Positions 1 through 64,000 of a DNA stretch of 64,000 bases are shown here, one piece after another. The notes under the pieces are model-generated. The model was not told where the DNA came from. It saw only the letters and a program-made list of their open reading frames with translations, and did not search any database. The DNA comes from Hericium rajendrae (Eukaryota; Basidiomycota; Agaricomycetes; Russulales; Hericiaceae): positions 1,798,001-1,862,000 of the forward strand of contig CM065878.1 of NCBI GenBank assembly GCA_033439255.1, read 5' to 3'. Both the position numbers and the translations under genes were made by a program. The number at the start of each line of letters is the position of its first letter. The first letter of the stretch is position 1.

Positions 1-1023
1 ATGCGACCATGTCCGTAACCCTCTACACACAACCGATGTCGACCGATCTAAGCTCCCAGCAGTAACCTCCGATCATGACCTGGAAGGGCAAATCAATCAG
101 TACCAGTCGAAGACGGCAAAGTATTGAAGAATGAAGAATCAGGACTCTCTAATAGCGTAAAACGAGAGTCGGCAAAGCATGTCTCCATAGAACAACGATG
201 TTGCACTCGGCCTGGTGCACAGCATATACTCATCACAGAAAACGAATGAAGAGATCAACATACCTATAGAGATCATCTCGCATCGGAGAGCCTGAGACGT
301 CGCTCTATGCTGGTCGACAACGAACACATGATGGAAGAAAAATGGACGGAGAAGCGCCCGTAGTTGCCCGCCTATTTATGGAAACCACCGTGGGACTTGT
401 CCTCCTTGTGAACGTTGCGCACGTCCCAATCGAACAAACCAGCGATCAAGAGCGATCATGGCAAGACTGAAACTCCTCGGTACATTTATTGGTACAACAT
501 CAATACTACATTAATTAGCGACGCCGTGCGCTCAGCGCGAAGGATGCAAACAGCGAGGTATAGTACGCCTGGTACAGAGCACGAGAATTGTGCTTGCTGA
601 GAGCGCTATATACAGACTCATTCTTTACCTATAGATTCCATCAAATAGATGCAAATATCAGACCCCAATGCTCCTCTATCCATAAACATAAGAGACACCG
701 TCATGTAATAGATATGTGTCCACCGAGGATGCGAAGGTAAGTCATCTGAGGCGACCTAGTAAGGAGCGTGAACAAGATATGTTCCGCCCTACAATGGAAG
801 GAGCCAATGAGCCAAGTGTTTGTGTATTTCGAGCGGCCTGTACTCACCTCGGGAGATACTGCACCAGTTTACTGCTTCCACCATGCAGCCGACCTAGTGT
901 CTTCATCCCCAAAGAACGACCTTCTTGAACACTACGCCACCATTGCCATCGCGGTTCGCAACAAACAGCGCCCCAAGCCGCTTGGCTGTTCCCAGACAGC
1001 AAACGTCAGCTCTCAACTCGGAG
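1..1023. other. Non-coding, nothing recognised
   Basis: Only short open frames with no recognisable protein signature occur here. It is probably the 3' flank of the minus-strand gene at 1024-1899 plus intergenic DNA. No repeat or RNA gene was seen. Confidence 0.4.
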
Positions 1024-1899
1024 TTACAGAAGAATATACGCACCCTCTTCGAACCCGTCCTCCCCACACGGCGTTGTCCTCAGCTCCGCCTTGTTAAACG
1101 CCGCAAGCACCTGCCCATACGTCCCTCTGAACAAATCGCCCGTCTTTCCATCTTCAGCGGGCCGACTCCCATGCGCAGAAGCTGCCGGCGCCTGCTGATC
1201 GGGCGCGTGCATCCCGGCCTCCACCACCGCGTCCGCGATCTTCTTGCGCAGGCGGTAAAGAGACGGCTTCTTCGCGTCCCGATCGTCGGGCGGCAGAGCG
1301 AGCTGGATGAACAGGCCGCCTGAGGGCTTCTCCGGGGAGCGCGGACGTGGTTCTGGCGCAGATGTGCAGATAGGCTCTGGGAGCGGCGTAATCACGATAA
1401 AATCGGACTCGGGGTCGTGCTCCAGTACTGGTTCTGGTGCCGGGTGTGCGACAAGCGTGGCCTGCGAATCAACTGCGCGCACTGGGGATGGCGGCGGGAT
1501 CGATGTGGTGGAGTGTGCGAAGGAGGTCTCGGTGGTGATGTATACCGCTCGTCGGCGCGTCCTGAGCGGAGAAATCGTCGCTCGGCGGGTGAGCAGGCGC
1601 ATGTGTGCGAGGTCCTCGGGCCCATCTTGTTCATCGGCGGCAGGCGCGGTGGGGTTCGGGCGGAAGAAGCGAAGGGAATTACTACGTGTTGGCAGCGGGA
1701 TTGAGGGCAATGGTTTGTGACTGCGGCTCGGTGGTTCGGATGCTGTCGTATTCGAACGTTTCAGGCCCTGAAATGCCGAAGAAGGCCCAACGTCGGGGCC
1801 GGAGGAAGAGACGACCTTTGGGTCTTGCCCAAAGGAGACGTTGGCGAACTCGACGATGTATGGGATGCCGAAAGGCGAGAAGTGTACTTCTTTCGCCAT
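1024..1899 (-). CDS. Unrecognised Pro/Ser/Arg-rich protein, 291 aa
   Basis: A single uninterrupted frame with an ATG at 1899 and a stop at 1024. I do not recognise the family. The first ~20 residues (MAKEVHFSPFGIPYIVEF) look folded. Residues ~30-190 are rich in Pro, Ser, Thr and Arg and look disordered, with a PLPSIPLPTRS stretch that could be a linear motif. The last ~90 residues are more ordered, with GGLFIQLALPP, a basic LYRLRKKIADAVVEAG helix and DLFRGTYGQVLAAFN. There is no signal peptide or membrane segment. Having one exon is unusual next to the intron-rich genes downstream. The opposite-strand frames over the same stretch are shorter and are read as shadows. The call rests on length, the ATG and protein-like composition. 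Confidence 0.55.
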   Translation of the reverse strand: MAKEVHFSPFGIPYIVEFANVSFGQDPKVVSSSGPDVGPSSAFQGLKRSNTTASEPPSRSHKPLPSIPLPTRSNSLRFFRPNPTAPAADEQDGPEDLAHMRLLTRRATISPLRTRRRAVYITTETSFAHSTTSIPPPSPVRAVDSQATLVAHPAPEPVLEHDPESDFIVITPLPEPICTSAPEPRPRSPEKPSGGLFIQLALPPDDRDAKKPSLYRLRKKIADAVVEAGMHAPDQQAPAASAHGSRPAEDGKTGDLFRGTYGQVLAAFNKAELRTTPCGEDGFEEGAYILL

Positions 1900-4473
1900 C
1901 TGTAGGCTGTAGATAGTCTAGGATTGAAACAGCTGATGGACAGCGAGTCGCGATGGATATTACGGGAAGAATTGGCTTGAGATGTGGTTGTCTGAGTCAA
2001 GTTGACCCAACTTGCAAAACAGCGGAGGGCGCATGATGGCGGGGCGATATTATGCTTGTAGCCTCAAGGCGTCCACGTTGCCTACGTAAGATAACTTAGG
2101 AGAAGAAGTGCATACTTCGGCATACGGGTCGGACAGTAACGAGCTGGGCGCATGCGTTGAGATGAAGAAGCGCCTTGTACGTGTAATCGAGAACCAGAAT
2201 TGTGGATGATCGCGGGGGATGCGTGAAGGTATAAAGGAGACTGAACATACACAAGGTTGCAATCCTTGAAAACAGAAACATGAGATCAATTGAAAGTCCA
2301 GATGGCGGCTATGATGGCAATAGCTGCAAATAAGCGGTATATGCTTACCGTGGACATGAGCGAAACATTGAAAAGCTCTTGCATGAGATGTGCGATGCTA
2401 CAGTGGACAGAAAGCGCCCATAGATAGAAGTGCTTGAACGCTGGGTACACGTTGTCTCGGTGCGTCTCATGCGCGCCCATGTGATCAGAATGGCTGGTGA
2501 AAATGTCGCACCACAAACGTGAGGATCCCATGGTCCAGATGAAAGTCAGCTGGTGCGACGTGTTGCAACACGGAGACATAGTTCACGAAGGCGGACGTTA
2601 ACCGGCTTCTTGTCATGCGCTAGTCAAAGTCAGGTTTCGTACCCCCCTAAAAGTGCCAAACCAACAGCGGCTTCTATAAGGCAGCGTCGGGAAGGCCCAT
2701 TGTACAAGCAACGGGGCCACGGGGATGAAGGCCATCAGATTTCGCGGAGGCCGAAAACAAGCCGAAGAAGGGAGGGTCCGTTTCCGAGATAAGGCTCAGT
2801 GAAGGGAGGCGATCGAGGATCGACTCAGGATCGCAAAGAATAAAATATTCTGCCACGAACGTTCTACGGGCGTGTGTTGCGGGAAGGTGGAGCTCGACGA
2901 AGGAATCACTCGTACGTTTTGCTGTCGTGTAATATTGGGGCATTGATGCTTGATATTGGGTATCATGAGAAGAGCGTACAAAGGAAGACTGCTCCCAGCC
3001 GTTCCAACCCCTACCAGGGGCAAATCCGGAGCTAGAACAGAGGGACCCTTCCGTTGAACTTGCCGGTCAGCAAGAACAGATAGTATGCGGACATATGATA
3101 GCCTGTCAAAGATGCCTACGGACCATAAGCGATGAGGCGCTCGTAAGATAAGCAGAGAGAAGTGCGACGATGCAGAGCAAATGGACGTTGCCGTGTTTCT
3201 TATGGACTATTGGGAAACGTGTGCCATACAAGGAGCAAACACGTGGACAGAGGCCATCGGCTCTTGGGGATGCACAGGTAAGAACAGCACGATGGCGATA
3301 GAGACTGAGATGCCAAGAATACGGAGAATGTTAGTCCCCAACTGTCATCTGAGACAGGCGCGACTCACGAGTGGGATCATTGGGCAAAGTAGAGATCTAC
3401 CAATTGAGCATGTATCTATCACAGCCAGCTCGAGTTGTTCCTCGAGAGCAGGGCCAGTGCCCTCAACTCGCGTGCTAGCAGTGTCCACTATACGCCCATG
3501 GCTCGGGCGGTCGAGGTATGATGACCACTGGCAGTGGGTACATCGGATGATTATTGCAAGGGAGAGCATTGGCGGCATCCTGATCAATATGAAAGCACTC
3601 GAAACTTGGAACGAGAACCCAGAAGGAGGAGAAAACTGGCAACGAGACACCATGGGACGCCATCCATGGAGAAAGATCGAAAATAGGAGGGCAGCTGTGG
3701 AGGACAAGCAGCGCCACGGTATTGAAGGTCACCAATCGGGGAAAACTGAAACCTGCACATGGCGAGAAAGCAAAATGAGATCGATCTGTACAACCAGATC
3801 TTGGCGATGGATCCGTTGCTTCGATAGAAGTGGGAATGCCGGAACGGAGCAAGTACGGGGTGCAGTCAATTGGCAGCTATTGGCAGTCCAGGAGAAACTT
3901 AGAGAAAAAGGGAAAAAAGGCAGCAAGCTGCGGTGAGAGTTTGAAAGGCCGTGATGGGCATCAAACGCAGCCGCACAGAAAGGCACGAGCAGAAAAGGCA
4001 TATCTGAATCAAGGAAAAGGATCAAAGAGAGATCCATTGTCGCCGCACCCGAAGTGACCAACATACGAGACGGGGGTATCGGATATGATGTGACGCGTGA
4101 CTCATAGGCCGCGCTGCAATCGATTGACGGAGACGCGGTGCAGCTCGATCGCTGATGCGGACGACGGCGACGCCAGTTCTGTATCATGCATCATGATGGA
4201 GGCTCGTACATCAGAGGCGTAGACAGGACAGACTCTGGCAGACTGGGACAGCCGCACGAGCTCGACGAGGAGCAGGGATTGGACGGGAGGAGGGTATGAC
4301 ATCACAGTAGCTCTTTCCTAATTGGGCGTTGAGCTTTGGAAAAGCAGAGCGGGAGGGCTGGATTGAGAGATCGGGGCGGGGAAGGACTATAAGTAACGTC
4401 GGGCAGACCCCCGTCAAGTCAGCGTCATCCTCGTTTTTCTCCGTCAGTTTCGAGTCCCGACTGCCATTCAAGT
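1900..4473. other. Gene-poor 2.6 kb, nothing recognised
   Basis: Several open frames exist (for example 3181-3936 plus and 2286-2579 minus) but none shows a family signature or a believable splice pattern. Part of the stretch at 2.6-4.0 kb is purine-rich. The last ~100 bases form the 5' flank of the DUF89 gene. It could hold a relic or a lineage-specific gene that cannot be separated from background by eye. Confidence 0.35.
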
Positions 4474-6503
4474 ATGTCGTCCTCCAACTTTGATGCTTCC
4501 AACTTCGAATACTTTCCACCAACCCCCTCTCCTTCAGGCGACGAGAAGGACTCCACAAGGACCTTCAAACTCACCCCCCACCACGACCAACCTATGTCTG
4601 AACCATCAAGCGTGATTGCAAACGCCTCCAACGGCCAAGGTGGTGGCTCCGGCGCTCCCGCTAAGGTCACCCTCCACCTTGGCCACCTTCCGTCGAAGAA
4701 GGATATCAAGGGCCCTTGGCCCCGCACTCCCACCAGGGTAATGTTCGCTCACCTCTCGACGCAGGACCTTTATTCTCATCGAGCCCCTAGGTTGACCCCA
4801 ACAACCCCCCGTGGCCTGCCTACCGCGGCTACCACGAGTACTCCTTCGCGTACGCGACCATGGGTGTCCGCCTCCCCACCATCCTCGGCAAAGCCATCGA
4901 AGACACCATCCGTACCCTGAACGAACAGTCTGTTGAGGACAAAATCGTCGACCTCGTCCAGTGCATTGAGCGCATGGATAATCTCATGACTGACCTCTCG
5001 GGAAACGCCAAACTGCGCCCTATCATTGATGATGGGGAAGGTGACGTTGCGTTATGGAACAAGGAGATTGCAAAATACTTCCAAGGTCGGTTTGTTGGAG
5101 TGAAAGAAGTTGGAGTTCGCGTCGCTGACTAAGCAACAGGGAAGGACTTCATGAACGCGCCGTGGTTGTTTGCCGAAGCATACAAGTACCGTCGTCTGCA
5201 TGAGGCCTTTAGCATCAGCAAATACTGGAAGGACTACGATGTCTTCTACAGGCAGAAGGTATGGGTCCACCTCCTCTGCCATAATCATATCTCATTGAAT
5301 AATATATATGCAGTGTGACACTTTCTCGCGCTCCTCGGACGCCGTTTTCGAGCTGTCCATGCGCTTCGTCGAACCTTTCACGCATCTCCCAAATCTCACA
5401 GATGCCGAGATGCTCGAGGCCGAGCGTCTGATGTTTCTCGAGTTGACCCAAGGTACTTGCGCGTGGCTCTATCATGCCAAATAGCTTCTAATTGCATTTC
5501 ATCAGTCTGCCTCTGGGGTAACTCAACCGATTTATCACTGCTCATTAACATGACCGAAGAACAAATCAAGTCGTTGCAATCCACTGGTGGAGACCATCTC
5601 GCAGCCACGGAGAAGAACATCCTTGGTAACCACCTTCCTCAACTGTGGGAGACCGTCAAAGAGCTTCGTGACAAGACCGGCGGCCGTATTGATTTTATTC
5701 TTGACAACGCTGGTTTCGAACTGTACTGTGACTGTGTCTACGGCAAGTTCTTGTGTTTTGTCCATGGCCTCTTCCTGATGCGTCGCCTTTTTAGCCGATT
5801 TCTTGATTCAAACCGGTTTGGCAAAACAAATCCGCTTCCATGGAAAGCGGTACCCATGGTTTGTTTCCGACGTGACCAAAAACGACTGGGAGTGGCTCCT
5901 CAACATGATGGTACATGGACATCTGTTCCCTAAAGCGACTGAGCAGGAGCGCGAGTCGCTTCGCAGGCTAGGCGAACGCTGGAAGGTTGGTGTCACTAAT
6001 CTTAGATCTCTGTTATATCAGCTCACAGTTGGTGGTTTCAGCAATACGAGCGAGATGGGAAGTGGGTCTACGAGCAACATCCCTTTTGGTGCACCGGCTA
6101 CACCTTCTGGGACCTCCACAGCGAGGCTCCCGATCTCTTCCTGCACCTATCGCGTTCAGATCTTGTCTACTTCAAAGGTGATCTCAACCACCGGAAACTG
6201 ACGTACGATTGTGCCGCACCTGCGTCGACGCCTTTTGAGGTTGCCATCGGCCCAATGGCCAGCGCTTCCGGCGCGCCGAAGATCTGTTCGCTGCGGACAA
6301 TCAAGAGCGACGTTGTCGTCGGCTTGGAAAGCGACGAAATTGCTGAGAGACTGGACAAAGAGGAGCCGGGCTGGAAGATCAGCGGAAAATACGTGAGTTG
6401 GTTCTATAATCCGAGACTATAAAGACTGAAACCGTCTGTGCTTTCGTAGGCTATCGTCCTTCTCTCTGAAGGTCGTCCTGGAGAAAAGGTCCGCTTCGCA
6501 TGA
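4474..6503 (+). CDS. DUF89/ARMT1-family damage-control phosphatase, 549 aa
   Basis: Eight exons splice to exactly 1650 nt: 4474-4737, 4791-5085, 5140-5258, 5314-5452, 5506-5742, 5795-5985, 6042-6392 and 6450-6503. After a ~75-residue low-complexity leader the protein follows the ARMT1-like DUF89 fold. Visible motifs are the metal-binding DNAGFE near residue 339, HGKRYPWFVSDVTKNDW, GDLNHRKLTYD and LRTIKSDVVVGL near the C-terminus. Family members are metal-dependent phosphatases thought to remove damaged or excess phosphometabolites; the subgroup matching this sequence includes yeast YMR027W. The acidic and Asn motif residues are present, so it should be active. The protein is likely cytosolic because there is no signal peptide. 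The fifth intron uses a GC-AG boundary (listed separately). No frameshift is needed. Confidence 0.9.
5743..5794 (+). other. GC-AG intron in the DUF89 gene
   Basis: The exon ends ...GTCTACG and the intron begins GCAAGT and ends TTTTTAG. Joining G to CC restores an Ala codon and the frame (VYADFLIQT). No GT donor nearby keeps the conserved frame. The donor is otherwise a perfect consensus, as is usual for GC-AG introns. Confidence 0.8.
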
Positions 6504-7922
6504 TACATCGATACATCCAGCAGCTCCATACCTTGTATCATGCATCATTACATTTCTTGTCACGCTAGAATCATTGGTCATTGTCATGTAATTCTCATCT
6601 CCTCCGGCATCTCATTTTTCCTCGTCGACATATTTATATTTGCTTGTTTGTGTACTTCTGCTCATCGGCGAGCTACAATCGTCATTAAATTATAAATGGC
6701 CGCAGAGGACCAGCCTCCATTGACCTGTATAATGCGCCTATTGACTACAGTCCAGGAGCGGAATACATGCCGAATTTGTCTCGGATGAACCGGTAGGTTT
6801 GAACGATATCCTTGACCCTCTTCCTAGTTTCCCATCACAAAGAGCGACGGTGCATGTGTATGTCTAGGATGCATTGCATCTGAACGACTTGAGCGGCGAA
6901 GGAATGGTAGATGCTGGTTCAATGGGAATCCGCGAATCAGAACACGTACTGATGCATGCATTCGCAAGACGAAACTAAAGCGTAAGTGACGTCGAAGCAG
7001 GATTCAATGGAATCATTTGTCGTAGAGACCATCTGATGCTGCGAAGTCACATATGTCCCTGTTTCAAGTGTTTGAGTAGAATTGGGGCTATGGCTGCGAG
7101 ACACGGGTGATCAAGATACAGGGCAGTTGCAGGGTAAGATTAAGGGTTACTTTATCCCGCCGCGACGATTGGTGAGTACTGAGTAGTAGCCAGCGCAGGG
7201 AGCTGGAAGATGAACAGGACACGTATCAGTATGAGTCTTGATCTGCATGATGACGATGCCGAATGGCGACCGCGGCTGCGCTAGTCTCCGTGGCTGACCT
7301 CACACAGAAGACAGTCGTTCTGTTTAATGAGAGCGGCTGCGCTCTCTTGCAGGCTTGTTCTTGGCGACCCTGGATTGAGGACGCTCAATCGGACGCGACG
7401 TCATGGTAGGCTGCGCCGATATCTGTCGGGATTCATGACCAACGCAAAATGGGCCGGTTTTGGGGATTCTGTGAAGCAGGTCTAGAACGAGACGGACCTT
7501 TTGAGTTAACTCACCAAATCCGAGCTTCGTCCAGTCTTCGCTGTCTACTTTGACGCGCCAGAACCCGTGGGGCGTAAGTCGATTTGGATAAGTGCAGAAT
7601 ATTTGGTTGCAATCGCATCGGTGAAGTTCGCATCGCAAAAGCTTGACGATAAATTGACATGATCATATGTTTTGAGCAAGCTGCTGGTCTTCGATGACGC
7701 GATGACGGCGAGAGAACTCGGACCAGCGTTCGTTGATGCGTTGCTGACTAAGCACAATGGAAAGTCGCGATCACGTGGACAGCGCGAGGAGTGTGTTTGG
7801 TTGTCACGGTGCGGCTGTCTCGCCTCTTGTGTCCCTGCTACTCTATTCTGAAGTCACCTTGTTCGCCGCTGCTCGTCTGCCCTTCACCAGACGTCGCTTG
7901 GCGCTGTATTCTAGCGTTTCTA
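6504..7922. other. Intergenic 1.4 kb with a dispersed repeat fragment
   Basis: No gene is supported. The first ~200 bases are AT-rich 3' flank of the DUF89 gene. Positions 7282-7322 match 36327-36367 (listed separately). The last ~160 bases are the 5' flank of the coiled-coil gene. Confidence 0.5.
7282..7322 (+). repeat. 41-bp dispersed repeat, copy 1
   Basis: This stretch matches 36327-36367 in the same orientation at about 36 of 41 positions. The differences I see are transitions (C/T and G/A). The match fades on both sides, so this looks like the preserved core of an older dispersed element. No function is claimed. Confidence 0.5.
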
Positions 7923-10900
7923 ATGGCTCACTGGGGCGCAAAGCCAGATTACGACCTCGACGACGAAATACAATCTCTGAGGAAACAGATCACAAATCAA
8001 GGTGCGTCTCTAGTTCTCGTCTGGTAGCTCGTTTCTCCAACAGGACCGTGGCTTTTTTTTGCAGACCTTCGCTACTCGTCGTTAGAAAGTCAATTACTCA
8101 AGACTAGAGAAACCCTTGAGGAAACTAAAGCAACTCTTAATGAGACTGCACAGAAGGTGCGCCGCATATATGCGCTGATGAAGGCGCCGTGTAATTCCTT
8201 GTCTCCAGCTCCGCGTTGAAGCAGACCGTGCTGTACATCTCCGTGAACAACTAGAGGACAGAAGTGAAAGCCTGGAGACCGAGAAGATCTATCGACAGAA
8301 TGCAGAGAACACACTGCAAGCCGCCTCCGAGAAGATCAGAGCAGACGAAGCGGCTGCTAGAGAGATGCAAGCCGCCATCGAGGCGCTCTCACAGCGAGAA
8401 ACTGGGTCTAGCAGCGCAGTCATGGATCTTACACGGGAGAAAGCTAGACTGGAGGCACGGCTCCGCGAGCTCGAGATCAACATGCAGCAAGTCGTCAATG
8501 CCGCTACCCCTGCTCGCAGCAATGCCAATCGGCGCGGTCGTCCCCGCGCCTCATCGACCTCAGATATTCGGGTCCCCGCTCTGGAGCATGAGCTCATCGA
8601 GATCAAAACGACATCCGCGCGATATCAGACGGATTTGCAAAGGGCTATTGAGAAGCTGGGAAGGGTTGAAACAGATCTTTTGAAGTCGGAGAACGAGAAG
8701 ATGGCACTGGAGCGACGATTTACCACTGACAAGCGCAGGATGGAAGAGCAGCTGCTTGAGAAGGACACGGAGATCGAGCGCTTGCAGGGCCAGCAGGGCG
8801 ATGCCAACCATGCTAGACAAAGAGAAGAGGAGCTGATGGCGAGAGTGGAAGAAGAGGAAGCGAAGGTTGCAGCTCTGGAGAAGCTGATGGCAGGTAGCAG
8901 GGATATGAAGGCGCTGGAGAATGCATTGCAGAGAGCTGAAAGAGGCTAAATCAGGAGATGTCGAAGGTGAAACAGGCTGAGAACAGACATGCAGAACTCG
9001 TTCGGGAGAGAGAGGAAGCATTGGATGGTCTGGATGAGGCGCGTGGGAGGTGCAACATCTCGCGGAAGCCGTGCGGGAGAGAGATGCCCGGATGCATTCC
9101 TTAATCAACAAGAGAAGTATGTGCTCTGCCTTATCTTCAAGGACGCTCATTGCTGAGGCATATTATCAAAGTGATCTTCAGTCCAACTAACGCAGCTGCG
9201 TGCGGAGCAGCAGCAATTTTCAAGGCCAGGGAGTACGACATTCGATGAAGGTCTGCTGAACACCGATCCACACCCATGCCACTCGACACCCATCTCTTTA
9301 TTTTCAAATCGCACCCCTGCTCCCTGCATATTCTGAACCTTTCCCAGATGCTTCAGGTGTTGAGAAGCTGCTCTCCGCTATTGACCGTCTGAGGTCTGAA
9401 CGGGACGGGCTTCGTCGCGACCTGGATTTCTTACAAATGGAGTCCAAATTCGCAACCCAGGCTTTGGAGAAGAAGCTCGCGGTTGCCACTGCCGCTCCTG
9501 TCCCTGCTACAGCACTCAGCTCACGACGAGTTGATGCAGGATTTGCGTGGCGAAGTTGAGCGCCGGCGCGACGTGGCACATCCCTCGACTTTGGCCCTCG
9601 AGCGCCGAGCCGTCGCTGGCCTTGTGCTCGTCAATCATCTACAGACAAAATACGATGGCACCCTCGAAGATCTTTATCGCACTGAATCTGAACTCTCCAA
9701 AGTCTGCGAGGCTATTTCTGCCGATACAGATGTCCAAGAGGAACAGGGACGCTATATCACCGTTTTGGAGCAATCTAAAGAGGAATTGCAAGACAGGCTC
9801 GACTCACTCATCCACAGCCAGGACTCGCTCGTGCATCAGAGGGATGAGATCCTGGCTGAAGTGGCCCGTCTTCAGGATGAAGTCAACCAGCTTACGGAGG
9901 ACAACTTCCAGTCACGGACTCAGCGATCAGCTTTGCAGCATTCGGTGGCAGAAGCCGAGGCTCAACTTGCTGAAATGGCAAGGTCTCTGGAGAACATGGA
10001 ATCGGAACGCGATTCGCTTTCGCTACAGGTCCAGAACCATCAGACAGATCTAGAAGCTGTGCAAGAGGAGTTGGCTGACGCGGAGAAGCGGTACAGCACC
10101 CTTCAGTCTCAGCAGCTCTCCACCATGTCGTCCGGTGAAGTGACCCGTTCTCTCAAGGACCAGATCGAGATGCTTGAAGGGCGAGTCCTTCGCCGAACGG
10201 AGCAGATTGGGTTTCACCAGCACGATATCAAGCGACTGGAGATTGAACTTGCGCTTACAAGAGGACAGGATCAACGAGATGACCGGCGAGTTGGACACAG
10301 CGATGACTGAGAAGGAAAGTATGGTGGAGGACTGCGCCGAGGCTAGGGAGGCAAGAGATTTAGCTCAAAAACGGGTTGAAGATTTGGAAGAGGAGGTTGC
10401 GGCACTGGAAGCCAAGATGCAGCCTTGAACGAGGAACGAGACAGGGAGACTGCAAGTCTCACCGCTTCGGAAATCAAGTCCAAAACGGCTATCCAGGAGC
10501 TCGAGTCCACGATGCGCGAGGTCGAAGCAACGAACGCAGTCCTCGCAGAGCGTCTTGAGAACGAGTCTGCTCAACATCGCGATACTACCTCACTGCTTCA
10601 AAGCGTTTCATCCACTCTTGAATCCATCAAGCAAGACCACGCTGTTGCTTGTGACGGAGCTCGTCAGGTAACTCTTGCATTTGCGGTTTCACAAATTGGT
10701 CTCGCGCACAACAATCGCATTCTTTGGACCGAACGCGCGAGCAAAACACGGCTGGATAAGCAACTCGAGACGGTTTATGACGAGCTACGGGCCAGGCTGA
10801 ACGAGATCAGCTCGTTACAGAAGCAGCTGGAATCTGTGCGTGCTGACGGTCTACAGGCAAGTGCAAGCGCAGAGGTTATGCATCAGACACGGACGACCGA

Positions 10901-13058
10901 GCTCGAGTCTGAGCTTCAGCAGCTGCAGCATGCGAATGCTGAGCTGGAGATGCAACATCTCCAGCTTCAGGATCAGTTTGCAAAGTCCCGGGAGGAGCTG
11001 CGGGTTCTTTTAGAGCAATATACAAACAATGCCGAGCTCGATGACATCGCCGGCGCAGAGCTGGAACAGCTCCGCTCGAGGCACGCCGAGGAGATACAAC
11101 ATCTTCAGGATCACATTGTGGAGTTGGAGAAATCTGCGACGGGTGCCCAAGCTGCTCATGAGGCCACGGATCTGGCGCACAAAGCTTCCGTCGAGGAACT
11201 CACCCTTTCGAAGGTAGAGCTCGAGGAGCGCATCCAAGGAATGCTGAAGGAGTGGGAATCCGACAAGGCCATTCTGACCGAATTGCAACTCCTCCAGGAT
11301 ACGCACGCGAGCACTGTCACCGATATGCAAGGCCGTCTCGATCACTCCGCTCAGGAACTTCAGAAGATGATCCGAGAGCACGACGAACTGAAGGCTTCCA
11401 TGCAACGGGACCTCGACAATGCCTCTTCCGCGAAGGATGATTTCGAAGCTCGTCTCTCCGAGGCCACGACTATCCGAGGATCGCTAGAGCAACAGCTCGC
11501 CGATATGGCGTCTCGGCATGTGCAAGAACTAGAAGAGCGTTTGCAAGAAGTAAAAGCCAATCGCATGCAGGTTGACGATCTCAAGGGTGTTCTTGCGGAG
11601 GAAACTCGGTGTCGTGCTGAGGAACGCGCCGCCCTCGAGGCTGAGCTTTATAACTCCTCCGAGCAACTCACGGTTTTCAAATCCACGGAGGCACTTTACA
11701 GCAGGAGATCTCCGCTATCCGAACCAGGCTAGAACAGGCATCTACCGAGAGGGATGGTTTCGAGACTGAGAGAAAAGCCATTGAAGGTGAGAACACCGAA
11801 CTCAGATCACGAATGCAGACCGCCCTGGCTCTGGAACAAGATATCCAGGATAAGCTAAGAAAGATGTGCGTATCTCTTAATGAACTCGCTCCGCCCGACT
11901 TGGTCTCATCTTTTGCTTCAGGGAGCATCAGGCCGCCGGGCTCAATGCCGAGTTGGTTGGTCAGAAATCTGCATTCGAGAACGCCCAAACGGCTTGCCTC
12001 GCCGCGCAGATGCAGCTCAACCTCGCGTCCAGTCATCACCAACGAGAGGTTGCCCATCTTCAGAAGCAACTTGATCAACTGCAAGAGTCCAGTCCAAAAG
12101 AGTTGATCGAGGATCTGACTGGAAGAGTCAAGCTCATGGACGAGTTGATGGCTCAGAAAACACAGAAATTGAAGCGAACGACGATGTTCTCCTTGCGTAA
12201 GTCGCCCTTCTCTTTGCGTTACTCGTGGATGATGCAACTTATCACGGTTGTTACAGACTCCACAAGGAAAAGAAAGATCTTGTGAAGAAGACGGACAAGC
12301 TAACGCAGAAAGTACAACGCCTGCAAGCCAAACTTGCGGCTCAAGAAGCTGCTGCTGGATCAACGCCTTCCAACGTCCCGACAAGTTCTTCTTCACATTC
12401 AGCTAGAGCTTCGCATTCCTCCAAAGCTTCACCGCCTGCGATGGCTAGGTCTCCAGTCCCACCTGTTCCTGCATTGTCCACGTTGCCTGTTACACTTACT
12501 CCCCGGTCTCGGATGCGCATGGCCTCAGGTCCATCAACAATGTCTCGAGCAAAGACACCTGAACCAAAGGCCTATACACCTGTTTTCCGCGCCAAAACCC
12601 CTGAACCCAAACAGGTATTACTACCTGCGCATCCTGATCCCCAATCGTCGACCTTCTCCAAGGGCAAGAAACGCCCTGCTCCTGACGACTCGGATTTCCC
12701 CATCCCGGTCCAAGGATTCACTCCAGATGGCGCATATGATCCAACTCGCAACGCAGACGCGACGACACCACGTATGCGAAAAAGCCTACGAACAGCTTTC
12801 ACGCCTACTCGTCATACTACTGCTCGACCCACACCTACACATCCTCCTACTTCCCCAGCAAGAGTATCAGTACCAGCTATTATCTACGATGTGACAAACA
12901 GCCCTCGCTCAGCGTCAGCAGGCGAGCAGAAGGCTGCGAAGCGAGGGTGGTTAGGGAAAATCAGAGGAGGTTCTAGTCAACAATCTCGTTCGACGACTGC
13001 TCCAGGGTCATCTCGCCCTAGCGTCTTTGAGAAAGCGCCATTCGGACATGCTTCATAA
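7923..13058 (+). CDS. Very long coiled-coil protein (frameshifted in this sequence)
   Basis: Starts at ATG 7923 (MAHWGAKPDYDLDDEIQSL) and ends at the TAA after 13055. Introns I can place are 8002-8064, 8157-8208, 9117-9181, 9248-9347 and ones near 11.87 and 12.2 kb. Almost the whole product is heptad-rich Glu/Gln/Leu/Arg coiled coil. Roughly the last 260 residues form a basic Pro/Ser/Thr tail with repeated RAKTPEP motifs. A less repetitive block (SGVEKLLSAIDRLRSERD) near 9.35 kb may be a conserved core. I know of no precise function; a scaffold or cytoskeletal role is inference. To stay in the coiled-coil frame about seven single-base shifts are needed: near 8939, 9045, 9484-9540, 10249, 10418, 11695 and 12157. 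Most are one base missing from or added to a homopolymer. Assembly error is the simplest explanation, but pseudogenisation cannot be excluded. Confidence 0.75.
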
Positions 13059-13592
13059 CACGACTCCTTCAGCACTAGTATTTTCTGCGTTACATCGTGT
13101 CATTTATTATTTTATGTATTCTAGGCAAGCAATATGACTGGATTCATTCTCCCTGACTGTTCTGATGCTGTGAGTAAATTAAGCACATGCAAGTGCGGAA
13201 GCTCTTGCGAGGAAACGGGATCCTAGTTGTAGGTGCATGTTTGAGCAGTCCTCGGGCTGCCGCCGCTCCTCGGACGTTACTGTACCTCGAAATTCCGAGT
13301 TATTTACACTTGCGTAAGAGATGGCTCGACCAATTGGCTGATGCAAAATGGTAGTCCGACACGCGTTTGGTCAGCAGTGGGTACTCAGTGGGTTCGCCAC
13401 GATCGTCGCCGAAAACCAAGCTTGCCATGCAATTGCAAAACGCGGGGCCGCAATGGGCCGCGCGCACAGCGCTCCGCTGCAGCGACCTCCACGGGCTGCA
13501 GAACCCAATAACCATTGCGAAGGGTATCTCATCGACGGCCCCACCTCTTTCATGCTTGCCATAACGCTCTTAACGACTCCCCTATCGCAAGC
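13059..13592. other. Intergenic, nothing recognised
   Basis: This is the 3' flank of the coiled-coil gene followed by the 5' flank of the Sro7 gene. The first 100 bases are AT-rich. No other gene signature was seen. Confidence 0.5.
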
Positions 13593-16500
13593 ATGCACTC
13601 CCTCATGAACCTCGGTCGTGCTGGGTACTCCGATTTTCCTCGGAACTCCGTGACAAAGAAGATTGGAACATCGGTAGTCTGAAGGCATTTGAACATCACT
13701 TCGATGTGGTTGCTTTTGCTATTGATCCTGTTACGAGTCTCCTGGCAGTTGGTATGTGGATCAGAAGGTTAGCTTGTGGTACTCGCTTGCTGAGATTCAC
13801 CATAGGGACCATCGGAGGATTTATCCGCATTTTTGGGGCACCAGGAGTCGAGGCTACGTTAGTGCTATCAGGATCTACTCCCGTCAAGTTCCTACGGTTC
13901 GCTCCCAATCTCCTCAAGCTCCTCTGCGTCGGTGAGCATCTTCTGTCGACGATCGACGCGCTAAATGTGCCATGCTCACCAAGTGCAGATGAGAATGACC
14001 GACTATATCTCTGGGACCTGACGTCCTTCGGTCAAATCAAGTTGGAGATTACTACACGATTCGACCGTCCTGTAACGTCAGTCATTTCTTGTAAAAGTCG
14101 ACTCTATCGAGGGATTCACGCTACATCGTTCCGTTAGCTCTTTAACTGTTTCTCCATCGCATACCCATGTTCGTTGTTAATCCTTAGCTTGATATGGCGT
14201 TACTTTCATTAGCTGACGACTTGCATTGTAGGCATTTATTGCTCTTGAGACCGGGGTGGTCAAGACATATGATCTTCTCTGCCGCAGAATCTCTCCCTAT
14301 AATATACCCAGTGCTTGGCAGCTGTACGAGGAGAAGATGCTTTCCGATGGTCTCACTACCTCAACAGATCCTTCAGCGTCAGTGTCTATTATTCTTTCAT
14401 TCCATCTGGTGCTCATGATCTCGAAGTCGTATACCTGTTGATGTTGTTATACATCCCCGCAATTTAGATCTTGTCTTTGTGATCTACGGTGGTGAGTCTC
14501 TTCGTCTCTAATCCAGCTTTTGAGATTAACGAGATTGCAGGTGGAGTTGTTCTGATTGACCTGGTAAATTTCACCCAGTATTCACGTTCTACCTGCATGC
14601 TTATGGCTTCCCTGGCAGAAAGAGCGGAATACGGTTCGTGTATATGAGCTCCTTGTTCCTGCGGGGAGCACCTGGTGGAGCAGGATACCTGGCGCCGGTA
14701 AAGTGGCTGCTCTCGATCTGTCCGTCTTTGCTTTACTACGATATGCCATCAGGACCTTCTAAGTCATCGTAGACCAGCTGCAACATCCTTTGCTGTTCAT
14801 CCTTCCGGTCATTTTTTCGTCGTTGGCTATGCGGATGGATGTATAGCTTTCTGGGCTTTGGAAGACGAAGATCGACCTTTGCTAGTACGAACCTTAGACG
14901 ACCTTGACGTCAACGTCGTTGATGGCGATAAACTGGAGGAATACCTACCTGATGGGAGTCATACTCAGAAAAGTGACAAAATCGCATTCAACCCTCGAGA
15001 ACCCATTTTCAAGCTGGCGTGGAGCGGCTATCCTAATTCATCAGATCCTCGTTGCGGGCCCACTTCTCTAGTTGTGCTGGGCGGTCAGTTCAACGGCGAT
15101 CCTTCTGGAATCAACGTACTTTGGCTTCGCGCATTCAATCCACCAGCACCTCCCGCTGCAGTGCCTCCGCTGAATGAAGGTCTACACCCTCACTTTCGGA
15201 CAGCCATGCGAGACTCATTAGAGCTACTCGATGCCTACTTCTACGAGACGTGCGGACTGACACAAGATTTCCTTCTTGTACCCCGCGCCAGCCCACATTT
15301 CGACGGCACTTGGGATCCTAAAGCAATTCTTTTACTGTTCGAAGCGGAAGAACACACGAGGGCCATCAAAGCATTCCAATTCCCTCCGCCAGCTTTCAGT
15401 GCTGAACCCCCTCTGACATCTCCGAATAGTACTACGACAAAAGTGGAAGGTTCCTCGACGGATTCTTTGACTCAGGACCTAGCCAGTACATTGCAGTCCA
15501 TGACAACTTTCGATGATCCAAAAGAGCTGCTCCTTCCTTCTGCTCTATGGAGTGGGCCTGATGCTGTCTTGCATGCAATGCTTGTTTCCGTAGATCGCTC
15601 TGCTTATGAGCAGTTGATCAAAGGTGCCGAAGATTGGCTAGATGATTTCAAAATGGGAGGAGGCATTGCTGCTCCGGATGAGGAGATCTTAAACGATATC
15701 AAATTTGCGAAGGTATGTATATTTGAATCATGTTTCAGCGCACCCTCTTTCTAATAGTTATGCAGTTTGAACCTCATCGCATTTTGATAACACGCCATGA
15801 GGATCTTACAGTACGGTTCTCAGACATTTCTGTCCAATTGCTCATTCCCAACGCGACCACCCCTTTGACTTCGGCTTTCCCGCGGCCACTATCGCCGCTG
15901 ACAATAGATCTGGTCTCTCTTTTGGGTTCTTCTACTGTCACTTCACACATTCCTCCACAAGTCTTTGGTCAGGAGCGGATCAGCGAGGTGGTATTTGCCC
16001 CAGAGGGTCTGGAAATCGCAATCGTCCTGGCTACAGGAGAAGTCTTCATTTATAGACTGCAAGACGGACCACAAATAGCGGTTGAAAGGCAGCTCCCGGA
16101 CGAGCAGCTTGTGCTCCTGGAATCTTCAAGTATAGAAGTTGGAGAGGGCTTACGCTTCAGACCATTTTTCATGGTCAAGCCTAAAGGCACGCCAACGAGC
16201 GCATGCGCTCTCGCAGATATCGGCATGTCTCCATTCTTGAATTCTCACTGACGTACATAGTCTAACTGTATCCAGGGTTCCTTGCGGTTGGTTACACCAA
16301 CGGTTCATTGAACATCATCGATATGCGAGGGCCAAATATTCTGTTGCATGTTGACGGCGAAACAGCGCAAAAGAAGCGAAGATTGTCGCTCCTCAAACTT
16401 TCCGGTCCCTGATCCAGTGGCATCGCTGACTTGGACGGTATGCGCTCTCGGCAAAGGTCAGTCTGGTGATTTCTAACCTGTTCCTTTTGCTCATATCAAA

Positions 16501-18049
16501 ATTTCTCGCTACGAAGATTCGGCCCCTCGAATCAGGCTCATCGCCATTCACGCATCGGTTTGACCAATACATACACGCTTAGGCGCACACCATCTGGCTC
16601 CTGGTTCATCCCTTCCATCTCCCGATCTTCGTCTCAATCGTTGCTTCAGGCGGAGCAACAAGCATCTATCCAGGAATTCGAGACCATTGCTTCTCCCTTG
16701 TCCAAGGGCGTATTTGTCCTCGAAGCCCGCGGTGGTCTGCCTTGTCGGGCTGATCGTGCGCGCCTGGCCCTCGCCCTGGAACATGAGTCTGATGCCAACC
16801 CAATCAAACGTGCGGTTGGCAGGAGCCGTAGCGGGAGCAGTGGAAGCAAGGGCAGCAGTGTGGAGGTGGAAGACAGCGGGCCGAAATGCTTTCTGGTTGT
16901 TGCAGGCGTTAAGGGAGTAAGATGTTTTGAAGATCTCGGGGATGGCAAGGCAGCAAGGACTGACTGGCCAAGCAAGGCTGGTTTAGTGACGGCCGTGCAA
17001 GTCATTGAAAGGAATGGTAGGCATTTTTCTCATTCAGAAACTCGATGTATTCATGGACGTCACTTTCTATAGGATCATATGCTCTGGCAGCGTTCACAGA
17101 TAAACATGAGGCAATCATATTCCCTCCCGGCGCTTGAATACATGCATACCTTTGAATTTGCCTCCAACTCTTCTTTGTAAGTCATGCTCGGAACCTTGTG
17201 TTCTCATGTCCCTGCTAAGCTGGCATGATTGTTTGTCCACATGTAGGCCTGTTTCTCCGGACATAACGGGCGACTTCCTCACCATCACTCCACTTCTAAG
17301 CCGCAAGTCAGCGTCAGCCTCCATCTACTCTGGTTCAAGCAAGCAATCGTCGCTCCTTCCTCCCTCATCTCCTATCCATCGCATGCACCTACTGACGTTG
17401 TTCGATATACGTCGCGGATACCATACACCATTGGTATCCCTGGTGGAACACCAAGACGGTTCAACGGTCGATGCAGTGCCGGCGCAACCACAGCCTGTTA
17501 GTATGGCTCCAGCCGGTCTTTTAACATGGCTGGGAGGTCTCGTCGGACAGGGCGCGGTCAGAGGAGATGAAATTGATGCACTATGTATGTCTTCTTTTCA
17601 TGGTTTTCCCGACGCCTGCTGATCGTGGATTCCCTGCACTCACAGTGGCTGGCCCTGATCGTCCCATTCCCGAGAGGAATCCTGCGCGAGAGGCTGCACA
17701 GGGAAACAAGTTCGTCGAATGGGAAGACAACAAGGCCGGGTCAGTTTCGTCGCAGGCCCAGAGTCAGAGTAGCCTCTATTATCGGCTGCAGAGAGCGGTG
17801 GGGGAGAGAGGGTACGTGCCTTACACTGTCTCTCTTCCTCTAATTCAGCTTACTGATTTATTACAAACAGGGAGATGCTGGATGACTTGTCAGACCGGTT
17901 TAATTCGCTCGAGGAGGGCAGCAAGAGCATGGTCTCGCAGGTGCGTCTCAGAATCTTGGACTTGGATCGCATTTGACATGCCCACCTGTCGTACATAGGC
18001 CAAACGACTTGCGACGCAACAAACCGCGAAATCATGGTTGCCATGGTGA
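13593..18049 (+). CDS. SRO7: Lgl/Sro7/tomosyn-family exocytosis regulator
   Basis: A many-exon gene whose product follows the lethal-giant-larvae/Sro7 layout. The N-terminal beta-propeller opens with DWNIGSLKAFEHHFDVVAF and LLAVGTIGGFIRIFG. A second propeller follows (GFLAVGYTNGSLNIIDMRG, LTNTYTLRRTPSGSW). The C-terminus is an R-SNARE-like segment (YYRLQRAVGERGEMLDDLSD, then RFNSLEEGSKSMVSQAKRLA) ending TAKSWLPW. Yeast Sro7 and tomosyn bind the t-SNARE Sec9/SNAP25 and Rab GTPases to control exocytic vesicle fusion at the plasma membrane. ATG 13593 is the best start; 13605 is also possible. Single-base shifts are needed near 13634 (T run), 16391 (CC), 16557 (GG) and 17115. The frame is conserved on both sides of each, so assembly error is likely. 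The gene converges on the methyltransferase, with 77 bp between the stops. Confidence 0.88.
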
Positions 18050-18126
18050 ACATGTGCAATTTCTCAAAGTCTGTACCATTCAATTATGTGGACTGTTCAT
18101 GTCAGCCTGTTTCCCAATGTAGCCAT

Positions 18127-19164
18127 TCAATTCGTGGAAAGCCCATGTAGTACTACAAGAACCGCTGTGTCATCGCAAAGCGGACATGCCAACTTATATA
18201 CCATACAATTCATCGAAAAGTGCAAGTCCTGAGAGCAAAAGGTTCTGAGAGCAAAGGTCGCACACCAAATGTCCATCGACTTGACATCCTTCAGCCCACC
18301 CGCACCTAAGCTTGCCAGCGTAGCGTCCCGCAAAGCAATTACTGCACCCTTCTGCCTTTCGTCCGGTACCAGCCGGTCAATCTCATTCAGAAAGTCCGGC
18401 TGCTTGACCTCAGCGGTTTCCCATCTCCCGTCCAGAACGTGATCGGCAGGAGCAATCATAATCTGGCTCTTCAATGCCCATCCTGCTTCCTCCGCTATCT
18501 CCTTAATGACTATCGGCGACATGGCAGTACGGATGTTCGACTGCGAATTCGGATTGTGCGCCTGCAACGCTGCCTGCGCAAGTGCGGCAAGGATATGTGT
18601 CTGACCCGCCCCGCTTGCGGACGAAAGGCTCCATTCTGCAATGCACAGGGTCCGCACGCGCTTCGAGACTGCCTGCAGTGTCGAGAATAGGTCGGCGGGG
18701 GAGGGGAAGTACCACGTGCAGAGCACGAGAACAGCCAAGTCGTACTCCGTTTTGTCGGCTTCGAGGAGCGCGATGGGGTCGCTTTGCTTCCAGGTGATGC
18801 GTGAGCTGAGGCGACCTGAAGAAAGGTGCGCCTGAGCTTGCCCCAGGTTGAATGGACTGCCTTTACCGACCCTCACGTCAGTCAAAAGCGACAAGGAAAT
18901 GCTGATGCATCACGATTCACCATAATCCAGCGGACCAGGATCGACAGCTGTGATATGACCCTCAGGTCCGACCAGCTCTGCTAAGACAACTGTGCAGTCG
19001 CCCTGTCCGCAGCCTATCTCAAGCACTTTCGCGCCAGGTGGGATGGTCCAGTTCGATAAAATAGCAAGACGATGCTCTGTCGATTGCAGCTGTGCCTCAA
19101 AGTATTTCTCGCCGGGGGAATGCAGGCAGAGGGCTGCGATGTCTTTCGCGGAGACGGCGCTCAT
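18127..19164 (-). CDS. Class I SAM-dependent methyltransferase, 325 aa
   Basis: Two exons, 18921-19164 and 18127-18860 on the minus strand, splice to 978 nt. The junction restores the reading LDYGSPFNLGQAQ. Motif I is VLEIGCGQGD near residue 57, followed by the acidic TAVDPG that holds the cofactor ribose. YDLAVLVLCTWYF is the post-II region. This layout matches a fungal family of small-molecule methyltransferases whose substrate is mostly unknown, so none is assigned. The in-frame codon at 19194 is GTG, so ATG 19164 (MSAVSAKDIAALCLHSPG) is taken as the start. The last ~40 residues (after DIWCATF) look unlike a conserved tail and may be a read-through extension. Confidence 0.85.
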
Positions 19165-19711
19165 GATGGTCGGTATGAAGATCACAGCCGCCACGCAATC
19201 TGCTGGAATAGATAGCTTTCATGTGGTCGGCACTAGGTCATCTGGTGATGGCCGGTTCGAGACGATAAAGCGAGGTCGGCATAGATGAAGAGTCAGAACG
19301 AGTCATTGAACAAATGAGCACATCGCACGCAACGGGTTGCTCTCAGTGGCAAGGACATGTTCACCAAAGTTCATGGTGAGAGATCTTGTCTTTGGAGACA
19401 TTCCAAAGTCCTCAGGCCCAGTGAAAACCGCCTCTAGGGATTTCTACTGAGAGGTAGCGATATCGACGTAATCTACTGTAATGTATAAGTAATGCGAGCA
19501 TAGTCATCCGGAAAGGCTTACAAACTGTGGATGAGTGATGTGCCTGGAGAGATGGGCTCGGTGCGAGAGCGCTAGAGCTTCGAAAGATCTCGTAGTATCG
19601 AGAACGAGATAAGATAACATTACTAAGTTCCCCGCCGCTGCTACCGCTAGGCTGCGCGTCTCGTTCGTCTTAGCATCCCGTTCGTCGCATACGCTCTCAT
19701 TCTTCTCTAAT
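19165..19711. other. Flank of methyltransferase and of transposon
   Basis: No gene is seen. The left end of the Tnp2 element should lie here, but I found no terminal inverted repeat or CACTA-like end that pairs with the right flank. Confidence 0.4.
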
Positions 19712-22700
19712 ATGGCTGCTCCTAACTCGAACAAGTACTACTGTGACTGTCAACAATACTGCAAGGGGGTCTTGAAGGAGTGCTCTCGCCGAACATATGA
19801 CAATCATGCCGCCTATCGTACGCCTCTAACGATGCGATTCGACCAGTTCCGGCTCGCCATCCACTCCCAGTCATCCGGTCTTGCTGCAGCTGCTGGAAGC
19901 TCCTCCGTCCTCTCTACCGAGGAGCATGTACTCGAATCAGGTAGCAGTGCTTCACGCAAACATCCTCTTGGCCCCGATGCAGACGAGGATGTCCAAGCAA
20001 GTCCGAAACAAGCCTGCCTTCGCGGGAACACCCCATTAGATGTATGTCCCCCTCGCTCACGCTAATTTGACTTACTCATACTGATTCTCATTGTATTACT
20101 GTAGGATATTCCAATATTTGATGACCATGATATAGCAGACACGGGCCTCGCAACCGAGACGCGGCAGATAGAGTCGACGATACCTGAGGTGAGTATGCTG
20201 TGTCACCTCACCTGCATTCATTTCTCTAATGCACGTTCTTCCTCGCAGGATCAAGCACCTTCCCCTCTGGACCGCACCTTCCCCTCTGCTTCACCGCCAT
20301 CTCACTTGCAGTTGTCACGTTCGCCCTCTCCCTCCCTGCCACTTCCACCTGCCAGTGCTCAGCAATCTGTCGAGCACGAACAACCTTTTGAAGATGATAA
20401 TGATGGTGAACCAGGGGATGCACCTGATCCTGGGTGTCTTTCCGAGGTTGACGAGGAGTTCTCAAACGAGCCGAGCGAGCCAGCTGTCTCTGCCCGAGCA
20501 TCCCTCCTACACGAGGATGTCCGAGAACCCATGGCAGATGCAGCGCTCTCGCAGATAGATGACATTCGCATCACACAGCACTTTATTGAAGCCATGCGGA
20601 ATGCATCTTTAGAGCATGATAATCTCCCTCCTGATGTCATCTGCCGCCTCTCAGATAAACCTCTTTCACATCCTCCTGTTATCGATGACCCTGATATTAT
20701 GCTGTCCATCAAAACATATCTTGCTACAACTAGTGGGTCTCAGGAGATATACAATGAAGTGCGAGCATCTGTCGCAGAATATCCTCATAATCCTCCAATC
20801 CAGCTCCTTTCACATGATATGGCTAAGAAGACAGTCACCGAACTCAGTGGTGTGACTTCTATCATCCATCACATGTGTGTCAATACATGTATTGCCTTTA
20901 CTGGACCTTTCAGTGATCGTGAAACTTGTCCAATGTGTGGTGAACATCGTTATGACCAGGCCAAACTGCAGGCAAGCAAAAACAAGATAAAAGTGAGCTA
21001 TCTGCAAACTTATATTTGTGCTGGCATGTTGCTAAATTTGGTATCAGGTTCCTCGGCAAGAATTTCACACCATTCCTCTTGGTCCTCAGCTTCAAGCTCG
21101 CCGTCGGATGCCTGAGATGGCTGAGAAGATGCAATATCGTTCCAAGCGTATGCAGAAGATTATTGCAGAACTGGAGGCTAATCATCGGATTGATGTTTAT
21201 GATGACCTCTGCCATGGAACAGACCTTCTCAATGCTGTTAAGCAAGGCAATATTACAGATGATGACACAGTGCTCCTCTTCTCTATTGATGGTGCTCAGC
21301 TCTATCAAAACAAGGCCTCAGACTGTTGGATGTATATCTGGATTCTTTTAGATTTGGCCCCTGATGTTCGTTACAAGAAAGCTCACATTCTTCCTGGTGG
21401 ATTTATCCCTGGCCCTACCAAGCCCAAGAATCTGGATTCTTTTCTTTTTCCAGGTTTTTATCATCTTGCAGCCCTGCAAAATGATGGCCTCAAGGTCTGG
21501 GATGCTGCAAAGAAGAAGATATGTGTGGATCACCCCTTTCTTGCCTTTGCAACTGCAGACACTCCTGCTATGGCCATGCTAGATGGTCGAGTAGGACATC
21601 ATGGTGCTTCTGGATGTCGATTTTATTGTTCTTTGAGAGGTCGACACAAACCTGGAGCATCTCACTATTATCCTGCCTGTCTCAAACCTGATAATTATAC
21701 AGTGGAAGGATGTGATCATCCTGATGTCATCTTGCGAAATTTTACTGAAACATCACAACAAATTGCTACTCGGTGAGTTTTATTTGATTCAAATATTTCT
21801 TCAAAATCTTAAATATTTCTTACAGCTATGAAACAAATCTCCTAGAAGTCATGGCAACTTCTAATCCTGCCCAGTATAAGAAAAAACGTCTCAAAACTGG
21901 CATATGCAAGCCAAGCATATATTTGGGCTTTTCAGTCTCTCATCGTCTATTGATTCCTGCCTGTTTTCCTGGAGATCTCATGCATCTTGCTGCTCTCAAT
22001 CTTACAGATCTCTTGCTGGGCCTGTGGAGAGGCACCATTGACTGTGATCTCAAGGATAGCAGGACCACATGGGATTGGATGGTGCTGCGTGGTGATACAT
22101 GGACCACTCATGGCAAGATGGTAGCAGATGCAACTCCATATCTTCCTGGATCATTTGATCGCCCTCCACGCAATCCTGCTGAGAAGATCTCCAGTGGATA
22201 CAAGGCTTGGGAATTTCTCACCTATGTCTTTGGATATTGTCCAGCTATGCTTTATGGAATTCTCCCAGAAAAGTACTGGAAGAATTTCTGCAAGCTTGTC
22301 TTGGGTGTTCGACTCCTGCATCAGCGTCGCATCACCTCACAGGACTTGGTCATGGCTCACAAGTATCTCATTGAATTCTGTGAAGAATTTGAAGTTCTAT
22401 ATTATCAGAAGAAGACAGAGCGACTTCATTTTTGCAGACAAAGTGTTCATCAGATGCGTCACTCAGCACCAGAGTGTAGGAGGACAGGAAGTCTGGGTCT
22501 CACAACTCAGTGGCCTATGGAGCGAATAATTGGAGATTTGGGTCGAGAGATCAGACAGCCATCAAATCCATTTGCCAATCTTTCACAGCGTGGCCTCAGA
22601 CGGGCACAAGTCAATGCTCTCAAGGCCATGGTTCCTGAATTGGAACGTGATCACTCTGGACTGCCTAGAGGTGCCAAGGATGTAGGAGATGGTTATGCTC

Positions 22701-23293
22701 TCCTGCGGGCATGTGAACGCTCACCCAGCAAGATTGAAGAACATGAGACTCAGGCCATTGCATCTTATTTTCAGCAGAAGGGCTTGAATGATGTGTATAT
22801 TGACTCTTTTGCCAAGTGGGCCCGAGTTCGTCTTCCAAATGGACAGGTGGCTCGATCTGCTTGGAAAGAGAAACTCAAGGACTTGCGCAATCTCAGAACA
22901 GCACGCAATGTGAAGGTAAATTCTCTCAAATTGGTTTTATCCATCTTATTAACAAGGAGATAGATTCATTGCAATGGCAAATGGGACTTTGGTGAAGTTT
23001 TGTACTATTTTAGGGCCAAGGTAAATGGCCAGGAATATCCCCTTGCCATGACTTCAATCTATGGCCCTCCTGATCAACACCTCCTGGAGGAGTCCTATCA
23101 GACAGTCTGGTCCTGTCAGTATCATGGAGATGCAGCAATCAGAGTGGTGGGTGTGAAGGACATTCACTCGGTGGTAGCAATGGTTCCTCACCGAAGTGAT
23201 CCAAACTGGGTGGACAGGTATTTTGTAGTGGAGAGGTTGGGATTGGAAATTGTGTACCAAGGTCGTGGTGAAGACATTGCTGAGGAGGACTAG
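19712..23293 (+). CDS. Tnp2-type (CACTA/CMC) transposase, intact, 1100 aa
   Basis: Six exons (19712-20041, 20105-20188, 20249-20992, 21048-21772, 21826-22915, 22964-23293) splice to 3303 nt with no stop or shift. Domains in order: an N-terminal Cys/His cluster (YYCDCQQYCKGVLKECSRR); an acidic low-complexity linker to about residue 220; a zinc-ribbon-like CVNTC...CPMCGEHRY; then the Transposase_21/Tnp2 catalytic region. That region has LLFSIDGAQLYQNKASDCW, KAHILPGGFIPGP and CFPGDLMHL, with acidic residues in positions typical of the RNase-H-like core. The C-terminal part carries KWDFGEVLYYFRAKVNG. Family members cut and paste CACTA-like elements. The catalytic half is AT-rich and poor in CpG compared with neighbouring genes, yet the frame is intact. 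This suggests a young or still-selected copy that has been under CpG methylation. Confidence 0.93.
19712..23293 (+). mobile_element. Class II DNA transposon of CACTA/CMC type (minimal span)
   Basis: The span given is only the transposase gene, because terminal inverted repeats and target-site duplications could not be identified. The right side (23.3-27.7 kb) carries duplicated and broken host-gene pieces that may belong to the same element or be insertion debris. Confidence 0.7.
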
Positions 23294-23390
23294 AATATAA
23301 TATGCTTGTTGAACTTCAAATTTCAAATGTGAGAGTGATAGCGGAAGACAGAAAGAGACCGGCAAAAACAACACACATGCACGCCGGTAT

Positions 23391-23690
23391 ATGGTCAGGT
23401 CGTGCGAAGATGCTGTCAAGATGAATGAATTGCACTCACACTCATACAGTGACTGCAAGTGTGCCTCTAACTGCACATCACCCGACTGGGCCTCTGCAAA
23501 AATGCCTGCACTCCATGCCTGCACGAGCGGGCGGCAGAGGCAACAATGCGTACAGGGGCCGAGGGTGACTCTGCACATCACCCGACTGGGCCTCTTCAAA
23601 AATGCCTGCACTCCATGCCTGCACGAGCGGGCGGGAGAGGCAACAATGCGTACAGGGGCCGAGGGTGACTCCTGCGAACGTGGTCCGTTG
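23391..23690 (+). repeat. CpG-decayed duplicate of 25.38-25.60 kb
   Basis: This segment aligns in the same orientation with about 25380-25600, the GC-rich 5' part of the broken PSD2 relic. In the best-aligned ~70 bases, about 10 of 11 CpG sites of the other copy are lost here, mostly as TpG or CpA (for example the CTCGCG to CTCACA and CTCGTACGG to CTCATACAG changes). That is the signature of methyl-CpG deamination or a RIP-like process. Confidence 0.8.
23471..23670 (+). repeat. 100-bp tandem duplication, two units
   Basis: Units 23471-23570 and 23571-23670 are the same length and differ at two positions that I can see (CTCTGC versus CTCTTC, and GCGGCAGAGG versus GCGGGAGAGG). The related stretch near 25.5 kb has a single unit, so this duplication arose in the CpG-decayed copy. 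Confidence 0.95.
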
Positions 23691-23784
23691 GGACTATAGA
23701 TAATGATGTCAGCTAATCAATATTGGTGAGCTAGAGTAGATGTCAGCATGCCGTCCGTATATCATAAAGCTTCGTACCTAGTCC

Positions 23785-25711
23785 ACGCGCGCCCAGTGCT
23801 AGCTGGCGCACACCGTGAGGTGCATCATGATGTCGCGCTCCGCCTTCGCGTCTAGCCGCGGATGGTGGCACAGCGGGCAGTCCTTCACGTTCAGCGAACG
23901 TTTCATCACGCACTCAAATGACTCGTCACTCGAGCCTGAGTAGTCCCCGCTGCCTGAGCCACTGCCCGAGCCGCCCGAGCCCAACGAGTCCTCCGTGTCT
24001 AACGATGGTATCGATGCTTGCTGCTGCAGGAGGCCCACCGGCGTGCGTGAGTGGAAGCTCCTTCTCGCCCAAGATTGGGTCCACTGCGTACGGGTGGTCG
24101 ACGACCTACGCGTCTGCGCCGACGCCGTGCGTGCCGTCGAGCTGCTTTTGCATCGGCTCCATCGCGTGCGGCACCGGCGGAGTGGGATGTGGCCGTGCGG
24201 CGCCATTCGGCGGCTCCTGGATGTTCAGTGGCAGGCGTGACGGCGGTGCTGGTGTCGCCGCGCATGTCATCGTGCGCGATGCGGCGCGTCTCGCTTGGCG
24301 GGCGGCAGAGCTATGCCTCGAGGCACTAGATCGCCTCCTCATATGTGAGCTGGCCCTTGGTCAGCTTCTTGCCCCAGTGTGTGAACAAGCTGCTGGTCGT
24401 CTGGCTCGACAGCGTCGAGTCGAGCGAGTCGGGCATCGATGTCAGCTCGAGCTGCGAGAGCGTCGCAGTGTCGTCCGTGTCGTACTGCTCGAGGCCCGGG
24501 CACCAGAAGCGCTGCCGCAACATATCATACGGCTGGTACTTGGCGCGAAATGGGATCGCGGGTTTGTGCTTAGCCTCCCAAGGCATTTGCTTCATGATCT
24601 GCAGCGGGACAGTTACCTCCTGGAATGTGCGGAGCCCATCCCCTTCGCGCGGGTAGAGCCCCATCTCGAGATCTTTCTGCGGGACGTTCGCTGTAAGCTG
24701 CGCTGATGTTGCCAATGTCACCGTTCGAGGAGAGTTTGTCCCAAGCGAGCACAGTGAGCTGCACGCGGAAGGATGTCTCATAGCGCCGGACATGGAAGAG
24801 CAGCTTCCCGTCCCAGAGGGGGTTCAACGAATGGCAGATTACGCGCGTTCGGAACACCTTCTTCTTGAACGAGATGACTACGAACTGGTCCATGTCCCAG
24901 CCCATCCGTCTCACTATATACGTGTCAGTGAGTGCTGAGGCAACGAGCCAGCATGCGTACAATTTCGTAGCTTCGGGAGCTCCGGGGCCTTCGAGATCTC
25001 GAGCATCTCGATGCCAACAATATCATTGTCCGCATTGAAAACAACGTCGCTCTTCTTGTGCCCGCCCCACGACTTGTGCAAGCGCTTCTTCTTCGAGCTA
25101 CCCGACGTTGGCGCGACGCCCGAGCTCGCGCTGCGCTCCCGCCCAACGGACCTCGCAGACATCGACGCGGTGCCTGTGCCCGTGCTGGCGAGCGTTGGGT
25201 CCCATCAGTCCAGTGAGATCGGCATGGACGGCCCACGCGGGAAGATCTTGCGTGGGATGGCGTGCGCGTACGGGCTCGGCGGCGTCGGCGTCGGCATCTT
25301 CTCCAGGTGGTCGCGCTCCCTGCGCTCGTCCACACGCGCGCGTCGACGTGCTCGGCGGAACGATGCGCGTGCGCGCAGCTATGAGGTCAGGTGGTGCGAG
25401 GATGCTGTCGAGACGAAGGACTCGCGCTCGCGCTCGTACGGCCACTGCGAGCATGCGTCTGATTGCGTATCGCCTGACTCAGACTGGGCGGGCGCGCCTG
25501 AAGTCCACGCCTACGCGAGCGGCCAGGAGAGGTGACAGCGCGCACGGGGGTCAGGCATCAGTCCTGCGAAAGCGGCCTGCAGGGACGAGCCCCGGCTCGT
25601 CCTGGCGTCGGTCGGCGGTGTCTCGTCGCTCTCAAGTGTCGGCATATCTTCAATGCTGGGGACGGGGCGCCGACTTGGGTGAATGTGGTCGCTCAGTCTG
25701 ACAGGCATCAT
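23785..25711 (-). pseudogene. PSD2: Broken phosphatidylserine decarboxylase 2 (N-terminal half)
   Basis: On the minus strand the pieces follow fungal Psd2 order. A Ser/Arg-rich leader (near 25.15 kb) comes first, then DNDIVGIEMLEI and the C2 domain (MDQFVVISF, SLNPLWDGKLLFHVRRYE, TVLAWDKLSSN). Next come YPREGDGL, FRAKYQPYDMLRQRFW, an EF-hand-like stretch (YDTDDTATLSQLELTSM), and finally VKDCPLCHHPRLDAKAE and HLTVCAS. The catalytic decarboxylase domain is absent. In-frame TAG codons replace expected Gln codons at 24326-24328 and 23799-23801, and a frame change is needed near 24.69 kb. Residues just past the last stop (WARVD) still resemble the family. Psd2 converts phosphatidylserine to phosphatidylethanolamine in endomembranes; this copy cannot. 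Base composition is GC- and CpG-rich, unlike the adjacent transposase. Confidence 0.85.
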
Positions 25712-25929
25712 GGACTGGGCGTTGCAATGTTGTGACTAGAAATGGGCAGACAGGATGCAAGAGCGGGGCCATGTTCCGAGTACGCAGCCACATGGTAGTT
25801 GTGGAAGGCGAGGGTGGTGATATTGATGCATCTGCATGGCTTTCGGGTATGTCCATAGTTCGCGGGCTCCCGCATCTCCATCCGCCGCTGGACACGCAAC
25901 CTCTGACTCCACCGGATCACGATATCTCG

Positions 25930-27060
25930 CCGCAATACCAGTGCTCGAATGGGAACTCCTCTGAATCGGTCGACAGTGCTTCGCACTCGAGCCTGACGCT
26001 GCCGCCAAGTCGCGCATGTTCGAATGGATGAATGAGGCCACACTTCGATGACGCCCTTGGGCATCGTGCGTTCTGCCGCGACGATCTCCGCCTGCTTATT
26101 GAGCGCGGCCTTGAGATCCTCGTTGTCCTCCTCCAGCCGCCGGAGCCGGGAACTGCCCCCTGCGTCCGACGCGTCGCCGCGGTGCTCGACGATATCGCGC
26201 AGCCGATCCAGTTCATCCATGTTATCCTGCAACAGTCCCCGCATGCCCTCAAGCTCGTCCTCAAGCTCCGCATTCCGCTCCTCCGCATCGCGCAGCGCGC
26301 CATCCTCCGGTCCGACGGCCCTGCGTCGCCTGAGGTCACGCAGCTCGTTCTCGCGCTCCTGGAGCGGCGCCTGGAACTCGCGCTCGCACGACGGGGACCC
26401 GGCGCCGCCCTTCTGCGAACGCTCGAGCTCGCGTTCGATCTCGAGGACGAGCTTGCGCAGCTTTTTGAGGTCCATGCCGCGCTGCTGGACGTCGATCTTG
26501 ACGTTGATGTTCTGCTTGAGCGCGGCGTCGATCTGGTCGGGCGCGAGTTGCGCGAGGCGCTCCTCGAGGAAGTACACCTTGAGCTTGATGCTGAAGTTCT
26601 CCTTGAGGTTGTCGCTGTGCTGCGATGTGGACAGATGTGAGTGAGAGTAAAGGAAATTGGGAGGTCACGCACCTTCTCCTGGTTGCGGAGCGTGAGGTTG
26701 ACGCCTTTGCCATTCGCGCTCGATCGCTTGCTCCGACCTGCGGCCGACGAGGACCCGTCGCCCGCATCGTCCCCTTTCCTGTCCTTCTGCGCGGTATTGA
26801 GCACATCGTCACCCTGATCGCCGTCCTCGTCATGTCCCGACCAACCCAGCCGGTGCGCCACAGGCATGCTCCTCGCGTTGTCCGCGTTGCGATGGAAGTA
26901 TGGCGGCGATGGCATAGACATTGGACCATCTCGAGAGGCCGACGAAGGGACGTGAATGGATCTGGCTGGTGTGGAGATGAGAGAGCTGAGCAAGAAATCG
27001 GGCTGTGGAGGATGCTGCTCACGCTTCCTGGCCGCGGGGGCTGCTTCTTCTGTGCCGCGG
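25930..27060 (-). pseudogene. Fragment of a Cnn_1N/Mto1-like microtubule-organiser protein
   Basis: On the minus strand a Ser-rich leader (SVSSILHSP, HRLGWSGHDEDGDQG) leads into KGVNLTLRNQEK. An intron near 26.62-26.67 kb follows, then the centrosomin motif 1 region: DNLKENFSIKLKVYFLEERL, AQLAPDQIDAALKQNINVKI and DVQQRGMDLKKLRKLVLEIE. It continues as coiled coil to about NKQAEIVAAE and then loses resemblance. Family proteins (S. pombe Mto1, fly centrosomin) recruit gamma-tubulin complexes and are usually much longer, so this is a 5' fragment. Several frame changes are needed in the leader. It has the same orientation as the PSD2 relic downstream and could be co-transcribed as a chimera. Confidence 0.75.
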
Positions 27061-27139
27061 AGGGTGCCGACAGTATACGGGACGTGCAGTCCGCGCCCAT
27101 GGGCGGCGCGAATGCCCGTCCGCGGTGTGCGCCCTTCTC

Positions 27140-27640
27140 GACCTTTGCGTCCACATCCTTGCGCCATTGGCAGATCTCGCAGGTGACACCGGGCGGGTCG
27201 TCGACACGCAGCGTGAGGCAGATGGTGTTGCACTTCGCGAAGAGCTCACCATCGAGCACGCCCTCGGAGTAGATGGTGCTGTCGTGTGAAGCGAGCTGGA
27301 TTGCAGCCTGGCATTCGGTCATGTTGTCGTCCTCGTGAAGGTACAGCACGCAGCCCTTGAGCATGACGTACTGCATGACGTGCGGGCACGAGCGCATCGG
27401 GTCCTTGGAGCGGCCATCAAGGAAGGACTTCACCAGAGGCACATAGGACATGCCGCATGAGGCTGCGGGCTCGGGGAAGAGGTCGTCGAGATGGGCCGCG
27501 TGGTACGCCGAGTTGGAGGCCTTCCGAATCCGCAGCACCGCGGGTGCGTAGATCTCCTCCAGCTCGTCCCACTCGTGCAGGGTCAGCAGCCAATCGGCCT
27601 CGAGGCGGTCGACGATGAGTTTCCGGATGTGTGTGATCTG
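27140..27640 (-). pseudogene. Unrecognised protein fragment upstream of the Cnn_1N relic
   Basis: A continuous minus-strand frame reads ITHIRKLIVDRLEADWLL, LHEWDELEEIYAPAV, ASNSAYHAAHLDDLFPEP, CPHVMQYVMLKGCVLYLHED and CEICQWRKDVDAKVEKG. The composition is that of a folded protein and an acceptor-like CAG sits just upstream of the first residues (ATTTACCAG|ATC on the minus strand is weak). I do not recognise the family and see no start codon in a good place. It is treated as a captured or broken exon because its neighbours are relics. It could instead be the 5' part of a real chimeric gene. Confidence 0.4.
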
Positions 27641-28050
27641 GTATTTAGTTGAGAGCGTGAGGACGGGGAACGCAGAGGAATTAATGCACCGTCACCAGAT
27701 CACTGATCGTCGGGGTAGCATATCCAGCGCAGGGATGCAGGGGACATGGTCAAAGAATTTGAAGACTGCACAAAGCCAGCTTGAATGGCTGTGTGCTCGA
27801 GTCAGGCTGTGGCCGGGGATCATATTGTAACATCTGCGTCATGACAAGTTCTGCATAGTGAAGAAGAAAAAGCGCCACAACAGAACACGTAGCAAGTTGA
27901 AAAGACATGTCAACAACGGACCAAGAAGTCGGCGGTGGCTATTGCGCGCCTCGAGGCCAAGTACGTTCACACACTTGTCAGATGGAATGAACATCGTTTT
28001 TTTTTGGAGACAGATACCTACGTGCATCTAACCCCTACGACAAGGCCACT
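27641..28050. other. Intergenic between relic block and 28-kb gene
   Basis: No gene signature. The stretch is AT-richer than the relic block, marking its right border near 27.65 kb. Confidence 0.45.
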
Positions 28051-28889
28051 TTACACGTCCTCATCTTCAGTGCTCCCTCGATCTCCCCCGTCGGTCGCGC
28101 CTTCCGATCCAAAGCGCCACTCCGGCGCCACGTCGATTGTGATACCATTCTCTTGCGACATCACCCAGAGCGCGTTGTCCACGTCTGGACAAGCCAGGTA
28201 GTCTCGGCAAAGTATATTCATGGCCGTGATTCGACGTTGACACAAGGTGAGTTCTTTTTCCAGCTCCTCTACCTCTTGATGATATTTCTTGCAGGCCAAT
28301 TCAGCGCGTGAAATACGCTCAACGAGGGCCTTGCTGATGGCCTTGTGTTCATCGGCCATCTTATAGTAGCGGCTGCGGTAAAGCACCATGTCTTCCTGGT
28401 AGCGGTAGCATCTCATACAGCCGCCAGGATTTTGCCCTGGTAAAGCACGATTAAGAACGGTCACAAGATAAGGTGCAGCTTTACTCACATAAGGGGTCCC
28501 TCGTATTCGGGCTGATGTTCTCTTTATCGGCCTCAAAGACATGTTTCGGCATAAGGAGAGGCTCGAGATGATGCAGCTCCCCAACGAAAGGTGGGGCAGC
28601 CGTGCCCGAGTTGGGCACATAATTTTGCTCTGCAAATAGTCTGATGGGCGGTGAGTAAATCCAGCTCAGTCTATGCATATCAGAATACTGACTGGGCCTT
28701 GGATTGAGGGCCACCGATAAAAGCTAGCAGGGAATCGGGTGTACGAGGGCGGATCCCTGCCAAAATAGGACCATCTGGTGCGGGACTTGTGAACTGATGT
28801 GGCGGTTGCAAAGACGGCGCTGCACTTCCGCTCGCCATGGCAGAAGGAGAAGGTATATTGAAGGTAATTTTGTACGGGGCGGCGGGCAT
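28051..28889 (-). CDS. Unrecognised basic/coiled-coil protein, 244 aa
   Basis: Three exons on the minus strand (28693-28889, 28489-28640, 28051-28436) splice to 735 nt. The start is ATG 28889 (MPAAPYKITFNIPSPS). The N-terminal ~65 residues are Pro/Ser-rich and disordered. VFEADKENISPN resembles a KEN box, a degron for the anaphase-promoting complex. A CMRCYRYQEDM segment follows, then a ~70-residue coiled coil (RISRAELACKKYHQEVEELE) and an acidic tail (STEDEDV). I do not recognise the family. It is transcribed divergently from the gene at 29013 with 123 bp between start codons, so the two may share a promoter. Confidence 0.7.
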
Positions 28890-29012
28890 TTGTCTCGGGC
28901 AAGGATGCTAATGTCGAATGCCGCCAGTCCCGTTTCCTAAAACAAGACCAAACACCAGCCGGCGGCGATTCAACAAGTTCGTCTTTCCTCCTGGTGGTTC
29001 TCGCGCACTGGC
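28890..29012. promoter_or_regulatory. Short bidirectional promoter region
   Basis: The start codons of the divergent genes lie 123 bp apart (28889 minus and 29013 plus). Both 5' UTRs and core promoters must fit here or overlap the coding starts. No clear TATA box is visible. Confidence 0.5.
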
Positions 29013-31824
29013 ATGGCTGACGCCAGTTTCACCTTTCCTTGGGCAGGTCTGCCGCATGCTGCATCACCGTCGTCTACCAGCCTCGCAGGTGGGCCACTAG
29101 CCATTCCATCAAGCAGCTCGCTGTCTTTGTTCTCCTCTGCCTCGACTATGCGCACGCAATCACTCACCCCAACTCCGGCAGAGATAGGAAATCAATTTGA
29201 ATCACCTTCATACCTTGATTTTCTAGGCTCTCCTTCGCCTGCAAAGACACTGTCTACAGATATGACGGTCAGTATCATGCTTTTACTTGCCGTGAGTTAT
29301 AGTTTTAAAAAAATCTAGCATAGCAACAGCGAAATGTCAGCCCTGCGATTCCTTCGTGATGCAAGTCACGAACTCCTGCTTCGGAGTGGCAACGCAAGCT
29401 ACAAGCATCTCGTGATAAAAGTCATGGACCTTGAGCAGAACCTCAGCACTGCTGAGAAGGAGCTCGTGGCCACAAAAGCGGTCCAGTACGTCTCCGCATT
29501 CTACCCATCGATTCTCAGGCGTGCGCCGCTTCTAAAATGATTTATTAGACAGTACATTATGAGCAATAGCGTCAAGAATGAACCAACAGATGCATCGGAC
29601 CTGACGGCATCACCTTTCGCCAACAAGAACATGATACACAGCAACAATCTCAGCCCCGGTATCTTCATGCGTCCAAACTCCAACCACCTCGTTCCTCTCG
29701 ACCAGGCCAACTTCCCGGACATCCGTTACTGGAACAAGGACGCGTGGACAGCCAGTGGAAATGAGAACGCGGATCTCGCGGTTCCGAGCCTTCCCTCTGA
29801 ACCAAAACGGCGCGGCAAGCGGACAGGAGAGGGTATTCCCATCACCCTGCAATTTCTAGAAGATAAGAATGGTATCACGATCACGGAGACTCGTCTCAAA
29901 GCTATGTTACGGACTGCACGTGATGCCTGGTTCGAATTGTCCTCGAGAAATGCTGCGGCCAAAACGTGGGGTATTATGACACTAGAGGCTAAACAGTACT
30001 TTTATTTACAGATGAGCACGTACTATGAAGAACTTCGATACTGCGACAACAACTGGAAGGTGGACCACTTGGCGACACACCGTTATCCATCCTGGATGCA
30101 GACTCAAAAGTCAAAAGATCTGTCAATCAAACAGGAAGCGCAGGAAGAACCTCCGTCCATGTCAGCTTCCGCCTTGGAGACATCGGCCGGTCCATCACAC
30201 AAGCGCCCGTCACCTGCGAGCATTGACACGAACAGGCCCGCAGTCAAGAAACTGAAGAACGGTCGCAAACAAGGATGCTTGGCTGATGTCGAGCTTGTTG
30301 GTGGCTCAGAGGTGAGCGTTCTTCGATGTTTATGTGCTTCCGAACTAAGCAACAAATTTTTGTATGGTAATACATAGGTCGACGATCCGTTGTACGTGCC
30401 AAGAATATCTACAGAGCTTCTAGACTCACACTTTTCTATCAGTAATGACATCGAATTTAGTCCTTCCATTCCCATGCCTTCATCGAAACCTCGTCTGTCT
30501 GAAAGCCGACTCAAAGAGATGGGCAAAGATTCCGGCAGTAGCCCGCAGCTAGCACCAGTGCAACATGGTACGGTCACTACATCTTCTGCATGAGACGGTC
30601 AATTCAGCTGACATGGCCACATCTCTAGCCACGGCGCCCATACAACTATCAATATCATCAAGAATTGGTACGTTTCTATCAAGTATTTGCCTGCAACAAT
30701 TTCTAACCCGATGTTTCTATGACCAACAACACCTGGACTGGCGACGTAGATATTTCAAGTGTGGCACAAGATACCGCAACCGGCCGCATGGATACTTCGA
30801 GCGCGGCGACCAATACCGCGAGTGCAGCAATCAATATCCGAAGTGTAGCAACCGATACCTCAAGTGCGGCCACCGATACCCCAAGCGCCGCTGCCAATAC
30901 CGCAAACGCAGCCATCGATACCTCGAGCGCAGCCATCAATACCTCAAGCGTGGCTACCGATACCTCAAACGCAGCCATCAATACCTCGAGCGCTGCACCT
31001 GCTACCTCGAGTGCAGCACCCTGTACCTCGAATCCGGTGACCGGTATTTCGAGCGCTGCGACCGATGCAACCTCGGATGCAGCGAATGATGCTATCTCGA
31101 ATGCAGCGCCCGAAACCTCGAGCGCAGCGTGCGAAACCTTGAACGCAGTGCCCGAAACCTCGAGCGCAGTGCTCACTACCTCAAATTCAAACCTGGCCAC
31201 AACTATGCCGAGCGTGGCGACTGGCGCGGCAACCCATCCCTCGATCGCAACAAGCCATATCTCGAGCACGGTTCCTGACAGCTCGGTCCTGGCGATGGAC
31301 ACATCAACTGTAGCGATGGATATGGCACCACGTGAAGGGATGCCCATCCCATCGCCTTGTACAGGTAGGAGATTATAAAACTCATGGGGGCCCCAGCGAA
31401 CGAGACTCACCAAATGCTGCAGTCCTGTCAGATGGGATGAAAACCAAAAAAGGTGGCCGCCGTGGCATGCGCCACAAAAATGATGGCACAGCTTAGTACG
31501 TGCCCTGCACTGTCGTGTTACACGATCACTATTCACTGATTCACATGTGTCCAGTTCCCTCTGCGCGAAGGAATGGTCTCAGCAAGCAGGAAATGAAGCA
31601 AAGACAAAGGTGGAGTTCGAGAAGTATTGGAAGCAATTAAGCGAATTGGAACGACAGGTAAGTTCTTCCAATCTATCGCAAACTTCATACACATTTTACA
31701 GATTCCTAATATGCCTGTATTACAGAAATTCTATGACCTCGAGGAACAGCAGGTATGTACCGCTGACCATACTCGTACAGTGTACAATTGATTCATTGAA
31801 ATGCAGCGCATGGAGAAAGAGTAA
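29013..31824 (+). CDS. Unrecognised nuclear-type protein with 7-residue repeats and HMG-like tail
   Basis: Starts at ATG 29013 (MADASFTFPWAGLPHAAS) and ends at TAA 31822-31824. Exons join through introns at about 29.27-29.32, 29.49-29.55, 30.31-30.38, 30.57-30.63, 30.66-30.77, 31.37-31.42, 31.50-31.55, 31.66-31.73 and 31.75-31.80 kb. The first ~130 residues are a Ser/Pro leader and a helical stretch (ALRFLRDASHELLLRSGNAS). A folded region follows (ITETRLKAMLRTARDAWFEL, WGIMTLEAKQYFYLQMSTYY), then KKLKNGRKQG. Next is a Thr/Ser/Ala repeat of 7 residues (listed separately). The C-terminus (GGRRGMRHKNDGTAYSLCAK, then EWSQQ, EFEKYWKQLSELERQKFYDL) resembles an HMG-box-like helix pair. DNA binding is inference. 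Family unknown to me. Confidence 0.7.
30788..31189 (+). repeat. 21-bp coding tandem repeat (about 18 units)
   Basis: The unit encodes x-[D/N]-T-S-S-A-A, for example TDTSSAA, INTSSVA, PETSSAA. The period is 21 nt with occasional 24-27-nt units near 31.06-31.10 kb. The period is a multiple of three, so other frames also stay open, which produces long shadow frames on both strands. Units differ at many synonymous sites, so this is an aged, selected array rather than a fresh expansion. Confidence 0.9.
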
Positions 31825-32959
31825 AAGGGATCTTGAGACGACGGTGAGTCCGCTTGGCTAGCGGCATTGTCGGCGTCGCATGCCCTGATATGCTGTTGAC
31901 TTCTTTTTTTTGAGGGGCTGATGTGGACAAGACCCACCGTGACCGTGCGCAAACGGCGACGGGGCAACAATGCGGAGGAAGGCCAGTGCCGCGGGCCACG
32001 ATGCTGGGGCAGACCACAATCCAAGTGACAACAAATAGCAGATCCTAGGAGGCGTCGAGGAGCATAGACAGTGGTAGATTACGGTAGGATCGTGTCTAGA
32101 TTTGCATATATCTGGGTATACTGTTATCGAGAAAGATGTGATCAGCCTATCTATGGATAATAGCCAGCCATAGATGGTAGTTGAAGCAAAATATAGTGCA
32201 GTATCTCCGAGTACAGATGGGCAGATCGAGTGAGATTATTGCCATGTATTGTTATCTATGAAGCGTAGCCCTCGATAGCTGCAAGTACAAATTGATCTAC
32301 TATATGGCAAATCGTCTATGGAAATCTACGTAATAGATCTCAATAGATCTCCGTGGCTAGGAGTAGAGGCGGTTTTGACTGGGCTTTATCCTGAGCTTCG
32401 AGTCTGAGTGAGACAAATGCGCACAAGGCGAGGGAAATGATCAGCGTGACGGACACTACCGCGTGTCAAGCCTTATCTAGCTCAAAATCACGAGAGTCCG
32501 TTTTTATATGATCTAGCTCAAGATGGGCATATAAGGCGGTATAGGTTTGGAGTGGAAGGATCCCAGAATACACCTCAAAACGTCCGGACATTACCGGGCC
32601 GCCTTTCCGGCAAGCGTGGATGGTCGTCCACGTCGACTCAGATTCCTTCAACTTCATGGAAGTACACCACAATCCGCTTCATAATTCTACCGCGGCCAAT
32701 CCACCATGGAGAGAGTCGAGCTTTGGATAATTTCAACAGGCGACTCGAATATAGGCTTCGTTACGGCAGCGTTCGACGGACACCCGGCGATCGGAAATCT
32801 TTCTTAGCAAGTCTTCTGCGTAGGTGAAATATAACATACTGCAAGGTCGGACCGGTCCCATCCTTGGGCGCTCGACTGAGCATAGTATGGGACTATATTA
32901 TTCGCAGCCATCAGCCGTACGTTCACAGCCGTACGATTGCCCATCTTCAACCTAGCACC
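31825..32959. other. Intergenic 1.1 kb, AT-rich with TAGATCT/ATCTATGG motifs
   Basis: No gene is supported. Between 32.09 and 32.36 kb short words such as ATCTATGG and TAGATCT recur without a fixed period. A frame at 32552-32827 has no protein signature. The final ~100 bases are the 5' flank of the ACT gene. Confidence 0.4.
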
Positions 32960-33513
32960 ATGCCGCCTCCCTCAGACCATCCCTGCCTGACGCTGCGCCT
33001 TCTCGAGCAGCTCTTTTTCGTCAGGCAGCTAGCGCCTGGAGAGCAGATTCCAGCGCCTATACTTTCCAGGCTGCAGAGCCGTCAGTCCGAGAGTGAATTC
33101 GTATCGATTACAAGGACAAACGAGGAGATATCCATCGTCGGCACGGCTGTCGACGGGGAAGATGCAGACTGGCGGTGTATCAAAATCGCGGGGCCGATGG
33201 CTTTCGGTAGGAATTTACTAGAGAAATCTCAACCCACGCTGATGCAATTTGATTTGTTATAGGCCTCGTTGGCATACTAGCTAGCCTCACGTCTCCATTG
33301 AAAGAGAAGGGCATACCGGTGTTTGCCGTCTCGACGTGGTACGTATGCTGAATGCTCGAGGGTGATAATTCTGTCTTGACGATTTCTTTGATGTCCAGGA
33401 ATACTGATTATATTCTCATTCCCCAAGACAAGGCAAAGAACGCAAAGAACGCATTACAGACGGATAAATGGAGATTCGAGTCGGACAGTAAACTTGTTCC
33501 GAATTTTGGATGA
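32960..33513 (+). CDS. ACT-domain protein, 145 aa
   Basis: Three exons (32960-33206, 33263-33338, 33399-33513) splice to 438 nt from ATG 32960 (MPPPSDHPCLTLRLLEQLFF). The earlier in-frame start at 32864 is not an ATG. The product has two halves, EFVSITRTNEEISIVG and WRCIKIAGPMAFGLVGILAS followed by LTSPLKEKGIPVFAVSTWNT and DYILIPQDKAKNAKNALQ. This is the pattern of small fungal ACT_7 proteins related to the CASTOR group. ACT domains usually bind amino acids; the ligand here is unknown. The gene converges on the SnoaL-like gene with 138 bp between stops. Confidence 0.85.
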
Positions 33514-33651
33514 TCGAAGCAAAGGAACAACGCGTACTAAAAAGTTATTCTCATTTGTAACAATTGGATCGATCAAGACATCTGAACATGTTTACAATTT
33601 ATGTCTGAAAGACAAGTTATAAGAGCCCAAGACCAAGAGACTCTGCATATC

Positions 33652-34515
33652 CTACTTTTTCTCGTCGCCTCCTTTACCCATCATCAAATTTGTCACACCG
33701 GCGGTCATCTTCTTGCGCGCCTCGTTCAGCATGCCCAGAAACCCATCCTCTCCGGTCGTCTCGCGGCTATGCCCCCACTCCTCGGTATGACGCGTTACTT
33801 GATGGCCATCATTCAGCTGCAGAGTCAACAGCGAATTGACCGTCTGGGATTTGGCATATATATCATTCGCGACGATTATCAATGAGCTGAAATAGACATA
33901 CCTTGAAAGGAGCCGCGTCTTTCGCCCCTCGGAAGTATGCGACATCCTGATCAATGAGCATTGTGCTCAGCGGTATGGACGGCGGGTTGGCCAGAACGCG
34001 GAACTTCTCAAAGTTCGCGTGAGAGAACAACTAAATGGAGGTCAAGTCCATTAACCCCCGCGAAGAGGTGAGCATATGCACCGATCTCACCTTAGGCAAA
34101 GCGTCAAATTGAGCGCGGATAGAATTCTTGCCCTGCGCAATGCCTACAGGGTCGTGAAACACGGCATCGGAGGTGTAGATGTCATACGACGTCTGAGAAT
34201 ATATGCGTCAGTACTTTGAATGAGCACATCTGGCAGCGTGCAATGATGATGCAATCTGACCGCTGTAGGCTTGCAGGAATAGATTTCCTTGATTCCTTCA
34301 ACGATCTTCTGTTCATACGGTTCAAGTCCGGCAGCACGCTCCGGCAAGGCCTTGCTCTCTTCGGGCTTCAGGCCAGCAGCGTTGAGTGCGTTCGGGTCGG
34401 ATGAGGGCATTTTCGTGCTGGCGAATCTGTTGTAAGGAGAACAGATGATCTTGGTACGAGCTGCAGGACACGCGACTCGGAATTGGATGGACTGAGGACG
34501 GGGAAGAAAGTACAT
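33652..34515 (-). CDS. SnoaL/NTF2-like protein, 225 aa (or 190 aa from the second ATG)
   Basis: Four minus-strand exons (34261-34515, 34091-34192, 33902-34030, 33652-33843) splice to 678 nt. After an N-terminal helix (EPYEQKIVEGIKEIYSCKPT) comes the cone-shaped alpha+beta fold signature DIYTSDAVFHDPVGIAQGK, then FSHANFEKFRVLANPPSIPL and a C-terminal basic helix ending GKGGDEKK. SnoaL-like folds serve as small enzymes or ligand-binding modules; no activity is assigned. From ATG 34515 the leader is Arg-rich with no acidic residue for ~35 positions, like a mitochondrial presequence. A TATAAAA box 28 bp upstream of that ATG would put transcription start near it, which favours ATG 34410 (MPSSDPNALN). 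Confidence 0.75.
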
Positions 34516-34542
34516 AGATAGAGGGCGGGGAGGACCATCGCG

Positions 34543-34549
34543 TTTTATA
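34543..34549 (-). promoter_or_regulatory. TATA box of the SnoaL-like gene
   Basis: TATAAAA on the minus strand lies 28 bp upstream of ATG 34515 and 133 bp upstream of ATG 34410. The spacing bears on which start is used. Confidence 0.5.
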
Positions 34550-34803
34550 GGGGAAATTCATAGCGGAGATGAACGACGGCGATGGCATGCTTGGTGACGC
34601 AGGCATCGGCAAGAGCGCGGACAGTCGAATTCCAGTGCGCCCCAGGGAGCGATCAGCCGCGAATGCGCATCATCACCCAACAAGTGCATCCGCCTTCCTT
34701 ATTCGTTCCATCACATACATATTTCTGGCCGTCAAAAATTCGTTCAACACATCACTGCATAAAATCATCAAGATACGAGTAAGAGGTCATACAACAGACC
34801 GGA

Positions 34804-35838
34804 TTACTGCGGCTTCGCCAAGTTCTGCATAAACTCGTCGATCTTGTCCTTCGGGACGTCCGTCGACCTCCAGATCTTCTCGTATGCATCCACGTTCTCC
34901 CCAACCGACGCCAACTTCGCCCGGATGCGCGTCCCAGCGTCGGAGCCCAGAGGCAGCCGCACCCAGTCCCACTTCCCGCCCTGTCCTTCAACCAAACCCT
35001 GCGCAAGCCCCGTCCCGTGCACAACCTCATAGATTCGCGCCGCCGCGGCGTTTTTGTCACCAACCTGCTTCGCCGCGAGCATCCGCGGCTCGTAATTTTC
35101 CGCCGCGCCTGCACCCTGTTCCGGCCGCGTGTACACCGAGGACGTCGCCCTTTGAGTGCTCTTCGCGGTGGTCAAGAAGTTCGTGGGGAAAAAGCCGGGT
35201 TCGACGATGGTGACGCGGATGTTGAAAGGCGCAAGCTCCGGACTCAGCGCCTCGGAGAACTTTTCGAGCGCGGCTTTGGAAGCACTGTATGCGCCGAAAC
35301 CCGGGCCACCTGCAAAGCCCGCGATGGATGAGAGGTTGACGATGTGCCCGGACTGCTGGGCGCGCATCGAGGGGAGAAGGGCCTGAATAATTGAGACAGG
35401 GCCGTAGACGAGCGTCTGGAACGAATCCTTGATATCTTTCATACTAGAGGGGAAGCGTCAATTGAGCGTCTGGCAAACTGTGGCGGGAATGGGTACGTAC
35501 GACAACTCTTCGACTGGCCCGGTAAGAGAGTAGCCGGCATTGTTAACGATGACATCTACGCGACCGTAGACAGAGAGTGCATTCACTGCGGCAGCCTGAA
35601 CTTCATTATCTGGCCCAGAGGGGTCCAAAGTGAAGGCATGCGCTCCCTTCAACGATGCGGGAATTTTGGATGCACTTCGCGCAGCGGCGATGACCTACCA
35701 AACAAGTCAGTAAACTGGGCCGCCCAGAATATTGATACAGCGACACTGTACCTTATCGCCTTGAGATAGCACATGCTGCGCCAAGGCAAGACCGAGACCA
35801 GAGTTCGCGCCAGTGATCAACCAGATTTTAGAAGCCAT
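34804..35838 (-). CDS. Short-chain dehydrogenase/reductase, 306 aa
   Basis: Three minus-strand exons (35752-35838, 35501-35694, 34804-35443) splice to 921 nt. The protein is a classical SDR. It has the cofactor loop TGANSGLG starting near residue 9, the NNAG motif (VDVIVNNAGYSLTGPVEEL), HIVNLSSIAG with the catalytic Ser region, and YSASK with the catalytic Tyr and Lys. PGFF in IRVTIVEPGFFPTNF follows the active site. The enzyme should be NAD(P)-dependent; the sequence does not reveal its substrate. A start at 35838 (MASKIWLITGANSGLG) places the Rossmann motif where the family has it. Confidence 0.92.
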
Positions 35839-35898
35839 TGATGATGTCGATGGAAAAGAAGATACGATTCTAGGAAAACCAAGCCCCTCCAGCCTGCC

Positions 35899-35905
35899 AT
35901 TTATA
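35899..35905 (-). promoter_or_regulatory. TATA box of the SDR gene
   Basis: TATAAAT on the minus strand lies about 61 bp upstream of the SDR start codon, a spacing that leaves a short 5' UTR. Confidence 0.5.
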
Positions 35906-36326
35906 CCAACCGTTCAGGAGGGCGCTGTCTCAGATCCACGAAAGTCCGGCTGATTGCGAATCCGCTCAGTGTCCAGCCTAGATGTCATACACCTGCTGCA
36001 TAATCCAGCTGAAGGCACTGGAGCAGAGCGGGCGGCACGCGTACTCAACTGCCACCGTCGAAGAGGGCGCACATCACAAAGAGTCCGGAAAGAAGTGGAT
36101 GAACAGCTGGTGCTGTGGTGCTGCTGCTGCTTCGTGATGCCGATCGAAAGGCTCAAAGTTCACCGCCGATTGCTGAAGCGAGTCAGGTTGAGCTGCAATC
36201 AGAAGCTGAGCGCTGAAGAGGCGGAGAAATGTGGATACATAAAATGGGCAGGACGTTGGGCTGGCATAGACCGAGCTGCATCGGCCATTGGCCGCAAATC
36301 CATTGCAGATTTCGATAGTGCGTCCG

Positions 36327-36367
36327 TAGTCTTCGTAGCTGACCTCACATGGAAGACAATCGTTCTG
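36327..36367 (+). repeat. 41-bp dispersed repeat, copy 2
   Basis: Partner of 7282-7322, same orientation, about 36 of 41 identical, with differences that are transitions. Confidence 0.5.
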
Positions 36368-36606
36368 AACGTCTGTGTATTGAGGAAGATTGAGTGCGTT
36401 CGTATGAACGCTCAACGAACCACATTCTGCAAGCCACATCGACCTTGGAAAGGCAAGCATTGCTAAATCGGGGCAATGTGGCTGTGCACCCGATGCTCCA
36501 TGCTTCCCCATACAACCTCGCCCGCGTCCACCTGAGACTAATCGCATGAAATACCCTCAGGGCACCTGACCGCCAGAAACCACACATCAACTCACGCGCT
36601 ATCTGG

Positions 36607-37525
36607 ATGGCGAACTATGACTCGCTGCACCGACAATGTCGGACGCTGGAGAACCTCTTCGACACGAAGCTGACCGCATATTCCCGTGTCCCGTCGACCG
36701 TCGCGCGCGGCGGGCAGGAGGACGTCGAGGCGACCGGGTCGGCGGAGCGGTGGAAGGACATGGAGCTCGAGGTTGAGGAGCTGCTTGAGAAGGTGCGTTT
36801 GCACGCGTACGACTGGCGGTCTTCGCTCACGCGCTTGTTGGGGTGCTGTAGTTAGGTGAGGTGAACGAAGAGTTGTTGAAACTGTCGGAGGATACGGAGA
36901 ATCCGCCGTCACAGTCGATGATGCGCGCTATTCAGCGACATAGAGATGTATACCAGGACTATGTACGCGAATTACGGCGGACGAAGGTGCGTTCTGTGTT
37001 CCTCTTCCATTCACGCATCGAGCTGATAACTTGTCGATATGTTGCGCGTAGACGAACGTACAGCATGCACTTGACCAGGCTAATTTGCTGACTGGAGTTC
37101 GAAATGATATTGCGTGAGCATTCAAATCTCAGCATTGCCTATGGCCTACGTTTACAAAAACCGTGTATCTCCAGTGCATTTAAATCATCGGCGGGTGACT
37201 CCCTCTTGGCCGAGCGTGGGCGAATCGACAGTTCTCATCGCATGGTTGACGAAACATTAGAGTACACACCGATCCTTATCCATCCGTCTATGCATGCTTA
37301 CCCACTTGCATCACCAGCCAAGCATACGAAACGAGATCAGAATTTGCGCGCCAGCGTACATCACTAGGCGCAATCCAGTCACGCATGGTTGGCGTGATAA
37401 AGACTGTTCCAGGAATCAACAACGTGCTGTCTATGATCCACAAACGACGACGGCGCGATTCAATCATCGTCGGGGCGCTCATCGGCACATTGATATTCGC
37501 GCTCCTTGTGTACCTGTGGCGGTGA
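36607..37525 (+). CDS. GOS1: Golgi SNARE Gos1 (GOSR1/GS28 family), 222 aa
   Basis: Five exons (36607-36792, 36861-36986, 37052-37113, 37175-37261, 37318-37525) splice to 669 nt. The N-terminus YDSLHRQCRTLENLFDTKL and the block QSMMRAIQRHRDVYQDYVRE are hallmarks of this family. The Qb-SNARE helix includes DEDAL-like ERGRIDSSHRMVDETLDQAY and VIKTVPGINNVLSMIHKRRR. A single C-terminal membrane anchor follows (IIVGALIGTLIFALLVYLW). Gos1 acts in retrograde and intra-Golgi vesicle fusion with Sed5, Ykt6 and Sft1 in yeast. All phases close, so the copy is intact. The first intron ends at GTGAG rather than at the TTAG six bases before it. Confidence 0.95.
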
Positions 37526-37804
37526 GCTGGAGCAGAGGGGTCGCGGTTAGATATCACTTTCAATCGGTTATGGTTATTGAGCACGCCCTAGTTATATAGC
37601 TGGATATTTGTACACCATCTGATGGATAGTTCGTTTCATTGCCAATGTCACGCACTTGCATGTCATGTTGGATGCTATCCGTGCGTAGTGAATTGGCCCT
37701 GGCCAGAAACTGTATTATCAAGCTATGCTATTGACAGCACCACAACTCCTCGGGGATATGGCGGCTCCCCAATTCAATCCCCTTCACTCTCGCTGTCTCC
37801 CCAT

Positions 37805-39056
37805 TTATCCCACGTCCCCGACCGCTCTTTCCTTGACAGCTTCCGAACATCCTTTATGCCTTCCCCGCACGAAAATCTTCCAATTATCCTCTAGCCGCTT
37901 TACCGTACCTATATCCTCATCGCTTCCGTTATCGGCATCCTCATCATCCCCGTAATCCCAGACGTCTTCAAGCCGCCAGCCCTTGACCTCCGCAACAGTC
38001 CGTGTCATTTCCCATGTTCGTTCGGCAGAGTAGCGTATGTTGTGGAAGTCAGACTCCACGAGCAGTCGAGAGGGGTTTACTGCCTCGATAAGAAGTCGAT
38101 GATTCGGGGAGCGGCCATTGATAACAGTCGACAGGGAGAGGAAGGCATTTGGGTGGTGTTTCTATGCATTGAAACGATCGTCAACACACCGCGGTTGAGT
38201 AACACCTGTGGGTATCGCGCGCACCACAATCTCAGCCCACACCTGCGGGCTCAATCCGCAGCTGTGCAGATCCACACTGATGCGCCTCCATTCCTTACCG
38301 TGCCTCGCCTTCATCCGGTCGAACAGCTCCCGCGTCTGCTGGGCCGCCTTCACGCTATGCATGCTTACATTCCGCCGCATTTCCACCGCTATGTCGAGCT
38401 GCGCCTCGAGGATCGCGAGCTGGTGCGCGAAGGGCGTCGTAAACGGCGAGAGCTCGCGGCGCTCCTCGTCACTGCTCGTCGCGTCTGTCAGGGGTTTGAA
38501 CGGCACGCGCGCGGCGCGATCGATACCGACCTCGCCGAGCATCGCGCTGGGAAAGTCCGTGAGGTCTTTGCGCAGGCCATCAAGCAGGTCTGAGAACACC
38601 ACGGGCGGGGGCAGCGAGGGGAGGAGGCGCGCGAACGCGGCTTCGTGCGGCGGTGACGGCTCGGGGCTGGGGAGGAAGAGGGCGCGGTAGTGCGCCTCTG
38701 TTGAGGCGGGTGGGCTCAGCGCGATTTGGTGCATGAACCATGGGTGGTAGCCTGCCCGATACGCATCAATCAGAATGAGGTCATAACAACACGCCTGGCA
38801 GGAGATGGCGATGAGGAGGTATGGGGAGTGGATGTCAGCGATGGAGCCACCCACCGAAGGCAGGGATTATCTTGTCCGGCCACTGCTTTGCGAGGGCGCG
38901 GATGCGTGGCTGATCGTCTGGCCGTGAGGACATGGCGCAGACGGTGTGCGTGAGCGTGGCCATGATGTCGGGCTCGGTTGCACTATCCGCGGGATGGCAG
39001 TGGACGTCGACGAGATGCGCGAGGACCTCCGAGGGCGGTAGCGAGGGCGCTGCCAT
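37805..39056 (-). CDS. TatD-family metal-dependent hydrolase (Scn1-like)
   Basis: Three minus-strand exons start at ATG 39056. The N-terminal metal motif is VDVHCHPAD. YHPWFMHQIA follows after the first intron, then AMLGEVGIDRAARVPF with the family Glu, and FAHQLAILEAQLDIA. The last exon has KHHPNAFLSLSTVINGR, and LLVESDFHN carries the catalytic Asp region. TatD proteins are metal-dependent nucleases or hydrolases with a TIM-barrel fold. The fungal form with this N-terminus corresponds to the Cut9-interacting protein Scn1 of fission yeast. The C-terminus ends in an acidic loop (DDEDADNGSDED) and a basic tail. The gene converges on GOS1, with 279 bp between the stops. Confidence 0.85.
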
Positions 39057-39528
39057 CGGAGGCGTGATTGACCTGACCTAGCGTTGAAGCTAGATCTGTA
39101 AAGGATGCGTTTCAAAGGGACGGGGTTCAAACAGCTTGTTACGGGGCTCCTGTTGGTACCGAGGATCGATTCGGTCTTGCAGCCTGTTACAGTCAGATAA
39201 CAGACTGTTTTGTAAGCACTGTTTGTGTGATGAAAAAAGCTGTGATTTTATCCACGGGGCCTCAATTGTGCCGTTTAATTGTGATCCTGTTCAGCGTTCA
39301 GGACATGTCGGTGTATCTGATGACATCACAAATTGGCGCAGTTGTCAAAGCTGGGACCCATAACGCCAAACATGTCCAAAGACTGGTCTGCAGTCCCTTC
39401 CATTTCGGTGATCTTGACACCAATATTTCTGCATGCTCAGGTCTCCCGGCTTTCGTCTTTCGACCATTCATTCGCGCTTCATCCATAGGACACGACCATT
39501 AAGACCATCCCTTCTTTGCTCAAGAGCT
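39057..39528. other. Divergent promoter region of TatD gene and TRM5
   Basis: No gene is supported. This is the 5' flank of both genes; no TATA box is obvious. Confidence 0.5.
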
Positions 39529-41602
39529 ATGTCGCGCCGCGTAACCATCGACGCATCCCCGCCGCCAGTGCGTTGGATGAAAGATAGCGAAAAACTCGAC
39601 CGCTCCGCGTTCCGACGCTCCATACCAGTGCTCGCCGCCCGCGTCCCGCCGGAGAAGAGCGGCACCATGCTGAAGGCTGAAGCGATGAGGGGGTGCGTCT
39701 TTTTCTGCTGATGCTGCGCCTGCTTTGTTTGTCTGCATCTGCCGCCGGCGGAGCCATGATTCTACCATAGCTGTGCATCTTTTCACTACGATGCTCATCA
39801 ACATTGCTCGTGCTCAGGTCAATCATGAATCTGCCCAAGGTCCGCAGCGTCGTATCTGATCCTATTCACGAGGGCGACAAGCTTGTCCTCCTGCGCGTGC
39901 AGCACGAAGGTGAGCCCCCGCCGTGGTATCGCAATCAGATTTAATTTTCGGTTGCCCTCCGCCTTCATTGGTGTCTTCGGCACATCAACGCGATTTGGGA
40001 GCTGATCATACATTTTTCGTTGCTCGGGCAAGGGACTTAGCCGACCTGTCGCCTGAAGCTAAAGCATACTTGGTGGATCAAAATGCGGAGCTGACTTCAT
40101 ATACCCTGGAGTTGGATTACAACTACTGGACTGCCGGTACGTCTTGTTGCCGATATCATTCACGCGAACTGCTGAGATGGCACTGTGCAGATGAGATTTT
40201 GCAGGCTGTTCTACCCGAAGAGCTTCTCGAGGAGTCGCCCACTGGATTTGCCATCACAGGACATGTCGGTTCGTATTTTTATCCAAAACAGAGCATGGGG
40301 TTGTTGTTTGACCCGTAAAGTTTAGCTCATCTCAATCTCAATGATGAATACTTGCCATACAAGCATATCATTGGAGAGGTCGTGCTCGACGTTCGTACAT
40401 TCTTGCCTGCATGTTTCAGTGACGCTGATGCTATGTTTTTACATGAACCAGAAAAATAAGCGCATCCGAACAGTCGTTAACAAGCTCAATTCAATTGACA
40501 CGCAGTTTCGCTTCTTCAAAATGGAACTCATTGCTGGTGAACCAGACTATGTAGTTGAGCATGTGAGCTCTGCAAAATTTCTTGCCCTCGACCGCAGCCT
40601 CATTTCTTCCAGCATGAATCCGACTGCCGGTTCACCTTTGATTTCACGAAAGTCTATTGGAACTCTCGTCTGCACACGGAGCATGATCGATTGGTGCAGC
40701 TTTTCCAACCCTCGGATGTCATTGCCGATGTCTTCGCCGGCGTGGGTCCATTCGCAGTCCCTGCAGGCAAGAAGGGCTGTGCAGTATTGGCAAATGACCT
40801 GAATCCGGAGAGTTACAAATGGCTGGTGAGAAATATCGCTGACAACAAGGTATGTTCTGCTTTTCGAGTTTCGTCATTGACGCCTTCAATAAGCGTGCGT
40901 CAATTTGGTAGGTTGGCGATCTCGTCCGAGCGTCTTGCGAAGACGGACGCGACTTCATTCGCAATGCCGTCAGCGCAGCGCTGGCGACTCCCTTCCCGCC
41001 GTACACGGGCCCAAAGGCGACGCGTTCCCAGCTCAAGGAGAAGCGCCGACAGCAGCAACAGTCTCAGAGTGAGCTTGGCGACCGCTCTACCTCCGCCGCT
41101 GCACCTCCGACGTCAAGTGTATCTCCGTCGCCGACCCCGTCTCGCAGGCGGATCTGTCATTTTGTAATGAATCTACCCGACTCCGCCATCACATTCTTAG
41201 ATGCGTTCCGCGGTATCTTTGCTGGTGATGTCGAGAGAGAGGTTTATGCTGAGGCACCTATGCCAATGGTCCACTGTCACTGTTTCACGCGGGAGTTGGA
41301 AATGGAGGGTGCGAGGAAGGACATCCTCGAGGTACGTTCATTTCTCGAGACTGTCATATGAAGTGTGTGTGCTGACCGTCCCCTCATCCTATGTGCTCCG
41401 ACAATTTTCCGTGACGCTCCGTGATTCGGGAACATAGCGGGTGCGTGATCAGCTGGGACTGACACGCGCGCTGGGCACGTCGGGTGATGACGATGTGTCG
41501 CTGCATTTTGTGCGATCCGTTGCGCCGAACAAGGACATGTACTGTGTCAGTTTCCGCCTACCACAAGAGGTCGCTTTCGGCGCAGAGGGGCGTAGGCAGT
41601 AA
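39529..41602 (+). CDS. TRM5: tRNA (guanine-N1)-methyltransferase Trm5
   Basis: Many exons from ATG 39529 (MSRRVTIDASPPPVRWMKD) to TAA 41600-41602. The middle carries LNLNDEYLPYKHIIGEVVLD, IRTVVNKLNSIDTQFRFFKM and FTFDFTKVYWNSRLHTEHDR. The SAM-binding core is VIADVFAGVGPFAVPAGKKG, and LANDLNPESYKWLVRNI follows. The C-terminal part has HFVMNLPDSAITFLDAFRG with the NLP motif. Trm5 methylates N1 of guanosine 37 next to the anticodon in cytosolic and mitochondrial tRNAs and prevents frameshifting. A low-complexity insert (QQQQSQSELGDRSTSAAAPP and onward) sits between the core and NLP. All junctions I tested keep the conserved frame. Confidence 0.93.
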
Positions 41603-42136
41603 TGTACTTCATTGCGATTTAATTTCATGATTTAATGTTGTTCATGTACTGGCATCACGTCTTCCGTGCGCTGTGAGTGGGTCGGCCAACGCGTCGGACG
41701 AGTATCGGGCCCTATCGGGCCGTGCTGAGGTAAGGGACCTTAACCCCGCAGGAAGAAAAGTTGAAGCACTGCCCGGTACGGATGACCTGAGTGACGCTAC
41801 TGAAGGGCCTGCTTGCCCCATCCCCATCTCCTCCTTGAGTCACTCGTTAGACATAGACCTAGAGCCAGTCGTCTCCGACTGCAGCGTCTCCTTCCTTTCT
41901 CCTAGATTTCTCTTCTCCTAGAGTCTGCTATACCCAGCGCCCGTCAGTCCACCACCTTTCCTTTTCTGACCCCCTTCGCCTTACCTCACAGCTGCCCTCT
42001 AGCCGCCCCGGTCGCGGATCATTACACTACCACTCCCCAGGCATTTTGAGTGTTCTCTGCGGCGAACGGTCAACGATTTCCATTAGAGACCAGTTACTAT
42101 ACCACCCCGCGCCGTTATTTAATACGCGACCGAGGC
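41603..42136. other. Intergenic, AGC1 5' flank
   Basis: No gene is supported. The last ~200 bases are pyrimidine-rich, as in promoters of well-expressed fungal genes. Confidence 0.5.
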
Positions 42137-45100
42137 ATGGCACCACCTCCCAGCCCTTCCGCACCCCTTCAGGCCGATTCGGGCACTGAGGGCCCTGCCG
42201 CAGCATCCGGACGGGCGTCTCGCGCCATCGAGACCGTCAAGAGCGCCGTGCGCACGCCAGACAGCGAGCTCAAACGATGGAGGCGGACGTTCGAGGGCAA
42301 CGCGAAGACCGTCGTAGATGGGGAGAAGTGCGCCTCGTTCTTTTGCGTGATGACAACAGCTGACGGCTGACCTTTGCAGATTTCTGGACCCGGAGCAGTT
42401 CGTGAACGCCATCGCGCCGTCGGGCGATCTGACGCGCATTGGCCGCGCGCAGTTCGCGACGCTGTTTCGCGTCGCGGACTCGAGCAGGCGCGGGCTGGTG
42501 TCGTGGGACGACTTCACGGTGTTCCAGACGCTGCTCAAGCGGCCGGATGCGGACTACTGGATAGCGTTCCAGTACTTTGATGTGTGAGTTGAGGTCATCT
42601 ATTTGCGGATGCACGCTGACACGTAGAATGTTTGCAGTGATAGCTCCGGAACTATCACCTTCGATGAGTTCAAGAACGTGTTTCAGGCTAACATTGGGCC
42701 GGATGCGATACCCTTCAATTTTGACTGGTGCGTCCGGTTGTAGTATGGTGTGCATTGCGGGGCTGATGTGATTGGGGCGCAGCGACTGGGTTAAGCTCTA
42801 CCTTGGAAAGAAGAACGGCACTCATGTTCTTGGATGTGCGTTCCGTCACCGCTTCTGGAAACACTGTTCTGACGAGTTGTCTTGCACAGATGGCGAATTC
42901 ACGCAATTAATGAAGGGCCTTCAGGGCGAGCGACTCCGTCAAGCATTCAAGTTCTTTGACAAGGATCAGGACGGCTTCATTCGTCCTGACCAGTTCAAGA
43001 GGATCATTCTGGTTGGTGCATGTCCTCAGATTGTAGCTCATCGTGCTCACTCCATCATCTTCAGGAAATTGCTGGACACAAACTTTCGGACGCTGTGATA
43101 GACAGGTTACCCACGTTGTGCACACTTAGCCCAGGTGGCAAGATATCCTATTCTGAGGTTATCGCTTTCCATAATGTCATTAGAGGTGGGCAAACATGCA
43201 AACTATACATAATGGATGACATAAGACCGTTTTCTGAATCGTAGAAATGGACATGGTCGAACGGTACGCACACCTGTAGTGAATTGCTGCCTGTTGCCTA
43301 GGTTGATCATGACTATAGCGTCCTACGCGAAGCAACTGCGAAGACCAAGGACGGACGCATCGACCAGACCGACTTTCTCAATTACGCGTCATCGACCTCG
43401 CGCTACTCGCTCTTCACGCCCATGGAGGCGTCCATCATCTTCCACTTTGCAGGGCGCGGTCTGAGCTCACAGCGCCTCGCGCTGATCGACTTTGCGCAGC
43501 TGCTTGACCCGCGGTGGAAGGCGCCTGGCGACGTGGCTGAGCCGACAGTGAAGGGCTTCACCGCGTTATCGGTGATGCACGATGTCTTCCACTCGGCATA
43601 CAACTTTGTGCAAGGAGGTGAGAGGACCTTGAAGGCTTCAGGTTTCTGTGGAGTGCTAAATAGGCTGCACAGGAGTGGCCGGTGCATTCGGTGCGACGAT
43701 CGTATACCCTATAGATCTTGGTATGTTGGTTTCCTGTTATTTTCCCCTGCTTGATCTGATTGGTATTGGTTGCTTTCTCGGCGCCCAGTCAAGGTACGAT
43801 AGTCAGATCACAGCTCACTGCCAAGGCTAACAGATTGATACCAACTTATGCCAATAGACTCGGTAAGCATACCTACATTCTCGATCGAGTTCAGCGACTC
43901 TAAATGAGTGTTTCGGCATATAGCATGCAGAACCAGCGCAGCACAGTTGTTGGCCAGCTTTTGTACAAGAACAGCCTGGACTGTGTAAGAAAAGTACTTC
44001 GTAATGAGGGCTTCCTCGGATTCTACCGCGGACTCGGTCCGCAGCTCATTGTACGTTACCATTCCACATCAGATTGGATTGCGGGAGCTGACGGCGGGAC
44101 CGCGACAGGGCGTGGCGCCCGAGAAAGCGATCAAGCTCACCGTCAATGATCTCATCCGCGGTAGAGCGAGCGACCCGGAAACAGGAAGGATCTCTCCCAT
44201 ATGGGAGATAGTTGCGGGTGGAACGGCTGGTGGATGCCAAGTGGTACGTCGTACACACCTCCATTATATTTCCGCTTTTCCTGAGCACGGTAACAGATCT
44301 TCACGAACCCACTGGAGATTGTGAAAATTCGTCTTCAGGTGCAAGGTGAAGCGGCCAAGGTGGAGGGAGCTGTCCCGAAAGGCGCGGTACATATCGTGCG
44401 ACAGCTCGGTCTCATCGGTTTGTATAAGGGCGCGAGCGCTTGTTTGCTTCGCGACATTCCATTCTCTGCGATCTACTTTCCTGCGTACTGGCATCTGAAG
44501 CGCGACGTGTTCAATGAGGGTTACCGCGGGAAGCAGTTGTCGTTTGGTGAGACGTTAGCGTCTGCGGCCATCGCGTACGTACTTAAATCATTAATATGTG
44601 GAGCATGTGCTGACGCCAACAACACTAATCTTTTTGCATCGCCTTTCTGCGACATCAACGCTGTGTTACATCTCGACTGATGTTGATTGCATTGTTTGGG
44701 ACGGAAAGTGGCATGCCCGCTGCGTATTTGACAACGCCTGCAGGTATGTGGGATGCATGTTGCATAGTGACAGCGGAACTCACGGGGAACAGACGTTGTC
44801 AAGACGCGCCTGCAGGTGGAAGCCCGAAAAGGCCAAACGAACTACAAGGGGCTCACGGATGCCTTCGTGAAAATATGTATGTCATTGGTTGCACAGTTCC
44901 ATTCCCGCGATCAATGACTCCCACCAGATCGGGAAGAGGGCTTCCGCGCACTATTCAAGGGCGGACCAGCTCGGATTATTCGAAGCAGCCCACAATTCGG
45001 GTTTACCCTTGTTGCATACGAGTATTTGAACAGAGTGCGTTCTTTTGATGTGAATCTCGGCATAGACGCGCTGACGCACTGCCTCCTGACTGCCTCGCTG

Positions 45101-45326
45101 ACAGTTCTTGCCGGTAAGTGGATGACCACGCTGCAGTTTGATTATCGTGGGTGATTGATGCATTCTTTCGTAGTACCCGTGGAAAGAGCAACCGCGGGAA
45201 GTCGAGACGGCACTCACATCGCGTCCGGACGAGATTGCGACGACGCGGGCGCGGAATGCGCTCAAGATCATGCTGGATGTGCATGGCGACTTTGGGAGGA
45301 GGGCATCCGGTGGGAGCGGCAACTGA
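42137..45326 (+). CDS. AGC1: Mitochondrial aspartate/glutamate carrier Agc1, 694 aa
   Basis: Nineteen exons splice to exactly 2085 nt. The N-terminal half is a calcium-sensor-like region with EF hands ([38 protein letters not shown]). The C-terminal half is a mitochondrial carrier with three repeats whose signatures are [28 protein letters not shown] and [14 protein letters not shown]. Aralar/citrin-type carriers exchange aspartate and glutamate across the inner mitochondrial membrane and feed the malate-aspartate shuttle. Exons include two 5-nt microexons (43789-43793, 43858-43862), a 9-nt microexon (45105-45113) and a 19-nt exon (43245-43263). The microexons are required to complete conserved sequence, and the phase sum closes only with them. 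The last ~40 residues ([20 protein letters not shown]) match the family tail. No frameshift. Confidence 0.95.
43789..43793 (+). other. AGC1: 5-nt microexon 1 of AGC1
   Basis: TCAAG lies between introns 43721-43788 and 43794-43857. It supplies two bases of the Val codon and the whole Lys codon of PIDLVKTRMQ, the first carrier signature. Confidence 0.85.
43858..43862 (+). other. AGC1: 5-nt microexon 2 of AGC1
   Basis: ACTCG lies between introns 43794-43857 and 43863-43923. It supplies Thr and two bases of the Arg codon of the same signature. Both flanking introns have GT..AG ends and normal lengths (64 and 61 nt). Confidence 0.85.
45105..45113 (+). other. AGC1: 9-nt microexon of AGC1
   Basis: TTCTTGCCG encodes Phe-Leu-Pro and joins EYLNR to YPWKEQP. 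Flanking introns are 45035-45104 and 45114-45173. Confidence 0.8.
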
Positions 45327-45960
45327 GGCAGGCATCTAATAGCAGGCACTTACGTAGCATGCGGATATGTTTTTTGGAATATTCGTGGATTTTGAATGGC
45401 GATGTGGAGTTAGAACTTGGAATGAGGCTGTGGGCCCAGGCCCGAACAGCGCCGTAGCCAATGGGAGGCGGTGGCGGGACAGCCAATGAAGGGCAGTCAG
45501 GGGAGCCAAGAGGAGTGGTAGCGAATGGGAGCCTGAGAGGCAAACCGACGTAGCGGTTGGTCACTAGGGAAACAACAATCACTCGCCGAGATGTCCTCCG
45601 CTGCAAATTTGATGTGATGGGTGGCGGAGATCGTCTCCGGCTTGTAGAAAAAGCCTCACACCTCCTCCCCGGTGTTCCCACCGTTTCTGTCACCCTTCCC
45701 TTTCGTTCTTCGCTTTCCCCTCTTTTCTTTTCTTTCGCGGTATGTATCCTCGTCATGCAATGTAGATGCTGTACTGATAGCATCCGCAGAGTGCTTGCCT
45801 TGTCAAGCTTTCCGCACCAAAGATCTACTGCTAGCCAGTACCGCCCGCGTAGACCGCTCAATCTGTCTTCTACTTCGTTGCTTCAACTCGTTTTCACTTC
45901 ACTTCCTACGCACCTCTTCCTTTCGTTGGCATTTTCACGCCCTTTCACTCTCTTTTCAAC
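45327..45960. other. Intergenic and 5' leader of the wall-protein gene
   Basis: The stretch from about 45.66 to 45.96 kb is strongly pyrimidine-rich, typical of strong fungal promoters. A likely 5' UTR intron lies within it (listed separately). No gene is seen. Confidence 0.5.
45740..45789 (+). other. Probable 5' UTR intron of the wall-protein gene
   Basis: GTATGT at 45740 and CCGCAG at 45789 enclose 50 nt with a CTGAT branch-like site, the same size and signals as coding introns in this window. It lies 171 bp upstream of the start codon. Confidence 0.5.
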
Positions 45961-47700
45961 ATGAAGTCGATTGTTTTTGGTCTTTCCCTCGTCGGCGCGG
46001 CTGCCGCCCAGGTCGCGAACGGCGTTTCCATGGTTCAGCTGAGCCAGATTATGAGCTCCGCGTCAGCATCCGCATCCGCGGCACCCAGTGCGTCCGCGGC
46101 GTCCAGCGCATCCGCGGCGTCCAGTGCGTCTACGCCTGCCAGTGCCGGCAACAACCAGTCCGGCGCTTCGTCCAGCGCCGCTGCGTCCGGCTACGACAGT
46201 TCTGCTGCTGCAAGCTCGTCCGGATACGGCCAGCCCCAATATACCTCGAGTCCCGCGTACGGCGCGCCCCCGTCGCAGTACACCCCCCCTCCCGCGACAT
46301 ATGACCAGAGCTCCTACTCGTCCTTCATGGGCGGAGGATACAAGTCGATGGACTGCGGCTATGGCTACAGCAAAGGCTCTGACGGCTCCTGCCAACAGCA
46401 GTCTTGGGTATGCCGTTCCGTCTGAATGCCGTGTTATATGTACTAATCGCCATTTGTCCATCACAGTATCAAACCCAAGGCTGCTACCAGACGACCATCA
46501 TCAACAATCAGTGCGTTTCCTAATTGGGTTCGTCAGTGTCGGCTTCTAAATGACCGTTCCTCGCTCTGTAGGCAGTACTGCTACAGCCAAGCCGCGCAGA
46601 CGGTCACCAAGACTGAGCAGGTGACGGTCACCAACTACAACACGGTCACCCAGACCATGACGGAGGTGAAAGCAAAATTGGCGTATCGTATTTTTTGTGC
46701 TAATATTTCGCGCAGACCAAGACCGTGCCGACAACTGTCACCATGACCGATATCCAGACCAAGGTGCAGACTGAGACCGATACCAAGACGGAGATCATGA
46801 CGTCGACGATGCTCGTCCCTACCACCCGCGTCTGGGTCTCTACCGAGATCATTGACAAGACCAGCACGGTTCAGCACACGCTCACCGCTACGGAGACCAA
46901 GACCCAGCTCCAGACGTACACTGCGACCGCGACCGAGACTGACACCGCCACTCAGTCCGTGACGGAGACCGATCTGATCACCAAGACCGTCGTCCAGCCC
47001 ACGACTTATACCAGCGTCTGGGTGAGCACCAAGGTCATCGACAACACCAAGACCGTCGAGGAGACGCAGACTGCGACCATGACGGACTTCATGACCAAGA
47101 CGCAGATCAACACGGCCACCGAGACCGACACGGTGACCAAGGTCTCTGTCAGCACCTTGGTTCAGCCCACCACGTACACCTCCGTCTGGGTTTCCACGCA
47201 AGTCGTCGACAACGTGCGTGCCATCATTATCATTTAAGTGCCTTAGCTCGATTGACATGCGTGGGATTTTTCGCAGACGAAGACGGTCATGAACACTGTC
47301 ACGTCGGTCGTCAGCACGGACCATACCGTCCTGCAGACGCAGACCTTGACCGACACCGCGACCGCGACGCAGACAGAAACCGCTACGGCGACGCAGACGG
47401 TTGCGGAGACCGCTCTTTCCCAGTGCCTTGGCCAGGTCCGTGCATTTCTCGTGTCTCGCCAAGTCGTTTCATGTGCTGACGCTCCCACAGTGCAAGTCGC
47501 AATGGGGGTTGATGTCTGGTAACAGCAACTCCTACAACACTTACGCTTCCGCGACGCAGACCGCTGACGCATCCTCTGCCACCCAATACGGTTATGGTTC
47601 GAGCGGCGACTCGTCCGCTGCGCCCGCAGCAGCGTCGAGTAGCTCCTCCAGCGACTCTTCTGGATCTTCCGGTTCCTCATACGGCTCTTCAGGCTACTGA
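45961..47700 (+). CDS. Secreted Ser/Thr-rich wall or adhesin-like protein with repeats
   Basis: Starts at ATG 45961 with a signal peptide (MKSIVFGLSLVGAAAAQ). A Ser/Ala-rich stretch (~residues 30-80) follows, then a Tyr/Pro/Gly segment and a short Cys-containing module (MDCGYGYSKGSDGSC, GCYQTT, QYCYSQ). The long middle part is Thr-rich with three imperfect repeats built on PTTYTSVWVSTKVIDNTKTV. The tail has ETALSQCLGQ and CKSQWGLMSGNSN and ends in Ser/Gly/Tyr repeats (SSGSSYGSSGY). There is no C-terminal hydrophobic segment, so no GPI anchor is predicted. Thr density suggests heavy O-mannosylation and a cell-surface or matrix role; this is inference. Introns lie near 46.41, 46.51, 46.66, 47.21 and 47.44 kb. 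Confidence 0.82.
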
Positions 47701-48619
47701 ACGCGTCGTACCCCGTACGAATGAGACACGAGCTGATGTTTTCAGCCGGCGTGGTTGAAAAATGGCTGCCCACGGACGGTTCATGGACCTTTTACTTTGG
47801 ACTGCTGTTGATACCTCTATTGATTTTGCCTTCTGGTGCCGATGTGAATTCGCTACTGTAGCAAGTTGACTTGTTTATTCTTCGGACAACCTTTTCTTCC
47901 GGGTTTTACTCCCGTCTGCACGCACTTATCACTTTCGCTCATATGATATCTAAACTCCTGTGCTGTGCTTAATGTTGGGTTTGGGTGTGGGTAGAACTAC
48001 AGATTGAGGCAATCGAACTTGTCTCATCCGAACTCTTCGTTCTTCCGCCGGAATTTTGTAGGTCCCGTTGAGTTTGAAGATGTCGACTCAGTACATCTTG
48101 TAGCCAGTATTGTTGCATGGGCTCTCGTGCCGCCGGTTGGATGTGCCGCCTTCACCGCGCCCAAACCGCGCCGGCTTCATGTCACGACCAATGCTGAATA
48201 GTCTGCTTCGCACACCGCAAAGATGCACACGGTGATCAGCAATATTATTGTTACGGGCAAGGGATTACTGTAAATAAAGCATCGCCATTGGAACAAGGTG
48301 TCTAGATGAGACATGTGCCTCACGACCCTGCGCGAAATACGCACTGCATGTAGCGTGTTTCTCTTTCGTTATCTTACTGTAACTCTGGTGCTCCCCCTCC
48401 TGCGTTCAGCTCGTGGCGCTCATATGGGCTCTCCCATACATCTATCAGACGCCAGAGGCTATGGCGCGCACGGTGACGCATCTCAAAGCGCTGTAGGCGT
48501 CTATTTCAGCGCCTACCTTCGGGCGTCTATCAGGCGTTAGCCGCCCGTCGTTCGCGCTGTCCTCGTCTTCCTTCCACGATCGTACGCCTCAACGCGTCGG
48601 GAATCATTTGCTGACTGCC
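47701..48619. other. Intergenic 0.9 kb, nothing recognised
   Basis: This is the 3' flank of the wall-protein gene and 5' flank of the Clot gene. The frame at 48004-48201 has no signature. Confidence 0.45.
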
Positions 48620-49203
48620 ATGCCTCTCCAGACTGCACAGGATCCCTCCTCGCTCGCTTCGTTTAGCGACATTAATGCAGATTTCGTGATTCTGTACTCG
48701 TCGCGTGATGACGCGGGGAAAATGTGGTGTCCGGTGCGTGGTTCCTGCGACAGTGGGCGCGCGCGCGCCCCTGCGTTCATCGCGAATCGAGTAATCGCTG
48801 GCTAATCTGCGCATGCTGTACTGCTTGCTCTAGGACTGCCGTGATGTCGAAGATCAGATTAATCGCACGTTCACAGCGCCCGGGGCGCGGTCTGGGGTGA
48901 TCGTGTACGTCGGACAGAGAGCTGAGTACGTCCGTCGCAGCATCGCACTTATTGACTCGATGCGTGGTGGTTGGTTGATGTGGTGTTGTTAGGTGGAAAA
49001 CACCCTCGAACCCGTTCCGTGGAGCCCCGTGGAATGTATCATCAATTCCTACTATTATCCGCATCGCCGAGGTGAGCATAGTGGATCTTGGCACGTTCAG
49101 GGATCTGGCTGACTCTTTTCGACTATTCTTCAAGGCCAAAGAGAGCGGTAGACTCGTCGAAAGCGAAATTGCGACCGGTCTTGCGGATTTTGTCCAGAAA
49201 TAA
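48620..49203 (+). CDS. Thioredoxin-like Clot/TXNDC17 family protein, 117 aa
   Basis: Four exons (48620-48733, 48834-48925, 48993-49071, 49135-49203) splice to 354 nt. The active-site motif WCPDCRDVE, split by the first intron after WCP, and the framework DFVILYSSRDDAGKMWCP and WNVSSIPTIIRIAE identify the family (DUF953). Human TXNDC17 (TRP14) is a cytosolic disulfide reductase that works with thioredoxin reductase, so a similar redox role is likely. The length agrees with the family (~120 aa) and both active-site Cys residues are present. Confidence 0.9.
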
Positions 49204-51695
49204 ACAATGCTGTATGTTAAGTGTACGAGCCATCCTCCGCCACATTGCCTGCCAAACGCACCGACATCAGCAAGGCTATACACCCTGACTTGTGCCCTGG
49301 TGCTATGGGTTTTATTTTGTCGTCAGGGCTGCCTATACTTACTACCGCAGCAGTAACTGACCCGGGACGTGTCGAGTTCCTGCTGTCGCAGCCTCTAGAA
49401 GCCACATGTATCCTGGGATTTCATCACCGCATTTTGACGGACAAGCAGAGCCCTTGACCGGCGACAGCTCAATCACGGCTTGTTACGGTCTCTGGGTGAA
49501 CCCGAAGTCCGCCATCTGAGGGTACACGGCGTTGTCTGGCGGCGAAATGTGCTCGCGAGGATTGTGCAATTCCTTGCATATGGAATCCTGAAATGCAATC
49601 TTTCCATTCTCCAATAGGATTTATGCCCGCCCAACATAGGTACGATATCAAGGGTGCAACCGCATCGAGCATCATCATTACACGGACATAGATCGACCGC
49701 AAGTAAGTCTCAATCGCAACCGGAGAACGTGACGACGACGTGTCCTACTCGACAACGTGTCAGGACCGCAGCGCAGTCGAATGAAATCAGTCGGTTACCC
49801 CTTCCTCTGCATCCTCTGCAGAGGTACCGCTGCGCAGCCTCAGGATGACTGCGATTTGATCAATGGACTTTGCATGCGCTCGGAGATTCTGGGTATTCTA
49901 TGGCGTCCACAGGCACATTCGCCAGCTCTAGATGTTGGTGGACAGTGCATTCGGCTCAAGTTTGCGGGTTTCGTTACCCGGATTGCATCCATGAAATGTC
50001 AGTGAGTTTTCTGGTATATTCATAGGTTTTGCCTTTGTAAAATCCATGAGTCTATTTTTTTGACATTCGGATCTCGGCTCATGTGCACCGTCTTGCGGCG
50101 CTGCCGCTCCACCCGCTCTCTGACATTAGCTCTCTTTGCATGTCGTATCTTCGTACTTCCGAGGGTACACAGGGCACGGCTGAGATCACCCGCCGCACCC
50201 TAGGCCCATCTCGCAATAAGCACTTGGATTCTCGCGTTTAGGTACGGTTCACGATCTAGCGCCGACAGTACCTGGATGACCGGAGTTTGGCGCTTGGGTG
50301 GAACAGCTTCTTTGCCCAGGAGTTCATATCTAGTCCATTTGGCGAATCCATGTGGACCGGCGGGACTTTTCTCGTCTACGTCCGGCGAGAAGATATGATC
50401 GAGTGTGTAGATCCTTCATCAAGATTTAGCCCATGGAGGTCAATCCCTCCGGACAACTCTATGCAAGTGGCACGTCGAGAAAATAAACTCTCCATTTCTT
50501 TAGATCTTGTTCAGGCTTGGCTATAATTAGCAGAAAGATCGTTTTAACGCGAGTTTTCGGCCGATTTGCATTGCTGTGAGCAACATCACGGGTCTTCGAT
50601 CATCTGCTGCATTCGCTCTGTGCTGCTGTTGCTGTAAAGCATTAATCGAGGAGATTCACTGCAATTATCACCGGGCTCCGTAGCCTTGGGAGCCATCGAC
50701 CGGGATCACATCAAGTGGATTGATACCTGATGAGTGGGTGTGTTTGAGGCGGGATGCAGTGGGTTGTACGTGAGTTGAGCAGTGCCAGCGCCGGGACGAG
50801 AGCGTCGCGCGGTATGCAGAGGCGTCGGCAAAGCCAGATATGTGACCGTGGCGTACTTCCAAACTCGTAACGAATTGATCCAGGGCAAGGCGAGCGACTG
50901 CATCGCCACGTACTGAATAATGATCAGGACCACGTGCCGTTCATCAACGTCGGCGGACGGAGGCATTGCAAGCCTACTATCGCGCCCACTCGACCGTTCA
51001 CCTGAAACTCTCTCCGTCTCGTCGTCGTTACTTGTGTTACATCCCTCCAACTGTACCAATGCGGAAAAGCCCATCTACTTTGCCGTCAGCGCCGTCATCA
51101 GGCATTTCCAAAAATCAATCGCGCAGCATCGCCTCCGCGTCGCTCCCGTGGGCCTCTCCCGGGGCCTCGTCGGACACTTAGCACGGGTGCGCCCCTGCAT
51201 TCCGATAGCTGTCTGTCTGGTATACCTTTTTTACAGCCGTTTGCTGATTGCAGGATTATAGCTGTGCCATCTACAGAACATCTGTAGGCATGCCATGCTC
51301 AGTCATCTCAGTCGTGATTGATTTCAGACGCCTTGGACTCGGCGCCTTTCGCATCGGCCACATCCGCACACCACAGTCAGCCCGGCGTCTCCATGGGTTT
51401 CCGCGCTTCCTAGTCATGTTGCGTCAATCCTCAAGTTTTTGCAATCGGAGCGAACAGCTCTTGGACCTGTTCCGTCATGCCCGTGCTTATGGATCTCGCC
51501 CTTGAGATCTTGTGTCCAGGAATGTTCCGTCGCACAACTCTGTGCTCATCCAAAAACCCTGTTTTGATGGGTATGCCTGCGGCGTATAAAAGAGATTGGA
51601 ATGTCTGGCTGGTTTGTATCTTCATTCTCTTCAGAAGGCTTCAGTCGAGCCTCACTACCTTCTTTGCGTTCTTCACATCCTCCGCATTCCCACTA
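49204..51695. other. Gene-poor 2.5 kb, possible relics
   Basis: No supported gene. Short plus-strand frames at 49221-49457, 49757-50005 and 50287-50526 have protein-like composition but no recognisable family, start or splice pattern. They could be debris of one decayed gene. No transposon ends or repeats were noted. Confidence 0.4.
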
Positions 51696-52922
51696 ATGCC
51701 TGGCCTCACCCCAGTCCATTCATCGTCCAACACATTCATTGTGTACCACGACACTGCCGCCGACTTCCTGTCCGCCACCTTTCCTACTCTTCGCAAACAC
51801 GAGGAGTCCGCAAACATTGTCCTCGCGCACGCCCTAAAGCTCGTCGGCACGGAAGCTGCCTTGACAGGCGTCCACTTCACGAACGAGGCCGACGCGTATA
51901 GCTCGCTCAGCCAATCAAGAAGCAGCTCGCCCTCGCCTTCTGACCACACCGGGCCATTTTGGTTGACGGTGTGGTCCGCACCATCCCCATTCATTGCCCC
52001 CACGCTCGATCTCGTACTGTCGTGTGTCAACTGGACACTCGGCGACTACCCCATATTCCTCTGGACTCCCAGACACCCATCGCAGGTCTCCCCTTCGTGG
52101 CTGATGCCGCGACTCACCCTCGTCGCCGAGCACCTCCTCGACTACGTACCCCCGGAACGCGTCTTCTCCGTCTTCGGCATGACTTCGCTCGTCAAGTACT
52201 TTGCCAAGTTGTGGACAGAGATGACTTCGATACGCGTTGAGGCCGAGCCGTTCTACGCCGCCTACTACACTTACTGCACCTTGAACACCTTCAAGGACTG
52301 CGATGCACCATTACCCGCCGGCGACAGCATCCGAAGGGCCCGTATGGGTGATCTCGAAGGGGTTGCACAACTCTGCAAGGAGTTTGCCGACGACTCGGTA
52401 TGTCCACATCTCGGCATCCTCCGTCATTCCGGACTTCCAACTTATGTGAACGTACTTTCTCCTTAGGTCTACTTCCCGTTGACTCTTGATCGCGCCAGAG
52501 TGGAGGCACGCGAGCTGATCCAGAAGGGCGTTATTTGGATTTACGAGGCGGACGGAGAGGTCACCACGATCTGTGCCGTTACCCGCAGCTCCCAGAACGT
52601 CAGCGCCATCACGAAAGTGTACACGACACCGAAGTGGAGACGACGGGGATTCGCTGAGCATCTTGTTCGCTTTGTGACGCGGAGGTGAGTTTACAGCCTC
52701 CTCCCAAGTGATTGAACATCATTGATATTAAACTCCATGTGTTTCAGGCTTCTAGAATGTGGAAAGCGGTCTGTGACCCTGTACGTCGGACACAGCAACA
52801 GCGCGCAACGAGTCTATGATCGCGTGGGATTTGTTGGCTTGTGCGGCAAAGCAAAGCCGGAGGGTGTGGAGGATGCCCTCGAACTCGGCTTCGTGACGGG
52901 TGCGCCCAGAGGTCACTGGTAA
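51696..52922 (+). CDS. GNAT-fold N-acetyltransferase, 364 aa
   Basis: Three exons (51696-52397, 52467-52684, 52748-52922) splice to 1095 nt from ATG 51696 (MPGLTPVHSSSNTFIVYHDT). The frame is open further upstream but without conserved sequence. The C-terminal third is the GNAT core. RRARMGDLEGVAQLCKEF begins it, ITKVYTTPKWRRRGFAEHLV carries the acetyl-CoA loop (R-x-x-G-x-A type), and LYVGHSNSAQRVYDRVGFVG is the typical last helix-strand. The N-terminal ~230 residues follow the architecture of fungal two-part acetyltransferases with a leader domain. The acceptor is unknown. The gene is convergent with the MoaC/MOCS1 locus. Confidence 0.88.
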
Positions 52923-53599
52923 ACTACTAGCCCCTTAATCAACCTTCGGACTTAACTCCTTTTGACAATCTCCCCGTCTCTGCTTTACTTCCTCATCATA
53001 CTTCGAACACTTACCTATCATCGCCTAATATTCCCGAAAACCGTACTGGTTACGGAGTAATTGCCCAGTCTCATACCCCTACCCCCCCATCCCAGCTCCC
53101 GACCACATTGCACATATTTTCTTATATATTATAAGGACGCTTATCTTATTATTATAGCACCCTCATTGTATACCTAGCATTACGTTCGCAATCGCAGCTA
53201 GTGTCCCAACAGTAATATACATGCGCCTAATAAATCTGTTCCAATTGAACGCTGATATGTTCGTTCGTCGATTTCGCTGCTTCGTGGCCCATCATGTCTT
53301 CATCGTGGTCAAGGACTGCTCCATGGCAACGCGTCTCCTCCCGACATTCACTCCATGATTTAATAGCTGTGAACAATCAAGTCATGAATCCTTAAGTCAA
53401 AACGCTCGGCAACAACCTGCGCTGGAATGATGATCAGGGGCCGAAGCGCCACGCCATCTCGTCATGAAGTTCGAACTCGATGGCCAAGGAACGACCAAAG
53501 CGATCCGTGCATGCGCCCTAGATTGATTACAGCAAATCGTCATTCATCCATGATACCTGTTCCGAAAAGACAATAAGCTCGAGAAACTGCTACGACTCC
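52923..53599. other. Intergenic between convergent genes
   Basis: 3' flanks of the acetyltransferase and MoaC frames. AT-rich around 53.1-53.2 kb. Nothing else was recognised. Confidence 0.5.
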
Positions 53600-54277
53600 C
53601 TACACATTCTCGTTGCCCGCACCCGTACAGCCGCGTCTGATGAAATCACCACTCTTCCCGCCAGCCTTGTGAGACACGAGCACATCTCCAATTAGCATCT
53701 CCTTGCCCGCAACAGCCTTCAGCATGTCCCATACGGTGAGCAGACCCACAGACACGGCGGTCAGCGCCTCCATCTCCACACCCGTGCGACCCTCGCAGGA
53801 CACAGTCGCCCTACAAATGATGCTATGGCGGAGGCCATGCACACTGGGCGCCGCATCTTCATGAGCATGCTCCTCGGGTATCAGGGTCACGGAGACGTGG
53901 GAGAGCGGAAGGGGATGGCAAAGTGGTATGAGGTCCGCAGTGCGTTTGCATGCCATGATGCCGGCGAGCTGTGCGACGGTCAGGACATCTCCTTTGGCGC
54001 GAGCCTTTGCTTTGGCTTTTTCCAAAGATGGTAAGGTGTTGGCATCTGTGGATGGAGTACCATTGTTCGTGACTACATCATAGGCGACACGGGGAAGGTA
54101 GATGCGTCCCGTCGCAGTTGCCGTCCGGCTTGTTGGCTGCTTCTGGGAGACGTCCACCATCGATGGTCGCCCGCTATCATCGATATGCGTGAGTTTCGGA
54201 AGTGACGGTTTTGTTGAGCTGAACCGTAGTTGTCCCAAGGACGCGGGCCGACCTGGACGTCGGTCTTGATGGCAGAG
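53600..54277 (-). CDS. MOCS1: MoaC domain (cyclic pyranopterin monophosphate synthase), second part of MOCS1 locus
   Basis: The minus-strand frame is open from 54277 (just after a TAG at 54278-54280) to the stop at 53600. Signature blocks are KLTHIDDSGRPSMVDVSQK, LAGIMACKRTADLIPLCHPL, HSIICRATVSCEGRTGVEME and GKEMLIGDVLVSHKAGGKSG. MoaC turns the MoaA product into cyclic pyranopterin monophosphate in molybdenum-cofactor synthesis. The only in-frame ATG is inside the conserved GRPSMVDV motif, so the frame lacks a usable start. It is probably expressed by splicing onto the upstream MoaA exons, as in human MOCS1B and Aspergillus cnxABC. Possible acceptors are the AG of TCAAG or CCAG near 54.26 kb. 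Confidence 0.85.
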   Translation of the reverse strand, partial: LCHQDRRPGRPASLGQLRFSSTKPSLPKLTHIDDSGRPSMVDVSQKQPTSRTATATGRIYLPRVAYDVVTNNGTPSTDANTLPSLEKAKAKARAKGDVLTVAQLAGIMACKRTADLIPLCHPLPLSHVSVTLIPEEHAHEDAAPSVHGLRHSIICRATVSCEGRTGVEMEALTAVSVGLLTVWDMLKAVAGKEMLIGDVLVSHKAGGKSGDFIRRGCTGAGNENV

Positions 54278-54444
54278 CTACATTCCAAGGGGTGCGCTTC
54301 ATCGTCGTGAATTGCGATGTTCTCGATGAGAGACCTGTGAATGAATATGGGTACCTGGAACAGGATCGTGATCAGTTGCTATTAAATGTGAAGTCCAGCG
54401 CGAATGCAGCATACATGAGGTACGATAAAGATACAGTTGACCCA

Positions 54445-55928
54445 TTAACCACCGATGAGAATCATGGGTCTATTGGTAACAACATCTATGTCTTCCATAC
54501 CGGCGTGCTTCTCCTGCTTGCCATATACGGCTCTCCCAATCGTTTGAAGTAAGTGCTGGTCATCGGCCCCTTGTCGCATCTGATCTCTGAGAGACACTTC
54601 CTTCGCATCGAACAAGCACACCTTCAGAGCTGAAGATTAAATTGCAAGTCATCGAAACGCAAACAAAACCACGAACCTTGATCTCGCCATCTGCCGTGAG
54701 CCGCAGCCGATTACAGGATCCACAAAAATGGTCAGACATGCTGCTGATGAAGCCGAGGCTGCCGCGGAAGCCAGGTATCGTGTAGGATCGCGCTGTGTCA
54801 TTCAGCTCGTCCGTGGCCTTCGTCAATTCAGGGTGGGCTAATGCGATACGAGACACGAGCTCGGCTGATGGCACCATTTTTGCCTTATCCCACTTGTTTC
54901 CTGTGTTTTCAATATATCAGATGGGCGAATGAGGCGGCACCACCTGGACTCCTACCTGTGAACGGCATAAATTCAATAAAGCGGATGGAAAGATCCTGGT
55001 TCCTGGTCATCTCGACGAAATCCAATGCCTCCGAATCATTGAGACCCTTGATCACGACGACGTTCAATTTCACGGATTTAAGCCCTTGTGAGGCGAGGGC
55101 GAGGTTGAGCGATCGCAGAACAGCCTCGTGTCCCATACGTCGCGTCATGATCTCGAATTTGAAGGGGTCCAAGGTGTCCAGACTAACATGCCATCAAAAC
55201 TTGCAGACTTGAGAACTTGCCAACGGATCATACCTGAGGTTGAGATGGATAAGTCCATTCTGTACTAGTTGGTCAAGGTGCCGGTGAAGGATGAGACCGT
55301 TGCTTGTCATCCCGATGGACTCAAGGCCATGTTTGCGCAGCTCGTTCAAGCGACCTGTTTCACGGTGTGATCCACGGCGCACCGCTTTGTCGGGAGTCAT
55401 CACTAACCGACAAGCTCAACGATACCCTTCCGAATAGTAGGCTCGCCGCCAGTCAGCCTGATCTTCGTGACTCCGCTCTTCACAAATAATGTTGCAAGTC
55501 TGATAATTTCGTCGTCGGAGAGAATATTTGATTTTGGTGACAGCTCTACGCCATCACTGGGCATGCAATAGAAACCTTGACGACACTTAGTCCGAGACAA
55601 CCAGAAAGACGTTGTTACTACTTGCATCGTAAGTTACAGCGCTCCGTCAAGGAGATCCGCAAGTAATTGTGCCGACGTCCGAAGGAGTCTATTAGGGACG
55701 GAGCTACAGGTCCCTGTCCATCGATCTGTGCGATCTTCTCCTGGGGATCGTAGTCAGGGTAGAGCGAACAAGGTTGGATCACAGCTAAGATCCATGGCAC
55801 ACACCCTCACGAGAGCTCGACGAGTGGAGATGAGTGGTTCGGCCCGAGTCAGACTTGAAGGTGTGGTGTACGCTCGTGCGAAGATTCGACCAAAACATGA
55901 TGGGGATCGAGAGGAAAGGAACAACATG
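54445..55928 (-). CDS. MOCS1: Radical-SAM GTP 3',8-cyclase (MoaA/MOCS1A), mitochondrial
   Basis: Minus-strand exons start at ATG 55928 with an Arg/Ser-rich, acid-free leader ([11 protein letters not shown]-like, [17 protein letters not shown]) that fits a mitochondrial presequence. The first exon splices over 55.81-55.74 kb to [20 protein letters not shown]. The radical-SAM cluster CNLRCFYCMP (C-x3-C-x2-C) is completed across a GC-AG intron (55576-55625). [35 protein letters not shown] and FIEFMPFTG follow. The second cluster is [20 protein letters not shown] (C-x2-C-x13-C). The frame ends NRPMILIGG-stop. A C-terminal Gly-Gly is essential in human MOCS1A. The enzyme makes 3',8-cyclo-GTP, the first molybdenum-cofactor intermediate, with iron-sulfur clusters. 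No frameshift. Confidence 0.93.
55576..55625 (-). other. MOCS1: GC-AG intron in the MOCS1 gene
   Basis: On the minus strand the exon ends CGAT, the intron begins GCAAGT and ends GTCAAG, and the next exon begins GTTTCTATTGC. Only this junction yields the invariant radical-SAM spacing C-x3-C-x2-C (CNLRCFYC). The donor hexamer is the same as in the DUF89 gene. Confidence 0.8.
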
Positions 55929-56209
55929 ATTCCTGGACATTACCGGGGATGCAGGGTATCAAGTTAACGTCGTAGCATGAAGAGGAAGCGAAAGCGCCTA
56001 AGGCTTTTTCTGTGCACTTTATATTTGAGTGCATATGTGTCTATAGGAGGAGTTCTTGGAGCCATTTCTATTCTCTTCCACCTTCCGGGACCATCAAAAT
56101 TGTCGGCCTTTTCCGAGCGCCCACTGCGTGAGTACATTGCGTGGCGGCTTGTTGACGAGTCATTTGGGTTTTGTTTTTTCTGTATGCGAGTCGCTTCTTG
56201 TTCTCAATT

Positions 56210-58124
56210 ATGGCAGAGCAGAGAGCCGTCGCAGACCAAGCTCCCGCACGATTTCTCGGTTTTCGTATCACCTTGGTTCAAGCACTAGTCTCGGTGGGCC
56301 TCGCGCTCTTTGCCACATTCTGTATTCCATCCTCCAAAGGTGGCACCCGCAGCCTCGAGGTCATAGAGGACTTTCCACGATCCCCGTCTATCACCTACCG
56401 CGCTGACGAAGCATCCACGCTTCCTACGTTCTCTGTCATAGATGTCTTAACTACTTCCGTCTCTGAAGCAGATACAACGGCCATCATCCTCAATTGGTCC
56501 CGGTTTCCAAATGTACGACGCATCGCATCCCTTCTGTGCTCGTCTACTCTCCATGGTGTTATCCAGGAAATCCTGATCTGGAACAATAATCCTCGATCAC
56601 TTTCATACCATGTGGGCATGCTTTGATCCGTGTTCCTTGCCCCGTATAACATTGCAGATCGTTAGGACTTCGAAAACACGACCTGTTCTGAGAATCAGCT
56701 GAGAGTATACAATTTCCCCAGAATCTGTACTTTCACGCCCGATTTCTTGCATGCTCACAGGCGACCACCAAATACTGCTTCATTCAAGTAAAAGTTGACG
56801 TTCCTTCCATGATCATGATTATTCACGGTGTGTTCTGCTCCTCACCAGGATGATGACTATCTGGTTCTTCCGGAAATTATCTACACGCTTCATTCTCGCA
56901 TCTCTGAGGGACCACGTCGTACCATTCACCTCCTTCCACCACGTGAACATTTAACCACCGACCTGCGAACAATGCACACAAGCGACAGTAAATTACACGC
57001 ATCGTTTGCATGGCTGGGCCATGGTGCGATTATGCATCGATCCCAGGCAACTGAATTTTTATTCCTTATGCGAAGTTTGAACGCATCGGAAGGAGAACTC
57101 AAGATGGCTGACAATTATTTCTCACTTCTCAGCAATGCAATTCCTGAATCATGGTTTGACCAGGGTATAGAACTTGAAGGTGGTCAACCTTTCACTGTTG
57201 GTACCGAAGGCGACCTGAGGAACAAAAGACACATTGTACGTATGTACCTCCACTGTCTTACAACGACATGATGCTCACGATCTTTAGCTACGCACTGCTG
57301 AGTATCTTGATTCCTTGATTCATTGCAACGATACTTCATACCGCGGGGACCAGCCCACACCTTGTAAAGCCGATCTCTATTTCCATGATGGTGCATTGAA
57401 CCTAGATGAGATTATCTCTGCCTCTGCGAAACGAGCACCTTGTTATGGCCGTTCCTGTCTCCTTGAGACGAACATCGCGGTTCTGCCAGATTTGATCAGC
57501 CAGAACACCTCAAGAGCCTTGGATATCCTGGATCTCGAGCAACACAACCGGAAATCTTTTCAAAAAAGCGAAGAAGAAAATTACCTACATCATCCTCCTT
57601 CGTTTGCTGTAGATGGCCGATGGAACACAGCGTTTCGCAGTCTTCATGGTAAGTCTGACTCTTTTATATGATAAATGAATCGCCGAGCATTATGATCTTG
57701 CATATGCAGTGGCTCGAAGCGGAGATTTTATCGACCTCGACATGCTGATTCAACGTCCATGCATACTGGTTTGACATTGAGATGGCTTGGTTGATAGATC
57801 CTTTTACGGAGGACATCTTATCCAAGTGCATTTTTGAGATGTCTCCAGAGGGTAGAACATGGGTGCGCAGTGGTATGTTTTTAGCAGACATTTTAATGAA
57901 ATGATTGTCATCTGCAGGAGAGGTCGGCCAGCTGACTGTCATGTCTTGATGTCGTCCGAAGCTCGGATGATGGGATTATCAGGCTGCGGGAATGCTCCGT
58001 GCGCATGAGTTCGCCATCCCTTAAACCTGTCCGCCACTTCAGGGCACGTCTCGAGAAGACTATTGCCCGTCGTTGGGTTGTACATGAAGTGTGGATGCGA
58101 GGATCGTTACTAACACAGAAGTAA
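56210..58124 (+). CDS. Basidiomycete glycosyltransferase with DxD motif, type II membrane protein (frameshifted)
   Basis: Starts at ATG 56210 (MAEQRAVADQAPARFLG) followed by one membrane segment (ALVSVGLALFATFCI), so a Golgi type II topology is likely. The catalytic part has AIILNWSRFPNVRRIASLLC, EILIWNNNPRSLSYHDF, FLACSQATTKYCFIQDDDYL with the DxD metal/nucleotide-sugar motif, SFAWLGHGAIMHRS and WFDQGIELEGGQPFTVGTEG. A C-terminal jelly-roll-like segment follows (SFAVDGRWNTAFRSLH, WFDIEMAWLIDPFTEDILSK). This resembles GT64/exostosin-like catalytic domains; donor and acceptor are unknown. Single-base shifts are needed near 56716 (C run), 57752 and 57941. After the last one the frame runs to TAA 58122-58124. 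The gene is divergent from MOCS1 (281 bp between starts). Confidence 0.8.
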
Positions 58125-58491
58125 TTGAGGGATTTTTGTCCAGATTTTTAAAAAAATTCTGAAAGAATATTATGAGCACATAAAAAAACCATTCTCTTGT
58201 GCTGTACCTCATACGTCTGCTCTTATTTACGGTCGAAGCTGGAGGTTTACATGACCAATCATTCTCAGTCTCAGCTGCTCAATGGGTGGAGATGGAACGG
58301 CTCGAGTTTATGTGTGAAATGTTTTGAATCCGCTATTCCCCCGCTTACGTCACGGGTCGTCGCGCCGGAATGATCGCTTGGCACGTTACCGCGCCGCCCC
58401 ATCCCGCCCTCGTCCCTACCGCTTCCCCGCGGCTTTCCTTCCTTTCTCCTAACGCTCACCTTCCCCTTGTCCTGTCGAAATAATCTCAGCA
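58125..58491. other. Intergenic, NIPSNAP 5' flank
   Basis: The first 120 bases are AT-rich. No gene is seen. A CT-rich leader directly precedes the NIPSNAP start codon. Confidence 0.5.
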
Positions 58492-59727
58492 ATGTTTTCC
58501 CGTATCGCGTCCAACGCCATCCGTCGTTCGGGGCCGACCACAACCAGCATGCACGGTGCCCAGCGCACGATATCCGTTCAGGTGACGCGTAGTATATCCT
58601 CGTGAGCATGGGGTTGACATGGGCGTGTTTGCAACAGTCATTACTCTATGGCTCGCCCTGATGCGAAGGAGGCAGGCGATGTCGAGGTGCAGCAGCATTC
58701 GAAAATCGTGGCGCGGGGGAAGTATGTTCACGGGTTTGAGAGTGCGTGCTGCTCTCGCACGAGCGTAAACCGAGTCTGATGGAGGTTGCAGTCCACAAGG
58801 TTAAACCGGATCAAGTGGAGGAGTACAAGAAGGCTGCGTTAGTGAATGGCTCGCGACTCACGAAGCTGCAGTTTATTCATTATCATATCTAGGGAGAAAT
58901 ACTACACTGGTCTACGAGACGATCCAGAGCTCGATGTCAGACTGACCGGTAATTGGGAGGCAATTGTTGGGGAACAAGATACTTTCTGTCTGTCACGACT
59001 ATTTTCCGGCGTCCCACCATCTCATGCATTATTTAGACCATGTTCTTGAGTATGAGAATTACGCCGGCTTTGACAAAGCATGGAAGAAGCTCCAGAATTC
59101 AGAGGTGGTTTGCCCCACTGGCCCTAAGAGTATAGTCATTCCTGACTTTTCCGTAGCATACGCGGGCCTTCCAGGCGCTCCGTCCCTGCCTGATCTCCAG
59201 GACTTCCCAGCTCACGCAAGAGTTTGCGTTCCTGCCTACCGCACCACCACACGAAGAGGGTGGCATCTTCGAGTTGCGGACATACCAATTAGTCCCAGGA
59301 AAACTGCTGGAGTGGGAGCAGACGTGGTACGTTCGAATGGTTTTGAGAATAGTGCAGAGCTAATTGCATACATGCACAGGCGACGCGGCATCGAAGCACG
59401 GCGGAAGTTCGTTGAGCCCGTAGGAGCATGGTTCTCGCAGGTCGGAAGGCTACATCAGGTGCACCATCTGTGGCAGTACCGGTGAGCTCGTTGTGCATCG
59501 CGCAGTTTGATAAACGTTGACATATTTGCCAGTGATTTGCACGCTCGCAAGGAGATGCGTGAACAAGCGTGGCAAGTGGACGGGTGGGCAGATACTGTCG
59601 GCAAGGTAAATACATTTGCATCTACCATCTTATCAAGTTGCTTACCGTGTTCTCACAGACGGCTCGTTTGGCGAAGTACATGGACTCCATAGTCCTGACT
59701 CCGCTGCCGTTCAGCCCGCTCAAGTGA
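58492..59727 (+). CDS. NIPSNAP-family mitochondrial protein
   Basis: Starts at ATG 58492 (MFSRIASNAIRRSGPTTTS), an Arg/Ser-rich acid-free leader typical of mitochondrial import. Two ferredoxin-like NIPSNAP repeats follow. The first is VHKVKPDQVEEYKKA, AAEKYYTGLRDDPELDVRLT-like sequence and GNWEAIVGEQDTFYHVLEYE. The second is GGIFELRTYQLVPGKLLEWE, FVEPVGAWFSQVGRLHQVHH and LWQYRDLHARKEMREQAW. The C-terminus LAKYMDSIVLTPLPFSPLK matches the family end. NIPSNAP proteins are mitochondrial matrix proteins linked in animals to mitophagy signalling; the fungal role is unclear. All junctions tested keep the frame. Introns lie near 58.58-58.63, 58.74-58.79, 58.84-58.89, 58.98-59.03, 59.11-59.16, 59.32-59.38, 59.48-59.53 and 59.61-59.66 kb. 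Confidence 0.9.
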
Positions 59728-60133
59728 GGGATGGAGGATATACCGTTCGTTCGTTCAACATACCTAAGGCGGATACGACGGCCCGGTTGTCTATATCACC
59801 CGAACTTCACAAGGATAGGACATTAGGACTTTTTCGATGTAATCTAGTTGTTATACATTGTTCTGACAGAACAGAGACGGTTTTGAATTGAGCACGTCCT
59901 TATGCTTGCTTGAGTGTAGGGGGCGGCCGGATGAACCGGCCCGAAACGGCGTCTGTTATTCGCGTGCTCGACGCGCGCTTAGCACGGACTCGCGTCTTGA
60001 AACGCGACCACCACCGCGACCACGTTTTGGTCGTTATACACTTCTTTTCTTGACTTTGAAACGCGTCTATAACTGAGCATCGTCTGAATCAACAAAGCTT
60101 TCATCCCATTGAGAAGTCCAAACGCTAGCCAAG
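59728..60133. other. Intergenic, LIG4 5' flank
   Basis: No gene is seen. Inverted words around 59990-60065 (GAAACGCG and CGCGTTT-like) recur but make no clear hairpin terminator. Confidence 0.4.
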
Positions 60134-63100
60134 ATGCAAGAAGCCACTCCGCCCGCAACGTCAGCGCCAGCGTCTCCCAATCCCGAGTTGAACCCCGAAT
60201 CTGACAGCTATCCTCCGCGCCCTGAGAATCACGGAAGCGCACCGTTCTCTGTCCTCTCAGGCCTGTTTGACAAGCTCCAGAACGAACGCAAACCCGAGCG
60301 GCGGCGGAAGCTCCTGAGCGCCTGGTTTGATGTGCGCCTGGTTTCTCCATGTCATGTCCATGGCCGCTGAAGTTCTTGATGCGGTGTCTAGCACTGGCGG
60401 AAGGAAATTGGAAATGATTTATATCCCGTTTTGCGACTGATCCTGCCGCAGAAAGACAGGGAGCGCGCTATTTACGGTCTAAAGGAGAAGAACTTGGCCA
60501 AGGCGTATATCAAGCTTATTCCCCTGGGCACCAAGGACCCAGATGCAATAAGACTAACGAATTGGAAGCGGCCCACAGAACGATGGGTACGTTTGCTCCG
60601 TATTCCTATGTTGTACGACGAGTGAGCGTTGAAACATGTTTCGCCTTCCAGAAAGCCTCAGGCGACTTCCCGACGGTTCTGTATGAGACTGTTAGCAAGC
60701 GCTCCTCGGTCATTGAAGGTACTTTGTCTGTGGATGAAGTCAATCAAGTTCTCGATGACTTGTCCAAGAACATAGGAAAGCAGTAAGTTTTCCGCTACGC
60801 TCGCTTGAGTGATGAGACAAAGTGCTTTCTTCCTTTAGAGACGTGCAATCAAGGATACTTCAGCGCGTCTATGACCGGTCAACGCCCGAAGAGCAGAGAT
60901 GGATTGTGCGAATTATATTGAAAGGTGTGTCAAACGTTTTTCTTTTGATTATTAGCTGAATGATATCCTGCGGAGACATGAACATCTCTGTGAAGGAAAC
61001 GACCGTCTTCTCCGTCTTCCATCCTGATGCGCACGATCTATTCAACACCTGCTCGATCTCAAGAAGATCGCCTGGGAACTCTGGGATCCTGCCCGACGTT
61101 TGAACAATGAGGTACAGAAGTTAGTGGTCGTTTCATTCTGGTCCTCACCACCTGGCAGGAAAAAGCTGTACAACTGTTCCATGCATTTGCTCCAATGCTT
61201 TGCAAGCGACCGACCAGGAAAATCGAAGAGACCGTCAAAGAGATGGGCGGACGCACTTTTATTATTGAGGAAAAACTCGATGGTGAGCGCATGCAGCTGC
61301 ACAGGCGCGGGAATGAGTATTTCTACTGTTCCCGGTGAGTGATATCTTTTCAGACTGCTGCTTGACATTTACAGCAATATAGGAAAGGGAAGGATTATAC
61401 CTATCTGTACGGGAGTCACATCGGCACGGGGAGTTTGACACCATTCATTGACGAAGCCTTTGACGAACGGGTTGAAGAGTAGGTTGTGGACTTTCAAGTA
61501 TGAATTTTGACACTGAACGTATACATAGAATCATCGTCGACGGTGAAATGCTTGTCTGGGATCCAGTATCCGAGAGGAATTTACCGTTCGGGACGCTCAA
61601 AACGGCAGCACTGGGTATGATTACATTCGGCTCGTTACTAGACTGCATCTCATACATTATTTGAACAGACAAATCGAAGAAAGAACTCAACCCTCGGCCA
61701 TGCTGTGCGTATCGAGTTGATGCATGACTCGGTCAAAGCCTCATTTTTTTCTTTTGCACAGTCAAAATTTTCGACCTGTTATATCTTAATGGCATGTCCC
61801 TCTTGAACAAGTCTGTCAAATTCCGCAAGAGAAATTTGAAGTCCTGCGTGAAGGAGGTACATGGACGTATTGAATATGTTATTGAATTCGAAGGCAAGAC
61901 TGCTCAAGATGTTCGGAAACGAATGGATGACATCATGGCCGATCGCGGAGAAGGGCTGATAATCAAGCATCCTCAAGCTGAATATGTCTAAATGGAAGAA
62001 ATCGAGACTGGATCAAGGTGAGATTACAAGGATTCTTCTCTCGCTTGGGGTCGCTCATGTCATGCTTTGCTAGGTCAAGCCCGAGTATATGGTGTGGTCG
62101 AATTCAAAGGATGTCCAGCTAAATTTTTGCTGACGTGGTTTCAGGATAACATGGGCGAGACTGTGGATGTCCTTGTCGTTGGTATGGCCTGACAAACTTT
62201 GTGAGAAATACCGAGTGACTTATCAATTCCTGACATAGGCGGCAATTATGGTTCCGGTCGGCGGGGCGGGGGCGTATCGAGTCTCATATGTGCTGTACTG
62301 GATGATAGACATGCAAAGGAAGGTGAAGAACCCAAGTAAATGCTGTTTTGAAAAGGATCCAGGACCACTGCTCATCTGCTTCTTCGCAGATACAGCACTT
62401 TTGTTCGCGTAGGTTCGGGCTTCTCGTATGCCGATTATCTTTGGATACGAGCGAAACCTTGGAAGCAATGTGATCCGAAAAAGCCTCCCCTTTTTTGCAG
62501 ACAGCCCACAAGTCGCACGAAGACAAGGCTGAGGCCTATCTAGAGCCAGAGGAGTACGTCTAGAATCTACCGTATCCGATCTGAGATCATCAAATAATGC
62601 GTTTCTGTTGCTCTAGGTCATTCATCGTCAAAGTGAAGGCAGCAGAGATCACGCCATCGGGTAAGTGCTTGACGAACAGTACACGGTTCTAAGTACAACC
62701 TAAACTCCCAATGTGCAGATCAGTATCATATGGGTTTTACTCTGCGATTTCCCCGAGCACTCATCATTCGGGACGATTTGTCAGTTGCCGATTGCATGAC
62801 GGCTTCGAGTGAGATATCTCGCGGATGCATCACGAGCGTGTATCTGACGGGTCTGCAGGCGTTCTGGAAAGTATACGAGCTGAGAACAAGAGGAAGCTGA
62901 ACGGCGATTCAGAGTACGTGCTATCCGCTGTGCAGATATCCGGGAAATTGATACAACGATGATCGCATAGTATGACAAAAAAGAAACGCAAAATAGGCGG
63001 GAAAAAGGTCCGTTACTTCGTTTGAATCTGTGATTAGTTAACTAACGAATCCTGCTCAAGCCTTCGGTACTACTGGAATATAAAGGAATTGACCTCAAAG

Positions 63101-64000
63101 ACGTTGAGATTGAGTCCGACATCTTTGAGGGGATGACATTCGGCAAGTATCAGATATATGCATGGACATACATCTTGGCTGAGACTGTTCCAGTGGTCTC
63201 CTCGGATCCTAAGTCAAGGACACGAGACGCGGATAGGCAAGAGTTGTTGAAGGAGTGCGTTCCGGGCCTTCTTACTCTCATTCATTTTTCAAGCTGACAA
63301 CGATATCTCAGAATCCGCGCGAACGGTGGGGCAATTGCACAAGTGGCGAGAGGTCAGGAAGGGCTTTACGTCGTGTATGGTGGCACTACTACCCGTAAGT
63401 ATCCTTCAATTCTTCATCACGCAACTAACAGTAAAGTATCAGCTCATGACATCAAGTCTGCTATCAACAAAGGACACGAAGTTATAAACCTCAATGGATC
63501 AGGAATTCCATTCTTACAGGCGAGCGCAGGCCCATGTCAAAGCGGTATATCGCTTCCACCAGCACGTTTGAAAGACGGGACTGATTTATATAAAACCATT
63601 AGGTACTTCTTTCATGCCAGTGATGAACGCAAGCTTTCCGATGAGTACAACCAAGAAGACGTTGAAGTCTTCGGCGAAGAAGAGGCCATGGACGTCTCTC
63701 GTACTCCGAGCGTTCCGCCTGCTGCGATTGGGCAGGCACAACCGGCGGAAGAAGAGAAAGAGGGGAAAGAAGAAATAGAGCCGACACTGAAGGAATGGAT
63801 CCAAGTACGGGGAGAAGAGCGAGCGGAAGGTGCAGAGGAAGAGTCGGTTACGGATCCTGACTCGGAGAATGAGGATGTCTTGGAACCACTTAGTGGCGAG
63901 GACGAATGGCTCACTACCAAAGCGCATGTTTCAGGCGATGTGGAAATCACAGGCGGCGTGGTATGTCTCCATCTTTCGGGACTGACCCCATTAACAACAG
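60134..64000 (+). CDS. LIG4: DNA ligase IV, 3' end beyond the window
   Basis: Starts at ATG 60134 (MQEATPPATSAPASPNPEL) and continues past 64000; the last bases are an intron ending AACAG. The N-terminal DNA-binding domain (FSVLSGLFDKLQNERKPERR, AYIKLIPLGTKDPDAIRL) leads to the adenylation site KLDGER near residue 288, then GEGLIIKHPQAEYV (motif V), the OB fold (SDQYHMGFTLRFPRALIIRD), a basic KKKRKIGGKK stretch and the first BRCT domain (LLEYKGIDLKDVEIESDIFE). A long acidic linker near 63.65-63.95 kb precedes the missing end. Lig4 seals breaks in non-homologous end joining with Xrcc4/Lif1. Two one-base losses at 61988 (C; stop TAA appears in YVLNGRN) and 62491-62496 (T run) break the frame. 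Both repair at a homopolymer, so assembly error is likely. Confidence 0.92.

Follow-up and report, generated by a model that had tools for sequence, protein, structure and literature searches.

Introduction

Exons of a few nucleotides have been described in fungal P450 genes. A 1-nt exon backed by RNA reads lies in the PKG motif of Fusarium CYP621A genes, nearly all deposited transcripts of which are wrong at that exon, and an 8-nt exon lies in the I-helix motif of a Phanerochaete P450 (PMC12940212). In Phanerochaete chrysosporium, nearly one-third of the P450s have tiny exons (2-10 aa, the shortest of 6 bp), and introns of 45-55 bp are frequent (PMC1184071, available text). A 1-nt exon has also been published in plants (PMC8831610, available text), and the Peptidase M1 genes of land plants and of Zygnema contain adjacent microexons of 5 and 12 nt, one or both of which had been missed by annotation and which were confirmed by RT-PCR sequencing or RNA-seq (available parts of PMC8831610 and PMC11096116); gradual intronisation was proposed by the authors for this pair (PMC11096116, same part).

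Carriers have been singled out for intron positions common to ancient paralogues (accessible portions of PMC9120149 and PMC13385207). The accessible portion of PMC13385207 finds human carrier intron positions only exceptionally in fungi and does not contain the word microexon; that of a Cryptococcus paper names microexons only as a mapper setting (PMC3990503). Our literature search, covering the leading matches and few subscription papers, returned no fungal gene with consecutive 5-nt exons and no microexons recurring at the carrier signature.

Here we describe an AGC-type mitochondrial aspartate/glutamate carrier gene of Hericium rajendrae in which two consecutive 5-nt exons encode part of the first carrier signature, together with the intron positions of the other carrier genes of this genome (46.8 Mb, 19 contigs). 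The gene lies in a window of 64,000 nt (assembly GCA_033439255.1, contig CM065878.1, positions 1,798,001 to 1,862,000, forward strand), whose coordinates are used below unless another contig is named.

Results

Gene model and identity

The joined exon model has GT-AG ends at 18 of 18 introns and a frame that closes. The initial annotation had proposed 19 exons summing to 2085 nt and closing in phase, including one of 19 nt at 43245, for an aspartate/glutamate carrier; we reproduced the sum base for base, confirmed the 19-nt exon, which the frame needs, and found the identity borne out by the domains of the protein. EF-hand families score above cut-off and three Mito_carr stretches are matched with 242 bits (Pfam), PX[DE]XX[KR] signatures are present in all three carrier repeats, and residues 45-328 align with the N-terminal calcium-binding domain of Aralar1, the best PDB match (4p5x, E 3.4e-43). 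Judged by this domain make-up, the 694-aa product is a carrier of the AGC (SLC25A12/A13) type. A genome search with the residues from exon 8 onward returned the AGC locus itself and otherwise weaker, distant carrier matches; with one strong locus, a single AGC-type gene was thus found in the genome. The exon 8 peptide had no relative in viral and prokaryotic sequence collections.

Exons 7, 10, 11 and 18 (19, 5, 5 and 9 nt) of the model are internal, flanked by GT-AG introns and no longer than about 30 nt, and so have the length and splice sites of microexons. The PDB alignment pairs the exon 7 peptide with Aralar1 residues MELVRKI and, as 19 is not a multiple of 3, skipping this exon breaks the frame. 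Intron 14 (44575-44708) measures 134 nt, the other 17 introns 49-70 nt; it is about twice the usual length, yet no coding sequence is apparently missing there. Just downstream of the gene, on the same strand, an ATG-opened frame (45961-46480) starts MKSIVFGLSLVGAAAAQ and is then Ser/Ala-rich; it looks like the gene of a secreted protein.

Table 1. The AGC-type gene, its short exons and neighbouring introns (window coordinates), and candidate small exons in other carrier genes (L numbers; contig given). Fractions are shuffles reaching the real score.
Feature	Position	Strand	Remarks
AGC-type mitochondrial aspartate/glutamate carrier gene	42137..45326	+	19 coding exons, 2085 nt CDS including stop, 694 aa
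Exon 7, 19 nt	43245..43263	+	most of EMDMVER
Exon 9, 48 nt	43673..43720	+	ends within signature: ..YPIDL + first base of V
Intron 9, 68 nt	43721..43788	+	GT-AG, phase 1; CTGAT 29 nt before 3' end
Microexon 10, TCAAG	43789..43793	+	completes V, encodes K; unique chain, shuffle null, aligner recovery
Intron 10, 64 nt	43794..43857	+	GT-AG, phase 0; CTAAC 27 nt before 3' end; at hot spot after signature Lys column
Microexon 11, ACTCG	43858..43862	+	T + two bases of R; unique chain, shuffle null, aligner recovery
Intron 11, 61 nt	43863..43923	+	GT-AG, phase 2; own GT and AG ends
Exon 12, 127 nt	43924..44050	+	resumes at ..R MQNQRS..
Intron 17, 70 nt	45035..45104	+	
Probable microexon 18, TTCTTGCCG (FLP)	45105..45113	+	in frame included or skipped
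Intron 18, 60 nt	45114..45173	+	
L023 candidate, ATGTT, 5 nt	C2 4394683-4394679	-	repeat 1 signature; 0/150
L023 candidate, ATTTGAC, 7 nt	C2 4393663-4393657	-	repeat 3 signature; 0/150
L023 candidate, 20 nt			outside signature; 0/150
L036 candidate, CGTCAAG, 7 nt	C7:1092673-1092679		repeat 1 signature; 1/150
L044 candidate, 11 nt	C11:1078158-1078168		repeat 2 signature; 1/150
L037 candidate, 17 nt	C7:2012756-2012740		repeat 2 signature; 0/150, narrow (19.9 vs best shuffle 19.6)
L027 candidate, 18 nt			kept; 0/150
L049 candidate, 21 nt			kept; 0/150

Two consecutive 5-nt exons in the first carrier signature

In the initial annotation the motif PIDLVKTRMQ was pieced together from an exon ending at 43720, TCAAG, ACTCG and an exon starting at 43924. 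These boundaries proved exact, and one chain restores the motif. We enumerated splicing chains across 43673-44050, allowing GT-AG introns of 40-140 nt, zero to two internal exons of at most 60 nt and movable outer splice sites; a single chain among 11,246 yields the carrier signature, the one with two 5-nt exons, and when GC donors are allowed as well it is the same chain, now 1 of 115,571. When the 203-nt gap between exons 9 and 12 was shuffled preserving dinucleotides, the outer splice sites staying in place and one or two exons totalling 10 nt being inserted, VKTR appeared in 0 of 20,000 shuffles and the lenient pattern [VIAL][KR][TSN][RK] in two of 20,000. The frame stops after 386-429 of the 694 residues if either of exons 10 and 11 or the pair is left out, and also if any one of introns 9-11 is retained, and the Pfam score of repeat 1, 90.8 bits with VKTR, falls to 68.9 bits when VKTR is deleted in frame and to no match for the skip product. 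We consider it confirmed that the two 5-nt exons lie in the sequence as annotated, do not arise by chance and are obligatory for the frame. Frame and motif also provide indirect support for their inclusion in mature RNA, where the string predicted across the exon 9/10/11/12 junctions would be GTCAAGACTCGCATGCAG. No match to the branch-point pattern YTNAY was seen 8-45 nt from the 3' end of intron 11, as is also the case for four other introns of the gene.

Both exons were recovered independently by a spliced aligner that matches DNA to a carrier-repeat profile. Into this profile went 17 repeats from other carriers of the genome and AGC repeats 2 and 3, but not AGC repeat 1, and the 13 introns of the gene other than 9-11, 17 and 18 supplied the splice-site weights. 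This aligner places the two 5-nt exons correctly to the base; masking the acceptor costs 18.5 bits for exon 10 and 12.5 bits for exon 11, and none of 150 shuffles put through the full aligner reaches the real local score (36.3 vs 28.7 for the best shuffle). Its last exon runs three bases beyond the donor, to 45037, and its profile stops before exon 18, so that it is silent on the 9-nt exon. By analogy with the plant and Fusarium work it is plausible that gene predictors would miss the 5-nt exons; the homology-driven spliced aligner does find both.

An intron hot spot at the signature of other carriers

We aligned 38 carrier loci, AGC1 and 37 further ones, so that the genome holds at least this many. 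A C19 match with bit scores equal to those of C12 is not among them; the two carrier loci, C12:43927-44405 and C19:43394-43872, lie on different contigs with identical match scores, pointing to a segment duplication or to contig ends that overlap. Intron positions were counted in the 35 genes with scores of 100 bits or more (L029, L039 and L041, below 100 bits, were left out), some of whose parses score 100-112 bits and may hold errors, and introns in insert columns were unplaced.

Of 200 introns placed on profile columns in these 35 genes, 44 fall in the eight columns of the PX[DE]XX[KR] signature, where 18.6 are expected; leaving out AGC1 gives 40 of 191 vs 17.8 expected. Conserved columns ease the detection of small exons, so that part of the clustering of microexons at the signature is ascertainment, and the intron enrichment persists once introns beside small exons are removed: when both flanking exons exceed 21 nt, 30 of 159 introns are in the signature vs 14.8 expected (p 0.00015). 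A proto-splice preference is insufficient as the whole cause, since flanking-base preference, as estimated outside the signature, would give 16.1 signature introns vs 44 seen; weighted permutations reach 44 in 0 of 3000 cases (mean 19.8, maximum 35). For introns of mitochondrial carriers, the signature forms a hot spot in this genome.

Two or more signature introns occur in six of 105 repeat copies, belonging to five genes, the highest number being the three in AGC1 repeat 1. Eight introns, distributed over repeats 1, 2 and 3 and seven genes, share one exact place, phase 0 after the signature Lys column, mostly AAG|R; in one of these eight copies, L044 repeat 2, Met and not Lys precedes the intron. 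A pile-up of eight anywhere was obtained in 54 of 3000 weighted permutations, and the Lys-column position alone is therefore only suggestive.

The signatures of four other carriers (L023, L036, L037 and L044) are candidates for being cut by exons of 5-17 nt (Table 1), and the candidate exons of L036, L044 and L037 all end at the phase-0 site after the Lys column. These come from 15 other small-exon calls (at most 21 nt), each compared with 150 shuffles; with 16 tests, results of 1 in 150 are weak. Calls that we regard as unsupported or unclear, with the number of the 150 shuffles reaching the real score, are the 12-nt call in L014 (10), the 21-nt and 17-nt calls in L021 (3 and 10, the latter absent from the local parse), the 16-nt call in L024 (12), the 11-nt call in L031 (14) and the 3-nt call in L047 (all 150, and absent from the local parse); a 15-nt call in L021 was reached by 0 of 150, but the exon is absent from the local parse. 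Longer introns were rejected as a mark of microexons, as there is no carrier-wide difference (32 vs 178 introns, medians 57 vs 56, p 0.42); in the AGC-type gene alone, the seven introns that flank exons 7, 10, 11 and 18 do exceed the remaining eleven in length (p 0.008).

Discussion

Mechanism and origin

We think it very likely that exons 10 and 11 are constitutive microexons, that introns 9-11 are removed by intron definition, and that the arrangement originated in repeated insertion or retention of introns in one motif. As short GT-AG introns, like those of the surveyed carriers generally (medians 56-57), introns 9-11 would be recognised across the intron and not across the exon, which would make exon length irrelevant to the pairing of splice sites. 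A short intron can be recognised as one unit, which relieves exons of a minimum length, and worm data fit this: microexons with very short flanking introns are independent of PRP-40, which the authors read as intron definition (PMC8378409, available text). The three introns probably leave one by one, because the U1 and U2/U2AF complexes could hardly hold both sites of a 5-nt exon together. As for the evolutionary route, a single short motif that cannot change would have gained or retained introns on several occasions, and we infer that the gene has two 5-nt exons because the signature, as an intron hot spot, repeatedly took up or kept introns.

A wider proposal seems to us rather doubtful: that the signature is a general hot spot in the fungal lineage, that the Lys-column intron predates the internal triplication or the earliest carrier duplications, and that later insertions shattered the motif into exons of 5-17 nt in at least five carriers. 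Were a lineage-wide hot spot real, it would mean that an entire class of exons has been missed in the metabolite transporters of fungi and, if it is old, carrier genes would bear on the spread of introns in the earliest eukaryotic paralogues.

Alternative readings of the short exons

The short pieces could be chance matches within one 203-nt intron, the signature being encoded otherwise or being degenerate in a decaying gene. Such an intron would have GT-AG ends, and one of 134 nt exists in the gene, but the 203-nt intron, which exceeds the 140-nt limit of our enumeration and was tested apart, shifts the frame and leads to a stop after 403 residues. No other chain that we examined gives the motif, shuffles almost never do, the 694-aa protein is otherwise intact and the genome search returned no further AGC copy, and we regard this reading as highly improbable. 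We find it scarcely credible, too, that a nested or recursive intron (a stwintron or ratchet site) stands here in place of microexons. Three introns do lie within 10 coding bases, and stwintrons occur in fungi (PMC6616335, available text), but introns 9, 10 and 11 each have a complete donor and acceptor of their own, and the microexons start with TC and AC, not GT, so that neither start regenerates a 5' splice site; we rejected a stwintron or recursive splicing unit on these grounds. An origin from introners was rejected as well, as 43721-43923 matches the genome once at E up to 1, at its own position. It is also unlikely, in our judgement, that the microexons are regulated, with inefficient or conditional inclusion, so that skipping or retention would give stop-containing transcripts, nonsense-mediated decay and a tuned carrier dose. 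The early stop after every tested skip or retention would suit such a role, as would the glucose-dependent 20-nt microexon in Trichoderma Xlr2 (PMC11121469, available text) and the detained introns at plant microexons (PMC8831610, available text), but stops are expected for most exons that are not a multiple of 3 and for short introns, and are thus not specific to regulation. Constitutive inclusion of exons 10 and 11 is the reading that we adopt.

For exon 18 the alternative is that introns 17 and 18 form one 139-nt intron and that the protein reads LNRYPWKE. The initial annotation had joined LNR to YPWKE through a 9-nt exon whose coordinates hold; its status as an exon is probable only, as skipping it stays in frame. 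A single 139-nt intron likewise keeps the frame and has a precedent in the 134-nt intron of the same gene, some open 9-nt exon arises in as many as 1,734 of 20,000 shuffles of the gap, and including exon 18 raises the Pfam match by 1.7 bits only (93.0 vs 91.3). On the other hand, exon 18 is the sole in-frame internal exon of 3-57 nt that its 139-nt gap allows, the two introns that it implies have ordinary lengths, and a 9-nt exon encoding hydrophobic-hydrophobic-P is rare by chance (9 of 20,000 shuffles). Carriers usually continue with hydrophobic residues at this place. Exon 18 is probably genuine, and the uninterrupted 139-nt intron correspondingly improbable; if the exon is included, the predicted RNA string is AACAGATTCTTGCCGTACCCG.

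Comparison with known systems

The locus offers a natural test of the minimum size of neighbouring exons under intron recognition, with six splice sites around 10 coding bases, and the signature encoded by exons 9-12 is expected to be essential. In intron-rich fungi, the annotation of carrier genes may go wrong at exactly the family-defining residues, and good genes would then look broken. The initial annotation had placed two 5-nt exons near the lower limit of exon recognition; the two exons stand and the limit does not, as exons of 1 nt have been published (PMC12940212; PMC8831610, available text), and with fungal exons down to 1 nt among them, 5 nt is not an absolute floor.

In the fungal P450 genes of Fusarium and Phanerochaete, too, ultra-short exons fall within a conserved protein motif (PMC12940212); their microexons are single, whereas the AGC-type gene has two in a row, in another family, and these are predicted from the sequence. 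P. chrysosporium, a white-rot basidiomycete, has P450s that resemble the AGC-type gene in combining short introns with tiny exons; the account covers P450 genes and, in its available text, does not mention consecutive 5-nt exons (PMC1184071). Peptidase M1 genes share with it two neighbouring microexons inside a conserved domain, but those are found in plants and algae and the second has 12 nt, while here the host is a fungus and both have 5 nt (PMC8831610 and PMC11096116, available parts). Shared intron positions, as seen in the carriers here, are also a property of mitochondrial carrier paralogues (PMC9120149 and PMC13385207, accessible portions). Microexons in fungi and adjacent microexons in plants make this a known kind of gene structure, of which the consecutive 5-nt pair in a fungal carrier is a new variant.
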